Positions 1 through 44,141 of a DNA stretch of 44,141 bases are shown in pieces. Numbering within the stretch: the stretch's first letter is position 1; each line of letters opens with the position of its first letter. The translations under genes and the position numbers were made by a program. The stretch lies in the IMG/VR virus record IMGVR_UViG_3300030060_002971, positions 5,314 to 49,454 of that record; one strand, given 5' to 3'. The notes beneath the pieces were generated by a model, which worked only from the letters and a program-made list of their open reading frames with translations, was not told the origin of the DNA and ran no database searches. The DNA is from a virus.

Positions 1-174
1 GTATTCAGATTTATCTATGATGAACCTGCTGGTGACCATGGTTGGTATAATGATGACCCAACTGTGCCCGGTAGACAAATAGTAAAGTTTAGTGAAAACT
101 TTGGCTGGAGATACAGAAAGGAGACTTTAAAAGCAAGAAACCTCTGTAAATGTGACTCCTGTCCCTGCGAGTAG
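1..174 (+). CDS. C-terminal fragment of unknown protein with Cys-rich tail
   Basis: Frame 1 is open from the left edge to a TAG at 172-174, giving the last 57 residues of a gene that begins outside the window. The visible part is rich in Asp, Gly and aromatic residues and ends in LCKCDSCPCE, four cysteines in nine residues. I do not recognise the family. The closely spaced Cys (CxCxxCxC) suggest metal or Fe-S binding or a disulfide knot. A 13-residue Cys-rich ORF lies 0.7 kb downstream, so the motif recurs here. The stop codon sits directly against the promoter of the next gene. Confidence 0.6.
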   Translation, partial: VFRFIYDEPAGDHGWYNDDPTVPGRQIVKFSENFGWRYRKETLKARNLCKCDSCPCE

Positions 175-189
175 CGAAAGCTTTATATA
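172..189 (+). promoter_or_regulatory. Archaeal BRE/TATA promoter
   Basis: The sequence GCGAAAGCTTTATATA matches the element repeated through the window. TTTATATA at 182-189 places the expected start about 25 bp downstream, close to the ATG at 210. It would drive the small-protein operon 210-1267. Confidence 0.75.
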
Positions 190-209
190 GTACGAGGAGA
201 TAAAGATAT

Positions 210-536
210 ATGGCAAACGTAGAAAGATTGACCAAAAGGGTCAAAAGTATAGAGAAATGGATTGAAGAAAATGGAGCGGGAGATACTGTAAACAATTACA
301 ACTTCCTTCTGAACGCATATCGAGGTGCTGATGACGCATTGAGACAAATGCAACAACAGTTTGGAATGTTACAGACTTTACAAAGAGAGTATCTCGAAGG
401 TAAGGAACTAGTAGACGATTGGGATGCGTTCCTTAAGGAGAAAGACAATGCCGTTCAAGAGCAACAAACAGAGGAAGTATCTGTTCAGTCAGAAGCCGAA
501 AGTAGCGAAGAAGCTAGCGAAGCACAAGAAGAGTAG
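210..536 (+). CDS. Small coiled-coil protein with acidic tail
   Basis: 108 residues. Residues 1-70 are predicted helical with heptad-like spacing (VERLTKRVKSIEKWIEE, then a Gln-rich helix). The last 25 residues are a low-complexity Glu/Ser/Ala tail. No known family recognised. The ATG at 210 is chosen because GAGGAGAT lies about 8 bases upstream, and the promoter at 172-189 puts the transcript start nearby. It is the first gene of a row of small proteins. A coiled coil with an acidic tail could be an adaptor or scaffold, but that is a guess. Confidence 0.65.
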   Translation: MANVERLTKRVKSIEKWIEENGAGDTVNNYNFLLNAYRGADDALRQMQQQFGMLQTLQREYLEGKELVDDWDAFLKEKDNAVQEQQTEEVSVQSEAESSEEASEAQEE

Positions 537-548
537 AGGTAAGAAGTA

Positions 549-890
549 ATGGCACGTAAGAAGTTTAAAGATACAAGTGCCAACCGTAAGAAGAGATGGA
601 ATAAGAAATCACCTATGGCCCGTAATGGTAAACAAAATGGTTCATGGAAAGGTGGTAAATCTCCACACTACTACAGAAGAAAGGCTAATGCTGGTAAAAA
701 CGAAGTAGTACACCATAAGAGTGGTGGAAAAGGTGGACGTGGTAAGCCCGGTGTCCACACAGCTAAAACGGCAAGAAAATCAAATTTAAAGAAAATGACA
801 GCCGCACAACATAATAAGATGCATCCTGAAAAAGGACGCAAAGCTGCGGCAGCGCGTAAGCGTAAAACAACAAAAAGGAGAAAAAAGTAA
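549..890 (+). CDS. Small, very basic HNH-nuclease-like protein
   Basis: 113 residues. The N-terminal NGSWKGG (residues 30-36) is typical of phage HNH endonucleases. It is followed by VVHH at 53-56, an NL at 79-80 and HNKMH at 88-92, the spacing of the His/Asn/His positions in HNH enzymes. The usual middle of the fold is replaced by a Gly/Lys-rich stretch, and the C-terminus is a run of Ala/Arg/Lys. It may be an active nicking nuclease, a packaging-associated HNH, or a degenerate copy reused as a DNA-binding protein. GAGGT precedes the ATG at 549 at a good distance, and the gene follows the previous stop by only 12 bases. Confidence 0.6.
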   Translation: MARKKFKDTSANRKKRWNKKSPMARNGKQNGSWKGGKSPHYYRRKANAGKNEVVHHKSGGKGGRGKPGVHTAKTARKSNLKKMTAAQHNKMHPEKGRKAAAARKRKTTKRRKK

Positions 891-892
891 AC

Positions 893-934
893 ATGTGTTG
901 CAAAGAAAACTGTAGCTGTGACTGCTGTGAGTAA
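893..934 (+). CDS. 13-residue cysteine-rich microprotein
   Basis: The ORF encodes MCCKENCSCDCCE followed by TAA: six cysteines in thirteen residues. AAAGGAG lies 12-13 bases before the ATG, and the ORF sits between two close-packed genes (2-base gaps on both sides). The composition resembles a minimal metallothionein-like or Fe-S-binding peptide. The C-terminus of the gene at the left edge ends in a similar motif. Expression is not proven; at this length chance cannot be excluded. Confidence 0.4.
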   Translation: MCCKENCSCDCCE

Positions 935-936
935 TC

Positions 937-1122
937 ATGGCTGACAAAGCTGAGAAGAAAGTAGCTGAAGAAGCTAAAGAAGAAGTTAAAGAAGAACCAA
1001 AGGAAGAAGTCAAGGAAGTACCTAAGGAAAAATTAGCAACTAAGGTATGGACTGGCGTAGGTTGGAAGGTAGTCGAAGAAGACTCACCAGAATATAAAGC
1101 TGGAAAACAACCTCAGGCATAA
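937..1122 (+). CDS. Small Lys/Glu-rich protein
   Basis: 61 residues. Residues 1-33 are an alternating Lys/Glu/Val stretch, likely a single charged helix. They are followed by a short folded-looking tail with WTGVGWKVVEED. The start MADKAEKK and the pattern (charged N-terminus, short Trp-containing C-terminus) resemble the 58-residue gene at 18568-18744. Function unknown. The stop overlaps the ATG of a 20-residue ORF (TAATG). Confidence 0.55.
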   Translation: MADKAEKKVAEEAKEEVKEEPKEEVKEVPKEKLATKVWTGVGWKVVEEDSPEYKAGKQPQA

Positions 1123-1184
1123 TGGTCTTAACTTCTAATTCAAGTAAAAAACCAGTTAAGCGCATTCTGGTTGATTACAAATGA
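1122..1184 (+). CDS. Possible 20-residue basic leader peptide
   Basis: ATG at 1122 overlaps the preceding stop in TAATG. The 20-residue product (MVLTSNSSKKPVKRILVDYK) overlaps the start of the zinc-ribbon ORF by four bases (ATGA). Translational coupling on both sides argues for translation, but there is no separate ribosome-binding site and no recognisable family. Confidence 0.3.
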   Translation: MVLTSNSSKKPVKRILVDYK

Positions 1185-1267
1185 TATGCCCACTATGTGG
1201 AAGTAGAGCTGTTGGATATTTATACGATGGCTCTAAAAAATGCCTAAAATGCGACTATACACCGTAA
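1181..1267 (+). CDS. 28-residue zinc-ribbon protein
   Basis: The ORF begins at the ATGA overlap with the upstream ORF. It encodes CPLCG, a 14-residue spacer, CLKCDY and a TAA. Two CxxC knuckles 15 residues apart are a complete minimal zinc ribbon, a fold common in archaeal and archaeal-virus regulators and RNA-polymerase-associated proteins. The gene closes the small-protein run just before the ribonucleotide reductase promoter. The Zn-binding call is from the motif; a regulatory role is inference. Confidence 0.5.
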   Translation: MICPLCGSRAVGYLYDGSKKCLKCDYTP

Positions 1268-1280
1268 ACCTTATATAGGT
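1266..1280 (+). promoter_or_regulatory. TATA promoter upstream of ribonucleotide reductase
   Basis: AAACCTTATATAGG at 1266-1279, a weaker version of the consensus with CCTTATATA. The expected transcript start is near 1298-1300, which leaves a roughly 20-base leader before the TTG start at 1319. Confidence 0.55.
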
Positions 1281-1318
1281 GGGTCGCCTAAAATAATGAA
1301 CCGCAAGGAAGTGACAAA

Positions 1319-3184
1319 TTGTTTAAGAATCAAGTAGCAGAATTTATATATAAAAGAACGTATTCTCGTTGGTTAGAAGAAGAAAATAGACGAGAGAATT
1401 GGGAAGAAACCATAGATAGATTTTTGGGTTTTGTAATTTCAGAAAGACCAGATATACCTGAAAAAACTCAAATTAAGATTAAGAAATATATGATGGAATT
1501 TGGAGTAATGCCATCAATGAGATTTTTATGGGCCGCAGGCCCAGCAGCAAAGGCAGATAATACATGCATATACAACTGTTCCTTTGCAAAGATAAACAAC
1601 GTAGAGGCATTTGCAGAGTGTCTTTATATCCTTATGTGTGGTACAGGATTCGGATTTTCAGTAGAACAGGAAGAAGTAGAAAAACTACCTAAAATACCAC
1701 AGATAAACTCAGGACAAGCCTTAAAAAAGGTTGTAATAGAAGATTCTAAAAAAGGATGGGCTGACTCAGTTAAGACACTTATGCAAAGTCTGTATGAGGG
1801 ACAGAACATCTATTTCGATTACTCAGAGATTCGTTTGGAAGGAGCTAGACTCAAAACTATGGGTGGTAGAGCTTCTGGACCTCAACCTCTGGTAAAATTA
1901 CATGATTTCATACGTGAAACCATGCACAATGCTCAAGGACGTCAACTCACGTCTCTCGAATGTCATGATATTTGTAATCAGATAGCTGAGATTGTTGTTG
2001 TTGGCGGAGTTCGTCGCAGCTCTCAAATATCCTTGTCGGACCTCCATGATGAAGATATGCGACATGCGAAGGAGTGGCCATTTCCCATCAAACGTGCTAT
2101 GGCAAACAATAGTGCTGTATATAGGGAAAAGCCCTCCGCAGGGGAATTTTTATCTGAATGGGCATCATTGGCTCTATCAGGCTCTGGGGAAAGAGGCATA
2201 TTTAATCTAGAAGCTGCACAGAGCAAAGCTCCATCAAGACGTTATGCTCCATTAATACAAGGAACTAACCCTTGTGGCGAAATAATGCTAAGAGATATGG
2301 AGTTTTGTAATCTTAGTGAAGTTGTAGTTAGAGAAGACGACGATTTAGATACATTATTGGATAAAGTAGAATGTGCTACATGGCTCGGTGTCATACAGAG
2401 CTCGTTTACATACTTTCCATACCTTAGAAATGACTGGAAAAAGAACTGTGACGTAGAAGCGCTTTTAGGCGTCAGTTTGACTGGACAGATGGATAACCCT
2501 TCCCTAATGAACTCGGAGGTGTTTAAAGCCCTTAAAAGCCGTGTTATACGCATAGCACGTAAAGCATCAGGGATACTAGGTACAAAAATGCCAGCAGCTA
2601 CCACATGTGTGAAGCCAAGTGGCACTGTTTCACAGCTTGTAGATTCAGCGTCTGGAGTACATCCGAGATACTCTGAATATTACATAAGAAGATACAGAAT
2701 ATCAGCAGGAGACCCATTATTTGCAATGATGAAAGATACTGGTATACCATGTCAGCCAGAAAATGGACAAACTAAAGAAACAGCTAATACATGGGTATTA
2801 GAGTTCCCAGTTAAGTCTCCGCAAGGGTGTATTACACGTAAAGATGTAACTGCTTTACAACAACTAAGTCATTATAAAGATTTACAACATAATTGGTGTG
2901 AACATAACGCAAGTATGACTGTATATGTTAGAGATGATGAATGGTTTGAAGTAGGTAATTGGGTATACAAAAATTGGGATATAATAAATGGTGTATCTTT
3001 CCTACCATACGACGGAGGACACTATGAATTAGCTCCATATGAGGAAATAGACCATAGAACCTACGAAAGCTTTATAAAGAAGCTCCCCGTAATAGATTAT
3101 AGCAAACTCTCTGAATACGAGTATGAAGACAATACTCAAGGTAAACAAGAGCTAGCTTGCACAGGAGATAAGTGTGACATCTGA
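1319..3184 (+). CDS. nrdJ: Adenosylcobalamin-dependent ribonucleotide reductase (class II, monomeric RTPR type)
   Basis: 621 residues. Reduces ribonucleotides to deoxyribonucleotides using coenzyme B12, supplying dNTPs for viral replication. The N-terminus EFIYKRTYSRW is typical of the Lactobacillus-type monomeric reductase. The active-site loop NPCGE is at 317-321, with thiyl Cys319, Asn317 and Glu321; Cys330 lies 11 residues on, as in the family. A candidate partner Cys is at 83 or 87 (NTCIYNC). The C-terminal redox pair is CTGDKC (614/619). It is shorter than the roughly 740-residue Lactobacillus enzyme. The start is TTG: the in-frame upstream stop is at 1289-1291 and AAGGA lies about 9 bases before TTG. 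An out-of-frame ATG at 1296 opens a 13-codon ORF overlapping the start. Confidence 0.95.
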   Translation: MFKNQVAEFIYKRTYSRWLEEENRRENWEETIDRFLGFVISERPDIPEKTQIKIKKYMMEFGVMPSMRFLWAAGPAAKADNTCIYNCSFAKINNVEAFAECLYILMCGTGFGFSVEQEEVEKLPKIPQINSGQALKKVVIEDSKKGWADSVKTLMQSLYEGQNIYFDYSEIRLEGARLKTMGGRASGPQPLVKLHDFIRETMHNAQGRQLTSLECHDICNQIAEIVVVGGVRRSSQISLSDLHDEDMRHAKEWPFPIKRAMANNSAVYREKPSAGEFLSEWASLALSGSGERGIFNLEAAQSKAPSRRYAPLIQGTNPCGEIMLRDMEFCNLSEVVVREDDDLDTLLDKVECATWLGVIQSSFTYFPYLRNDWKKNCDVEALLGVSLTGQMDNPSLMNSEVFKALKSRVIRIARKASGILGTKMPAATTCVKPSGTVSQLVDSASGVHPRYSEYYIRRYRISAGDPLFAMMKDTGIPCQPENGQTKETANTWVLEFPVKSPQGCITRKDVTALQQLSHYKDLQHNWCEHNASMTVYVRDDEWFEVGNWVYKNWDIINGVSFLPYDGGHYELAPYEEIDHRTYESFIKKLPVIDYSKLSEYEYEDNTQGKQELACTGDKCDI

Positions 3185-3386
3185 AAAAGATATTATAACA
3201 GGAACCAAGAAACTTGGTAGAAACGCAAACCTTAACGATACAGGACATTTAAATCAAGGAATACACTCTTTACAAGGTACTGAAATGCCAGAAGGAACTA
3301 TATTAGCTAGAACACCAGCTGATGAACCAGATAACGGTAATTTAAAGTCTAGAAGTAAATCTAATAAAACGAATAGAAGTTATTAA
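3174..3386 (+). CDS. Hypothetical 70-residue protein
   Basis: Starts at a GTG overlapping the last 11 bases of the reductase gene, with AGGAGA about 8 bases upstream. Composition is polar, rich in Asn, Gly, Thr and Lys, with no hydrophobic core visible, so it may be largely disordered. No family recognised. The end overlaps by 4 bases the convergent gene from the opposite strand, so this is the last gene of the + strand unit. The position suggests an accessory to nucleotide metabolism, but nothing in the sequence shows it. Confidence 0.5.
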   Translation: MTSEKDIITGTKKLGRNANLNDTGHLNQGIHSLQGTEMPEGTILARTPADEPDNGNLKSRSKSNKTNRSY

Positions 3387-4450
3387 CCTGATATAAAGTC
3401 TGATACTTTTAAATTCTGGTTATTTAATCTTAAATTCATTGTACAGCCTTTGGCTTGGGTATAACTTATAGTTTTAGCAGTAACTCTATGATTATCAGAT
3501 ATATCGTAAGTTTCATTAATATTATCATTGATATATAAATTAATAATACTACCTACACCAACGTTATATCCTTTAGTTACTTGTATGTTTATATTATTGA
3601 GTTGTTGCTGTTTTTTAAATACTTCTATTATACCAGCTCTTTTAGCTGAATCTCTATCAGTATATGGCCCTGTAACAGTAATACCAGCCTGTCCTGAACC
3701 CATGTTACCTAATTGGAATCTTGATTTAACATCTAATTCACCACGTACTAATGCAAACGTAGGTGGTGTTATTTTCTGATAACTTATTTTTTGTATACCA
3801 TCAAGTAAATCATAACTTATTGAGGGTGTAGCATTTTTTAAATTTTCTCTTTTCATTAATGAAATATTAGCTTTATTACCATCATCTATCATTACAAATT
3901 CGTAATCTATTGGATTTTCTAAATCTGCATCGTCTATTATTTGTGAAAGACAATCTTGCATAATTTGGTAAGGGACTGCTAAACCTGTTCTAAATTCTCT
4001 CATTAATAATTTAGGACTTGTTTCATTTAACATATCTAATCCTATCTTTACTGAATTGGTGTTTATATTTGCATTAATATATTCGTGTATAAATTGCACT
4101 AAAGTATAACCGTCATAATTTTCTATATCATCTACAATTACAGGGAATGCATCTTTACCTGACATTAATATTCTAGGGTCAAGAGCAGTTATACTAAGAG
4201 TTTGTTCGCTAGGATTTATTTTTTTAATTAAACCTCTAAATGCTGGTATAGAATCTGTACCTCCTTCGTTTAAGTATAAAACTATTTCTTGATTTAATAA
4301 TTTATAATCTATTAAACTTTTATTAATACCTGTCACTGTTAGTGAATTTATTTGGTTATTACCCGGATTATTTAAAGTAAATTGAGTGTAATATTCTAAT
4401 TCTTTATCTCCTATAATTATTACAGGATTACTGTATGTATTCAGATTCAT
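3383..4450 (-). CDS. Baseplate hub/distal tail-like protein
   Basis: 355 residues, the last gene of the tail module. The N-terminal half (residues 10-90) is beta-rich with a ...FRGLIKKINPSEQTLSITALDPRIL section, like the barrel domain of gpD/XkdQ-type hub proteins, where an offset reference is followed by a coordinate-change strand. The middle contains helices resembling the hub's second domain. This is fold-level similarity by eye, not a family match. GGAGGA stands about 8-13 bases upstream of the ATG, and the start overlaps the preceding gene by 23 bases, suggesting coupled expression. Location after tape measure and two giant tail proteins fits a hub or tip protein. Confidence 0.5.
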   Translation of the reverse strand: MNLNTYSNPVIIIGDKELEYYTQFTLNNPGNNQINSLTVTGINKSLIDYKLLNQEIVLYLNEGGTDSIPAFRGLIKKINPSEQTLSITALDPRILMSGKDAFPVIVDDIENYDGYTLVQFIHEYINANINTNSVKIGLDMLNETSPKLLMREFRTGLAVPYQIMQDCLSQIIDDADLENPIDYEFVMIDDGNKANISLMKRENLKNATPSISYDLLDGIQKISYQKITPPTFALVRGELDVKSRFQLGNMGSGQAGITVTGPYTDRDSAKRAGIIEVFKKQQQLNNINIQVTKGYNVGVGSIINLYINDNINETYDISDNHRVTAKTISYTQAKGCTMNLRLNNQNLKVSDFISG

Positions 4451-7400
4451 AATCTACGTTTCCTCCTAGAGATATATAATCATTAGATATCATCGTACCA
4501 GAAGAATTATACTCTAAGATATGTGAAACAATCATATTCAATCCATATTTAGGTAACATTTTTCCTGTAGGATGGTCTTCTGACATACTTTCTATAACAC
4601 CAAAGAATCTTGTAAAGTCACCGTTTTTATGTTCTACATCTAAATAAACAGGTGTCCCACTTTGTTGATACTCTTTCATATCTTTTCTACTAGAATTACC
4701 CTCCAAATCTACACTACCAAAAGATACTCTACCTGAATTAGCACTTATCTTTCTAATATCAGCTTTACCTAATCTAGATTTCATAATAGAATATGTTCCC
4801 TGTCTAGTGAAACCTATAGATTGTGCTATAGTTTTAGTATTTAAAGAAACATGTGAAGGGTCTATTAAAGTTAATACTTGCGAATGTTCATTATTATAAG
4901 GTCTTGTAAAACATAAACCAAGGTCTGTAATATTAGCGTGAGCTCCTTTTATAGCAAATGTAATTAATAAACCATAAGAATCTACTGTCCATAAATCAGA
5001 AGGTTGGGCACTTCCACTTGCAGCATCGTTAAAAGCTGTACCAAATGAAATCCATGAGGTATTTGTTATATCAGCCGATGCACATTTTTCCCAATCTAAT
5101 GGTGGTTTAAAGGTTAAAGAACCGTCTCTCATTAAAGATGATGCATCTATATTTTCATATTTAGTAGTATCCTTATAGGGTAAAGGTTTCCAATTAACAG
5201 TTCCTGTATTATCTTTAGCAGGATAATATATTGATATCCTTACTTCAGGCATAGTAGTTGTACCACTCATGGTTGGACCTGTATTGTTTTGAGAATAATT
5301 ATTATATGTTTTCATAAATATTCTATCAAATTTATCTTTACGAGTCATAAGTATAAAGTTTTCAGGTCTACCAGTATACTCTACACCTGTTTTAGGTGCT
5401 AATTTACCACCACTAGTATTAATACTATTTTGAGTGAACCCTCCACCTAATATAAATTGATTATTAGTTCTTATACTTTCTGCATTTTTAGTAGCTAAAT
5501 TTTCCCATACAGGGGTATCTTTCTGTCTAACGCCTAAAATTAGATTACTACTTTTAACAGCAGAAGGTCTTGGTGGTGATGATGGATTATAGGCTGTATG
5601 ATTATCATGGTCAATATAAGAATATTCTATAGTATCGCCACTACTAGAATCATCTCTGGTTGTACTACTTGAATCTTTTACTTGGCCTCTACATAATATT
5701 TCTTTAGATAAAAATCTTCCATCAGTACCTATAGGGTCTAATTGTCTCTGAAATGTATATTGCACATCTAAAGATGGATAATATGTCCTATATAAAGAAT
5801 TCATAATATCACTAGTTTGTAAAGTTGCTGTTGCAGCACTAACTGTGTTTATCTGCATAGCTTTTGTTCCATCTCCAGAAGCTCCTAAACCGTGCCATCT
5901 TTGAGAACCCGTAATTGAATTACCATCGTCTACATAATATTCAGAGATAGAAACGTTAGAGGCTCTTGTTCTGCTTTCAGAAAGGTCTAAAGTTGCACTA
6001 TTTAACACATCACTTTCCTTTACAATAGGATTTCCTAGTGTTAAACTACATACCACTCTATTATCTGCTTCTACATATACTCTCTCTCCTGCCATTAAAT
6101 GTTCGGCTGTAGATGTTGAAGCTTCTTTCATATTAATAAGCTCTGCCTTTAATATTTTATTTACATGGGTTACATTTGTTCCTGCATCATCTGTTAAAGT
6201 AGCAGTCAATATTTGTCCTGCATCCATAACTGTTGAACCGCTACTAGTTGTAGTGTAAGTAATCTTAACTTTCACACTGTTGGTACCTGTTTGACTGCAT
6301 CCTGTAGCATCTAAGGAAACAGTTTGACTTTCATGTCCAGCAGTATTACCTTCACCTATATTATTAAATATACTATTTTGTATACCAGATAATAATCTAT
6401 TTCTATCTGTTTTTAATACAGCTACAGGTGGTAAATTTGCTGGTCTAAAAGTTGGTATTTTATGAGTTGATATATGGTCTGGTGAAACTAATGAAAAGTC
6501 ATTCTGACCACTTTCTAAATCTAAGGATTCTATACTTGTAAAATCGTTTTGGTTTGTACCTACTGATTCGTAAACTTTAGCACCACTTCCATGAGTAGCT
6601 GCTATACTAGTTAAATGGCCTCTTGTTACAGTTAATGTCGCAGCACCAGAGCCACCACCCCCGCTAGTAACTTTCATATATTCGTTACCTACTCTTATAA
6701 TATCATTATTAGCAATGTTATCTTTAGCCGCAACAGGTACACTTGCTGTTGAACTGTTTATTGTTGATGTTAAAGTTGTACGTTCTGTACCTTCATCTTC
6801 ATATGCAGTGTAATACTTCGACCAAAAACCATCAACCGATTTAGCTCTTACTAAAGGATAGTGAGAACCGTGTGTTGTATATATATGTGTTAAAGAAACG
6901 AAGAATGAAGGTTCTTCTAATTTTATAATTTCATAATTAGCCTTTTCTTCAGAATTATCATCACCATCATCCCAATCAACGTAAAATTCATTACAAGGCT
7001 CTGAAGCCTCTAATCTATAATGTAATTTATTAAATAAAAAGAAAGGATTTGTAGTTTGGTCTCCATTTTGTACTATACCTATTGCACTTGGGACATATCG
7101 ACCATCAGATTCAGTAGTAGCGTTCGTATCTGACGCTGTTTTTGATGAATATACATGTAATACTCTATTAATTTCTTCTATATAAAAAGAATCTGTTACT
7201 GAAGTTAAAGAAAAACTAGATGTGTGAGACCATGAAGGAGCTGTATTAGCTATATACATTTGTGAATGTACAGTGTTTATTCCTATTGTAGCAGCGGCTG
7301 GATAAGTAAATGATTGTACAGTAGATGCTGTAGTAGTTCCATCTGAGGCATGAGAACCGTCATATTCGAAATCCCATGATGTGGTAGCTACTGATGTATC

Positions 7401-8819
7401 TACATAATCTCCAGCAATAGCTATAGAAGTTGATGCTGCTGTAACTGTATCTTCAGGAACTATATTTCCTGCAACTGGTGTTTTAGTAATTGCGTAACTA
7501 GCTATAGGATTTGCTACATATAATTCCCATTGACTAATGGTATATTTTCTTCCAGTATTACCACTAGCTTTTAATGTACAATAAACTCTTCCTGATTTAT
7601 AACTAGAACCTGCTGTAGTAACTGTAACACTCGTTACTGCATCACCTGAGACTGCTACTGTTCCTTTACATGAAGTTTGTTCAGACGAACCACGAGTAGT
7701 AGTCATAGTAACTGCTTCACTAGCAGCATAACCACTCCCTCCGTCAGTAATTACCACAGAAGCTACTGCTCCTGTAGAAGTATTGCTTGTAACAACATAA
7801 CCTTTAGCTGTCGCACCTCCTCCATCGTCTTGTGTTATAACGACAGGTTCACCGTTAAATTTATTTAAATTTGGTATTTTACCAGTCCAATATAATGTGT
7901 CGGTTGGGTCGGAAGTGTCGGCATTTACGATACCATGCTCGTTTGTTGTAAAATCCCCACCTACTGCCGATGGTGTTCCCATATCTCCATGAACTTTGTA
8001 TGAACCATAAGTATCATCATCTTCCCATGTTCCTATTTTGAGTGTTAGATAGTCATCTGCGTCTGGTGTATCACTATCTGTTGTAAATTTAATATAAAAT
8101 TGTCCTACTGTATTTTCGTCTGCATCAAATGGTGTTTCTCCACCATAACCTGTACCGGAACCTAATATGTTTTGGCCATCAATAGCTATACCTTCTGTAG
8201 CGGTAGTTGGGTGAGATATATAATTGGTATGTCCTGTAGTTTGTGTAAATGCAACACTATTTGCTCCAACTAATATATTTGGAGCTCCCGGTGCTGCAAT
8301 TGTAACAGTAAGACTATCCATAGAACTATAACCAGTACCCTGACTTGTCATTGTTAATGAATTAACTACACCACCTGAAATAGTAGAAGTAGCCGTTGCA
8401 CCTGACCCACTACCCCCGCTAATTGTTACAGCTGGGGCAGAACCATATCCTGAACCACCACCTGAAATTGAAAGAGATATGGTGTTACTTATATCAATAG
8501 CTGCTACAGCAGTTGCTCCTGTACCGCCAGTAGTACTGAATGTCCCTCCAAGGTTTGCATTAGAACCACCTATACCGGGTCCATTACCTGAACCTCCGGG
8601 ACCTGCACCTGTATTACCTGTACCATCTTGAGATGACCATTGTGCATTAGTAGAGAAACCAGCATTCCACAATACTTGTGTCATATTTTTTTGTGGACGG
8701 TATGAACCCCATGATGTCACATTTTGTGCTGGGGTACCATGTCCTGTACCTATATTTTCTCCTTCAAACGCTCCTAAATTGGAATACGTTGTTGCTGCCG
8801 TTCTTTGATTTGCTCCCAT
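4428..8819 (-). CDS. Giant beta-rich tail/fibre protein (1463 residues)
   Basis: The N-terminal 250 residues are Gly-rich, followed by several copies of a short repeat with pattern GSGY...VT..., as in phage tail fibres. Two PKD/Ig-like segments follow: one around TSWDFEYDG, one around YVDWDDGDDN. Then comes a segment of the IIRVGNEYMKV...TVTRG type often seen in virion proteins. The C-terminal 140 residues look like a globular attachment domain. No enzymatic motif was seen. Start is ATG at 8819, overlapping the stop of the upstream 2081-residue gene. Likely a distal tail or receptor-binding protein; the assignment is from composition and neighbours. Confidence 0.6.
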   Translation of the reverse strand: MGANQRTAATTYSNLGAFEGENIGTGHGTPAQNVTSWGSYRPQKNMTQVLWNAGFSTNAQWSSQDGTGNTGAGPGGSGNGPGIGGSNANLGGTFSTTGGTGATAVAAIDISNTISLSISGGGSGYGSAPAVTISGGSGSGATATSTISGGVVNSLTMTSQGTGYSSMDSLTVTIAAPGAPNILVGANSVAFTQTTGHTNYISHPTTATEGIAIDGQNILGSGTGYGGETPFDADENTVGQFYIKFTTDSDTPDADDYLTLKIGTWEDDDTYGSYKVHGDMGTPSAVGGDFTTNEHGIVNADTSDPTDTLYWTGKIPNLNKFNGEPVVITQDDGGGATAKGYVVTSNTSTGAVASVVITDGGSGYAASEAVTMTTTRGSSEQTSCKGTVAVSGDAVTSVTVTTAGSSYKSGRVYCTLKASGNTGRKYTISQWELYVANPIASYAITKTPVAGNIVPEDTVTAASTSIAIAGDYVDTSVATTSWDFEYDGSHASDGTTTASTVQSFTYPAAATIGINTVHSQMYIANTAPSWSHTSSFSLTSVTDSFYIEEINRVLHVYSSKTASDTNATTESDGRYVPSAIGIVQNGDQTTNPFFLFNKLHYRLEASEPCNEFYVDWDDGDDNSEEKANYEIIKLEEPSFFVSLTHIYTTHGSHYPLVRAKSVDGFWSKYYTAYEDEGTERTTLTSTINSSTASVPVAAKDNIANNDIIRVGNEYMKVTSGGGGSGAATLTVTRGHLTSIAATHGSGAKVYESVGTNQNDFTSIESLDLESGQNDFSLVSPDHISTHKIPTFRPANLPPVAVLKTDRNRLLSGIQNSIFNNIGEGNTAGHESQTVSLDATGCSQTGTNSVKVKITYTTTSSGSTVMDAGQILTATLTDDAGTNVTHVNKILKAELINMKEASTSTAEHLMAGERVYVEADNRVVCSLTLGNPIVKESDVLNSATLDLSESRTRASNVSISEYYVDDGNSITGSQRWHGLGASGDGTKAMQINTVSAATATLQTSDIMNSLYRTYYPSLDVQYTFQRQLDPIGTDGRFLSKEILCRGQVKDSSSTTRDDSSSGDTIEYSYIDHDNHTAYNPSSPPRPSAVKSSNLILGVRQKDTPVWENLATKNAESIRTNNQFILGGGFTQNSINTSGGKLAPKTGVEYTGRPENFILMTRKDKFDRIFMKTYNNYSQNNTGPTMSGTTTMPEVRISIYYPAKDNTGTVNWKPLPYKDTTKYENIDASSLMRDGSLTFKPPLDWEKCASADITNTSWISFGTAFNDAASGSAQPSDLWTVDSYGLLITFAIKGAHANITDLGLCFTRPYNNEHSQVLTLIDPSHVSLNTKTIAQSIGFTRQGTYSIMKSRLGKADIRKISANSGRVSFGSVDLEGNSSRKDMKEYQQSGTPVYLDVEHKNGDFTRFFGVIESMSEDHPTGKMLPKYGLNMIVSHILEYNSSGTMISNDYISLGGNVDYESEYIQ

Positions 8820-11800
8820 TAATTCTCCGTCCTTAGCCTAAAGGCTGCTTTTCTGAAACTAACTTGTGGTGATGAAACGACATTTCTGTCACTTACACCC
8901 CTTATGTTATGATAATCTTTAATAAATAATTTACCTGAATAACTTCTACTTACAGCTTCTGAAGAATCAGTTAATTCTTTTACTGGTTTTTTGAATATAA
9001 AGGACTCATCTTTTGGAGTAACAGGATTTAAAATAATATTATATATTGATAACTCTTCTAGTTTACCATCAAAATTTGAAATTCCCACATCTTTAGCTCC
9101 TATATATAAATCACCTGTGTGGTTTTCTAAACTCACTCCTGTTGGCCAGTTGTTTTTAGTACCGGTTGCTTTTCTTAAACCACTTTGGTCTTCTAGCTTT
9201 CCGTCAATGTATAATTTTACGTTACCAGATTTTAATCTTGTATCTAAAGTAAGTATAATGTTAGTAGGAGTATAACCGTCTGCGGTTAAAGAAGATGTAG
9301 ATTTTAACTCGACTGCTAACCAGTCTGAATCTGCTTCTGGATAGATACCTGCGTGTATTTGTCTATTAGAATCAAGGTAAATGTAATATTCATATAATTT
9401 ATGAATTAAATATTCATCAGCAGTTGGTGTGTTATCTGGTGTTACGTGTAAGGATATAGACATCTCTGTAGTAGGTTGTGTATATCTACCATCGTTTAAT
9501 TTAATATGACTATTAGATGAATCACTATAGTGTGTAGTATAACCTGCTAAACCTTCTATGTCAGCCACAACATCAGCTCCTACTGCATCGACATAACCTG
9601 TTCGAGTTATGTTTCCATTAGAATCTGTTGTTCCATAATATTCTCCTTGGTCTGGTCTATAATAACTATTACTAGTTACACCAGTAGATTTTTCATTAAG
9701 AGGTAAATGTAACACTGAACCATGATACTGGTTATTAATAGGTTTATCATCAATTATTAAAAATCCATACCATACATCATCTGATTGGTTGCTCCAAGTG
9801 AATTCAGGATAAAACTCTTTACCTTCTTGAGGTTTTACAGTAAAATCTTGTGGAGGTTGAGGAAGTTCATCGAAAAATACAGAATATAAATATGGTTTAT
9901 TAGTGCCTTCATCAGAATCCATAATAATTAATGTATTATTTATTAATCCTTCTTCCGGTGCTAAAAATGCAACTGTAGTTATATCACGTTCTTGTACTGC
10001 ACCTGAACTAATTAGACCAGACATATTAAATTCTACATATCCACCGGGTTGAACAAGTTTTGTATCAAGATAACCTCCCGTCCTATCTTCATAACTATAA
10101 GCACCATAACCAAAATCAGTTTCTAACTCAAGTTGAGATGTACTTTCAAAGTCCCATGACCATGAAGATGAATTAAGATGACTATCGGTTCTTGTTGATG
10201 AATTCCATGATGTTTTAAGGGCACAACTAGCATTTCCTGCTGCTTCACTAAAATCAGAATCTACTGTTGATGTTATTTCACATATTGATTTATAAGCCCT
10301 TTCTATATCATCCATCTGTTGAGGTTGGATGTATATCCAATATCTCCATGGTGATATACATAATGTACTATTAATGAATCTACCTTCCGGTACCATATTT
10401 GCAGTTGAAAATCCTGTATTATCTGCTGTATTACTTTTGTTAACATTATATATAATATCTTCTAAATTACCAGCACCTGTATCACTACATTTTACATTAG
10501 CAGGGTTGGTTTTAGTTATTGTTTCGTAATTTTCTAGAATGAAGCCACCATCATCACTAGCTTTAGCTGTACATAATGTTGCTACATATTTATTTTGCCT
10601 GACCATGTCATTAGCGTCTGCATGGAAACCACCAGTAGGTGCTCCTAAATGGTCGTGCGTAACCCATTCTCTACCTGCATGATAGATTATATAAATTTCA
10701 TCGTCGTTACAAGATAATATACTATTATCATCAACCATTACTTTAAATGAAGTATCACTATCAACTTCTGAATCGTTCGGTTCTGCATGTAATATTCTTG
10801 CTTGTACCATTGGGTTTTCCCTTCTTACAAATCTTCCGGGACTCATAAAGAATCTATTATCATCAGTTGGTAAAGTAGAACATGTTTTAGAAATATAGAA
10901 ATTATGTGTATTATCCATAGCGTGTACAGTACACATATCTCCTCTATTTGCCTCAATAGTATCAGCTTCATCACTCCATATTAATAGAGTATTTAAATTA
11001 GGGCCTACAAAGCTTGCTCTACCTTCGGTAACAGTTGCGCCATCTTCTCCTGTTTGGAAATAACGAGTACCTCTACTTGCTTGTGGTAATCCCCAAGCAG
11101 CCTCACCAGCTGAACTAAAGTTATTAGTAGTACTGTCTGTTGTTATAGTAATTTTGTAAGCGTCTGAATCAACAGAATTGAGCATGTTATTTTCAGTAGA
11201 AGCCGCACCGTGTAAATAAAGTTTGGTTGCTAATTCTGAAGTAGTAGTATCATTCCAATCTAATTTAAATATACCAGATTGTGAAAAACCTTCAACATAG
11301 TTATTTCCTGTAAGTAAGTAATCACTAGTAGCTGCTAAAGCTTCTGTATTATTAAAAGAACCGTTACCTCCTGAATCGTCAGTTGCACTCCAAGCATGGT
11401 TCCTTACTACCCCAAATAATGGGTTGTTTTTCAGCATAGGATATCCTGTTGCGTAACTACCAATCTCAGATGTTCCTGTAAAATGTTTATACCATTCTTC
11501 GTCTAACCCTGTATTATTTTCCGTAGGTGAAGAGTAAGTATCTTGCATAAAAGGATAAAACTCTCCCAGAGGGTGCATTTCAGTTGAATAACTAAAGTGT
11601 TCCCAGCTACTAGAAACTAAATCAGTGATTGGCATGGTTGGTCTGTATTTACTAGTAAAGAAACCATTCATTAAGAAATATTTAGCAGAAGCATGTGCAT
11701 CTGTTTTGTTTTTGAACCCTAAACATATAAAACCTTGGTTTTTTGCTGAAGAACCAGTATTTGAACCATATGCTTCGTGTTGTCTGTCTTGTCCGTGTTC

Positions 11801-14800
11801 ATCGAATTTAAGATAACTAAAATTATTATTATCATTAGCTGAAATAGAAATATTGTTACTAGGTATATTACTACTAGACATAGTAGCGTTTTGATGTGTG
11901 TAATTAAATCTTGAAGCAGTGAAATGGTCCATATATAATCTGGATATTGTATCCAGAGGAATACTATCAGCATCTTTTAAATTAGCGTTATCATTAATGG
12001 CAGTTTGACCCCTATTATCTCCACCATACCTTGTATTTGTTAGAGAAACAGTGAAATAAGGACTCCACATATACGTTAAACTTGCAGCTGGACCGCGATA
12101 AATAGTGCCAGAAGAAGAATCTACTCCATTAGTTATACCATTATAACCGTTAACATCAGTACCTGCTGTACCATCGTTCATACCTTTAGGTGAATTATTC
12201 TTAGACCATATGTTATGGTCTGGTTTATCTGAATCACCACTTCCACTTTGAACACCTGCAAAAGCTGATTTAATATGATATTTTCTAAATAAAGACCATT
12301 CTCTATTATCTTCATAATATACAGGTTCTGCCGTATCAGAATAACTTGACATTAAAGTTGTAGGATGTGTTCTTATATGTCCACATAAAGAAATATATTG
12401 CATACCAGCAGGGCCTTCAAAAGTATCTCCAGCTTCAGGTTCTGCCAAAGTTTTACCGCTATGTTTAGGATTTAATAGTAAACTTTGAGGAGTGTTATCA
12501 ATAGTGTTTGTAAGTGTCATTTTAATACCATCTATGGTACAATGGAACTTTAAATCAGCCCAGTTACCGTCACCTGTTATAGAATCTTTAGGTATAAATG
12601 CCTTTATATCTTTACCAGCGGTAACTGTTTTAGGATTAGCTGTAAAATATCTTGCAAAAGTTAATGTAACAGATACTTCATCTGTAAACATTGCTGAAAG
12701 TGTGCTGTGTGTAGTTTTGATTAATTCTACATTAACATATCTATTGTCTCCATCCGCTAGCATGTTATTGGTACATCGGAAAATTAAATATTTATTATCA
12801 TCATATCGTATTTTAAATACATGTCCTGTTTTCCAGTAGTTATTAATTCTTGTAGCTCGGTCTGTACCACCTTCATCATCTTTACGAATATAAACTCTTG
12901 CTATATTAGAAACTGTATTTTCAGAAGTAGTATTAGCACTTCCATTTGTAAATAATATTTCACCATTAGTAGCAGGTGCATTATTACTCAATTCCACATG
13001 CATTGATTGAGCAACTGTAGCATCTGTTTGAGCCATTCCAGAACCATATAAAATATCGCTTGTATTATAATAATGTCCAAATTTATTAATTTTAACGTCA
13101 GTAACGCTACCACTGCTGACTGTAACGTCTGCGGTAGCTCCACGTCCATTTTCTGTTAAAGATTCGTCAAAAATAGGTTTTAAAGGAACGTTTCTGTGTA
13201 TTCCATCTGTTGTATAGCTAGTTCCTCCCCAAGTAGTACCTGATACTGCTTCTAATTCATCAATACCGGGACCCAAATCTAATATAGGTTCTTTATCAGA
13301 AACACTTGCTGTGTCACTAGTAGCAGTCATAATATCATCTTTATTAACTAAATCATGTATATCTGCTACAATATAATAACCGTCCATTACTCCACTAGCG
13401 TCATGGGCATTAGTACCATCCATCATTACTACACCATATGCACCCATTCTGGCTTTATCATTATACCACCAGCTGCATATATCGTGTGTATTACTTATAG
13501 GATATCTATTAAATAAAAACCACGCAGCTCTTCTACATGTTAATCTGGAAGAGTGTCCTCCGTCACCAGAAGAACTTGTAAATGGTGGAGGTAATTCTAA
13601 TCTAATAGGCATATGTATAACTGGATTAGGTCTTTGTTGTGTATCTCCGTTAGGATAAAAATCTAAAGGAGCTGGAACATAAATTTGTCCTCTAATCTCC
13701 TGAAGATAATTAAGTTCACTATTCGGAGCTTTTAATAATGCTTTATTATCTTGTTCGTTACTAAAATATGCATGGATATTTTCCCATAAGCAAGAAGTAA
13801 TACTAGCAGAATCTTGTGTAAATACAGAATTAGATTGAGCTATAAAAACTCTCTGGTCTGAACTAGATTCGTCTTCTTCTCCACCTTCAGATTCTATTCT
13901 AAATTCTACTGGAGATGTTTTTCTCATGTTCGTCCATATACTATTCTTTTCTGAAATAATCATTTGAGGTTCAGGTTTCTTCAACAAAGGTGCTGTTTGT
14001 GGAATATTTTCTATAACGTCTGTCTTATCATATTCAATAAGATTTTTAATATCATCGTCATAAAACCATATATCATTTTGTAATATTTGGTTACCATACT
14101 TTGGTTTCCATTTTTTTCGTACAACATTAGATATATCACCAACATCTGCACTAATACCTTTATCCGGTCCCGACCACCAGTCAGATATTTTCTTTGCTGA
14201 TTTGAGAATGAAACCTGCTGCCATTTCGGTACCAGTTTGTGCTAATGCAGTGCTGTTTCCTAGAACTCCTTCCATGCGCTTGATAGGCACTCTTGCGTTT
14301 TCATCATAAGCATATACATTTCCACTAGCTGCAAATTTTGATTTTGCAAGCCATGGTGTTCCTACTCCTTCAAGAACATCTAACGCAAAATTACCTAAAC
14401 CTACACCTACACCACTATTTTCTCCTAATGTTTTCCTGTCTTGAATTCTTACGGCTTTATAAGCATATGCGCCATATATACCTTCTTTGGATTGTTTACT
14501 GGCTGAAGCAACTCCTTTTGAATCTGCGAAATAGAGTCCACCTTTTTGTGCAAGATATGCTTCTCCTACGGAAATAGAGGGACCTGATTCTCTCATCTTA
14601 ATCCCTTCAGTCCATCTAGTAGAAACAGTAGGTTCCTCATAAAATGTGTTACCTGAAAAATCGTCATATATAATTGGAGCTGGAGTAATATTAGAAGTAA
14701 AAGTTAAAATATCTGAATTTGCTACTACAGTAGAACCTTCTTCAAATACATCTTTTATATTATTTTTAGTATGATATAGATTAATTGGGAAAGCACCATC

Positions 14801-15064
14801 ATCAGTTCCGCTGGAGACAGTATTGGTAGTATCTTCATTCAGTTGAAGTGTTGTAACATCAATGTAGTAACTTAAAAATGCACTAACTAATCGCGCATCA
14901 CCAAAAGGAGGTTTTTCTGAAATTTGAAAATTAGAATAAGCTAATGATTTCCTTATACCAGACCTTACAAATACTGATGAACTTTGACCGTCCGATAAAT
15001 CTGGATAACCATTATCTAAATAACCGTCACTTAATACTTTACTTTTTACTACAAACGTTACCAT
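8819..15064 (-). CDS. Giant tail protein with LamG/concanavalin-like domain (2081 residues)
   Basis: Largest protein in the window. Residues about 690-810 hold a beta-rich module starting NGEILF that also occurs twice in the collagen-like protein. A GATADVTV...GHYY segment just before it resembles the repeats of the next gene. Near the C-terminus (about 1800-2010) is a LamG/concanavalin A-like lectin domain: LHLPLNE, then MSISLHV, then VKLYIDGKLEDQ, LYIGAKD and FDGKLEELSIYN. Such domains bind glycans. The gene sits directly after the tape measure, the usual place of distal tail and tip proteins. Probable role: tail tip, host glycan recognition. The rest of the protein I cannot assign. Confidence 0.65.
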   Translation of the reverse strand: MVTFVVKSKVLSDGYLDNGYPDLSDGQSSSVFVRSGIRKSLAYSNFQISEKPPFGDARLVSAFLSYYIDVTTLQLNEDTTNTVSSGTDDGAFPINLYHTKNNIKDVFEEGSTVVANSDILTFTSNITPAPIIYDDFSGNTFYEEPTVSTRWTEGIKMRESGPSISVGEAYLAQKGGLYFADSKGVASASKQSKEGIYGAYAYKAVRIQDRKTLGENSGVGVGLGNFALDVLEGVGTPWLAKSKFAASGNVYAYDENARVPIKRMEGVLGNSTALAQTGTEMAAGFILKSAKKISDWWSGPDKGISADVGDISNVVRKKWKPKYGNQILQNDIWFYDDDIKNLIEYDKTDVIENIPQTAPLLKKPEPQMIISEKNSIWTNMRKTSPVEFRIESEGGEEDESSSDQRVFIAQSNSVFTQDSASITSCLWENIHAYFSNEQDNKALLKAPNSELNYLQEIRGQIYVPAPLDFYPNGDTQQRPNPVIHMPIRLELPPPFTSSSGDGGHSSRLTCRRAAWFLFNRYPISNTHDICSWWYNDKARMGAYGVVMMDGTNAHDASGVMDGYYIVADIHDLVNKDDIMTATSDTASVSDKEPILDLGPGIDELEAVSGTTWGGTSYTTDGIHRNVPLKPIFDESLTENGRGATADVTVSSGSVTDVKINKFGHYYNTSDILYGSGMAQTDATVAQSMHVELSNNAPATNGEILFTNGSANTTSENTVSNIARVYIRKDDEGGTDRATRINNYWKTGHVFKIRYDDNKYLIFRCTNNMLADGDNRYVNVELIKTTHSTLSAMFTDEVSVTLTFARYFTANPKTVTAGKDIKAFIPKDSITGDGNWADLKFHCTIDGIKMTLTNTIDNTPQSLLLNPKHSGKTLAEPEAGDTFEGPAGMQYISLCGHIRTHPTTLMSSYSDTAEPVYYEDNREWSLFRKYHIKSAFAGVQSGSGDSDKPDHNIWSKNNSPKGMNDGTAGTDVNGYNGITNGVDSSSGTIYRGPAASLTYMWSPYFTVSLTNTRYGGDNRGQTAINDNANLKDADSIPLDTISRLYMDHFTASRFNYTHQNATMSSSNIPSNNISISANDNNNFSYLKFDEHGQDRQHEAYGSNTGSSAKNQGFICLGFKNKTDAHASAKYFLMNGFFTSKYRPTMPITDLVSSSWEHFSYSTEMHPLGEFYPFMQDTYSSPTENNTGLDEEWYKHFTGTSEIGSYATGYPMLKNNPLFGVVRNHAWSATDDSGGNGSFNNTEALAATSDYLLTGNNYVEGFSQSGIFKLDWNDTTTSELATKLYLHGAASTENNMLNSVDSDAYKITITTDSTTNNFSSAGEAAWGLPQASRGTRYFQTGEDGATVTEGRASFVGPNLNTLLIWSDEADTIEANRGDMCTVHAMDNTHNFYISKTCSTLPTDDNRFFMSPGRFVRRENPMVQARILHAEPNDSEVDSDTSFKVMVDDNSILSCNDDEIYIIYHAGREWVTHDHLGAPTGGFHADANDMVRQNKYVATLCTAKASDDGGFILENYETITKTNPANVKCSDTGAGNLEDIIYNVNKSNTADNTGFSTANMVPEGRFINSTLCISPWRYWIYIQPQQMDDIERAYKSICEITSTVDSDFSEAAGNASCALKTSWNSSTRTDSHLNSSSWSWDFESTSQLELETDFGYGAYSYEDRTGGYLDTKLVQPGGYVEFNMSGLISSGAVQERDITTVAFLAPEEGLINNTLIIMDSDEGTNKPYLYSVFFDELPQPPQDFTVKPQEGKEFYPEFTWSNQSDDVWYGFLIIDDKPINNQYHGSVLHLPLNEKSTGVTSNSYYRPDQGEYYGTTDSNGNITRTGYVDAVGADVVADIEGLAGYTTHYSDSSNSHIKLNDGRYTQPTTEMSISLHVTPDNTPTADEYLIHKLYEYYIYLDSNRQIHAGIYPEADSDWLAVELKSTSSLTADGYTPTNIILTLDTRLKSGNVKLYIDGKLEDQSGLRKATGTKNNWPTGVSLENHTGDLYIGAKDVGISNFDGKLEELSIYNIILNPVTPKDESFIFKKPVKELTDSSEAVSRSYSGKLFIKDYHNIRGVSDRNVVSSPQVSFRKAAFRLRTEN

Positions 15065-15068
15065 ATTA

Positions 15069-17876
15069 TTATTTCTCCATAATTGATGTTCCTCTATTTA
15101 TAGCAGTCTTACCAAAAGTAGAACCAAATTGTGTCGTTCTTACTGCTAAACTTCCTGAATCAGAAGCGCTATTTAAAGCTTGTGGTAAAACTTCTCCTAT
15201 TTTAGATGCAAAATTATCAGCATCATAAACATCTCCTTCTATTACTATATTAATACCACCTGAATCGTAAGCTGCACTTCCACCTGCCATATTTTGTGTT
15301 TTAGATATAATAGTTTCACCGGGTTCTACTAGTACATTACGGTGGTGAGGTCTACCTCCTGTATCGTACATAGGTATTCTACCTCCTGTGTCATATGTAG
15401 GTGCATTTGCCGTACCAATATCATATTCTGGTATAGCTGGCATATCTACTTTTGGAGGTTTCATTAATTTTTGCATTAATAAAGAGAAACCTAATCCTGC
15501 TACTGCACCACCTGCTAAAGACCACCAGAAAGCAGCTCCGAACGTTTTAATTGTATCTGCTGATATTTTATATGCAATACCTACTGCCATAACTGCACCA
15601 GCTATTATACTTAAAGCCGTTGCTATACCGGGCGATGTTTTAGCAAAAGCAACATTAATAGCTATTAATAATCCAAGAGCTCCGTAAGCTCCCATTGCAG
15701 CTATTGTTGTTGCATTCAAAGCGGCTGCTTTAGTTTCTTCAGTCACTGCCATAAACAGATTGGCTATACCTAAAGCTATAGTTTCATTAGTTAGTGCAAG
15801 CATCAATAAAGATGTTATAGGTAATATACCATTCATTACTTTAAACATTAATATAAACTGTATACCTTCTGGTCCTATCAATTGTAGTATTTTTAATACC
15901 GCTCTTAATGGAACTGTTAGCATATTTAATACTTCTGTAGTACCACCAGCTTCTTTAGCAAAGGCTTTGAATAACGTCATTCCTTCATGTAATAATGCTG
16001 AAAGTTGTTTCATAGCATCTATAACAAACATCTTCATACCTTTACCTACATCAGTAAGCACTTTTTGTCCATCAGGTAAGGTAGTATAAATCAAATCACT
16101 AAACTGTGATACAATTTGATGTAGAGTCATATGGAATTCATTCATAAAACCATTGGCTCTACCTATCTCGTCAGTAAGGATAAATGGAGCCATCATAGCA
16201 TTCTTTAATATTTGCATCTGGTTGCTTATCGAAGCCTGTTGAATTTCTGCCATTTCTTGAGCTGCACCATGAGCATTCTGTAAATCATCAACAGCTCCTT
16301 CGAATTCTTCTACGTTTTGTACTAAGTGAACAAATGCTGTAGCACCACGTACATTTAAATCCTCTAACAATGTAGTCATTAACTTAACATTGTCATTAAT
16401 ATCTGGGAAAGCATGTGCAAAATTTCTAGCTATCTCAGTTAATTGTAACATATTGCCTTGATTATCAAGGACTTTAACACCTAATTGTGCAAATTGTCTT
16501 GTTGCATCTTCTGCACCTTCGGCGAACTCTGCCATGGCCTGTCTTAAACCACGACCTGCAATACCTGCTTCTAAAGCACGGTTAGTTAATACTTGTAAAG
16601 AACCTAGTAATTGGTCTACACTCTGACCTGTAGATACAAAGAACGGCATAGCGAATTTGACAGCACTAGCTAAATCTTGATATTCAATCAAAGATTTGTT
16701 AATAGCGTGTGCGAACTTATCTACAAGTATACCACTTTGGTCCATTTCCATACCGAAACCAAAGAGTGTCTGTGTAGTTAGTTTAGAAATAGTATTATGG
16801 TCTCCTTGTACAGCCATAGATAATGTTAAAGTATCATTAAGAACAGAAAGAGAATCCTCTGCACTTAAACCAGCAGATGCCATCTGGTATAAACCTGTAG
16901 ATGCATTTTGTAATTCTACACCATAGTTTAATCCAAATTCTGCTATTGCGTCTGATAATCCAAATAAAGTATCCTGAGATGTTTGGAAAATAGATTGAGC
17001 GTTAATTAACTCATTTTCAAATTCAGCAAATGTTTGATTGACTTCATTTAATTTATAATAGAATGCAGTAATAGCTGCTGTAGCATATATAAAAGAGTTT
17101 CTTAAAGTATCTTTAACACTTGTAGCTATATTACTAATAGCTTGACCTTGTTGTTGTCTTAAATAAATCTCATCTTGTAATTCTTGATTAGCTTCGTTTT
17201 GAGCTAAATTATATTCTTTTACTAATTCTGCCTTCTCTTTTTCTATATTTCTACCAGTTTCAGCAGCATCTCTTTCTAAATCTGTAATTTGACGTTGTAA
17301 ATCTTCAGCGATTCTTAAATTATGAATCATACCCTCAGTAAGAGTTCCTCTCTTCTTAGCGGCTTCATTTTCTTCTCTCATTAAGTCAACAATCTTCTGT
17401 CGAGCATTAACTCCTCTATCTGCGAAATCTGTTGCTGTCTCAGCTGTTGTGAAACCTTTACCTGCAAGTTGTTTCCCACCTTCAGCCTCTATAGATTTAT
17501 TTAACGATGTGAAAGCTGTTTTCATTTGTTTTGCTATAGATACTGTCTTTTTACCTACAGCATCTAACGCTGACGTATCTGCTTTTAATCTCTTAGTCGC
17601 TAACCCCGCAGTATATCCTGCTCTTTTAGCTATAGCTTTAGCTGTATTTTCTTTTTGTTTAACAAGGTCTTGCGCACTTTGTTTAGCTAACTCATCAAGT
17701 TCACCAAGCTGTTGTTCTAATGTCGCTTTCCTTTCTTTTGCAGCTTTATTAGCACCAGTCCTAGCAACTAAATTAATAGAATCAACTGTATCTCTAACTG
17801 AGTTAATCGCGTTCCTTCTCGACCCTCGTCCTACGAGGAAATCAATTTGAAACGCCATGCCAGTTAGACTCGTCAT
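15069..17876 (-). CDS. Tail tape measure protein
   Basis: 935 residues. Residues 40-260 are coiled coil rich in Ala, Lys, Glu and Gln. The 290-480 region contains the TP901-type tape-measure core (FGLNYGVELQNAS, LYQMASAGLS, FGFGMEMDQSG). Hydrophobic helices occupy about 640-830 (ILPITSLLMLAL, ALSIIAGAVMAVGIAY, WWSLAGGAVAGLGFSLLM). The C-terminus has DTGGRIPMYDTGGR and the LVEPGETIIS motif common to tape measures. At about 1.5 angstrom per residue the tail would be near 140 nm, an estimate from family knowledge. It follows the frameshifted chaperone pair, the standard siphovirus order. An alternative start is the Met seven codons in (MAFQID). Confidence 0.92.
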   Translation of the reverse strand: MTSLTGMAFQIDFLVGRGSRRNAINSVRDTVDSINLVARTGANKAAKERKATLEQQLGELDELAKQSAQDLVKQKENTAKAIAKRAGYTAGLATKRLKADTSALDAVGKKTVSIAKQMKTAFTSLNKSIEAEGGKQLAGKGFTTAETATDFADRGVNARQKIVDLMREENEAAKKRGTLTEGMIHNLRIAEDLQRQITDLERDAAETGRNIEKEKAELVKEYNLAQNEANQELQDEIYLRQQQGQAISNIATSVKDTLRNSFIYATAAITAFYYKLNEVNQTFAEFENELINAQSIFQTSQDTLFGLSDAIAEFGLNYGVELQNASTGLYQMASAGLSAEDSLSVLNDTLTLSMAVQGDHNTISKLTTQTLFGFGMEMDQSGILVDKFAHAINKSLIEYQDLASAVKFAMPFFVSTGQSVDQLLGSLQVLTNRALEAGIAGRGLRQAMAEFAEGAEDATRQFAQLGVKVLDNQGNMLQLTEIARNFAHAFPDINDNVKLMTTLLEDLNVRGATAFVHLVQNVEEFEGAVDDLQNAHGAAQEMAEIQQASISNQMQILKNAMMAPFILTDEIGRANGFMNEFHMTLHQIVSQFSDLIYTTLPDGQKVLTDVGKGMKMFVIDAMKQLSALLHEGMTLFKAFAKEAGGTTEVLNMLTVPLRAVLKILQLIGPEGIQFILMFKVMNGILPITSLLMLALTNETIALGIANLFMAVTEETKAAALNATTIAAMGAYGALGLLIAINVAFAKTSPGIATALSIIAGAVMAVGIAYKISADTIKTFGAAFWWSLAGGAVAGLGFSLLMQKLMKPPKVDMPAIPEYDIGTANAPTYDTGGRIPMYDTGGRPHHRNVLVEPGETIISKTQNMAGGSAAYDSGGINIVIEGDVYDADNFASKIGEVLPQALNSASDSGSLAVRTTQFGSTFGKTAINRGTSIMEK

Positions 17877-17877
17877 C

Positions 17878-18249
17878 CTATTTTATTAACTCCTTAAAGC
17901 TTTGTGGTTGTTTCTTTCCGAAACCGTATTTCGCTTTCATTGCTTGTGTACTAGCATAATCTCCTCTTATTGACGGATTCTTTTTAGCCAACTCTGATAT
18001 ATCATCAGAAGTGTATCCATCAAAGGCGTGTACTGTATTATAATTACTTAAACCTTTTAGTAGTCCTAATAATTCAGTTCTGCTACTTTCTTTTACTTCA
18101 GTATACGAAAGACCTAAATCTTTCATCAAAGGTATCCAAAGGGTTACCATGTCTGGGCTGTTTTCAGCCCAATTCAAAAATCCGGTGTCTGAGCGCCTAG
18201 AACTGTAGCTGTTAATTGGTATCTCAAAGTTGTAGGTAAATCTTCCCAA
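17878..18249 (-). CDS. Tail assembly chaperone, frameshift extension (gpT-like)
   Basis: This frame overlaps the upstream chaperone ORF by 76 bases and lies in -1 relative to it. Its own ATG at 18249 has no convincing ribosome site. The natural reading is a gpG-gpT fusion made by -1 slippage at TTTTTGA (18176-18180): ...TPDF then LNWAENSPDM... and on to the stop at 17878, adding about 98 residues. The added part is helical and Lys-rich at its end. In lambda-type phages the fused chaperone coats the tape measure during tail assembly, and the tape measure gene starts one base downstream, as expected. The family itself is not recognisable by sequence. Confidence 0.7.
   Translation of the reverse strand: MGRFTYNFEIPINSYSSRRSDTGFLNWAENSPDMVTLWIPLMKDLGLSYTEVKESSRTELLGLLKGLSNYNTVHAFDGYTSDDISELAKKNPSIRGDYASTQAMKAKYGFGKKQPQSFKELIK
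18154..18180 (-). promoter_or_regulatory. Programmed -1 frameshift signal (slippery T run and stem-loop)
   Basis: On the - strand, five T (18176-18180) run into a TGA stop. A Phe tRNA on TTT can slip one base and still read TTT, then TTG. About four bases downstream is a perfect 7-bp stem, TGGGCTG (18165-18171) with CAGCCCA (18154-18160), around an AAAA loop. Slip run, stop and close downstream hairpin are the standard components of a stimulated frameshift. Confidence 0.7.
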
Positions 18250-18515
18250 ACTGATGTTAAACCACAGGCGTTTTCAGGGTTCATTTCATCAGCTTTAGAT
18301 AACATAGCCTTAACCTTTGCAGTACCAATTGCTTGATATACTTCGTTCTTTTCTTCTTCAGAAGCCCCATCATCTGGAACGGTTATCTTTGGTTCCTCTG
18401 CTTCCGTTAATTCACACCATTGTATGTTAACAGCCTTACCTCTATACTCAATAGTATCAGAGGCTACTTCAGTTGTTAACGCTTTCAGTTCTTCTAAACT
18501 CCATGTTTCTGTCAT
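18174..18515 (-). CDS. Tail assembly chaperone (gpG-like)
   Basis: 113 residues, acidic in the middle (PDDGASEEEKNEV), helical overall. It begins MTETWSLEELKALT. Position (between the tail tube genes and the tape measure) and the overlapping second frame with a slippery end identify it as the short form of the tail assembly chaperone, made in excess over the frameshifted form. GGAGAG lies 8-13 bases before the ATG at 18515. A hairpin at 18538-18558 separates it from the tail-tube transcript. The assignment rests on gene order and frameshift architecture rather than sequence similarity. Confidence 0.75.
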   Translation of the reverse strand: MTETWSLEELKALTTEVASDTIEYRGKAVNIQWCELTEAEEPKITVPDDGASEEEKNEVYQAIGTAKVKAMLSKADEMNPENACGLTSVWEDLPTTLRYQLTATVLGAQTPDF

Positions 18516-18537
18516 TTTTCTTCTCTCCTATATATTG

Positions 18538-18558
18538 TTGGGGGAATTTCACCCCCAA
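18538..18558 (-). terminator. Intercistronic hairpin (attenuator or RNA-stabilising stem)
   Basis: TTGGGGG (18538-18544) pairs perfectly with CCCCCAA (18552-18558) around a 7-base loop. It lies between the 58-residue gene and the chaperone gene. In the transcribed direction no T run follows, so it is more likely an attenuator or 3'-end protector of the tail-tube mRNA than a terminator. Confidence 0.5.
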
Positions 18559-18567
18559 ATTTTTTAT

Positions 18568-18744
18568 TTATTCTAAGACTAATAAGCGAGGCTTTGTTGC
18601 GTTGCTTTTCATAGTCCATACGACCTTACGGCCATCTTCCAATTCATAAGTATGGTTCATCATATGGTCTGGATGCCAAACTGTGTAATCTACTTTTTCT
18701 TTTTTAGATTCTTTTTTGGTTTCTTTCTTTTCTTCGTCTGCCAT
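18568..18744 (-). CDS. Small protein, charged N-terminus (58 residues)
   Basis: The ORF starts MADEEKKETKKESKK and then reads a short globular part with TVWHPDHMMNHTYEL and RKVVWTMKSN, ending LLVLE. AGGAG lies about 6 bases upstream of the ATG at 18744, and the gene begins 11 bases after the tail-tube stop. Its composition resembles the 61-residue gene at 937-1122. Its place between tail tube and chaperone suggests a tail accessory; function not recognised. Confidence 0.65.
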   Translation of the reverse strand: MADEEKKETKKESKKEKVDYTVWHPDHMMNHTYELEDGRKVVWTMKSNATKPRLLVLE

Positions 18745-18755
18745 ATTTAATCTCC

Positions 18756-19520
18756 TTACATATCAGCTTCTAGCGTTTCTGCTACTAAGCCGTGGAAGTT
18801 TCCGTTTCCATCGTGGTGTAATCCGTTACCAATCAATGGTTTGACCATCGTTGATAGAGTAAATGATTCTTCGTTAGCAGAATCGTTACTCATAGATACT
18901 GTATAGTCTCCTAAAGTACAGTTTCGTAAAACCAATACTGTACCATCTTTGTTAGAACCATCAGGTCCAGTACCAGTAGCGTCTTTAAGTTGTATAGCTA
19001 CTCTATAACCGTAGCATACATTACTCTGAGCGTCTTTGGTACTCTTAGGGTCCACTGTTCCATCTGCTATTCTTATGTGGGCAGTAGAAGCGTCTTTAAT
19101 CATACCGTGCCTTCCTGCGTGGTTTCCTACTGCTGCATAACTTGAATCATTTTCAGTTAAACCTTGAATTAGAGTAGACCATAATCTAGTACTCTTTTTT
19201 CTTGTAAGTGTAACATTACAATCTGCTTTTGTTTCAATTTTTCCGGGTGTCTTAGTACCAAAATAAGAGATATCCTCATCCTGAGCTCCTATTGTTACAT
19301 CGACTCCTGTAATATCTGAAATGTTAAAATCTGCTTGTCCTAAACCTTTATCAGCTAAACCCATAGGGGCTATAGTTGCTGAACCTGCTGTAAAATCTCC
19401 AGCAGTCTCTGTGGATACTAATTTTGCTCCACTTGCACCGTCACTTCCCAATTTAATACCTTGGAATGCGTGTTCAGTACAAACCCAAACCTTAACATCT
19501 GTTCCTGTATAATAAGCCAT
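18756..19520 (-). CDS. Tail tube (major tail) protein, paralog B
   Basis: 254 residues. Shares with the next upstream gene the start MAYY, TEHA at 17-20, GVDV...QDED in the first third, LTRKK in the middle, and YGYRVA...LK with a C-terminal DYTVSMSNDS...EES block. The pairing shows tandem duplication. The alternating beta pattern and the position upstream of the chaperone genes fit a phage tail-tube protein. GGAGG stands about 8-10 bases before the ATG. One copy may be the main tube and the other a minor tube, a tip or an initiator ring. Confidence 0.75.
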   Translation of the reverse strand: MAYYTGTDVKVWVCTEHAFQGIKLGSDGASGAKLVSTETAGDFTAGSATIAPMGLADKGLGQADFNISDITGVDVTIGAQDEDISYFGTKTPGKIETKADCNVTLTRKKSTRLWSTLIQGLTENDSSYAAVGNHAGRHGMIKDASTAHIRIADGTVDPKSTKDAQSNVCYGYRVAIQLKDATGTGPDGSNKDGTVLVLRNCTLGDYTVSMSNDSANEESFTLSTMVKPLIGNGLHHDGNGNFHGLVAETLEADM

Positions 19521-19522
19521 GT

Positions 19523-20242
19523 TTATAATCCTCCTTGTGCGTCATCATCTAAATTAGCTGAGTCTGCTCCAGTTAATATAATCGGGTTAACGTAGCTCAT
19601 TAAAGTTATTGATTCTTCCTGAGAAGCATCTGGTGTTAATGAAACTGTATATTCAGTTATACAGCAATTTGGTAAAACAAATGTTTCACCGGCTGCACCA
19701 GTTTTTAACCTTAGGGCTACTCTGTAACCATATGATGTGAAATCAGGCTGATAATGCCCGTTTCCTATGTTCCCATTCTCATCAAGACCGAATCGTGCTT
19801 CGTTATAAATTGCGTTCCACATTTCATCGTTCTTTTTTCGAGTTAGGGTTATGCTGTTTTCTTTTTTTACTTCAGCTTTAAGAACATTTCTTTGTCCTAT
19901 GAACTGAACATCTTCGTCTTGAGTACTCAAAGAAATATCTACACCGGTCATGTTATCAGGTCTGTTGTCCCAAATTTCATCAACAGCAGTTGCATCGGAT
20001 GGATTTAAGTTTAATGTTAAATCCCCGAAGAACGTATTACTGATTAATTTTTTTGGACCTGCAAATAAATCGGTTCTGTCATCACTTTGGTCGTATGTGA
20101 CAGCAGCCGCTTGTGCGTCAGCCCAATTTCTTATTTCAACTCCCTGAATTCCGGTAGTAGATGACTCCTTAACAACTAAACCCTTTGTTGCGTGTTCAGT
20201 TGTGAGTGCTAAGTCTAAATCTCTACCTAAATAGTATGCCAT
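19523..20242 (-). CDS. Tail tube (major tail) protein, paralog A
   Basis: 239 residues from the ATG at 20242, chosen because the paralog starts MAYY at the same place and GGAG lies 8 bases upstream. An ATG six codons earlier (20260) is also in frame. Strong similarity to paralog B in three blocks (TEHA near the N-terminus, QDED...LTRKK, YGYRVALRLK...EYTVSLTPDASQEES). Directly downstream of a strong promoter, as expected for an abundant tail component. Which copy makes the tube cannot be told from sequence. Confidence 0.75.
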   Translation of the reverse strand: MAYYLGRDLDLALTTEHATKGLVVKESSTTGIQGVEIRNWADAQAAAVTYDQSDDRTDLFAGPKKLISNTFFGDLTLNLNPSDATAVDEIWDNRPDNMTGVDISLSTQDEDVQFIGQRNVLKAEVKKENSITLTRKKNDEMWNAIYNEARFGLDENGNIGNGHYQPDFTSYGYRVALRLKTGAAGETFVLPNCCITEYTVSLTPDASQEESITLMSYVNPIILTGADSANLDDDAQGGL

Positions 20243-20296
20243 ACTTTGTTTCTCCAGCATTCCGTCGAATGCGTAATTACTTATAGCAGACGGTAG

Positions 20297-20313
20297 TATA
20301 TAAAGCTTTCGCT
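20297..20313 (-). promoter_or_regulatory. Archaeal BRE/TATA promoter for tail module
   Basis: Reads AGCGAAAGCTTTATATA on the - strand, an exact match to the repeated consensus. The expected start lies near 20274, about 30 bases before the tail-tube ATG. It would drive tail tube, chaperone, tape measure and the large tail proteins. Confidence 0.8.
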
Positions 20314-20326
20314 ATATTCTATACTA

Positions 20327-22489
20327 TTACTTTACTTCGGGTTGTATTAAAGGCCAAACTCCTGCTCTAAATCCACCCTGATAATAAATACCTACATACG
20401 GTGCTGCCCACGTGTGACTTCTTAAGTCTTGATTAAGGTCTAAAACATTATTGATAAAGGGTGCCATAGAAGGGTTACCCTCAGCAATTTGGCCTAATTT
20501 AACAGTACTAACTGTATCTTTTATACCGCTAACAAGTCTTTTAAAACCTGATTGTTTCTGTCGTGCTTTTGTCATAGCTTGTTTAACTTTAGGATGATTT
20601 CGTAATTCCTTATCTGTTACATCTTTTTTCATTATACCTCTTAAAAACGAACCTATAGCTTTATTTACTGTTTCATCTTCGTATACTATAGCTCCACCTG
20701 CTACCATAGCTCCTGAACTAGACATTCCTATTCCTACTTGTTGTACTAATCCTGTAGTTAATTCAGTTCCTTCTATCTTTCCAGCATGTGCTAACCATAA
20801 CATATTAGTCATTTTAATTATAAGTCTTTTTTGCTCCTCATTGAAATTCTGTAATTTTCCATCACTTCTTGCTACCATTTCGTCTAAAAATGCACTCATA
20901 TAAAAAGAAGCTTTGGGATTAATAACAACATCTGCTATAGTTCCTTGTAATTGCATTGTACCCTTTTTTAATGAACCTTTAATTTTATATTCAAAACCTA
21001 CATTAATAGGGTCTTTTTTAGAAAGGACAAATAAATCTGTAAATCTGTCCATTTTTTTCTTACTTCCTTCTGGTCCAAATCCTTCTCCAAATTTTTGCCC
21101 TAAAAGGTGCATTACTGAAGTCATGGCGCCAGATAATGCACCTGCAACAAATAACTTTTGTCCCGCTTGGGCTCCTGACTTAGGTATTCTAAACAAATTC
21201 GGGAAAGTTTTCATAAACCTTTTTTTGTCTGCTGCGCTTAACCCATTATAAAAATCAAATGTTTCCTTTTGATTAGCTCTCCATTTCATACCAAGTTCTT
21301 CTTGTGCATATTTTCTTATATCTTTTTCTGTTTTTTGTGAATTAAATTGAGTACCAACATATTTTAATACGGTGTTTATAGCTTTTCGGTTATCATCAAA
21401 ATGTTTAAATAATGCAGTCCTTAATTGACTTTGGTCTCCAGTAAATTCTTCCTCGGATATTTCTGCCCACTGTTTCTTATTGAATTTAAAAGTATTTAAT
21501 ACAGAGGTGTGACTTGTGCTACCTGATAATCTTTCCTGTGTAACTTCTTTTATATAAAGATTGTCCATAAACCAGAATGCTATATCCATACTATTGTCCT
21601 TACTATCTTTATCTCTTTTTGTATCTATCTCTTCTAGTGAACTAAAGATTTCTGGATATCTGGTTTTTAAGAATTTAGGAATCATTTCTTCTGGAGCTTC
21701 TGTATATGACATTCCTCCACCTGCACTTGTAGACATCATAGATTCAGATATATCGTTACCTTTACCATCTATAGCAAAACTTTCTTTATTACTCATAGAT
21801 TCTGCTTTAGCTTCATCGCTAAGATTGTCTCTAAATGCATCTCTCCATGAAGTCATCATGTCTTCTGTGGTGGATGGATTTTGTACCCAATTTACATATG
21901 CTTCAAATATCTCTTCTATAATACTGTATTCTGTTATAGGGTCCATGTCATGAGCAAACCCCTCAGCTGAATCTGTTGGTGAAATACCTCTTTGAAACAT
22001 TTTTTGTACAGTTGTTGCATAATCTGCTGCATAGTCATACCACACATGGTTCCCTCTTACTTGCATTGGTCCCGGTCCTACGTCTGAGAAAGATTCTTCT
22101 ACCGCAACTAAACCCATAGTTGTCTGTGCGTATTCAGGAGCTTGCGTCCTTCCAAAACTAGGATAAAAACCTCCTGTCAAAGTAAATACTGCTTGTGGGT
22201 CTTGTGCAATTTGGTCTACAATAAATCTACTAGCTGTACCTACACCTTTCTTAATCTTACCAGATGAAGTCATGTACTTTTCTTTTATCAGTGCACCTTC
22301 ATCAGGGCGTCTTACCATTTGCTTACGTTTTCCTTCTGAGTTTTTGTAAGCAAAGGTACCATCAGTAGTTAAAGGTTTACCTGTAGTAGGGTCAAAGAAA
22401 TCATCCCATCCATGAGTTTTCGGGGTCTTTCTTCCTAAAACGGTTTTTTTACCTGTCTTTTTAGAAAACTTTACTTTCTGCTTAGCCAT
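20327..22489 (-). CDS. Unknown virion-region protein (720 residues)
   Basis: I do not recognise a family. The first 60 residues are very basic (MAKQKVKFSKKTGKKTVLGRK). The rest is mixed helical with no catalytic motif seen. A small-residue-rich segment (VAGALSGAMTSVMHLLGQ, then GLVQQVGIGMSSSGAMVAGGA) could be two membrane-active or packing helices. It begins at the TAATG overlap with the tail-terminator gene and ends just before the tail promoter, so it is the last gene of the head/neck unit. Candidates: minor tail or neck protein, or an ejected internal protein. No ground to choose. Confidence 0.6.
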   Translation of the reverse strand: MAKQKVKFSKKTGKKTVLGRKTPKTHGWDDFFDPTTGKPLTTDGTFAYKNSEGKRKQMVRRPDEGALIKEKYMTSSGKIKKGVGTASRFIVDQIAQDPQAVFTLTGGFYPSFGRTQAPEYAQTTMGLVAVEESFSDVGPGPMQVRGNHVWYDYAADYATTVQKMFQRGISPTDSAEGFAHDMDPITEYSIIEEIFEAYVNWVQNPSTTEDMMTSWRDAFRDNLSDEAKAESMSNKESFAIDGKGNDISESMMSTSAGGGMSYTEAPEEMIPKFLKTRYPEIFSSLEEIDTKRDKDSKDNSMDIAFWFMDNLYIKEVTQERLSGSTSHTSVLNTFKFNKKQWAEISEEEFTGDQSQLRTALFKHFDDNRKAINTVLKYVGTQFNSQKTEKDIRKYAQEELGMKWRANQKETFDFYNGLSAADKKRFMKTFPNLFRIPKSGAQAGQKLFVAGALSGAMTSVMHLLGQKFGEGFGPEGSKKKMDRFTDLFVLSKKDPINVGFEYKIKGSLKKGTMQLQGTIADVVINPKASFYMSAFLDEMVARSDGKLQNFNEEQKRLIIKMTNMLWLAHAGKIEGTELTTGLVQQVGIGMSSSGAMVAGGAIVYEDETVNKAIGSFLRGIMKKDVTDKELRNHPKVKQAMTKARQKQSGFKRLVSGIKDTVSTVKLGQIAEGNPSMAPFINNVLDLNQDLRSHTWAAPYVGIYYQGGFRAGVWPLIQPEVK

Positions 22490-22995
22490 TATCTTTTATT
22501 CAAGAATACTAAAGACATTCTACAACTAGCGCCATACCAATCCATCTGAGGCATGAATCCAATATCATTCCATGCTAGAACATGTCTTTCTAGTATCTGT
22601 AAGTCCTCCTCTTCATATGTATCCCAGTCTATATCTTGTAGGCTGTTTGCTACATTTAACATTAACCAATTTAATAATCTTCTTTGTTTGTAATCTGTAC
22701 TACCTACTGTTATCTTAGTTTCTTTATCAGTCATCAGGTGTATCATAAATCCTATACCATACGCTTCACCAGTTTGACTTTGTTCGGTACCGAAAGTTAT
22801 ACTCTCTCCAAAGTACTTTTCAGATATTCCTGAAGCTACCTGTTGTACAACAACACATGGAAATCTTAATTCTTCTGTCTCTGGGAACTGTCCAAATACA
22901 TATACATCATCTCCAGTAGCTGTTAATGTGTTTATCTTATCACTTAACCCCATTATTAGGGCTCTTTCTATTACATTTAAATAATCTTTAGCCAT
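22489..22995 (-). CDS. Probable tail terminator / tail completion protein
   Basis: 168 residues, alpha/beta, with an N-terminal helix (VIERALIMGLSDKINTL), strand VYVFGQF, the FPCVVVQQV strand, a section GIGFMIHLMTDKET and a helix RLLNWLMLNVAN. This order matches the gpU-like tail-terminator fold, and the position between neck and tail genes is right. The start overlaps the upstream gene by 8 bases. Assignment by pattern and position; no diagnostic residue exists. Confidence 0.55.
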   Translation of the reverse strand: MAKDYLNVIERALIMGLSDKINTLTATGDDVYVFGQFPETEELRFPCVVVQQVASGISEKYFGESITFGTEQSQTGEAYGIGFMIHLMTDKETKITVGSTDYKQRRLLNWLMLNVANSLQDIDWDTYEEEDLQILERHVLAWNDIGFMPQMDWYGASCRMSLVFLNKR

Positions 22996-23962
22996 ACGCT
23001 CTTCTCCTGCTTCCTCTTTCTCCTCTTACTCTTACAGCATCTATTTCCATATATTCATCTCTATATTCTTTAATGCCTTGTATTCTCCATTCAGATTCTT
23101 TATAAAAGAATATATCTTTAAGCTCTACTAAGCCAGAGCTTGTAGTAAGTACTAGGCTCAATAAATCATAAGTGGATGCACCATAGAGCTTATCTATATC
23201 TAATATAGTGTTATCTGTGCCAGCTGTAAGTTCTGTTCTTACACCATCTTTGTATACTGATGTTTTATCTCCTGCTTCTAAGTCTCTTAGAGGTACATCA
23301 ATAGTGATATACTCGCTGCTAGATAGAGCCAATGAACCGCTCCATGTTAGACTTTTAGTTGAGCCTCCTTCGTTACCACTTAGAGCTATCTTCGTTAATG
23401 TAGTGCCTGACTTAATTTTAAATTGAAGCCTATCTAGTTGATAACCAGCTGCTTTATCTGCAAACGTTTTTATTGTGTGAGAAGTGGCTGTAGCTGAATA
23501 ATCATCTGCCGTTTCTATAATTCTTTCTATATCTATCAATTTATCATATGATTCTAATTCATTAAATTGAGTTGTTTCGCTAAAATTATCCATTGATAAT
23601 ATATAACCTAAAGAAGGTGTATAAAACGTACAAGCTCCTGTAATTCTATGTCCTGTCCTTTCTAATGCTCCAGAACGGCTAACAATAGGGCTTTGAAGGC
23701 ATTTAAGGCCCGGTAAAACCAACTCTGGACTATCTGCATGGTAAGCAGCATTCGTACCCTCTGCTTGCGCTGCATAACTATCGGACTCATAACCAAAATT
23801 TACAGCTGGTCCTGATAATGTGCCACCAGATTTTGTAGTTTTGGTTTCTTTTCTATAAATTGGGTCTCTAATAAAAACTAGGTCACGTACTTGACTTGTA
23901 CGATGTCTCATCTGCCTAAGAAGTTTAGGCATATTTACTCTACCTAGTTTTAAATTACTCAT
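22988..23962 (-). CDS. Unknown neck/head-tail joining protein (324 residues)
   Basis: Not recognised by sequence. The first 40 residues are very basic (MPKLLRQMRHRTSQVRD) and the rest is beta-rich, with repeated Thr/Ser/Gly strands (LTKIALSGNEGG, LSSSEYITIDVPLRDLEAGDKT). It sits between the connector-like gene and the tail terminator, where head-closure or neck proteins are encoded in siphoviruses. A structural role is inferred from position only. Ends GSRRRAYG, overlapping the next gene by 8 bases. Confidence 0.55.
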   Translation of the reverse strand: MSNLKLGRVNMPKLLRQMRHRTSQVRDLVFIRDPIYRKETKTTKSGGTLSGPAVNFGYESDSYAAQAEGTNAAYHADSPELVLPGLKCLQSPIVSRSGALERTGHRITGACTFYTPSLGYILSMDNFSETTQFNELESYDKLIDIERIIETADDYSATATSHTIKTFADKAAGYQLDRLQFKIKSGTTLTKIALSGNEGGSTKSLTWSGSLALSSSEYITIDVPLRDLEAGDKTSVYKDGVRTELTAGTDNTILDIDKLYGASTYDLLSLVLTTSSGLVELKDIFFYKESEWRIQGIKEYRDEYMEIDAVRVRGERGSRRRAYG

Positions 23963-23963
23963 A

Positions 23964-24434
23964 CTATCCTATATTGCGTGGACGTTTACGAACATTCAAA
24001 GTACTATCTGAACCATCAATGTTCTTTTTCCAATCTATATCTCCCAATTGTGGGTCTGCGTTATAGGTAGAAGTTTTGATACTTAGTGCATTCTTTTGTA
24101 ACAAAGCATCATTTGCCATGTCTAAGAATTTACCGTATGGGTCATCTTTTGTATATGACATGAAAATATCTCCTATCTTCATATCTTCTACTCCCATACC
24201 GTTCTGTGCTATACATAATAAATAAGACGTATAGTAACAGACTGCTTGGTCTACTAAATCATTGGTATTCACTGTAAATGAAGTACCTTCCTGCTCTTCT
24301 ACCCATTCAATTGCCATAGTCACGAGAACCGACAAATCACTATCATCTACTTCCGCAGATTCTATACCTGTCAGTAATCTGACTCTTGTACCTAGTTTAT
24401 CTAGGGTCATTGTCGAATCTCTTGTTATTGCCAT
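23964..24434 (-). CDS. Head-tail connector-like protein
   Basis: 156 residues, mainly helical: LDKLGTRVRLLTG, then DDSDLSVLVTMAIEWVEEQEG, then DLVDQAVCYYTSYLLC. The helix order and the acidic DDSDLSVLVTMA pattern match the gp6/gp15-type adaptor fold (connect_1 type), which binds under the portal. The C-terminus is extended and polar. It is followed by the neck gene and preceded by the basic-protein cassette, so it is separated from the portal by fibres. Confidence 0.6.
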   Translation of the reverse strand: MAITRDSTMTLDKLGTRVRLLTGIESAEVDDSDLSVLVTMAIEWVEEQEGTSFTVNTNDLVDQAVCYYTSYLLCIAQNGMGVEDMKIGDIFMSYTKDDPYGKFLDMANDALLQKNALSIKTSTYNADPQLGDIDWKKNIDGSDSTLNVRKRPRNIG

Positions 24435-24435
24435 A

Positions 24436-24729
24436 TTACCACTTTACTTTGTTTGCCCAGTATGCTGCTGACATTTTACCTTTTGCAATGTTTTTACCAT
24501 GTCGGGCTTTAAAGCTCTTTCTCCTTGCTTTTTGTCTTTTTGATTCACCCTTCTTTGGCTTACCTGCCGTTCTAACGCCTTGTTGTCCAAACCTGATAAG
24601 TTTAGTTTTAGTTCCAACTTTAGCAACAACCACGTGTGATTTCTTTGGGTGATTAGGAGTTCTTTTAGGTTTGTTATAACCTGATACTCCTGCTCTTGTT
24701 AATTTTGCGTCTTTCTTTTTTGCTGCCAT
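24436..24729 (-). CDS. Small basic protein, ...KGKMSAAYWANKVKW family
   Basis: 97 residues, many Lys/Arg, with RTPNHPKKSH, IRFGQQG and the ending KGKMSAAYWANKVKW. I recall this combination from other marine phages and some large DNA viruses, but no function is known to me. It belongs to a run of five tiny basic genes. Possible role: DNA condensation in the head or a capsid/internal protein. GGGxGxK NTPase motifs are absent. Confidence 0.65.
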   Translation of the reverse strand: MAAKKKDAKLTRAGVSGYNKPKRTPNHPKKSHVVVAKVGTKTKLIRFGQQGVRTAGKPKKGESKRQKARRKSFKARHGKNIAKGKMSAAYWANKVKW

Positions 24730-24912
24730 TTATTTACCTGCCTTTTTCATCGCAGTCTTGTGAGACTGTGTGAATGATTCACCTTTTTTCATGGCCACAA
24801 CCATAGCTCTAAGGTGTTTTGCTGTGTGGTGTTTACCATGTCTTTTCATAGCTGTTACTTGTCTTTTGTTAAGTCCAGCTAGACTAACACCTTTAATCTT
24901 CTCAATAGCCAT
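24730..24912 (-). CDS. Small basic helical protein (60 residues)
   Basis: MAIEKIKGVSLAGLNKRQ, then KRHGKHHTAKHLRAMV and KGESFTQSHKTAMKKAGK. Two short His/Lys-rich helices. Similar proteins with an N-terminal LNKRQ and C-terminal S..HK.AMKK occur in marine phages and some large eukaryotic viruses, as far as I remember. Function unknown. It starts inside the end of the 18-residue ORF and stops right before the next gene. Confidence 0.6.
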   Translation of the reverse strand: MAIEKIKGVSLAGLNKRQVTAMKRHGKHHTAKHLRAMVVAMKKGESFTQSHKTAMKKAGK

Positions 24913-24958
24913 ACTTTTTCTTTTTTGATGTTTTCTTCTTCTTTGTTTTATAAGCCAT
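24902..24958 (-). CDS. 18-residue poly-lysine microprotein
   Basis: ATG at 24958 shares its first base with the TGA stop of the 81-residue gene (TGATG), and the ORF reads MAYKTKKKKTSKKKKYGY. Ten of eighteen residues are Lys. The stop overlaps the start of the next gene. Coupling at both ends and the extreme charge argue for real translation; by itself it is too short to prove. Confidence 0.35.
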   Translation of the reverse strand: MAYKTKKKKTSKKKKYGY

Positions 24959-25203
24959 CATTTAGACCTCCTTACTGCCTTTGCTACCTTTTTAGAATAT
25001 TTAGCACGACTACCAACTCCACCAGCTTTACGTTTCTTACGATTCTCAGCTGCTTTTTGAGATTTAGTTAGTCCTGCTCTAACACTCTTAGGGAGATAAC
25101 GTCCCCTCTTTGATTTAGGCTTCTTCTTATCAGCCTTGGAAATATAATCCCATTTTTGTTTAGTCCAAGTAGACAATGATTTTTGGGATTTCTTCTTAAC
25201 CAT
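24958..25203 (-). CDS. Small basic protein, DUF5872-like
   Basis: 81 residues, with LSTWTKQKWDYISK, then RGRYLPKSVRAGLTKSQ and a Lys/Arg-rich end. The W-T-K-Q-K-W motif and RYLPK pattern recall DUF5872-type proteins of phages and large DNA viruses; the identifier is from memory and should be checked. Part of the basic-protein cassette. No catalytic residues are apparent; nucleic-acid binding is plausible from charge alone. Confidence 0.6.
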   Translation of the reverse strand: MVKKKSQKSLSTWTKQKWDYISKADKKKPKSKRGRYLPKSVRAGLTKSQKAAENRKKRKAGGVGSRAKYSKKVAKAVRRSK

Positions 25204-25388
25204 TAACGGTAGCCTCCACCATTAGCTTTGTATTGTTTTGCTAGCATCTGTGCTTTTCTTGCGGACCATTGTCCGGGTGCTCCACCTTTACTACCTGCTT
25301 TGATTCTGTTAAATAATCTTTTTCTCATAGTAGGTTTGGTATAATTACCTGCTTCGTTTACTCTTGATTTTGATTTCTTTTTTGCCAT
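25203..25388 (-). CDS. Small basic protein (61 residues)
   Basis: Starts MAKKKSKSRVNEAGNYTKP at 25388, where TAATG couples it to the upstream gene; an earlier ATG at 25403 would add five residues. It continues RKRLFNRIKAGSKGG and ends MLAKQYKANGGGYR. I know this wording from marine phages and giant viruses, where it is an uncharacterised basic protein. Gly/Arg/Lys-rich and short, it is a candidate internal capsid or DNA-binding protein. Confidence 0.6.
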   Translation of the reverse strand: MAKKKSKSRVNEAGNYTKPTMRKRLFNRIKAGSKGGAPGQWSARKAQMLAKQYKANGGGYR

Positions 25389-25597
25389 TACATCATCCCC
25401 CATGCGCCAGCTCCAGTAGCTGCTGTCAAAGCTGCACCTACCAACCAGCGTACTTGTCTTTTAATATCTTCTTCCCACATCTCGTGGTGCGCTAAATGGT
25501 TTGTGAAAAGGGTTTCGAACTTGTCCATTCTGTTATAAATGTTCTTAATCCTTTCATCCATGCGAATCAATAGTTCTACTTTCTCCTTTTCTTCCAT
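25388..25597 (-). CDS. Small coiled-coil membrane protein, XhlA-like
   Basis: About 69 residues from the ATG at 25597, which has GGAG 6 bases upstream. Residues 1-45 form an acidic/basic amphipathic coil (MEEKEKVELLIRMDERIKNI...MDKFETLF). It ends in one hydrophobic helix, LVGAALTAATGAGAWGMM. This is the layout of XhlA-type phage proteins and some small holin accessories. A lysis role is possible; no endolysin was seen in the window. An alternative start 20 codons upstream would overlap the collagen gene. Confidence 0.5.
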   Translation of the reverse strand: MEEKEKVELLIRMDERIKNIYNRMDKFETLFTNHLAHHEMWEEDIKRQVRWLVGAALTAATGAGAWGMM

Positions 25598-25607
25598 CTT
25601 ATACTCC

Positions 25608-28600
25608 TTATGGCGCCCATGCTGGTACGTAGTATGTAGTACCATTTGACGCAACAAATGCTAAGTAACCTTGTACATTACCTGCACCTATCATTGGTGG
25701 GTGGTCAAACGTTACTGGTCCTGAGGCTGGGCTAATCACATTAATTGGTCCTCCCATCGAATCAATTGTTCCAGCAGATGCGTCTGCACTAAATACTGGT
25801 GCACTTGCTCCACCACCACCACCGCCAGATGGTCCTGTAGGTCCAGCAGGTCCCGTAGGTCCTGTAGCTCCAGCAGCTCCTTTCTGTCCTTTACCACCAG
25901 CACTTCCTGAACTTCCTTGTGGTCCAGCAGGTCCTTGTGGTCCAGTTGGTCCTGTTCCGCTAGGTCCTTGAGAACCTGTAGCACCTTTATCACCTTGTGG
26001 TCCTGTACCACCGACTTCACCCTTTTGTCCTTTAGAACCAGAGCCTCCACCACCTTCTTCACCTTTCTGACCTTTACTGCCTTGTGGTCCAGTTGGTCCA
26101 TTAGGTCCAGCAGGTCCTTGAGGTCCTGTAGCTCCTGTAGCTCCTTTGTCTCCAGCAGAACCTGTGCTTCCTTGCCCACCTTGTGCACCTTGTGGTCCTT
26201 GTGGTCCTGTAGCTCCGGGGTCTCCTTTTTGACCTTTACCTCCACCGCCACCGCCAGAACCTTCTTCTCCTTTCTGACCTTTACCACCTTGTGGTCCAGT
26301 TGGTCCAGCAGGTCCTTGTGGTCCTGTGCTTCCTTGAGGTCCAGTGCTTCCTTGTGGTCCTTGAGGTCCTGTACCACCGGGTGCTCCTTTAGCTCCTGAG
26401 GCTGCGAATGTCACCTGTACTGTTCTACCTGATGAGAATATATTACTTACCGAGGTATCACTCTTAGCTTTTACAGATGATATTGTAATAAACACATGAG
26501 TATTAGCCATATCTGTTTGATAGCCTGTAGACTCATCTGTTGTTAAAATTATAAAATCAGTATTATCTTCCATGGATACAAAACGTATATCTGTTGGTGA
26601 ACCATCATATGCGTCTAAATAGTCATATAATGAACTTGAACCAGCGTTCTGGTCGAAAACTGAAAATGATACAGCAGTAATACTTGCTGCTGTTCCATGA
26701 TTTAATCTAAATTCTCCAGAACCGGGGTCGCCCATTGTTGTGCTTGTATCAAAGTTAAATTGTAAACCAGCAGGTTCACCAGTTGGTCCTTTGTCACCAC
26801 CAGCACCTTTTGCACCTTGTGGTCCAGCAGGTCCAGCAGGTCCGTCTGGTCCATCAGGTCCTGTAGCACCTTGAGCTCCTTGAGCTCCTTGAGCCCCTTG
26901 AGCACCTTGAGGTCCTTGACCTCCAGTAGCACCTTTGTCTCCACCAGCACCTTTCGCACCTTGTGGTCCAGCAGGTCCAGCAGGTCCATCAGGTCCATCA
27001 GGTCCTGTGTTTCCTTGAGGTCCTTGAGGTCCTGTGCTTCCTTGAGGTCCTTGTGGTCCAGCTGCTCCTGTAGCACCTTTATCACCAGCTGCTCCTGTAG
27101 CACCTTTATCACCAGCTGCTCCTGTAGCTCCTTTAGCACCAGCAGTTCCTGTAGCTCCTTTGTCTCCATCTGGTCCAGCAGGTCCATCAGGTCCATCAGG
27201 TCCTGTGTTTCCTTGAGGTCCTTGTGGTCCTGTGCTTCCTTGAGGTCCTTGTGGTCCAGCTGCTCCTGTAGCACCCTTATCACCAGCTGCTCCAGTAACA
27301 CCTTTGTCACCAGCAGTACCTTTGTCCCCTTGAGGTCCAACTGCTCCTGTAGCTCCTTTTGCACCTTGTGGTCCAGCAGGTCCAGCAGGCCCAGCAGGTC
27401 CAGCAGGTCCGTCTGGTCCATCAGGTCCATCAGGTCCTGTTGCACCTTGAGCTCCTTGAGCACCTTGAGCACCTTGAGGTCCTTGACCTCCAGTAACACC
27501 TTTGTCACCAGCAGCACCTTTGTCACCAGCAGTACCTTTAGCTCCTGTAGCTCCTTTGTCTCCAGCAGTTCCTTGAGGTCCATCAGGTCCGTCAGGTCCT
27601 GTAGGTCCAGCTGCTCCAGTAACACCTTTGTCACCAGCAGTACCCTTTTCACCAGCGGCACCTTTGTCTCCCTGTGGTCCAACCGGTCCAACAGCTCCAG
27701 TAGCACCTTTTGCACCTTGTGGTCCTGTATCTCCAGTATCTCCTTGTGGTCCTTGTGGTCCAGCTGCTCCTGTAGCACCTTTGTCACCAGCTGCTCCTGT
27801 AGCACCTTTATCACCAGCTGCTCCTGTAGCTCCTTTAGCACCAGCAGTTCCTGTAGCTCCTTTGTCTCCATCAGGTCCGTCTGGTCCTGTAGGTCCATCA
27901 GGTCCTGTCGCACCTTGAGGTCCTTGTGGTCCATCAGGTCCAACAGCTCCTGTTGCTCCTTTGTCACCACCAGCACCTTTTAATCCTTTATCTCCTTGTG
28001 GACCTTGGTCTCCGGTTGCTCCTTTGCCTCCTTTATCTCCAATAGGTCCTTGTGGTCCAGTTGCACCAGTTGCTCCTTTAGAACCTTGAGGTCCTGTAGG
28101 TCCAGTTGGTCCATCAGGTCCAACAGCTCCTTGTGCACCAGTAGCACCTTTACTACCTTGTGGTCCTTGGTCTCCTTGTGCACCAGTGGTACCTTTGTCA
28201 CCAGCAGCTCCTTGAGCACCCTTGTCTCCACCAGCACCTTTCTCTCCTTGTGGTCCTTGAGCACCTGTAGCTCCTTTGTCCCCATCAGGTCCAACAAGTC
28301 CTTGTGCACCAGTAACACCCTTGTCACCTTGTGCACCTTGAGCTCCTTTATCTCCTGTAGCTCCTTTATCTCCTGTTGTACCTTGTGGTCCTTGAGGTCC
28401 AGTAGGTCCTGTAGGTCCTGTAGGTCCTTGAGCGCCAGTAATACCCTTATCACCTTGTGGTCCAACTGCTCCTGTAGCACCTTTGTCTCCTTGAGGTCCT
28501 GTATCTCCAGTAGGTCCCTGAGCTCCTGTAGCTCCTTTATCTCCTTGAGGTCCATCAGGTCCTGTCGCACCTTGTGGTCCTTGTGGTCCTGTAGCTCCTG

Positions 28601-30935
28601 TAGCTCCTTTATCACCTGTAGGTCCTTGTGCACCAGTAGCACCTTTGTCTCCAGCAGTACCTTTATCTCCAGTAGGTCCTTGAGCTCCAGTTTGTCCTTT
28701 AGCTCCTTGAGTACCTTGTGGTCCTTGAGGTCCATCAGGTCCATCTGGTCCTGTAGCACCAGTTGCACCTTTATCTCCGTCTGGTCCTGTAGGCCCTGTA
28801 GTTCCAGTAGGTCCTTGAGCGCCAGTAACACCCTTATCACCTTGTGGTCCATCAGGTCCAACAGCTCCTGTAGCTCCTTTAGTACCTTGGTCACCTTGAG
28901 GTCCTTGTGGTCCTTCAGCTCCTGTAGCACCTTTGTCACCAGCAGCTCCTGTAGCACCTTTTGCACCAGCAGTACCTTGTGGTCCTGTACTTCCAGTAGG
29001 TCCTTGAGCTCCTGTAGTTCCTTTGTCTCCAGCTGCACCTTTATCACCTTGCGGTCCTGTAGGTCCATCAGGTCCAACAGCTCCTGTAGCTCCTTTAGCT
29101 CCTTGTGGTCCTTGAGGTCCAGTAGCACCAGTAGCACCTTTGTCTCCTGTATCACCAGTGGCACCTTTGTCTCCAGCAGTACCTTTGTCCCCTTGAGGTC
29201 CAGTTGGCCCTTGAGGTCCAACAGGTCCTTGAGGTCCTGTATCTCCTTTCATTGAAAGGGAAAAATAAACATCATCTTCATCAGAGAAGGTAGAAGTGAC
29301 TGCACCACTTGCCCCGCCCTCATGTGAAACTGCAACGTTTCTGTAATCTCCTTGGTCAGAACCATTGCCAGTCATTTCGAAAGTAACATAGTTAGTTATG
29401 TCATCTTTCTTTTCTAATTTAATTCTATTACCTGTTACTAACATATCTGCTAGAATATTATCTAGTGTACCACCACTCTCATCATCTTCGAAAATAGATA
29501 ATTGTGTAACGTTTGCTAGTGTAGCATGGTTTAAAACAATCTCTCCGTTTGTTGATGGTGCAGTAGTTGTATCTGTTAAATCTACATGCATTAAGAAAGT
29601 AGAAGCAGGTAATGAAACTTCTCCTTTAATACCTTTATCTCCTTGTGCTCCTTTGTCTCCTTGAGGTCCAGTAGCACCAGTAGCTCCTTTACCACCTTGT
29701 GGTCCTGTAGCTCCTGTAGCACCTTTGTCTCCTTGAGCACCTTGAGGTCCTTGAGCGCCTGTAGCTCCCTTATCTCCTTGAGGTCCTGTAGCTCCTGTAG
29801 CTCCTTTGTCTCCAGCAGTTCCTTGAGGTCCAGTAGGTCCGTCAGGTCCAGTAGGTCCTTGAGCACCTGTGGCACCCTTATCTCCTTGTGGTCCAGTAGC
29901 ACCTTGAGGTCCTTGTGGTCCTTCAGCGCCTGTTACACCTTTTAGTCCTTTATCACCTTGAGGTCCAGTAGCTCCTGTAGCTCCTTTATCTCCATCAGAA
30001 CCATCACCGCCATCAGGTCCTTGTGGTCCTGTTGGTCCTGTAGTTCCTTGAGGTCCTTGTGCACCAGTAGCACCTTTATCTCCAGTTGAACCTTTATCAC
30101 CTTGAGGTCCTTGAGCTCCTTGTGGTCCTTGGTCTCCTTGAGGTCCTGTATCTCCAGTTACACCTTTCTGACCTTTGTCTCCTCCAGCACCTGTAGCACC
30201 CTTATCTCCTTGTGCTCCACCAGCACCCGTACCACCTTTTTCACCGGGTTCTCCTTTTCCACCTTGTGGTCCAGTAGTTCCTTGTGGTCCAGTAGGTCCT
30301 TGAGTTCCTTGTGGTCCTGTATCTCCAGTTACACCTTTCTGACCTTTGTCTCCTCCAGCACCTGTAGCACCTTTATCTCCTTGTGGTCCACCAGCACCAG
30401 TAGTACCTTTGTCGCCGGGTTCTCCTTTACCACCTTGTGGTCCAGTAGGTCCTTCAGCACCAGTAGCTCCCTGTTGACCTTTATCGCCTTGTGGTCCAGT
30501 TGCACCAGTAGTTCCTTTATCTCCTAAACTACCTTTTTCTCCTTGTGCGCCTTGTGGTCCTGTAGGTCCAGTTGGTCCTCCGTCACCTGTAACACCTTTC
30601 TGACCTTTGTCTCCTTGTGGTCCACCGGGACCTGAAGGCCCGTCACCACCCTTTTGACCTTTATCGCCAGTAGTTCCCTTGTCTCCTGTTACACCTTTAA
30701 GACCTTTATCTCCTTGGTCTCCTTGTGGTCCAGTAGGTCCTTGAGTACCTGTACTTCCTATATCTCCTTTCTGACCTTTGTCACCTAGTTCTACAATGCT
30801 TGGACTACCATCATCTTTTTTAGTAAATAGTTTACCATCATACGTATTGATTGCCAATTCACCTAATTCTAAATCTGCATTAGAGGGCACGTCTGACCCC
30901 TTTGCACTACGTTTGTGGTAAATTCTATTTGCCAT
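25608..30935 (-). CDS. Giant collagen-like fibre protein (1775 residues)
   Basis: The first 50 residues ([10 protein letters not shown]...[16 protein letters not shown]) are the head domain common to phage tail-fibre proteins. Three collagen blocks of Gly-X-Y triplets follow: about residues 51-438, 562-1385 and 1511-1705, mostly GDKG, GATG, GPQG. They are interrupted by two related non-collagenous modules (about 439-561 and 1386-1510), and the protein ends in a compact domain ([11 protein letters not shown]...YYVPAW). Without Hyp, such helices rely on Pro and on Lys-Gly-Asp/Glu salt bridges, both plentiful here. It should form trimeric fibres on the virion. Long open frames on other strands here are repeat shadows. 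Confidence 0.85.
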
Positions 30936-30937
30936 GT

Positions 30938-31126
30938 TTATGACCCGAAAGTCCCTCCATCTATCACACAGGCGTCGATGGTAACAGTGCTATTAGAAAC
31001 ATTCAAAGCGAATGCTAATATATCAATATCGTCGAAATCACCGTCATCATCACTGTCTCTTTGAAATCTTATAACTGCGTTGTTGGTTTCTCCAGCAACT
31101 CCTATTCTTACTCTACTTGATGCCAT
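30938..31126 (-). CDS. Small beta-rich protein with acidic loop (62 residues)
   Basis: Sequence elements: [17 protein letters not shown], then an acidic [12 protein letters not shown] stretch resembling a calcium-binding loop, then [19 protein letters not shown]. Lies between the fibre gene and the collagen-like gene and abuts both. Size and beta pattern suggest a small capping or linker protein of the fibre complex. Family unknown to me. Confidence 0.55.
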
Positions 31127-32670
31127 TATTGTTCAACCTCCAGTGGGTAATCATTCCTTCTTCCTATTACAATCCAGTCGCAAGACCATGGACCATTTAT
31201 CGCATCTGCATTAGATTTGATTTCGAACATGTTCTTATGTTTTTCCACTAACCATACATTATAATTACCGTGCGGTGTAAGCGACACGGTGTAATCTGCA
31301 ACTAACTTACCCCAATACGCTGGTAAAGGTATTTCTTCTGTGGGTGAGTGTGATTTGTCTAACGTTCCTCTCTGATACATACCGAACTCTGGTCCTTCTA
31401 ATGTACCGTGTACTAACCTCATATTTTTCTTTATAGGGTGTGGTATATCGAAAGATTTGGTATCTGCCTTCAGATGTCCGTTGACTGTAAGGGCTGCATT
31501 ACCTGTAGATGGTCCTCCAAATACAGTTAGCATAGTAGTTCCATCACCACTATTATTAGTTTGGTCACCAGAACTACCTATAGTTAAGGCACCAGTCATA
31601 GTATCTCCACCATGTTGTACGAATACATCTGCTAGATTAATCGTATCATTGGTGTTAGTCGTAGTTGATAAAGACAAAGCTGAGGCAGTATTAGTTCCTA
31701 ATTGATTTACTGTACCTCCAGTGTTTGTCGTAAGAATATTATAGTAATCAGAACCGTTGAGTGTAGTTTGCCACGCATCATCAGTACCATTCCATCTGAT
31801 TGCTACGTTTGTTAAGTCGCCTCTCTCTACCTCTATACCTGCATTAGCATCACTAGAGCCAGTTTGGTCAGAGTTTAATAATACGAAAGAATCTTTAATA
31901 TTGACTGTCTCAGATAGAGTTGTGGTAGCTGTTCCTATTACATTGAGATTACCATTAATAGTAGTGGTTACTCCATCTGAACCTATGCTTACTGCTCCAC
32001 CTGATGTGTTTAAATTTAATTGTGCTCCTGCTGCACTACCGTCTGTAGTCAATCTAGCTTGAATCTTATTTCCATCAAGTGCTAAATTAGCTCCACCATC
32101 TGCACCTACTTGCACTATACCTGTACCATCGGTCAAACTAGCAGTAGAACCTGCTAAATTTACTTCTAGTGGTACACTTGGATTAGTAGAGCCTATAGCG
32201 AACTTAGTAGCAACTTTGGCTCCATTAGAGCTATCTAAAGTGAGCTCTCCAGAGCTAGGCCCTATAGTGCTCCCATTGTTTTGCATAATGAAGTTACCAG
32301 TAGTCTTTATATTGCCCCCTGATACATAGAGCTTATCCCAGTCTGATTTACCTGTAAAATTAGCTGGGCCTATTGCGTAATTACCAGTCTTGTTAGCTCT
32401 AACATTTGCTGAAGAGGTATCATCCTCTCTAGTAAATGCATCACCAACTGCTGATAGAGAATTTATTTTATCGTAAACTGCATTCTTGCTTGGTGCTACG
32501 TCTTCTATAGCGTCCCAAGTAGCGTCAAATGCATCGTTGCTGACTTTTCCGTCAACTTTATTTTTAATATATTGTTTGGAGGGTAGCCTGTCGTCTAATA
32601 CTAGAGGCAATCCCTTTTTGGGTTTGTTGCCTGAAAGGGCTTCGTTGTCTAAACCGTATTCCTTAACCAT
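31126..32670 (-). CDS. Fibre/spike protein with C-terminal adhesin-like domain
   Basis: 514 residues. The N-terminal 30 residues contain NKPKKGLPLVLDDRLPSKQYIKNKVD. A long repetitive beta region follows, rich in Thr, Asn, Ser and Gly (ALSLSTTTNTNDTINL). The C-terminus has the conserved phage pattern DIPHPIKKNMRLVHGTLEGPEFGMYQRG, typical of the end domain of many marine phage fibres. AGGAG lies about 10 bases before the ATG at 32670. It follows the capsid gene after a hairpin-containing gap. Probably a receptor-binding or accessory head/tail fibre. Confidence 0.65.
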   Translation of the reverse strand: MVKEYGLDNEALSGNKPKKGLPLVLDDRLPSKQYIKNKVDGKVSNDAFDATWDAIEDVAPSKNAVYDKINSLSAVGDAFTREDDTSSANVRANKTGNYAIGPANFTGKSDWDKLYVSGGNIKTTGNFIMQNNGSTIGPSSGELTLDSSNGAKVATKFAIGSTNPSVPLEVNLAGSTASLTDGTGIVQVGADGGANLALDGNKIQARLTTDGSAAGAQLNLNTSGGAVSIGSDGVTTTINGNLNVIGTATTTLSETVNIKDSFVLLNSDQTGSSDANAGIEVERGDLTNVAIRWNGTDDAWQTTLNGSDYYNILTTNTGGTVNQLGTNTASALSLSTTTNTNDTINLADVFVQHGGDTMTGALTIGSSGDQTNNSGDGTTMLTVFGGPSTGNAALTVNGHLKADTKSFDIPHPIKKNMRLVHGTLEGPEFGMYQRGTLDKSHSPTEEIPLPAYWGKLVADYTVSLTPHGNYNVWLVEKHKNMFEIKSNADAINGPWSCDWIVIGRRNDYPLEVEQ

Positions 32671-32687
32671 GTGCTATACTCCTAAAG

Positions 32688-32716
32688 TGGGTGCCTTGTT
32701 CTATTGGTGGCACCCA
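32688..32716 (-). terminator. Hairpin after major capsid gene
   Basis: TGGGTGCC (32688-32695) pairs perfectly with GGCACCCA (32709-32716), a 13-base loop between. It lies in the 75-base gap between the capsid gene stop and the next ATG. No T run follows in the transcribed direction. It could reduce read-through after the abundant capsid mRNA or protect its 3' end. Confidence 0.5.
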
Positions 32717-32745
32717 TACCAAAATTTTAAGTCAGATAGTTATAT

Positions 32746-33822
32746 CTAATCGCCGATTACGATAACTCCAGCTTCAGGTCTGATAACTTTAAGACCATAT
32801 CTCATGGTCATATAGCTACCTTGAATTCCGAATCCGGGGTTAGCTTCTTCTACGGTTAGACCGCGTCTCTCGACGTAAGCTACTGGCTTCATTGACATGT
32901 CAAAGACACCGAATCGGTTCTTTGGTATGTAATGGTTCATGTAGACGTTTAGTCCGTAGAGTTGTCCGACAATTCCACTTGCTGATACGTCGTTTACATA
33001 ATCCAATCCACCTTTCTGGGCGTCGCCGCTTCCAGAGAACGGTGCAGTGAAGTCTGCTAAATCGAGTAGAGTTTTGTAATGTGAAGGGGAAATCATCAAA
33101 GTATCTGCTGTTCCACCTTTTGCATTAATCAACTCCATAGCACTTGTAATATCTGCTAGACCAAGGTCACCTGTTGCGTCAGTATCGCCGTCTTGTGCGA
33201 CGAAGTAGTGCGAACCAGTGTTTGGACCGAGAGCGGCCAAATCTGCTGCGCTATACTCACCGTAGTCATAAATCCTTACTGCATCTCCACCTGTGGTTGG
33301 GGTTGACCCGTAAAAACCACCGTGTGAAGCGTTAGCGAAAGTTGTTATGTTTGCTTCGGTTGTACTTCCTGTTATGTGTCCACCATTGTATCCAGTACCG
33401 TATTCTGCTTTATATAAACCAAATACAGTGTAGATGTAGTGCTGCGTTACGTGACGCTCGACGGCTCTTCTAGCTTCGTTCAAAGCCATTTCCATTTCTG
33501 AAAATCTTGAGTCTTCAAGCATACGTCTGGTGACACCTACTGCCAATCCCCACTCTTTGACTGAAATTCTTTCGTTTCTCAAGTCTGTGTGTTGATAGGA
33601 CGGAGTGTCTCCTTCTTCTATCTGTTCTAGCGTCATGCTAGGTTTTGCGAACGTAATATCTACGTCGCCTCCAGTCTCCGTGTTGAATCGCTCTGCGAAC
33701 ATTGCGATTACAGGCATATCCGTGACTTTGTAGTCTTGGATAGCGTCTTTGTAATCTACAAGTACTCGGTTTGCGGTTGAACTGAGATTGGATGACATTA
33801 ATCCTTCTTTTGCTGTAACCAT
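32746..33822 (-). CDS. Major capsid protein, HK97 fold
   Basis: 358 residues, without a scaffold-like delta domain at the N-terminus. Features of the fold: an N-arm with NRVLVDYKDAIQDYKV, the FAKPSMTLEQIEEGDTPSYQ E-loop region, VTRRMLEDS, and a long P-domain helix (FSEMEMALNEARRAVERHVTQHYIYTVF, about 105-135). The A-domain contains DTLMISPSHYKTLLDL. The C-terminus is beta-rich with RYGLKVIRPEAG. AAGGTGA lies just upstream of the ATG. Gene order portal, protease, decoration, capsid agrees. Confidence 0.9.
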   Translation of the reverse strand: MVTAKEGLMSSNLSSTANRVLVDYKDAIQDYKVTDMPVIAMFAERFNTETGGDVDITFAKPSMTLEQIEEGDTPSYQHTDLRNERISVKEWGLAVGVTRRMLEDSRFSEMEMALNEARRAVERHVTQHYIYTVFGLYKAEYGTGYNGGHITGSTTEANITTFANASHGGFYGSTPTTGGDAVRIYDYGEYSAADLAALGPNTGSHYFVAQDGDTDATGDLGLADITSAMELINAKGGTADTLMISPSHYKTLLDLADFTAPFSGSGDAQKGGLDYVNDVSASGIVGQLYGLNVYMNHYIPKNRFGVFDMSMKPVAYVERRGLTVEEANPGFGIQGSYMTMRYGLKVIRPEAGVIVIGD

Positions 33823-33837
33823 TTTTTCACCTTATAC

Positions 33838-34236
33838 CTATAGTAAGAGTGCCTTTACGAAATCTGTGTGTGTTGCGCTTTTTGCTTCTAGAGCAATAGC
33901 GAACCTTTCGTCTGCGCTTGTTTTAGCTTTTGCTAATCCTGCATCGTTGTGACCTAATGCTGCTCCTGCGGCAATGGTTCCTGTTGCTTTCAAGAAAACA
34001 ACTGCTCCTTTACCGGTTATAACGGATGCTGGGTCTCCAGATGTAGCGTCGACGAAAAGTACGCCAACAGCTGCGTTTAAGTATGAAGGTAAGTCTTCAG
34101 AAGCTGCTACGATTGCTCCACTACTGTTGTATTCAACAATAGTTCCTGCATCTAAGTCTGCTCCTGCGTTACCTAACTTCATAACACGAGCTGGTGCGCC
34201 ACCGTCGTTAACTAATATGTTAATTCCTGCTGCCAT
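33838..34236 (-). CDS. Capsid decoration/cement protein (DUF2190-like)
   Basis: 132 residues of beta-rich, Ala/Gly-rich sequence: VMKLGNAGADLDAGTIVEY, then AVGVLFVDATSGDPASVITGKGAVVFLKATGTI. This matches the small trimeric capsid-stabilising proteins encoded next to the major capsid gene. It ends THTDFVKALLL. Position between the protease-scaffold and the capsid gene supports the call. Confidence 0.75.
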   Translation of the reverse strand: MAAGINILVNDGGAPARVMKLGNAGADLDAGTIVEYNSSGAIVAASEDLPSYLNAAVGVLFVDATSGDPASVITGKGAVVFLKATGTIAAGAALGHNDAGLAKAKTSADERFAIALEAKSATHTDFVKALLL

Positions 34237-34246
34237 ATTTCATCAC

Positions 34247-35503
34247 CTATTTTTCTTCTCCTGTAAAAACGATGCGTCCGTTTTCCATCGCAAACATGCG
34301 TGGTTTTTCTTCTGCTTCTGTCTCTACTGGCTTTTCTTCATCACTGTGGGCCTTACCTTTACCGAATGTCCTTTCAGATTCTTCTGGTACTGGCATAGAC
34401 TCCATGGCGATGGAGAAACCTTCTAACTTTACCTCATCCCAAGAAGTGAGTTCTTCAGCACGTGCTTCTTTGGTTTCGTCATCGACTTTACCCAAAGTAG
34501 CTTCCTTCTCTATGATTGTGTTGACGAAGTTGGAAATTCGAGCTTGTGCTTGTTCAGCTGCTCTTGCTTCCTTTTCTTCTTCAAATTTGGTAATCATAGC
34601 GAGGGCTTCTTCGTGCTTGCTGTTCAATTCTTCGTATGAAGTTTTCATCTCTTCAAGCTGTGTTCTCATAGCGGCGAATTCACGCTCTACAAGTGTTTCA
34701 GCTCCAGAGTCTTCTACGTTTTTTACTTCTTCAGCCATAGTTATTTCCTCGCTGGTTGTCCCGTGTGTTTCACAGGCACATGATTCTTCTTCATGGCCAC
34801 CACAGCCACAGTCTGAATCTTTTTCACCGAATTCACGGTGTTCGTTGCATTCCTTTCCGCTGTCAATTGTACATGCTTCACAAACGGGTGTGCGAGTCTC
34901 ATTATCAATGAAGCTCACCTCAACAGGGCGTATGTCAGTAGCAAATGGCTCACCTAGGACGTCAACGTCTTTGGATAACCAATCAATACTTACATGCGTC
35001 ATGTTACCGTTCTCCAATTTCTCTAACACTTCACTTGCCTTTGCGGACTCTCTGTGTATACGTGCCAACATTTCAATTGCTGACTTTCCATCTTCAAGTT
35101 TGACGATTTTGGGGTTGATAGCCGTGCCTAAGAGGTCATCGTCAGTTCTTTGATGATTATAGTATACTGGAAGAGTTTCAAAAGCTTTTAAGTTTTCTTC
35201 CAAGATGGATGGTTCTATGAAAACCTTTTGGTCACCATCTTCGTCGTGGGGTCCCGACGTGATAGCGATTACTGGGAATTCTAAGTAGTCATCCGTATTT
35301 GTAATCTCACCAATAGCAGGAGCAAAACTCCTTTTATTTTCTCGGTCCCCGGCAGAATCCATAGCAAAACTTCTTTCAGTCTTGACTTCATCTACCCTCA
35401 TGCGGCACATTTTAGCCGCAGTCTCTTCGTAGTTTTCAACTCCACGTTTATTAAGTGTAGCTGCTACGTCTATTATACAGCGCTCGTATTCATATTCGCT
35501 CAT
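34247..35503 (-). CDS. Prohead protease fused to scaffold, with Cys-rich linker
   Basis: 418 residues. Residues 60-205 are an S78-type prohead protease: VYYNHQ with His117, a strand GTAINPKIVKL, and THVSIDW with Ser172 as putative nucleophile. Residues 208-247 are a Cys/His-rich linker with seven Cys in 37 residues (CEAC, CGCGG, CAC). Residues 270-330 are a Glu/Lys/Ala coiled coil that should serve as the scaffold, since the capsid protein lacks its own. R-x-F-[A/G] occurs six times (44, 58, 223, 274, 378, 402), splitting the protein at domain boundaries; these may be maturation sites. The start overlaps the portal stop by 4 bases. Confidence 0.85.
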   Translation of the reverse strand: MSEYEYERCIIDVAATLNKRGVENYEETAAKMCRMRVDEVKTERSFAMDSAGDRENKRSFAPAIGEITNTDDYLEFPVIAITSGPHDEDGDQKVFIEPSILEENLKAFETLPVYYNHQRTDDDLLGTAINPKIVKLEDGKSAIEMLARIHRESAKASEVLEKLENGNMTHVSIDWLSKDVDVLGEPFATDIRPVEVSFIDNETRTPVCEACTIDSGKECNEHREFGEKDSDCGCGGHEEESCACETHGTTSEEITMAEEVKNVEDSGAETLVEREFAAMRTQLEEMKTSYEELNSKHEEALAMITKFEEEKEARAAEQAQARISNFVNTIIEKEATLGKVDDETKEARAEELTSWDEVKLEGFSIAMESMPVPEESERTFGKGKAHSDEEKPVETEAEEKPRMFAMENGRIVFTGEEK

Positions 35504-36771
35504 TCTCTGTCCCCCGTAGTATTAGCGCTTGGTTGATTACCAGCGCGGTTCTCTGTTCTCTCTGTTTCTTCTGTCTTATCTTGGTCTCTTCCTCCAGATA
35601 TGTTGGTATTCTTTGCAGTCTCTTGCTGTTCTACCACTCCATCTGGGTTCAACCCTCTCTCCATTCTAACCTCTTGAGGTGAAAGAACTCCCTCAGAAAG
35701 GTATATCATATCAGTCTTAGCTTTCAAGAAAGCATCATCGACATTCATTTGACGGAATCTAAATAAGGCATCTCCAGAACCTACTTGAGGCATCAGTTGT
35801 GAATTGATAGATGCTTCTATAGCAGATTGTAAATGTCTTACATATGGTTCAAAAATAGGACGTGCCTGTTCAGGCTTATCCCACATAGTCATAGGAACTT
35901 TCATAGCTATTGCTATTTTATTCATAATATCATCCGTATACTTACCATATTCGAATGCTCTTTGTGTTCCTTGTAATTCCTTAACTGTTATATCATTACC
36001 ATGTATAATATCTTCACCGGGTTCTAAACCGTTGAAGGCACTTACTATTTCGTTGATTTTATCTGGTCCATAAGGCATATCAGGTAGACCAGCACTAATA
36101 TCGAAACGGCTATTAGCGTATTTATTAAGAGCCGCACCAATATCGCGCTCTGCATAATCTTTAAGGTCAATGAGATAAAGAATAGGATGTATATCAGATA
36201 AACCATAGGCATAATCATCAAACGGATTGTTCTTGTACTCAATGATTTCATTCTCCTCAAATCTTATGGACTCCTTGTCATCTCCCAAATCTTGAAAGTA
36301 ATACATAATTTGGCCACTTTCATCTCTTTGCACGTACATATTCTGAGATGAACGCATGATTAGGTTATCTCCAGTCCATTCTAAATAAGATGTACCAAAG
36401 ATTCTGCCATTACGTAACCATGAATATATAAGCTGTTCCATGTTTATACTATCAAAAAGCTGGGTGATAGCTTGGCGTTCCTCATCACTGTCCGTTACTA
36501 TATCGTATCCGTCCTTAGAGGCGTAGAGACATGGCAAATCTATCAGAGTTCTTACTATAGGGTCTGATAAATACACATTCATGTACGTACGATAATCCCC
36601 AACCTGCGGTTCTTTCATAGCATCACCACGCCCGAAAGCGTTGGATTGTAATTGAATCCGGCGTATTACTCCATCTCCGAAGGAGCGCGGGTTATCCTTA
36701 TTGAATGGTGGATTAGTCCCTTTAGTTGCAAAACTCCGCCTATTGAAAGGCCAATAATCTCTTAGAGCCAT
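35500..36771 (-). CDS. Portal protein
   Basis: 423 residues. Contains the portal-core elements DPIVRTLIDLPCLYASKDGYDI, FGTSYLEWTGDN, RFEENEIIEYKNNPFDDYAYGLSDIHP and the late GVLSPQEVRMERGLNPDGVVE. Forms the dodecameric vertex through which DNA is packaged. The N-terminus has RSFA (12-15) and RSFG (29-32), the motif also repeated in the protease. No ribosome site is visible before the ATG; the promoter at 36801-36817 would start a transcript a few bases upstream, so the message is nearly leaderless. Confidence 0.92.
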   Translation of the reverse strand: MALRDYWPFNRRSFATKGTNPPFNKDNPRSFGDGVIRRIQLQSNAFGRGDAMKEPQVGDYRTYMNVYLSDPIVRTLIDLPCLYASKDGYDIVTDSDEERQAITQLFDSINMEQLIYSWLRNGRIFGTSYLEWTGDNLIMRSSQNMYVQRDESGQIMYYFQDLGDDKESIRFEENEIIEYKNNPFDDYAYGLSDIHPILYLIDLKDYAERDIGAALNKYANSRFDISAGLPDMPYGPDKINEIVSAFNGLEPGEDIIHGNDITVKELQGTQRAFEYGKYTDDIMNKIAIAMKVPMTMWDKPEQARPIFEPYVRHLQSAIEASINSQLMPQVGSGDALFRFRQMNVDDAFLKAKTDMIYLSEGVLSPQEVRMERGLNPDGVVEQQETAKNTNISGGRDQDKTEETERTENRAGNQPSANTTGDRE

Positions 36772-36800
36772 AGCTATCGTATAAATATAATACAGGAGAG

Positions 36801-36817
36801 TATATAAAGCTTTCGCT
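36801..36817 (-). promoter_or_regulatory. Archaeal BRE/TATA promoter for head module
   Basis: AGCGAAAGCTTTATATA on the - strand, overlapping the end of the terminase gene. Expected start near 36778, about seven bases before the portal ATG. No similar element was found down to 20.3 kb, so this may serve the whole head/fibre/neck unit. Confidence 0.8.
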
Positions 36818-38480
36818 AGATTCCGCCCGGAGAGCGCTTATTAACCCTGAAATTGCGTGTAGTTTTGCCAAAAACTGGCCCTGCACCACTTTTTTTGGCA
36901 GGAATATGCGTAGAACGGTTTACACTTACCGATGCGAACGTTGATTCTGGTGGTAACATACCCAAACAGGCATGTATTCCTATCACAGAGCTATCACAGT
37001 AGTCATCATGTTTACCATCTGGTGCAGATATTTTCTCTGTTTTATTTGCTGCATCCATCGTATATTCTAGGTTTACATGTTCTTTATACCACTTATTGAC
37101 TAGTTTTGCATCGTTTGGGGGTAGGTATTTAGGGTTTGGTACCTTAACTTGACCTTGTTGGACATATGACACGAGGTCTCTGTAGACCTGTGTTTTAGTA
37201 CCCTTCGGTCCTCCTGTAAATACGAAAGGTATAAAATGTATCTCTGCTTTAATACAGTCTACTCTTATATCTTGTTCAATAGCACCACCTATACCTGTAG
37301 CGTCAATAATTACTCTTTTAGCTCCAAAACTGGTAGCTACATCCATTATACGCTTACGTTGGTATGGTATATCATGTCCACCTGTCTTTGGTCCTATCTC
37401 TTCTAAGTAAATTAGATTCGCAATGCTACCTTCATCGTTTTTTTCATTGGCCCAAACACTTATAACAGTAGAATTGACAGATTTACCTATATCTACACCT
37501 ACAACACAGTTGGGATATTGTACACCATATTCAGCAAACTGTTGGTCGATAAAACAATTCTTAATCATTTCGGGGTTGAATATATTACTCGTTGATTCTA
37601 CAAACTGGCATTCATATTCTGTTCTCCAATATATAGAGTCTTCTCCCCATTCTGTCATCTTCTGTAACATATCTTCTTCATCATAAGGAGGTGCATAGGC
37701 TCTACCCTTCTTTACAGCATCTCTCCATGTAAAGTGTAATCTTTCAAACGTATCTTCATAATCCTCATCATAGAGATACCTATACATATGGTTCTCTTTG
37801 CTCTTTGGTGTTCCCAAGTTGATAAATGGAGCCCTGTTAGATAATATGGAAGGTTCTACATTATCGATAAATAGCTTATCATCAATCAATGGGCTTTCAT
37901 CTACTACTAAGAAAGTAGGGTGTTGTCCTCGTATTGCTTGTCCTTGATTAGAAGCAGCAATAGGGGCTCTACGTAGCACCGTACCTCCCTTCATTGTGAT
38001 ATTAGGCTTGTTATGGAATCTATAATGGGAAACTAAGCTCCCCAAGAACTCATTATCAGCAAAATGTCTATAACAATAGTTAAAGATAAGTGAAGCTTGG
38101 TCCTCAGATGGAGCCAATACAAATACTAAATCTCTAAATCTCTTAAAAAACATATATATAACCACAGCAACAGATAAAGCAAAGGACTTGCCACTACCAC
38201 GTGGAGCCAATATTGCTAGTTTTCTGTGTTTTGCGGGGTTACTGGACGGGTGTGTAAGACAAGCTACGACTATACGTTCTTGCAAAGGTCGTAGTTTAAG
38301 TGGTCTTCTTGCTTGGTCTATGAGATAAGATTCACAAAAGGCCCTAACAAGTAGGGTCATTCTCTTTTCATTTAATCTACATTTCTCAAAAACTTCTTCT
38401 AAAGCTCTAGAATCGTGGGCTAGTCGTCCACTAATCGCTGCGTTTAGTTTCTTCTGTTCGTTCTTCACTGGTATCGTCAT
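36816..38480 (-). CDS. terL: Terminase large subunit
   Basis: 554 residues. ATPase: Walker A APRGSGKS at 92-99, Walker B FLVVDE at 190-195. RNase H-like nuclease: GVDIGKS with Asp330, VIIDATG with Asp393, DGKHDDY with Asp492/493. This is the packaging motor and headful or cos nuclease. The start overlaps the upstream small gene by 50 bases; the stop lies inside the promoter of the portal gene. Confidence 0.96.
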   Translation of the reverse strand: MTIPVKNEQKKLNAAISGRLAHDSRALEEVFEKCRLNEKRMTLLVRAFCESYLIDQARRPLKLRPLQERIVVACLTHPSSNPAKHRKLAILAPRGSGKSFALSVAVVIYMFFKRFRDLVFVLAPSEDQASLIFNYCYRHFADNEFLGSLVSHYRFHNKPNITMKGGTVLRRAPIAASNQGQAIRGQHPTFLVVDESPLIDDKLFIDNVEPSILSNRAPFINLGTPKSKENHMYRYLYDEDYEDTFERLHFTWRDAVKKGRAYAPPYDEEDMLQKMTEWGEDSIYWRTEYECQFVESTSNIFNPEMIKNCFIDQQFAEYGVQYPNCVVGVDIGKSVNSTVISVWANEKNDEGSIANLIYLEEIGPKTGGHDIPYQRKRIMDVATSFGAKRVIIDATGIGGAIEQDIRVDCIKAEIHFIPFVFTGGPKGTKTQVYRDLVSYVQQGQVKVPNPKYLPPNDAKLVNKWYKEHVNLEYTMDAANKTEKISAPDGKHDDYCDSSVIGIHACLGMLPPESTFASVSVNRSTHIPAKKSGAGPVFGKTTRNFRVNKRSPGGI

Positions 38481-38769
38481 CTAATTCACTCAATATTGAC
38501 ATAAAGTTTTCTGTATTCTTTTCTGTAACAGTAGGAACTTCTATATTAAGAGCACGGAACTCAGTATGAATATCACGTACAATCTGGTTTCTTTGTCGCA
38601 GTAACTCTGTTCTCGCGTCAACATCCCGAATATGTATAGAAATTTCTTCCCAAAGCACGTCTTCAAGAGCAAGATTGCGTGCCAGAAGGCGGACAAGCTC
38701 TTTATGCCTTGCATATTCTGCTTCTCCTACCCTCTCGCGTAGACGCGTTTCGTATCCCTCGACGTCCAT
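38431..38769 (-). CDS. Putative terminase small subunit
   Basis: 112 residues, entirely helical, charged: YETRLRERVGEAEYARHKELVRLLARN, then LLRQRNQIVRDIHTEFRALN, then an acidic end. Directly upstream of and overlapping terL, the usual place of the DNA-recognition subunit. It has no clear helix-turn-helix that I can point to, so the call is by position and helical content. TAATG joins it to the upstream membrane-protein gene. Confidence 0.5.
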   Translation of the reverse strand: MDVEGYETRLRERVGEAEYARHKELVRLLARNLALEDVLWEEISIHIRDVDARTELLRQRNQIVRDIHTEFRALNIEVPTVTEKNTENFMSILSELDDDTSEERTEETKRSD

Positions 38770-39191
38770 TACTTGTTTTCATCGAGAGCAGCCTTAACTT
38801 TAGATTTAACTAAGCCAGCCAACTCGTCGTCCTTTTCGTCCCATGCTGTAACTAATACGTTACGGACTAAAGAATCTTTGACGTGTATTTTAGCTTGCTC
38901 ATCTAATTTGTCAAAGGCTTTCATCTGGGCTTTGGTTAGATTTTTGTCTAATAGGTCCATTAACTCAGCTTCGTTGTTCTTTAAGTATTTAAAGACTAAC
39001 GTTTTAACTGCTGGTACAGTATAAGCGATATAACCGCCCATACCCAATACTAGAGCTGCTAAAGCCATTAGTAATGGTTCGTCCATTAGAGTATCTAACA
39101 AACCTGATTCTTCTACAGTATCCAAGATAGCAGTGAGGTTACCCTCATTGGTTTCGTTGGTTGCTGTACTATTTGTTGTTTCGTTTGCCAT
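38769..39191 (-). CDS. Single-span membrane protein with sequon-rich N-terminus
   Basis: 140 residues. The first 20 residues hold four Asn-X-Ser/Thr sequons (NET, NST, NET, NLT). Residues about 40-62 are a transmembrane helix (LLMALAALVLGMGGYIAYTV). The remainder is a charged cytoplasmic-looking helix. The layout suggests an N-out protein glycosylated at its outside tip. Role unknown; a virion or cell-envelope protein is plausible. AGGTGA precedes the ATG and a promoter lies at 39227-39243. A membrane protein just upstream of the terminase genes is unusual. Confidence 0.6.
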   Translation of the reverse strand: MANETTNSTATNETNEGNLTAILDTVEESGLLDTLMDEPLLMALAALVLGMGGYIAYTVPAVKTLVFKYLKNNEAELMDLLDKNLTKAQMKAFDKLDEQAKIHVKDSLVRNVLVTAWDEKDDELAGLVKSKVKAALDENK

Positions 39192-39226
39192 AGGTATTCA
39201 CCTGTAATTATATAAACTGCTAGGAG

Positions 39227-39243
39227 TATATAAAGCTTTCGTT
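39227..39243 (-). promoter_or_regulatory. Archaeal BRE/TATA promoter
   Basis: AACGAAAGCTTTATATA on the - strand. Expected start near 39204, about 13 bases before the ATG at 39191. It lies directly downstream of the folded RNA at 39245-39308. Confidence 0.75.
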
Positions 39244-39244
39244 G

Positions 39245-39308
39245 TGTGGCCCCCAGAGACGCATATTGCGTAAGTATCCTGTGGGTTCGTGGTCTTGTGA
39301 GAGCCACA
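39245..39308 (-). ncRNA. Candidate small structured RNA or leader
   Basis: On the - strand TGTGGCTCTCA pairs with TGGGGGCCACA (11 bp, two G-U pairs), closing a loop that contains the hairpin ACGCA/TGCGT. The stem begins at 39308, where a transcript from the promoter at 39329 should start. The G-U pairs would be C-A mismatches on the other strand, so the folded strand is the transcribed one. No tRNA features were found. A 64-residue GTG-started ORF overlaps but is judged unlikely. Confidence 0.5.
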
Positions 39309-39328
39309 ATAATAATAGTGCGTAAGAC

Positions 39329-39345
39329 TATATAAAGCTTACGTT
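39329..39345 (-). promoter_or_regulatory. Archaeal BRE/TATA promoter for small RNA
   Basis: AACGTAAGCTTTATATA on the - strand, one base different from the common form. The predicted start is near 39306, the first base of the folded stem. It is 86-102 bp upstream of a second copy of the same promoter. Confidence 0.7.
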
Positions 39346-39347
39346 AA

Positions 39348-39737
39348 TTATTTCTTTTTTGTTGTTGTTTTGGCTATTGCTGACGATTCCATCTTATGTT
39401 CTTGTGATTGTGCGTTAGCTTCAATCATTTGAGCTTGTTTCTGACTTGCATCGTTATAATCAATAACTGCTTGTGCCTTTACCTTATAGAAAGCTGTTTT
39501 CTCTGCTTGTTCTTGTTTCCATACGTCAAGCGCATCTTTGATAATTAGAAGGGCTGGCCCACCTAATATAGCAATCAAAGTTGTATATGCTTCGATGTTC
39601 TCAAGAACTGCGGAGTTATTAAGTCCTGTGTGTATAACAAAACCTGCAAAACCTACCCATAGTAATACTAAAGGTACAGCTATCATAAACATAAAGATGT
39701 CGTTGAAAGTAATTCCTTCACTTGCTTCTTTACTCAT
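39348..39737 (-). CDS. Two-span membrane protein, holin-like
   Basis: 129 residues from ATG 39737, which has AGGAGG about 9 bases upstream. Two hydrophobic spans: MFMIAVPLVLLWVGFAGFVI and a second around TLIAILGGPALLIIKDAL. A long Gln/Ala/Lys tail follows (residues 80-129). An open frame extends this upstream to 201 residues with another hydrophobic helix, but that part overlaps a better-supported ORF (39742-39960). A small membrane protein with a charged tail is compatible with a holin; there is no lysis enzyme beside it to confirm this. Confidence 0.55.
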   Translation of the reverse strand: MSKEASEGITFNDIFMFMIAVPLVLLWVGFAGFVIHTGLNNSAVLENIEAYTTLIAILGGPALLIIKDALDVWKQEQAEKTAFYKVKAQAVIDYNDASQKQAQMIEANAQSQEHKMESSAIAKTTTKKK

Positions 39738-39741
39738 ATAT

Positions 39742-39960
39742 TCAGTCCTCCTTGTCTTCTTCTTCTTCTTTGGTTTGTCCTTCTTCACTAACTTTGGCGC
39801 GCTGTGAATCAGGGCTGCTAATCGTAATGGAGAAATTAATCTCCCTATCATCTGTTTCAACATGATGAATATAAGTATTACAGCAAGGGCGCACGCCATC
39901 ACTGCCATCGTCACAGCAACAAGTTCCAGAATAACTAACAGAATATCCATCATTTGTCAT
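39742..39960 (-). CDS. Small Cys-rich protein with acidic tail
   Basis: 72 residues: SGTCCCDDGSDG and VRPCCN near the N-terminus (five Cys), a beta-like middle (EINFSITISSPDS) and a Glu/Asp tail. GGAGGT lies about 5 bases from the ATG at 39960. Third codon positions are A/T-rich as in the rest of the genome, unlike the overlapping frame, so I prefer this one. The competing frame (start 39953) encodes a hydrophobic helix and continues into the next gene. Function unknown; it joins the list of Cys-cluster proteins in this virus. Confidence 0.55.
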   Translation of the reverse strand: MTNDGYSVSYSGTCCCDDGSDGVRPCCNTYIHHVETDDREINFSITISSPDSQRAKVSEEGQTKEEEEDKED

Positions 39961-40005
39961 CTGTTACCTCCTCTCCTATTGCTTCCAATAATTTTCTATA
40001 TCTCT

Positions 40006-41052
40006 TCATACTTCTAATACCCATCCACTTTCTTCTATGTCTCCGTTACCCCAATTTGTAGAGTAACCTACATATTCGTCTGTACCTTCTTCTTCATTAT
40101 ATCCGAAATAGTCACCATCTCCATCATAATCTGCATAATATGATACATAATAGACCCAGTAACCTTCGTGTATATCATCAAAATTATCTTCTAATGGTGT
40201 TTCAAACAGTTCATCATACTCAAACCAGTGTTCATCACCAAACCAGCCTGAAATATTGAAGAATACTTGTGTATAGACGTAATTATCATAATAAATTGAT
40301 TTGTTTCCGTTCTCATCTTCATCAACCATAATGTGTACCAAATCATAATACACCATTATAGGTAGAGGTTCTTCCTCATCATCACAGTTTGTATCGAAAT
40401 CCATAAAGAAATCTAAACTATGATTGGATGCTCTGGACACATTCCCATGAGAAAGACCGTTATATGCATACATATCAGTATGATTACAGTGATTTTCTTC
40501 ATTTTCGTAGTCACAAGAGCCATCATCTTCTGTAGCACGTTCGTTATAGTTGTTCGCATCTACGTCCATACAGCCATAGACGGTCTCATTTGTCTGTGTT
40601 TCGTTATTTCCAGTGCCATTTTGATTTAAAATGTTACATCGCCCATTGTCATGTGTCGCCTGAGGGTCATAATTAACCGCTTCAGGGTCCATACATCCAT
40701 AAACAATCACTACAAAATTACAACTTCCATCATCAAAAGTAGCTTTTGGGTTATAATTAGTGGCATTATCTTCTAAACAGCCACCAATTGGGCCAATATC
40801 CTCTTCTCCATTCAAAAATTCATGGATTATAGACATATTAGCGCCACCACTAAGAATTGCTAACATAACCACGGTGATTATAGTACCAATTTTCTTACCG
40901 ACTTGAGTTTCACCTATTTTATCAGCAGCTTTGCCAATAGTTTCAAAGAGTTTTTCTTCATCTTCTTCAGGTTTTTTTGGACCGCCAATTCCCAATATCT
41001 CTTTTTCTTCATCAGAGATTACAGAAATAGCTCCATAATCATCACGCGCCAT
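40006..41052 (-). CDS. Membrane-anchored surface protein with Cys repeats and many sequons
   Basis: 348 residues. The cytoplasmic N-terminus (1-54) is charged; one transmembrane helix follows at about 55-72 (IGTIITVVMLAILSGGANM). Three copies of a marine Cys repeat (GC-[ML]-[DE]...NY...A..D[DN]G[SR]C) lie at about 91-110, 118-138 and 160-180. About ten Asn-X-Ser/Thr sites follow the helix. The C-terminal half is very acidic and Tyr-rich, with a DYDGDGD calcium-binding-like loop. Such repeats are common in secreted proteins of marine bacteria and archaea. Likely a virion or host-surface glycoprotein. The promoter at 41076 starts transcription at the ATG, so it may be leaderless. Confidence 0.65.
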   Translation of the reverse strand: MARDDYGAISVISDEEKEILGIGGPKKPEEDEEKLFETIGKAADKIGETQVGKKIGTIITVVMLAILSGGANMSIIHEFLNGEEDIGPIGGCLEDNATNYNPKATFDDGSCNFVVIVYGCMDPEAVNYDPQATHDNGRCNILNQNGTGNNETQTNETVYGCMDVDANNYNERATEDDGSCDYENEENHCNHTDMYAYNGLSHGNVSRASNHSLDFFMDFDTNCDDEEEPLPIMVYYDLVHIMVDEDENGNKSIYYDNYVYTQVFFNISGWFGDEHWFEYDELFETPLEDNFDDIHEGYWVYYVSYYADYDGDGDYFGYNEEEGTDEYVGYSTNWGNGDIEESGWVLEV

Positions 41053-41075
41053 TGTTATACTTTATGCAGCGCTCC

Positions 41076-41092
41076 TATATAAAGCTTTCGCT
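41076..41092 (-). promoter_or_regulatory. Archaeal BRE/TATA promoter
   Basis: AGCGAAAGCTTTATATA on the - strand, overlapping the stop codon of the nuclease gene. Expected start near 41053, at the ATG of the surface protein. Confidence 0.8.
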
Positions 41093-42092
41093 AATCGTTG
41101 TCAGGCCAGACTGTATTCTTCTCTCCATCCTCGTATTGTGGCAGATTATCTACTAAATCATCATCAATTATAGCATTAACGGCCTTCACATTCTTTCTGG
41201 TTGTTGTTTTCTTGTACTTTGGTTTCCACTTTGGTAACTGTACGTCACATGGTCCTCCGTTTCCAACATAAAAAGAACACCATTTACATAGATTTTGAGG
41301 TTTTTGTTCATATTTATCTTCATCTTTCATCCTTTCTTTCAAACAATCGTGTACATACATGATAATTTCTTTAGCTTCATCCAAAACACCTTGATTTACC
41401 TTCACATAGAACGTGTCATCAAAGCGTAAATAGCTAACACCTACGAAATTTGGCATCTCTCCCATCTCTAAAGTGTACAAAAATGCGTAAATTATAAGCT
41501 GTCTGTAGTAATCTTCTGGTAGATATGGTCCATATCGCTTAGATGTCTTGTAATCCAGAAGAGTAGTCCCTCCATCGAAGTCGGAACAGACAGCATCCAC
41601 TATCCCAATAACAGCATAATCTTTGGATTTTACCCATTTTTCTGCATATTTAGGCGCTACAGAGTTCCATGCTTGCCATTTTGACTTATAAATCTTCCAA
41701 GTCACCATTTCGTTAAGCTTTTTATTGACAGAACCTACAAAATTTTGTAATAATTCTTGTGTTTCTACCTTCATAGCAGCCATTTCGTCCACGGTGTGTA
41801 ATTCATTTAGCCAAGTCTTACTGTCTATATCTTTAGCCCAACGTTCTTGGAACTGTTGTTCCATCCATTCTGCTGGGTCTCCCTTCTCCCAAGCCGTAAA
41901 ATTACGAAATTGCTTCTTAAAAAGGTCTTCTAGTACAGCATGCACTAAAGTTCCACGAAATAAATGGATTGTTTTCTTCTCAGGCATCTGAGCTATGTAC
42001 TTGTAATAGAATTCTCTAGGACATTTATGGTAAGTATTGATTTTTGAGGGACTTAACCTCATAAAACTAGGTTCCCAACCGTCTACTGCCAT
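41091..42092 (-). CDS. RecB/Cas4-like PD-(D/E)XK nuclease with Fe-S cysteines
   Basis: 333 residues. Motif LSPSKINTYHKCPREF (13-28) with Cys24, the nuclease core GIVDAVCSDF...TLLDYKTSKR, and the C-terminal CKWC...GGPC group. Four Cys in this layout (one before the nuclease, three after) are the Fe-S cluster ligands of RecB/AddB/Cas4 proteins. GGAGGA precedes the ATG at 42092, and the start overlaps the sulfotransferase gene by 10 bases. Role: DNA end processing or recombination; it need not be a CRISPR protein. Confidence 0.85.
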   Translation of the reverse strand: MAVDGWEPSFMRLSPSKINTYHKCPREFYYKYIAQMPEKKTIHLFRGTLVHAVLEDLFKKQFRNFTAWEKGDPAEWMEQQFQERWAKDIDSKTWLNELHTVDEMAAMKVETQELLQNFVGSVNKKLNEMVTWKIYKSKWQAWNSVAPKYAEKWVKSKDYAVIGIVDAVCSDFDGGTTLLDYKTSKRYGPYLPEDYYRQLIIYAFLYTLEMGEMPNFVGVSYLRFDDTFYVKVNQGVLDEAKEIIMYVHDCLKERMKDEDKYEQKPQNLCKWCSFYVGNGGPCDVQLPKWKPKYKKTTTRKNVKAVNAIIDDDLVDNLPQYEDGEKNTVWPDND

Positions 42093-42763
42093 GGTTCCTC
42101 CGTATATGGGTTAATTTTTGGGTCATATCCCCATAGAATAAAGTCATCTTTATATAATATCTCAATTTGCTTTACAATCTCCATGTCTGTATAGTACAAA
42201 TTCCAGTTCTTTAACTCATAACGCCTACCTTCATTGGTATTGTGATGTGAATTCACGACTGATTTGTCCTTTCCCCACTCTTCGAGACGTAAAAATTCAT
42301 GTTTCTTAAGTAAATCATCACATCTTTCGCTACCGAAACTTCTAGAATCGTCTAAATAGTTAACAAAAGAGGTCTGAGTTCTAAAACAAGCTGTTATTCC
42401 ATCTTCACCTTCAAATCTCATTCCTTCTGTACCGTGGTCTCTAAACAAATCTTGATATTGTATAGCATTATACCACATTTGGAATGTAACATCGTCATCT
42501 AATAACGCAACTCCATTAACTTTGGAATGATTATCATGACGTTTTCCATATTCGAACGCTGATACAGCACGCGTATATGGGTTTCTACCTAAAAATTGGG
42601 CTGTGTAATCTATACCCTGCTTGATATAGTTTCTATACTCTATCAAAGGAACGTGGTCCTTACGGCTCAATGTGTCATCTTTGCTTAATAAATGTGCATA
42701 CATTGCAGAACTACCGCATTTAGGTATCTCAGGCACTATAAGGCCAAGCTCATGACTAATCAT
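42083..42763 (-). CDS. PAPS-dependent sulfotransferase
   Basis: 226 residues. The 5'-PSB loop is IPKCGSSA at 13-20, and the 3'-PB motif RNPYTRAVSAF spans 60-70. Both are signatures of membrane/Golgi-type sulfotransferases (Sulfotransfer_2). GGAGG lies 8 bases upstream of the ATG. It should transfer sulfate from PAPS to a hydroxyl or amine, likely a glycan or small molecule. It lies in a promoter unit with an NTP pyrophosphatase and a nuclease. The PAPS-binding lysine of the family is present at position 15. Confidence 0.85.
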   Translation of the reverse strand: MISHELGLIVPEIPKCGSSAMYAHLLSKDDTLSRKDHVPLIEYRNYIKQGIDYTAQFLGRNPYTRAVSAFEYGKRHDNHSKVNGVALLDDDVTFQMWYNAIQYQDLFRDHGTEGMRFEGEDGITACFRTQTSFVNYLDDSRSFGSERCDDLLKKHEFLRLEEWGKDKSVVNSHHNTNEGRRYELKNWNLYYTDMEIVKQIEILYKDDFILWGYDPKINPYTEEPWQ

Positions 42764-43061
42764 ACTTGATTCCTCCTATAGTGTATTCTTTAGGCTCTAT
42801 TGAAGCTCCCCCTCTGGCTATTTTGAGAAGGATTAGATAACCTATTAAGTCATCTAGAGTGTCTTCTGTTGCGTCATTGAGCCCTTTATTGCGTATTCGA
42901 GCCAATTTATCATCTATTCGAGCCATTATTGCTTCTGCTGCATTGAGCTTAGAAAATACTCCTAAGGGCTGTAATGCACTATTGCCATAATTGGCATTCT
43001 TCTCTAAGAGAAGTGTTTTAATGTCTTCACATGTCTTTGCTATTTTTGCTGTTGTTGTCAT
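42756..43061 (-). CDS. MazG/DUF1599-like NTP-pyrophosphatase-type protein
   Basis: 101 residues from ATG 43061; a GTG three codons upstream also fits. Elements: NANYGNSALQPLGVFSK, then IMARIDDKLARIRN, then TEDTLDDLIGYLILLKIARG. The pattern KNA-Y-G-(N/S), RIDDK, DTL-DL--Y--L matches DUF1599/all-alpha NTP pyrophosphohydrolases that in phages clean or modify nucleotide pools. The acidic residues in these three elements are the likely metal ligands. Predicted start of the transcript is near 43062, so the message is leaderless or nearly so. Confidence 0.7.
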   Translation of the reverse strand: MTTTAKIAKTCEDIKTLLLEKNANYGNSALQPLGVFSKLNAAEAIMARIDDKLARIRNKGLNDATEDTLDDLIGYLILLKIARGGASIEPKEYTIGGIKYD

Positions 43062-43084
43062 TACTATCACAAATGTAGCAGGGG

Positions 43085-43101
43085 TATATAAAGCTTGTGT
43101 C
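43085..43101 (-). promoter_or_regulatory. Archaeal BRE/TATA promoter
   Basis: GACACAAGCTTTATATA on the - strand, a variant of the consensus in the sequence 5' of AAGCTT. Expected start near 43062, at the ATG of the pyrophosphatase-like gene. Confidence 0.7.
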
Positions 43102-43304
43102 CTTTGATACCACTGTATGCTTCTAAAGTGTAATGCTATATTATACTATATAGCTTAATATAGTAGTGCTCCACTGGTACTATCTAGTTAGACTTAATAT
43201 AACTACTTTCAAAATTTCCTCGATTTGTTTATACCCCTAGACGATGATATTGACACTGTCGTTCCTATATTTTAGACGGGGGGGTATGTAGATAAAACCA
43301 ACAC
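43102..43304 (+). other. AT-rich intergenic region with two inverted repeats
   Basis: Non-coding region between divergent promoters. An 8-bp arm pair CTATATTA (43136-43143) and TAATATAG (43156-43163) is separated by 12 bases. A second, wider pair ATACCCC (43231-43237) and GGGGTAT (43281-43287) is separated by 43 bases. No ORF was seen. It may be a regulatory hub or an origin. Confidence 0.4.
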
Positions 43305-43318
43305 AAAGCTTATATATG
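43305..43318 (+). promoter_or_regulatory. TATA promoter for micro-ORFs
   Basis: AAAGCTTATATATG, expected start near 43339, about 11 bases before the ATG at 43350. It faces the - strand promoter at 43085 across an AT-rich intergenic region. Confidence 0.65.
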
Positions 43319-43349
43319 CGGGGCGCGTGGGTTACTAGAGGTAAAGAAT

Positions 43350-43454
43350 ATGAAACAAACTCGAACTAAAATGGCATCCGCAATGCTTGCAAAGCTTAAG
43401 GCAATGCAAGCCATCAACTTGGCCAAGAACCGCCAAGGGGGTAGCGGAGCTTAA
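43350..43454 (+). CDS. 34-residue basic amphipathic peptide
   Basis: MKQTRTKMASAMLAKLKAM followed by QAINLAKNRQGGSGA. GAGGT lies about 8 bases before the ATG and a promoter sits 35-45 bp upstream. The repeated K/A/M heptads predict an amphipathic helix, with a Gly-rich end. Function unknown; it might bind RNA, DNA or the membrane. The support is a good promoter and ribosome site, not homology. Confidence 0.45.
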   Translation: MKQTRTKMASAMLAKLKAMQAINLAKNRQGGSGA

Positions 43455-43500
43455 AGTGCAATATATAAAGGCCCTCGATGCTTATATAGTAATTTGAGGC

Positions 43501-43514
43501 AAACCTTTATATAC
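43501..43514 (+). promoter_or_regulatory. TATA promoter
   Basis: AAACCTTTATATAC, close to the element before the reductase. Expected start near 43535, about 12 bases before the ATG at 43547. A weaker CTTATATA lies at 43483. It may also initiate the structured RNA downstream. Confidence 0.6.
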
Positions 43515-43546
43515 TTTGTCGTTAGAGTTAGAATAGAGGAAAAGAC

Positions 43547-43651
43547 ATGGGTAAATTTAGAACCGGTGGTGGAAGGCGCCACATAGCAAGCAAAGACGCA
43601 CGCTTACTTTGGAAGCAAGTAAAACAAATGAGGAGGTTATTACATGGATAA
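43547..43651 (+). CDS. 34-residue basic peptide
   Basis: MGKFRTGGGRRHIASKDARL then LWKQVKQMRRLLHG. GAGG lies a few bases before the ATG, and a TATA box 35-45 bp upstream. It is 30% Arg/Lys, suggesting nucleic-acid binding. Its stop overlaps the next ORF start (ATGGATAA). Confidence 0.4.
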   Translation: MGKFRTGGGRRHIASKDARLLWKQVKQMRRLLHG

Positions 43652-43712
43652 GTATCAATCATCCTTACTAACATGGTTAGTAGGGGTATCATTCGCAACT
43701 AGAAAATTGTAA
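43644..43712 (+). CDS. 22-residue hydrophobic peptide
   Basis: The ORF encodes MDKYQSSLLTWLVGVSFATR, then KL. AGGAGGT lies about 6 bases before the ATG, the best ribosome site in this region. The middle is hydrophobic enough for a short membrane helix. Its 3' part is also one arm of a predicted stem (43683-43689 with 43712-43718), so it may instead be the 5' edge of the structured RNA. Confidence 0.35.
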   Translation: MDKYQSSLLTWLVGVSFATRKL

Positions 43713-44019
43713 TACCCCCCGGTATACTTTTCGGAAAGGGGAACTAAGGACCTATCGACCGGTCCTTGACCTAAAAAGATGATAATAGCAAAATAATATT
43801 GCAACCCTTTCCCTTACAATTATTGGCCATAATCGTAGGTTAATACCCTACGTTAAAGCGAGGGACGCTTGACAAGAATGGCGAAGTGCAAAATAGAATA
43901 CATATCAAGAGGCTTCGGTCTAGGGTATGTATTACTAGAGTGTTCGCGACACACGCGGTTGGAAGCCCGTGGTTAGCATGAGTGGGTTCTCACGACCTAC
44001 ATCCCTCAACCTTATTTTT
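43683..44019 (+). ncRNA. Candidate large structured RNA with no recognised family
   Basis: A chain of perfect stems in a region without long ORFs. 43683-43689/43712-43718 (7 bp). 43733-43740/43805-43812 (8 bp), enclosing 43746-43752/43761-43767 (7 bp). 43834-43839/43847-43852 (6 bp). 43856-43860/43866-43870. 43897-43904/43926-43933 (8 bp), with an inner C(UUCG)G tetraloop at 913-918. 43940-43943/43949-43952. 43957-43961/44007-44011, enclosing 43979-43982/43989-43992. A G-U pair and the UUCG loop favour the + strand. A T run at 44014-44019 could end it. Confidence 0.5.
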
Positions 44020-44038
44020 TCTGGCTGCAAATGTTTTT

Positions 44039-44067
44039 CCGTACGCCCCACAATGCGGGGCGTATGG
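44039..44067 (+). other. Strong GC-rich hairpin
   Basis: CCGTACGCCCC (44039-44049) pairs with GGGGCGTATGG (44057-44067) in an 11-bp stem with one G-U pair and a 7-base loop. It follows a T-rich stretch and may be the last domain of the structured RNA or a separate transcription-related stem. Confidence 0.5.
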
Positions 44068-44128
44068 CTTGGTGAGTCTACATATTACCTATACCTTTGT
44101 TCCAAAAAGTGCGTTCGGAAACCATATT

Positions 44129-44141
44129 AGGGTATATAAGT
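44129..44141 (-). promoter_or_regulatory. Possible TATA promoter at the window edge
   Basis: ACTTATATACCC on the - strand resembles the promoter at 43085 (TTTATATACCCC) but the consensus part upstream is cut off by the window end. It could also be a + strand element for the next gene. Confidence 0.3.

Follow-up and report, generated by a model that had tools for sequence, protein, structure and literature searches.

GOLLD, a noncoding RNA of ornate structure and unknown function, is encoded by phages and often found beside tRNA genes; its copies form homo-oligomers through a symmetric kissing loop with switching palindromes (PMC12286853). ROOL is a phage RNA found near tRNA islands that assembles from RNA alone with kissing loops, and OLE forms a homodimer that consists of RNA alone and has a palindromic kissing loop, L9.3, that covaries (PMC12286853). 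For GOLLD and OLE, the palindrome-switch signature was used as evidence of homo-oligomerisation (PMC12286853). GOLLD is longer than 800 nt and assembles into a 14-mer cage, ROOL is a ~660-nt nanocage and OLE is a large bacterial RNA. The phi29 pRNA is a small viral structural RNA that also oligomerises via loop-loop pairing, through two unlike complementary loops and for a packaging motor of another type than the one encoded here. Among complex marine viral RNAs, manA RNA has been described from cyanophages and gamma-proteobacteria.

Here we describe a previously unclassified RNA whose predicted folded shape is preserved in about 20 related viruses. It lies in a 44,141-nt stretch of DNA from a marine virus (the window), which corresponds to positions 5314-49454 of a 49,454-base IMG/VR record; the right ends of both coincide. 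We found that this RNA, module A, is a viral structured noncoding RNA outside every Rfam family tested, several-fold smaller than OLE, GOLLD and ROOL and structurally unrelated to them. Rfam 15 has no hit in the window at gathering thresholds, and at E ≤ 10 nothing relevant appears there (the sole hit, E = 9, is meaningless); the GOLLD, ROOL and OLE covariance models each lack a match in the window at gathering score or at E ≤ 10. An earlier note on this DNA, which had likened the region to GOLLD and ROOL and could match it to no known RNA, was right on both counts: module A is a member of neither, but some relatives carry tRNA-Glu directly downstream, and the P5 loop of module A has the covariation signature of a symmetric, palindromic kissing loop. 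Whereas GOLLD RNAs run to more than about 800 nt with a conserved 3' region, the module A core spans 181 nt in the window and has a different fold. It has no sequence or structure match to ROOL and no match to OLE or phi29 pRNA, and the signature it shares with OLE is known here from covariation alone. The manA model (RF01745) likewise has no match in the window; manA is a separate family found in the same islands, and its matches in relatives are separate neighbouring elements.

Two conserved modules in the structured region

The earlier note had read 43683-44067 as one non-coding chain of stems. The chain is present and exceeds chance: the interval folds at -127.9 kcal/mol, compared with -101.6 ± 6.2 kcal/mol for dinucleotide-shuffled controls (z -4.2; reached by 0 of 100 shuffles). 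The minus strand folds well too (z -5.4), so folding energy alone cannot choose the strand. Across module A homologues, however, 106 cells are G-U and 6 are A-C, which identifies the + strand as the RNA, as proposed. The structured viral RNA at window positions 43727-44008 (+) is real, and it consists of two conserved structured modules, B and A, and not of a single RNA (Table 1). The proposed interval starts too early: its first 30 nt belong to a conserved ORF of 22 aa (tiny ORF 2) and form its last part. The 16 variants of this ORF in relatives differ mainly synonymously, and it is therefore protein-coding, while the remainder of the interval does hold the RNA modules; a proposed stem at 43683-43690/43710-43718 falls outside the conserved RNA. 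The supposed pseudoknot proved to be P1, the nested closing helix of module A. The interpretation as a novel structured viral RNA is supported, with its pseudoknot and its start coordinate in error, and it withstood each of the three refuting checks named in the note (covariation among homologues, folding energy compared with dinucleotide shuffles, and an Rfam search). Other elements of that description were located as expected: the long-range 8-bp stem is the outer stem of module B, enclosing the inserted hairpin and a 4-bp stem, the C(UUCG)G tetraloop is at 43913-43918, the TATA element lies upstream, and the T run ends at ~44020. The terminal hairpin has counterparts in relatives but is outside the core.

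Table 1. Features of the RNA locus in the window (first 22 rows) and of RNA elements in related loci (L numbers)
Feature	Position	Strand	Support or remark
Second TATA-like element	43480-43489	+	sequence
TATA-like promoter element of the transcription unit, CTTTATATAC	43505-43514	+	sequence
Tiny basic ORF 1, 34 aa, MGKFRTGGGRRHIASKDARLLWKQVKQMRRLLHG	43547-43651	+	SD-like AGAGG ahead
Tiny ORF 2, 22 aa, MDKYQSSLLTWLVGVSFATRKL; 5' limit of the RNA	43644-43712	+	coding conservation
Module B, long form	43733-43812	+	z -3.6
Module B outer stem, GGAAAGGG/CCCTTTCC	43733-43740/43805-43812	+	
Module B inserted hairpin	43745-43768	+	
Module B near-invariant 25-nt core, GATGATAATAGCAAAATAATATTGC	43778-43802	+	inner stem GCAA/TTGC
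Module A, helices P0-P7	43818-44008	+	~190 nt
Small hairpin ahead of P0, ATTATTGGCCATAAT	43818-43832	+	by eye, no formal count
P0 hairpin	43834-43852	+	both-side changes in 5/6 pairs
P1 5' strand, GAGGGA	43860-43865	+	pairs with 44002-44007
P1 3' strand, UCCCUC	44002-44007	+	
P2 hairpin, conserved loop UUGACAAGAAU, then GAAG	43866-43883	+	100% of cells paired
P3 5' strand	43886-43889	+	pairs with 43976-43979; 100% paired, 3/4 pairs changed on both sides
P4 long hairpin, C(UUCG)G cap in the window	43894-43937	+	both-side changes in outer 10/12, inner 3/3 pairs
P5 hairpin, proposed homodimer kissing loop	43940-43952	+	loop palindrome UCGCGA at 43944-43949
P6 hairpin, CGCGG UUGGAAGC CCGUG	43954-43971	+	97.9% paired, both-side changes in 3/5 pairs
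P7 hairpin, GUGGGU/ACCUAC	43982-44000	+	86% paired
Conserved linker AACCTTAT into T-run	44008-44021	+	sequence
3' hairpin, CCGTACGCCCC..GGGGCGTATGG	44039-44067	+	counterparts in L007, L167, L191
Next promoter GGTATATAAG, upstream element AAAAAGTGCGTTCGG	44131-44140	+	
manA RNA	L029 1718-1903, L042 993-1164, L077 2315-2485, L069 5370-5549, L078 3319-3499	-	
manA RNA	L193 10625-10796, L196 5389-5569, L165 10032-10215, L070 5429-5611	+	
Module E	L042 2270-2289, L044 7112, L078 3534, L036 1777	-	
Module E	L160 3995	+	
~300-nt sequence behind B or E	L193 9529-9820	+	
~300-nt sequence behind B or E	L042 2270-1950, L077 3500-3190	-	
RNA-like sequence upstream of compact B	L188 7500-7725, L190 5750-5916, L195 2000-2196	+	

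Module B is defined by a core with the consensus GATGA[A/T]AATAG[C/T]AAAATA[G/A]TATT[G/A]C, found at 28 distinct sites. The sequence of the outer stem varies freely around this near-invariant core, and in the 18 sites of compact form 117 of 126 outer-stem cells are paired (82.8 ± 3.5 when shuffled). The inner stem covaries from GCAA/TTGC to GTAA/TTAC. The window carries the long form, which has the inserted hairpin. Within the core, an A-to-T change at position 6 (43783) accompanies a G-to-A change at position 19 (43796) in the window, L179 and L191, a co-change that suggests a tertiary contact of the internal loop with the hairpin loop. Another conserved, RNA-like sequence (CCGGCTACC..GACTCCGGTCTT..GGGGCCAAAGGTGAC) lies directly upstream of compact module B in three relatives. 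P2 and module B were also inspected by eye for kink-turns and C/D boxes, and both readings were dropped.

The module A fold is conserved among related viruses

Relatives were fetched via the PD-(D/E)XK nuclease and the terminase, pattern scans added more, and the RNA region is kept as conserved noncoding sequence in the fetched relatives. We aligned 17 distinct module A sequences and built a covariance model (R1), which found 20 type-1 homologues (E 1e-59 to 1e-12). Although built without any type-2 RNA, R1 also gave at least 13 hits to diverged type-2 RNAs in 1.1 Mb (E 1e-9 to 0.02). Among 17 viral records to which R1 was applied, 10 have exactly one copy, and the 7 without a match are all records of unknown completeness. 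Searches of a phage record collection with DNA and protein turned up no homologous RNA. Pattern CGCCNGACAANNRANGGCGAAG matched 32 times in genome contigs, all in bacteria-titled records and in about the number expected by chance, and was ignored; extra pattern matches L250-L253 fail R1 and were taken as chance.

In module A, P1 closes P2, P3 and P7, P3 encloses P4, P5 and P6, and P0 lies upstream. A structural alignment of the 20 sequences, several of them close relatives, showed changes on both sides in 35 of 47 pairs. Pairing holds in 96.0% of its cells, compared with 74.0% when shuffled (0 of 500), in an alignment that was fitted to the structure; pair counts taken earlier, from the first alignment by sequence, have the same pattern. 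When the partner is slid by 1-3 columns, pairing falls to at most 43%, and the covariation score is 0.553 compared with 0.188 shuffled and at most 0.104 slid. All five measures calculated on this alignment top all 500 shuffles. P7 pairs less completely than other helices because subtypes differ by a one-base register, and P2 with its conserved loop is common to module A and type-2 RNAs. The hairpin ahead of P0 varies, by eye, among GCCC/GGGC, GCTG/CAGC and GCCG/CGGC. A stacked covariation search of the module A alignment found nothing convincing in the way of pseudoknots beyond P0-P7. Taken together, these sequence comparisons show a module A fold, encoded on the + strand, that has been conserved in evolution.

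The P5 loop and what module A may do

The P5 loop has seven bases. In 16 of 17 sequences these are N plus a palindrome of six bases, which occurs in six versions: UCGCGA (the window), UCUAGA, UCAUGA, UCCGGA, UUCGAA and CUAUAG. The exception, L070, has ACCGGA and keeps only 4 palindromic bases; the central four are palindromic in all 17 sequences, again in six versions. None of 100,000 column shuffles of the loop reached 16 (mean 3.1), and the runner-up among 6-nt windows of the whole module A alignment is 24% palindromic. By parsimony on a tree made with P5 masked, the loop has undergone at least 7 changes. Predicted energies of the 6-bp duplexes range from -3.8 to -8.7 kcal/mol. Neighbouring bases of a hairpin loop cannot pair together, so the conservation of such a centre as a palindrome indicates pairing of one molecule with another; the same middle-dinucleotide argument was applied to OLE L9.3 and GOLLD L21a (PMC12286853). 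These observations strongly suggest that module A forms a homodimer through a P5 kissing loop. A palindrome scan of the type-2 RNAs found no comparable covarying palindrome. Six-way palindrome switching offers a ready-made evolutionary test of RNA homodimers beyond the three large bacterial or phage RNAs of known quaternary structure, and since module A is small (~190 nt), its dimerisation is directly testable in vitro.

We consider it fairly probable that module A is a trans-acting viral noncoding RNA that homodimerises via its P5 loop. It would be transcribed from the TATA promoter together with the two tiny ORFs and module B, and would end at the U-run in the window; in the five relatives with tRNA-Glu, tRNA processing could set the end. 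Two copies would then dock by their palindromic P5 loops, as the symmetric kissing loops of OLE and GOLLD do, and module A would act in trans during infection as a structural RNA or RNP scaffold. The downstream side, which holds tRNA-Glu, another module, a T-run or a new promoter, argues for action in trans rather than in cis.

It is unlikely, though the idea carries some weight, that modules B and A are instead a cis-acting 3' untranslated element that stabilises or regulates a short tiny-ORF mRNA, with any dimerisation incidental. Both modules come directly after the tiny ORFs on one strand, with no promoter between, the 22-aa ORF is under coding constraint, and compact module B adjoins tiny ORFs elsewhere too (L187, L195). 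However, the upstream ORF differs among relatives while the RNA core is unchanged, the module order (B then A in the window) is swapped to A then B in L033 and L162, and a multi-helix core with palindrome switching exceeds the needs of a stabiliser.

That module A is a packaging-motor RNA like phi29 pRNA, oligomerising through its loops to help the terminase, is improbable. A symmetric palindrome produces dimers, not the head-to-tail ring of pRNA, and module A is missing from the seven records of unknown completeness mentioned above. Module A is indeed a small viral RNA that probably makes a loop-loop contact, and it sits beside the structural operon, divergent from it, with the large terminase ~5 kb away, but that terminase is of the T4 type, and we know of no T4-type packaging motor that needs RNA.

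We give slightly less credence still to a riboswitch or other 5' leader controlling a downstream gene. The fold is complex and has conserved unpaired bases, and manA RNAs, which share these islands, were first proposed as possible cis-regulators (PMC2864571); nevertheless, no consistent downstream gene was found among relatives, where the 3' side is occupied by the elements listed above, including new TATA promoters. A self-cleaving ribozyme or diverged intron remnant would fit a multi-branched junction core with conserved single-stranded bases, yet is very improbable, as the window has no Rfam ribozyme or intron match at E ≤ 10 and gene halves are absent from the flanks. Least credible is a DNA-level feature (a replication origin or cruciform region), for although both strands fold well and a divergent promoter region adjoins the locus, the G-U/A-C asymmetry is an RNA-strand signature that strongly disfavours it, and the element moves together with tRNA and other RNA genes.

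Transcription units, RNA islands and the virus

For the trans-acting RNA that we favour, the promoter appears to be of archaeal type. The promoter stretch 43458-43549 is found many times over in relatives. A recurrent layout, with AAAAAGTGCGNNCGG ~15-20 bp upstream of TATATAAG and then tandem CTTTATATAC boxes ~25 bp apart, drives tiny-ORF cassettes in the window (43458-43549 and 44090-44141), L007, L039, L166, L165 and L073. Basic tiny ORFs occupy the same place as ORF 1 in L004 and L029. Tiny basic protein families of 27-34 aa are encoded just upstream of RNA modules (window 43350-43454 and 43547-43651; L004 1757-1653 and 1552-1469; the L029 contig) and are possible candidates for RNA-binding partners of the modules.

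The order of the unit is promoter, tiny basic ORF, tiny ORF 2 (where present), manA (where present), B and A, followed by tRNA-Glu, another module or a T-run and then a new promoter. In L004, L029, L033, L070 and L196, tRNA-Glu begins 10-15 nt downstream of module A, or of module B if that is the second of the two; the window itself has no tRNA gene. The transcript in the window probably ends at the T-run after module A, and the promoter at 44131-44140 indicates that the downstream gene has its own. In most relatives a linker of the AACCTTAT type comes after module A. Linkers of the (A/C)ACCTTAT type, which may serve in processing or as single-stranded binding sites, are found behind modules A and B and behind manA (window 44008-44015, L004, L029, L033, L039, L166 and L167).

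At least nine loci in these viruses carry manA RNA matches above gathering score, and in L029 the match lies immediately 5' of module B. Where manA loci were read in detail, an RNA-like element comes next and no metabolic gene, which argues against a riboswitch role for manA in these viruses. In the open-access literature, tRNA and manA were the only structured-RNA families that we found described for this group. A further element, module E, is a stem of variable sequence around an invariant 20-mer, TTTCAGGGGCCGAATCCCGA; transcripts that are homologous apart from this module have either B or E at one and the same 5' position (L193 9504 compared with L042 2289 and L077 3523). Behind module B or E lies a conserved noncoding sequence of ~300 nt (..GTGACCTG..CCATACGCCA..CCGGTCGATG..), which is probably a further structured RNA. 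Tentatively, and with rather less confidence than in the module A homodimer, we propose that these viruses, which are probably archaeal, carry islands of interchangeable RNA domains (A, B, E, manA and other large RNAs), shuffled among tiny-basic-protein and tRNA transcripts, with at least one domain self-assembling by an evolvable palindromic loop, and that together these would make up a modular viral RNA or RNP machine with no described counterpart. In these islands manA does not lie in a 5' UTR, which is relevant to the long-standing question of its function.

Genes for a T4-type large terminase, a PD-(D/E)XK nuclease and a fragment of a class II ribonucleotide reductase lie in the window, as do HK97-type capsid matches. 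The best terminase match in the phage record collection is to Halogranum tailed virus 1 (23%), and the capsid protein has no match there. TATA-type promoters together with the terminase and gene affinities suggest an archaeal host, possibly Poseidoniales. Family-B DNA polymerase is present in eight long relatives, but no chaperonin was found in them, and for that reason we do not claim the label magrovirus. Window positions 25608-30935, in the structural operon, encode a collagen-like Gly-X-Y repeat protein of 1775 aa; window positions 40006-41052 encode a 348-aa protein with YGCMDxxAxNYxxxAxxDDGSC motif repeats and an acidic C-terminal half.
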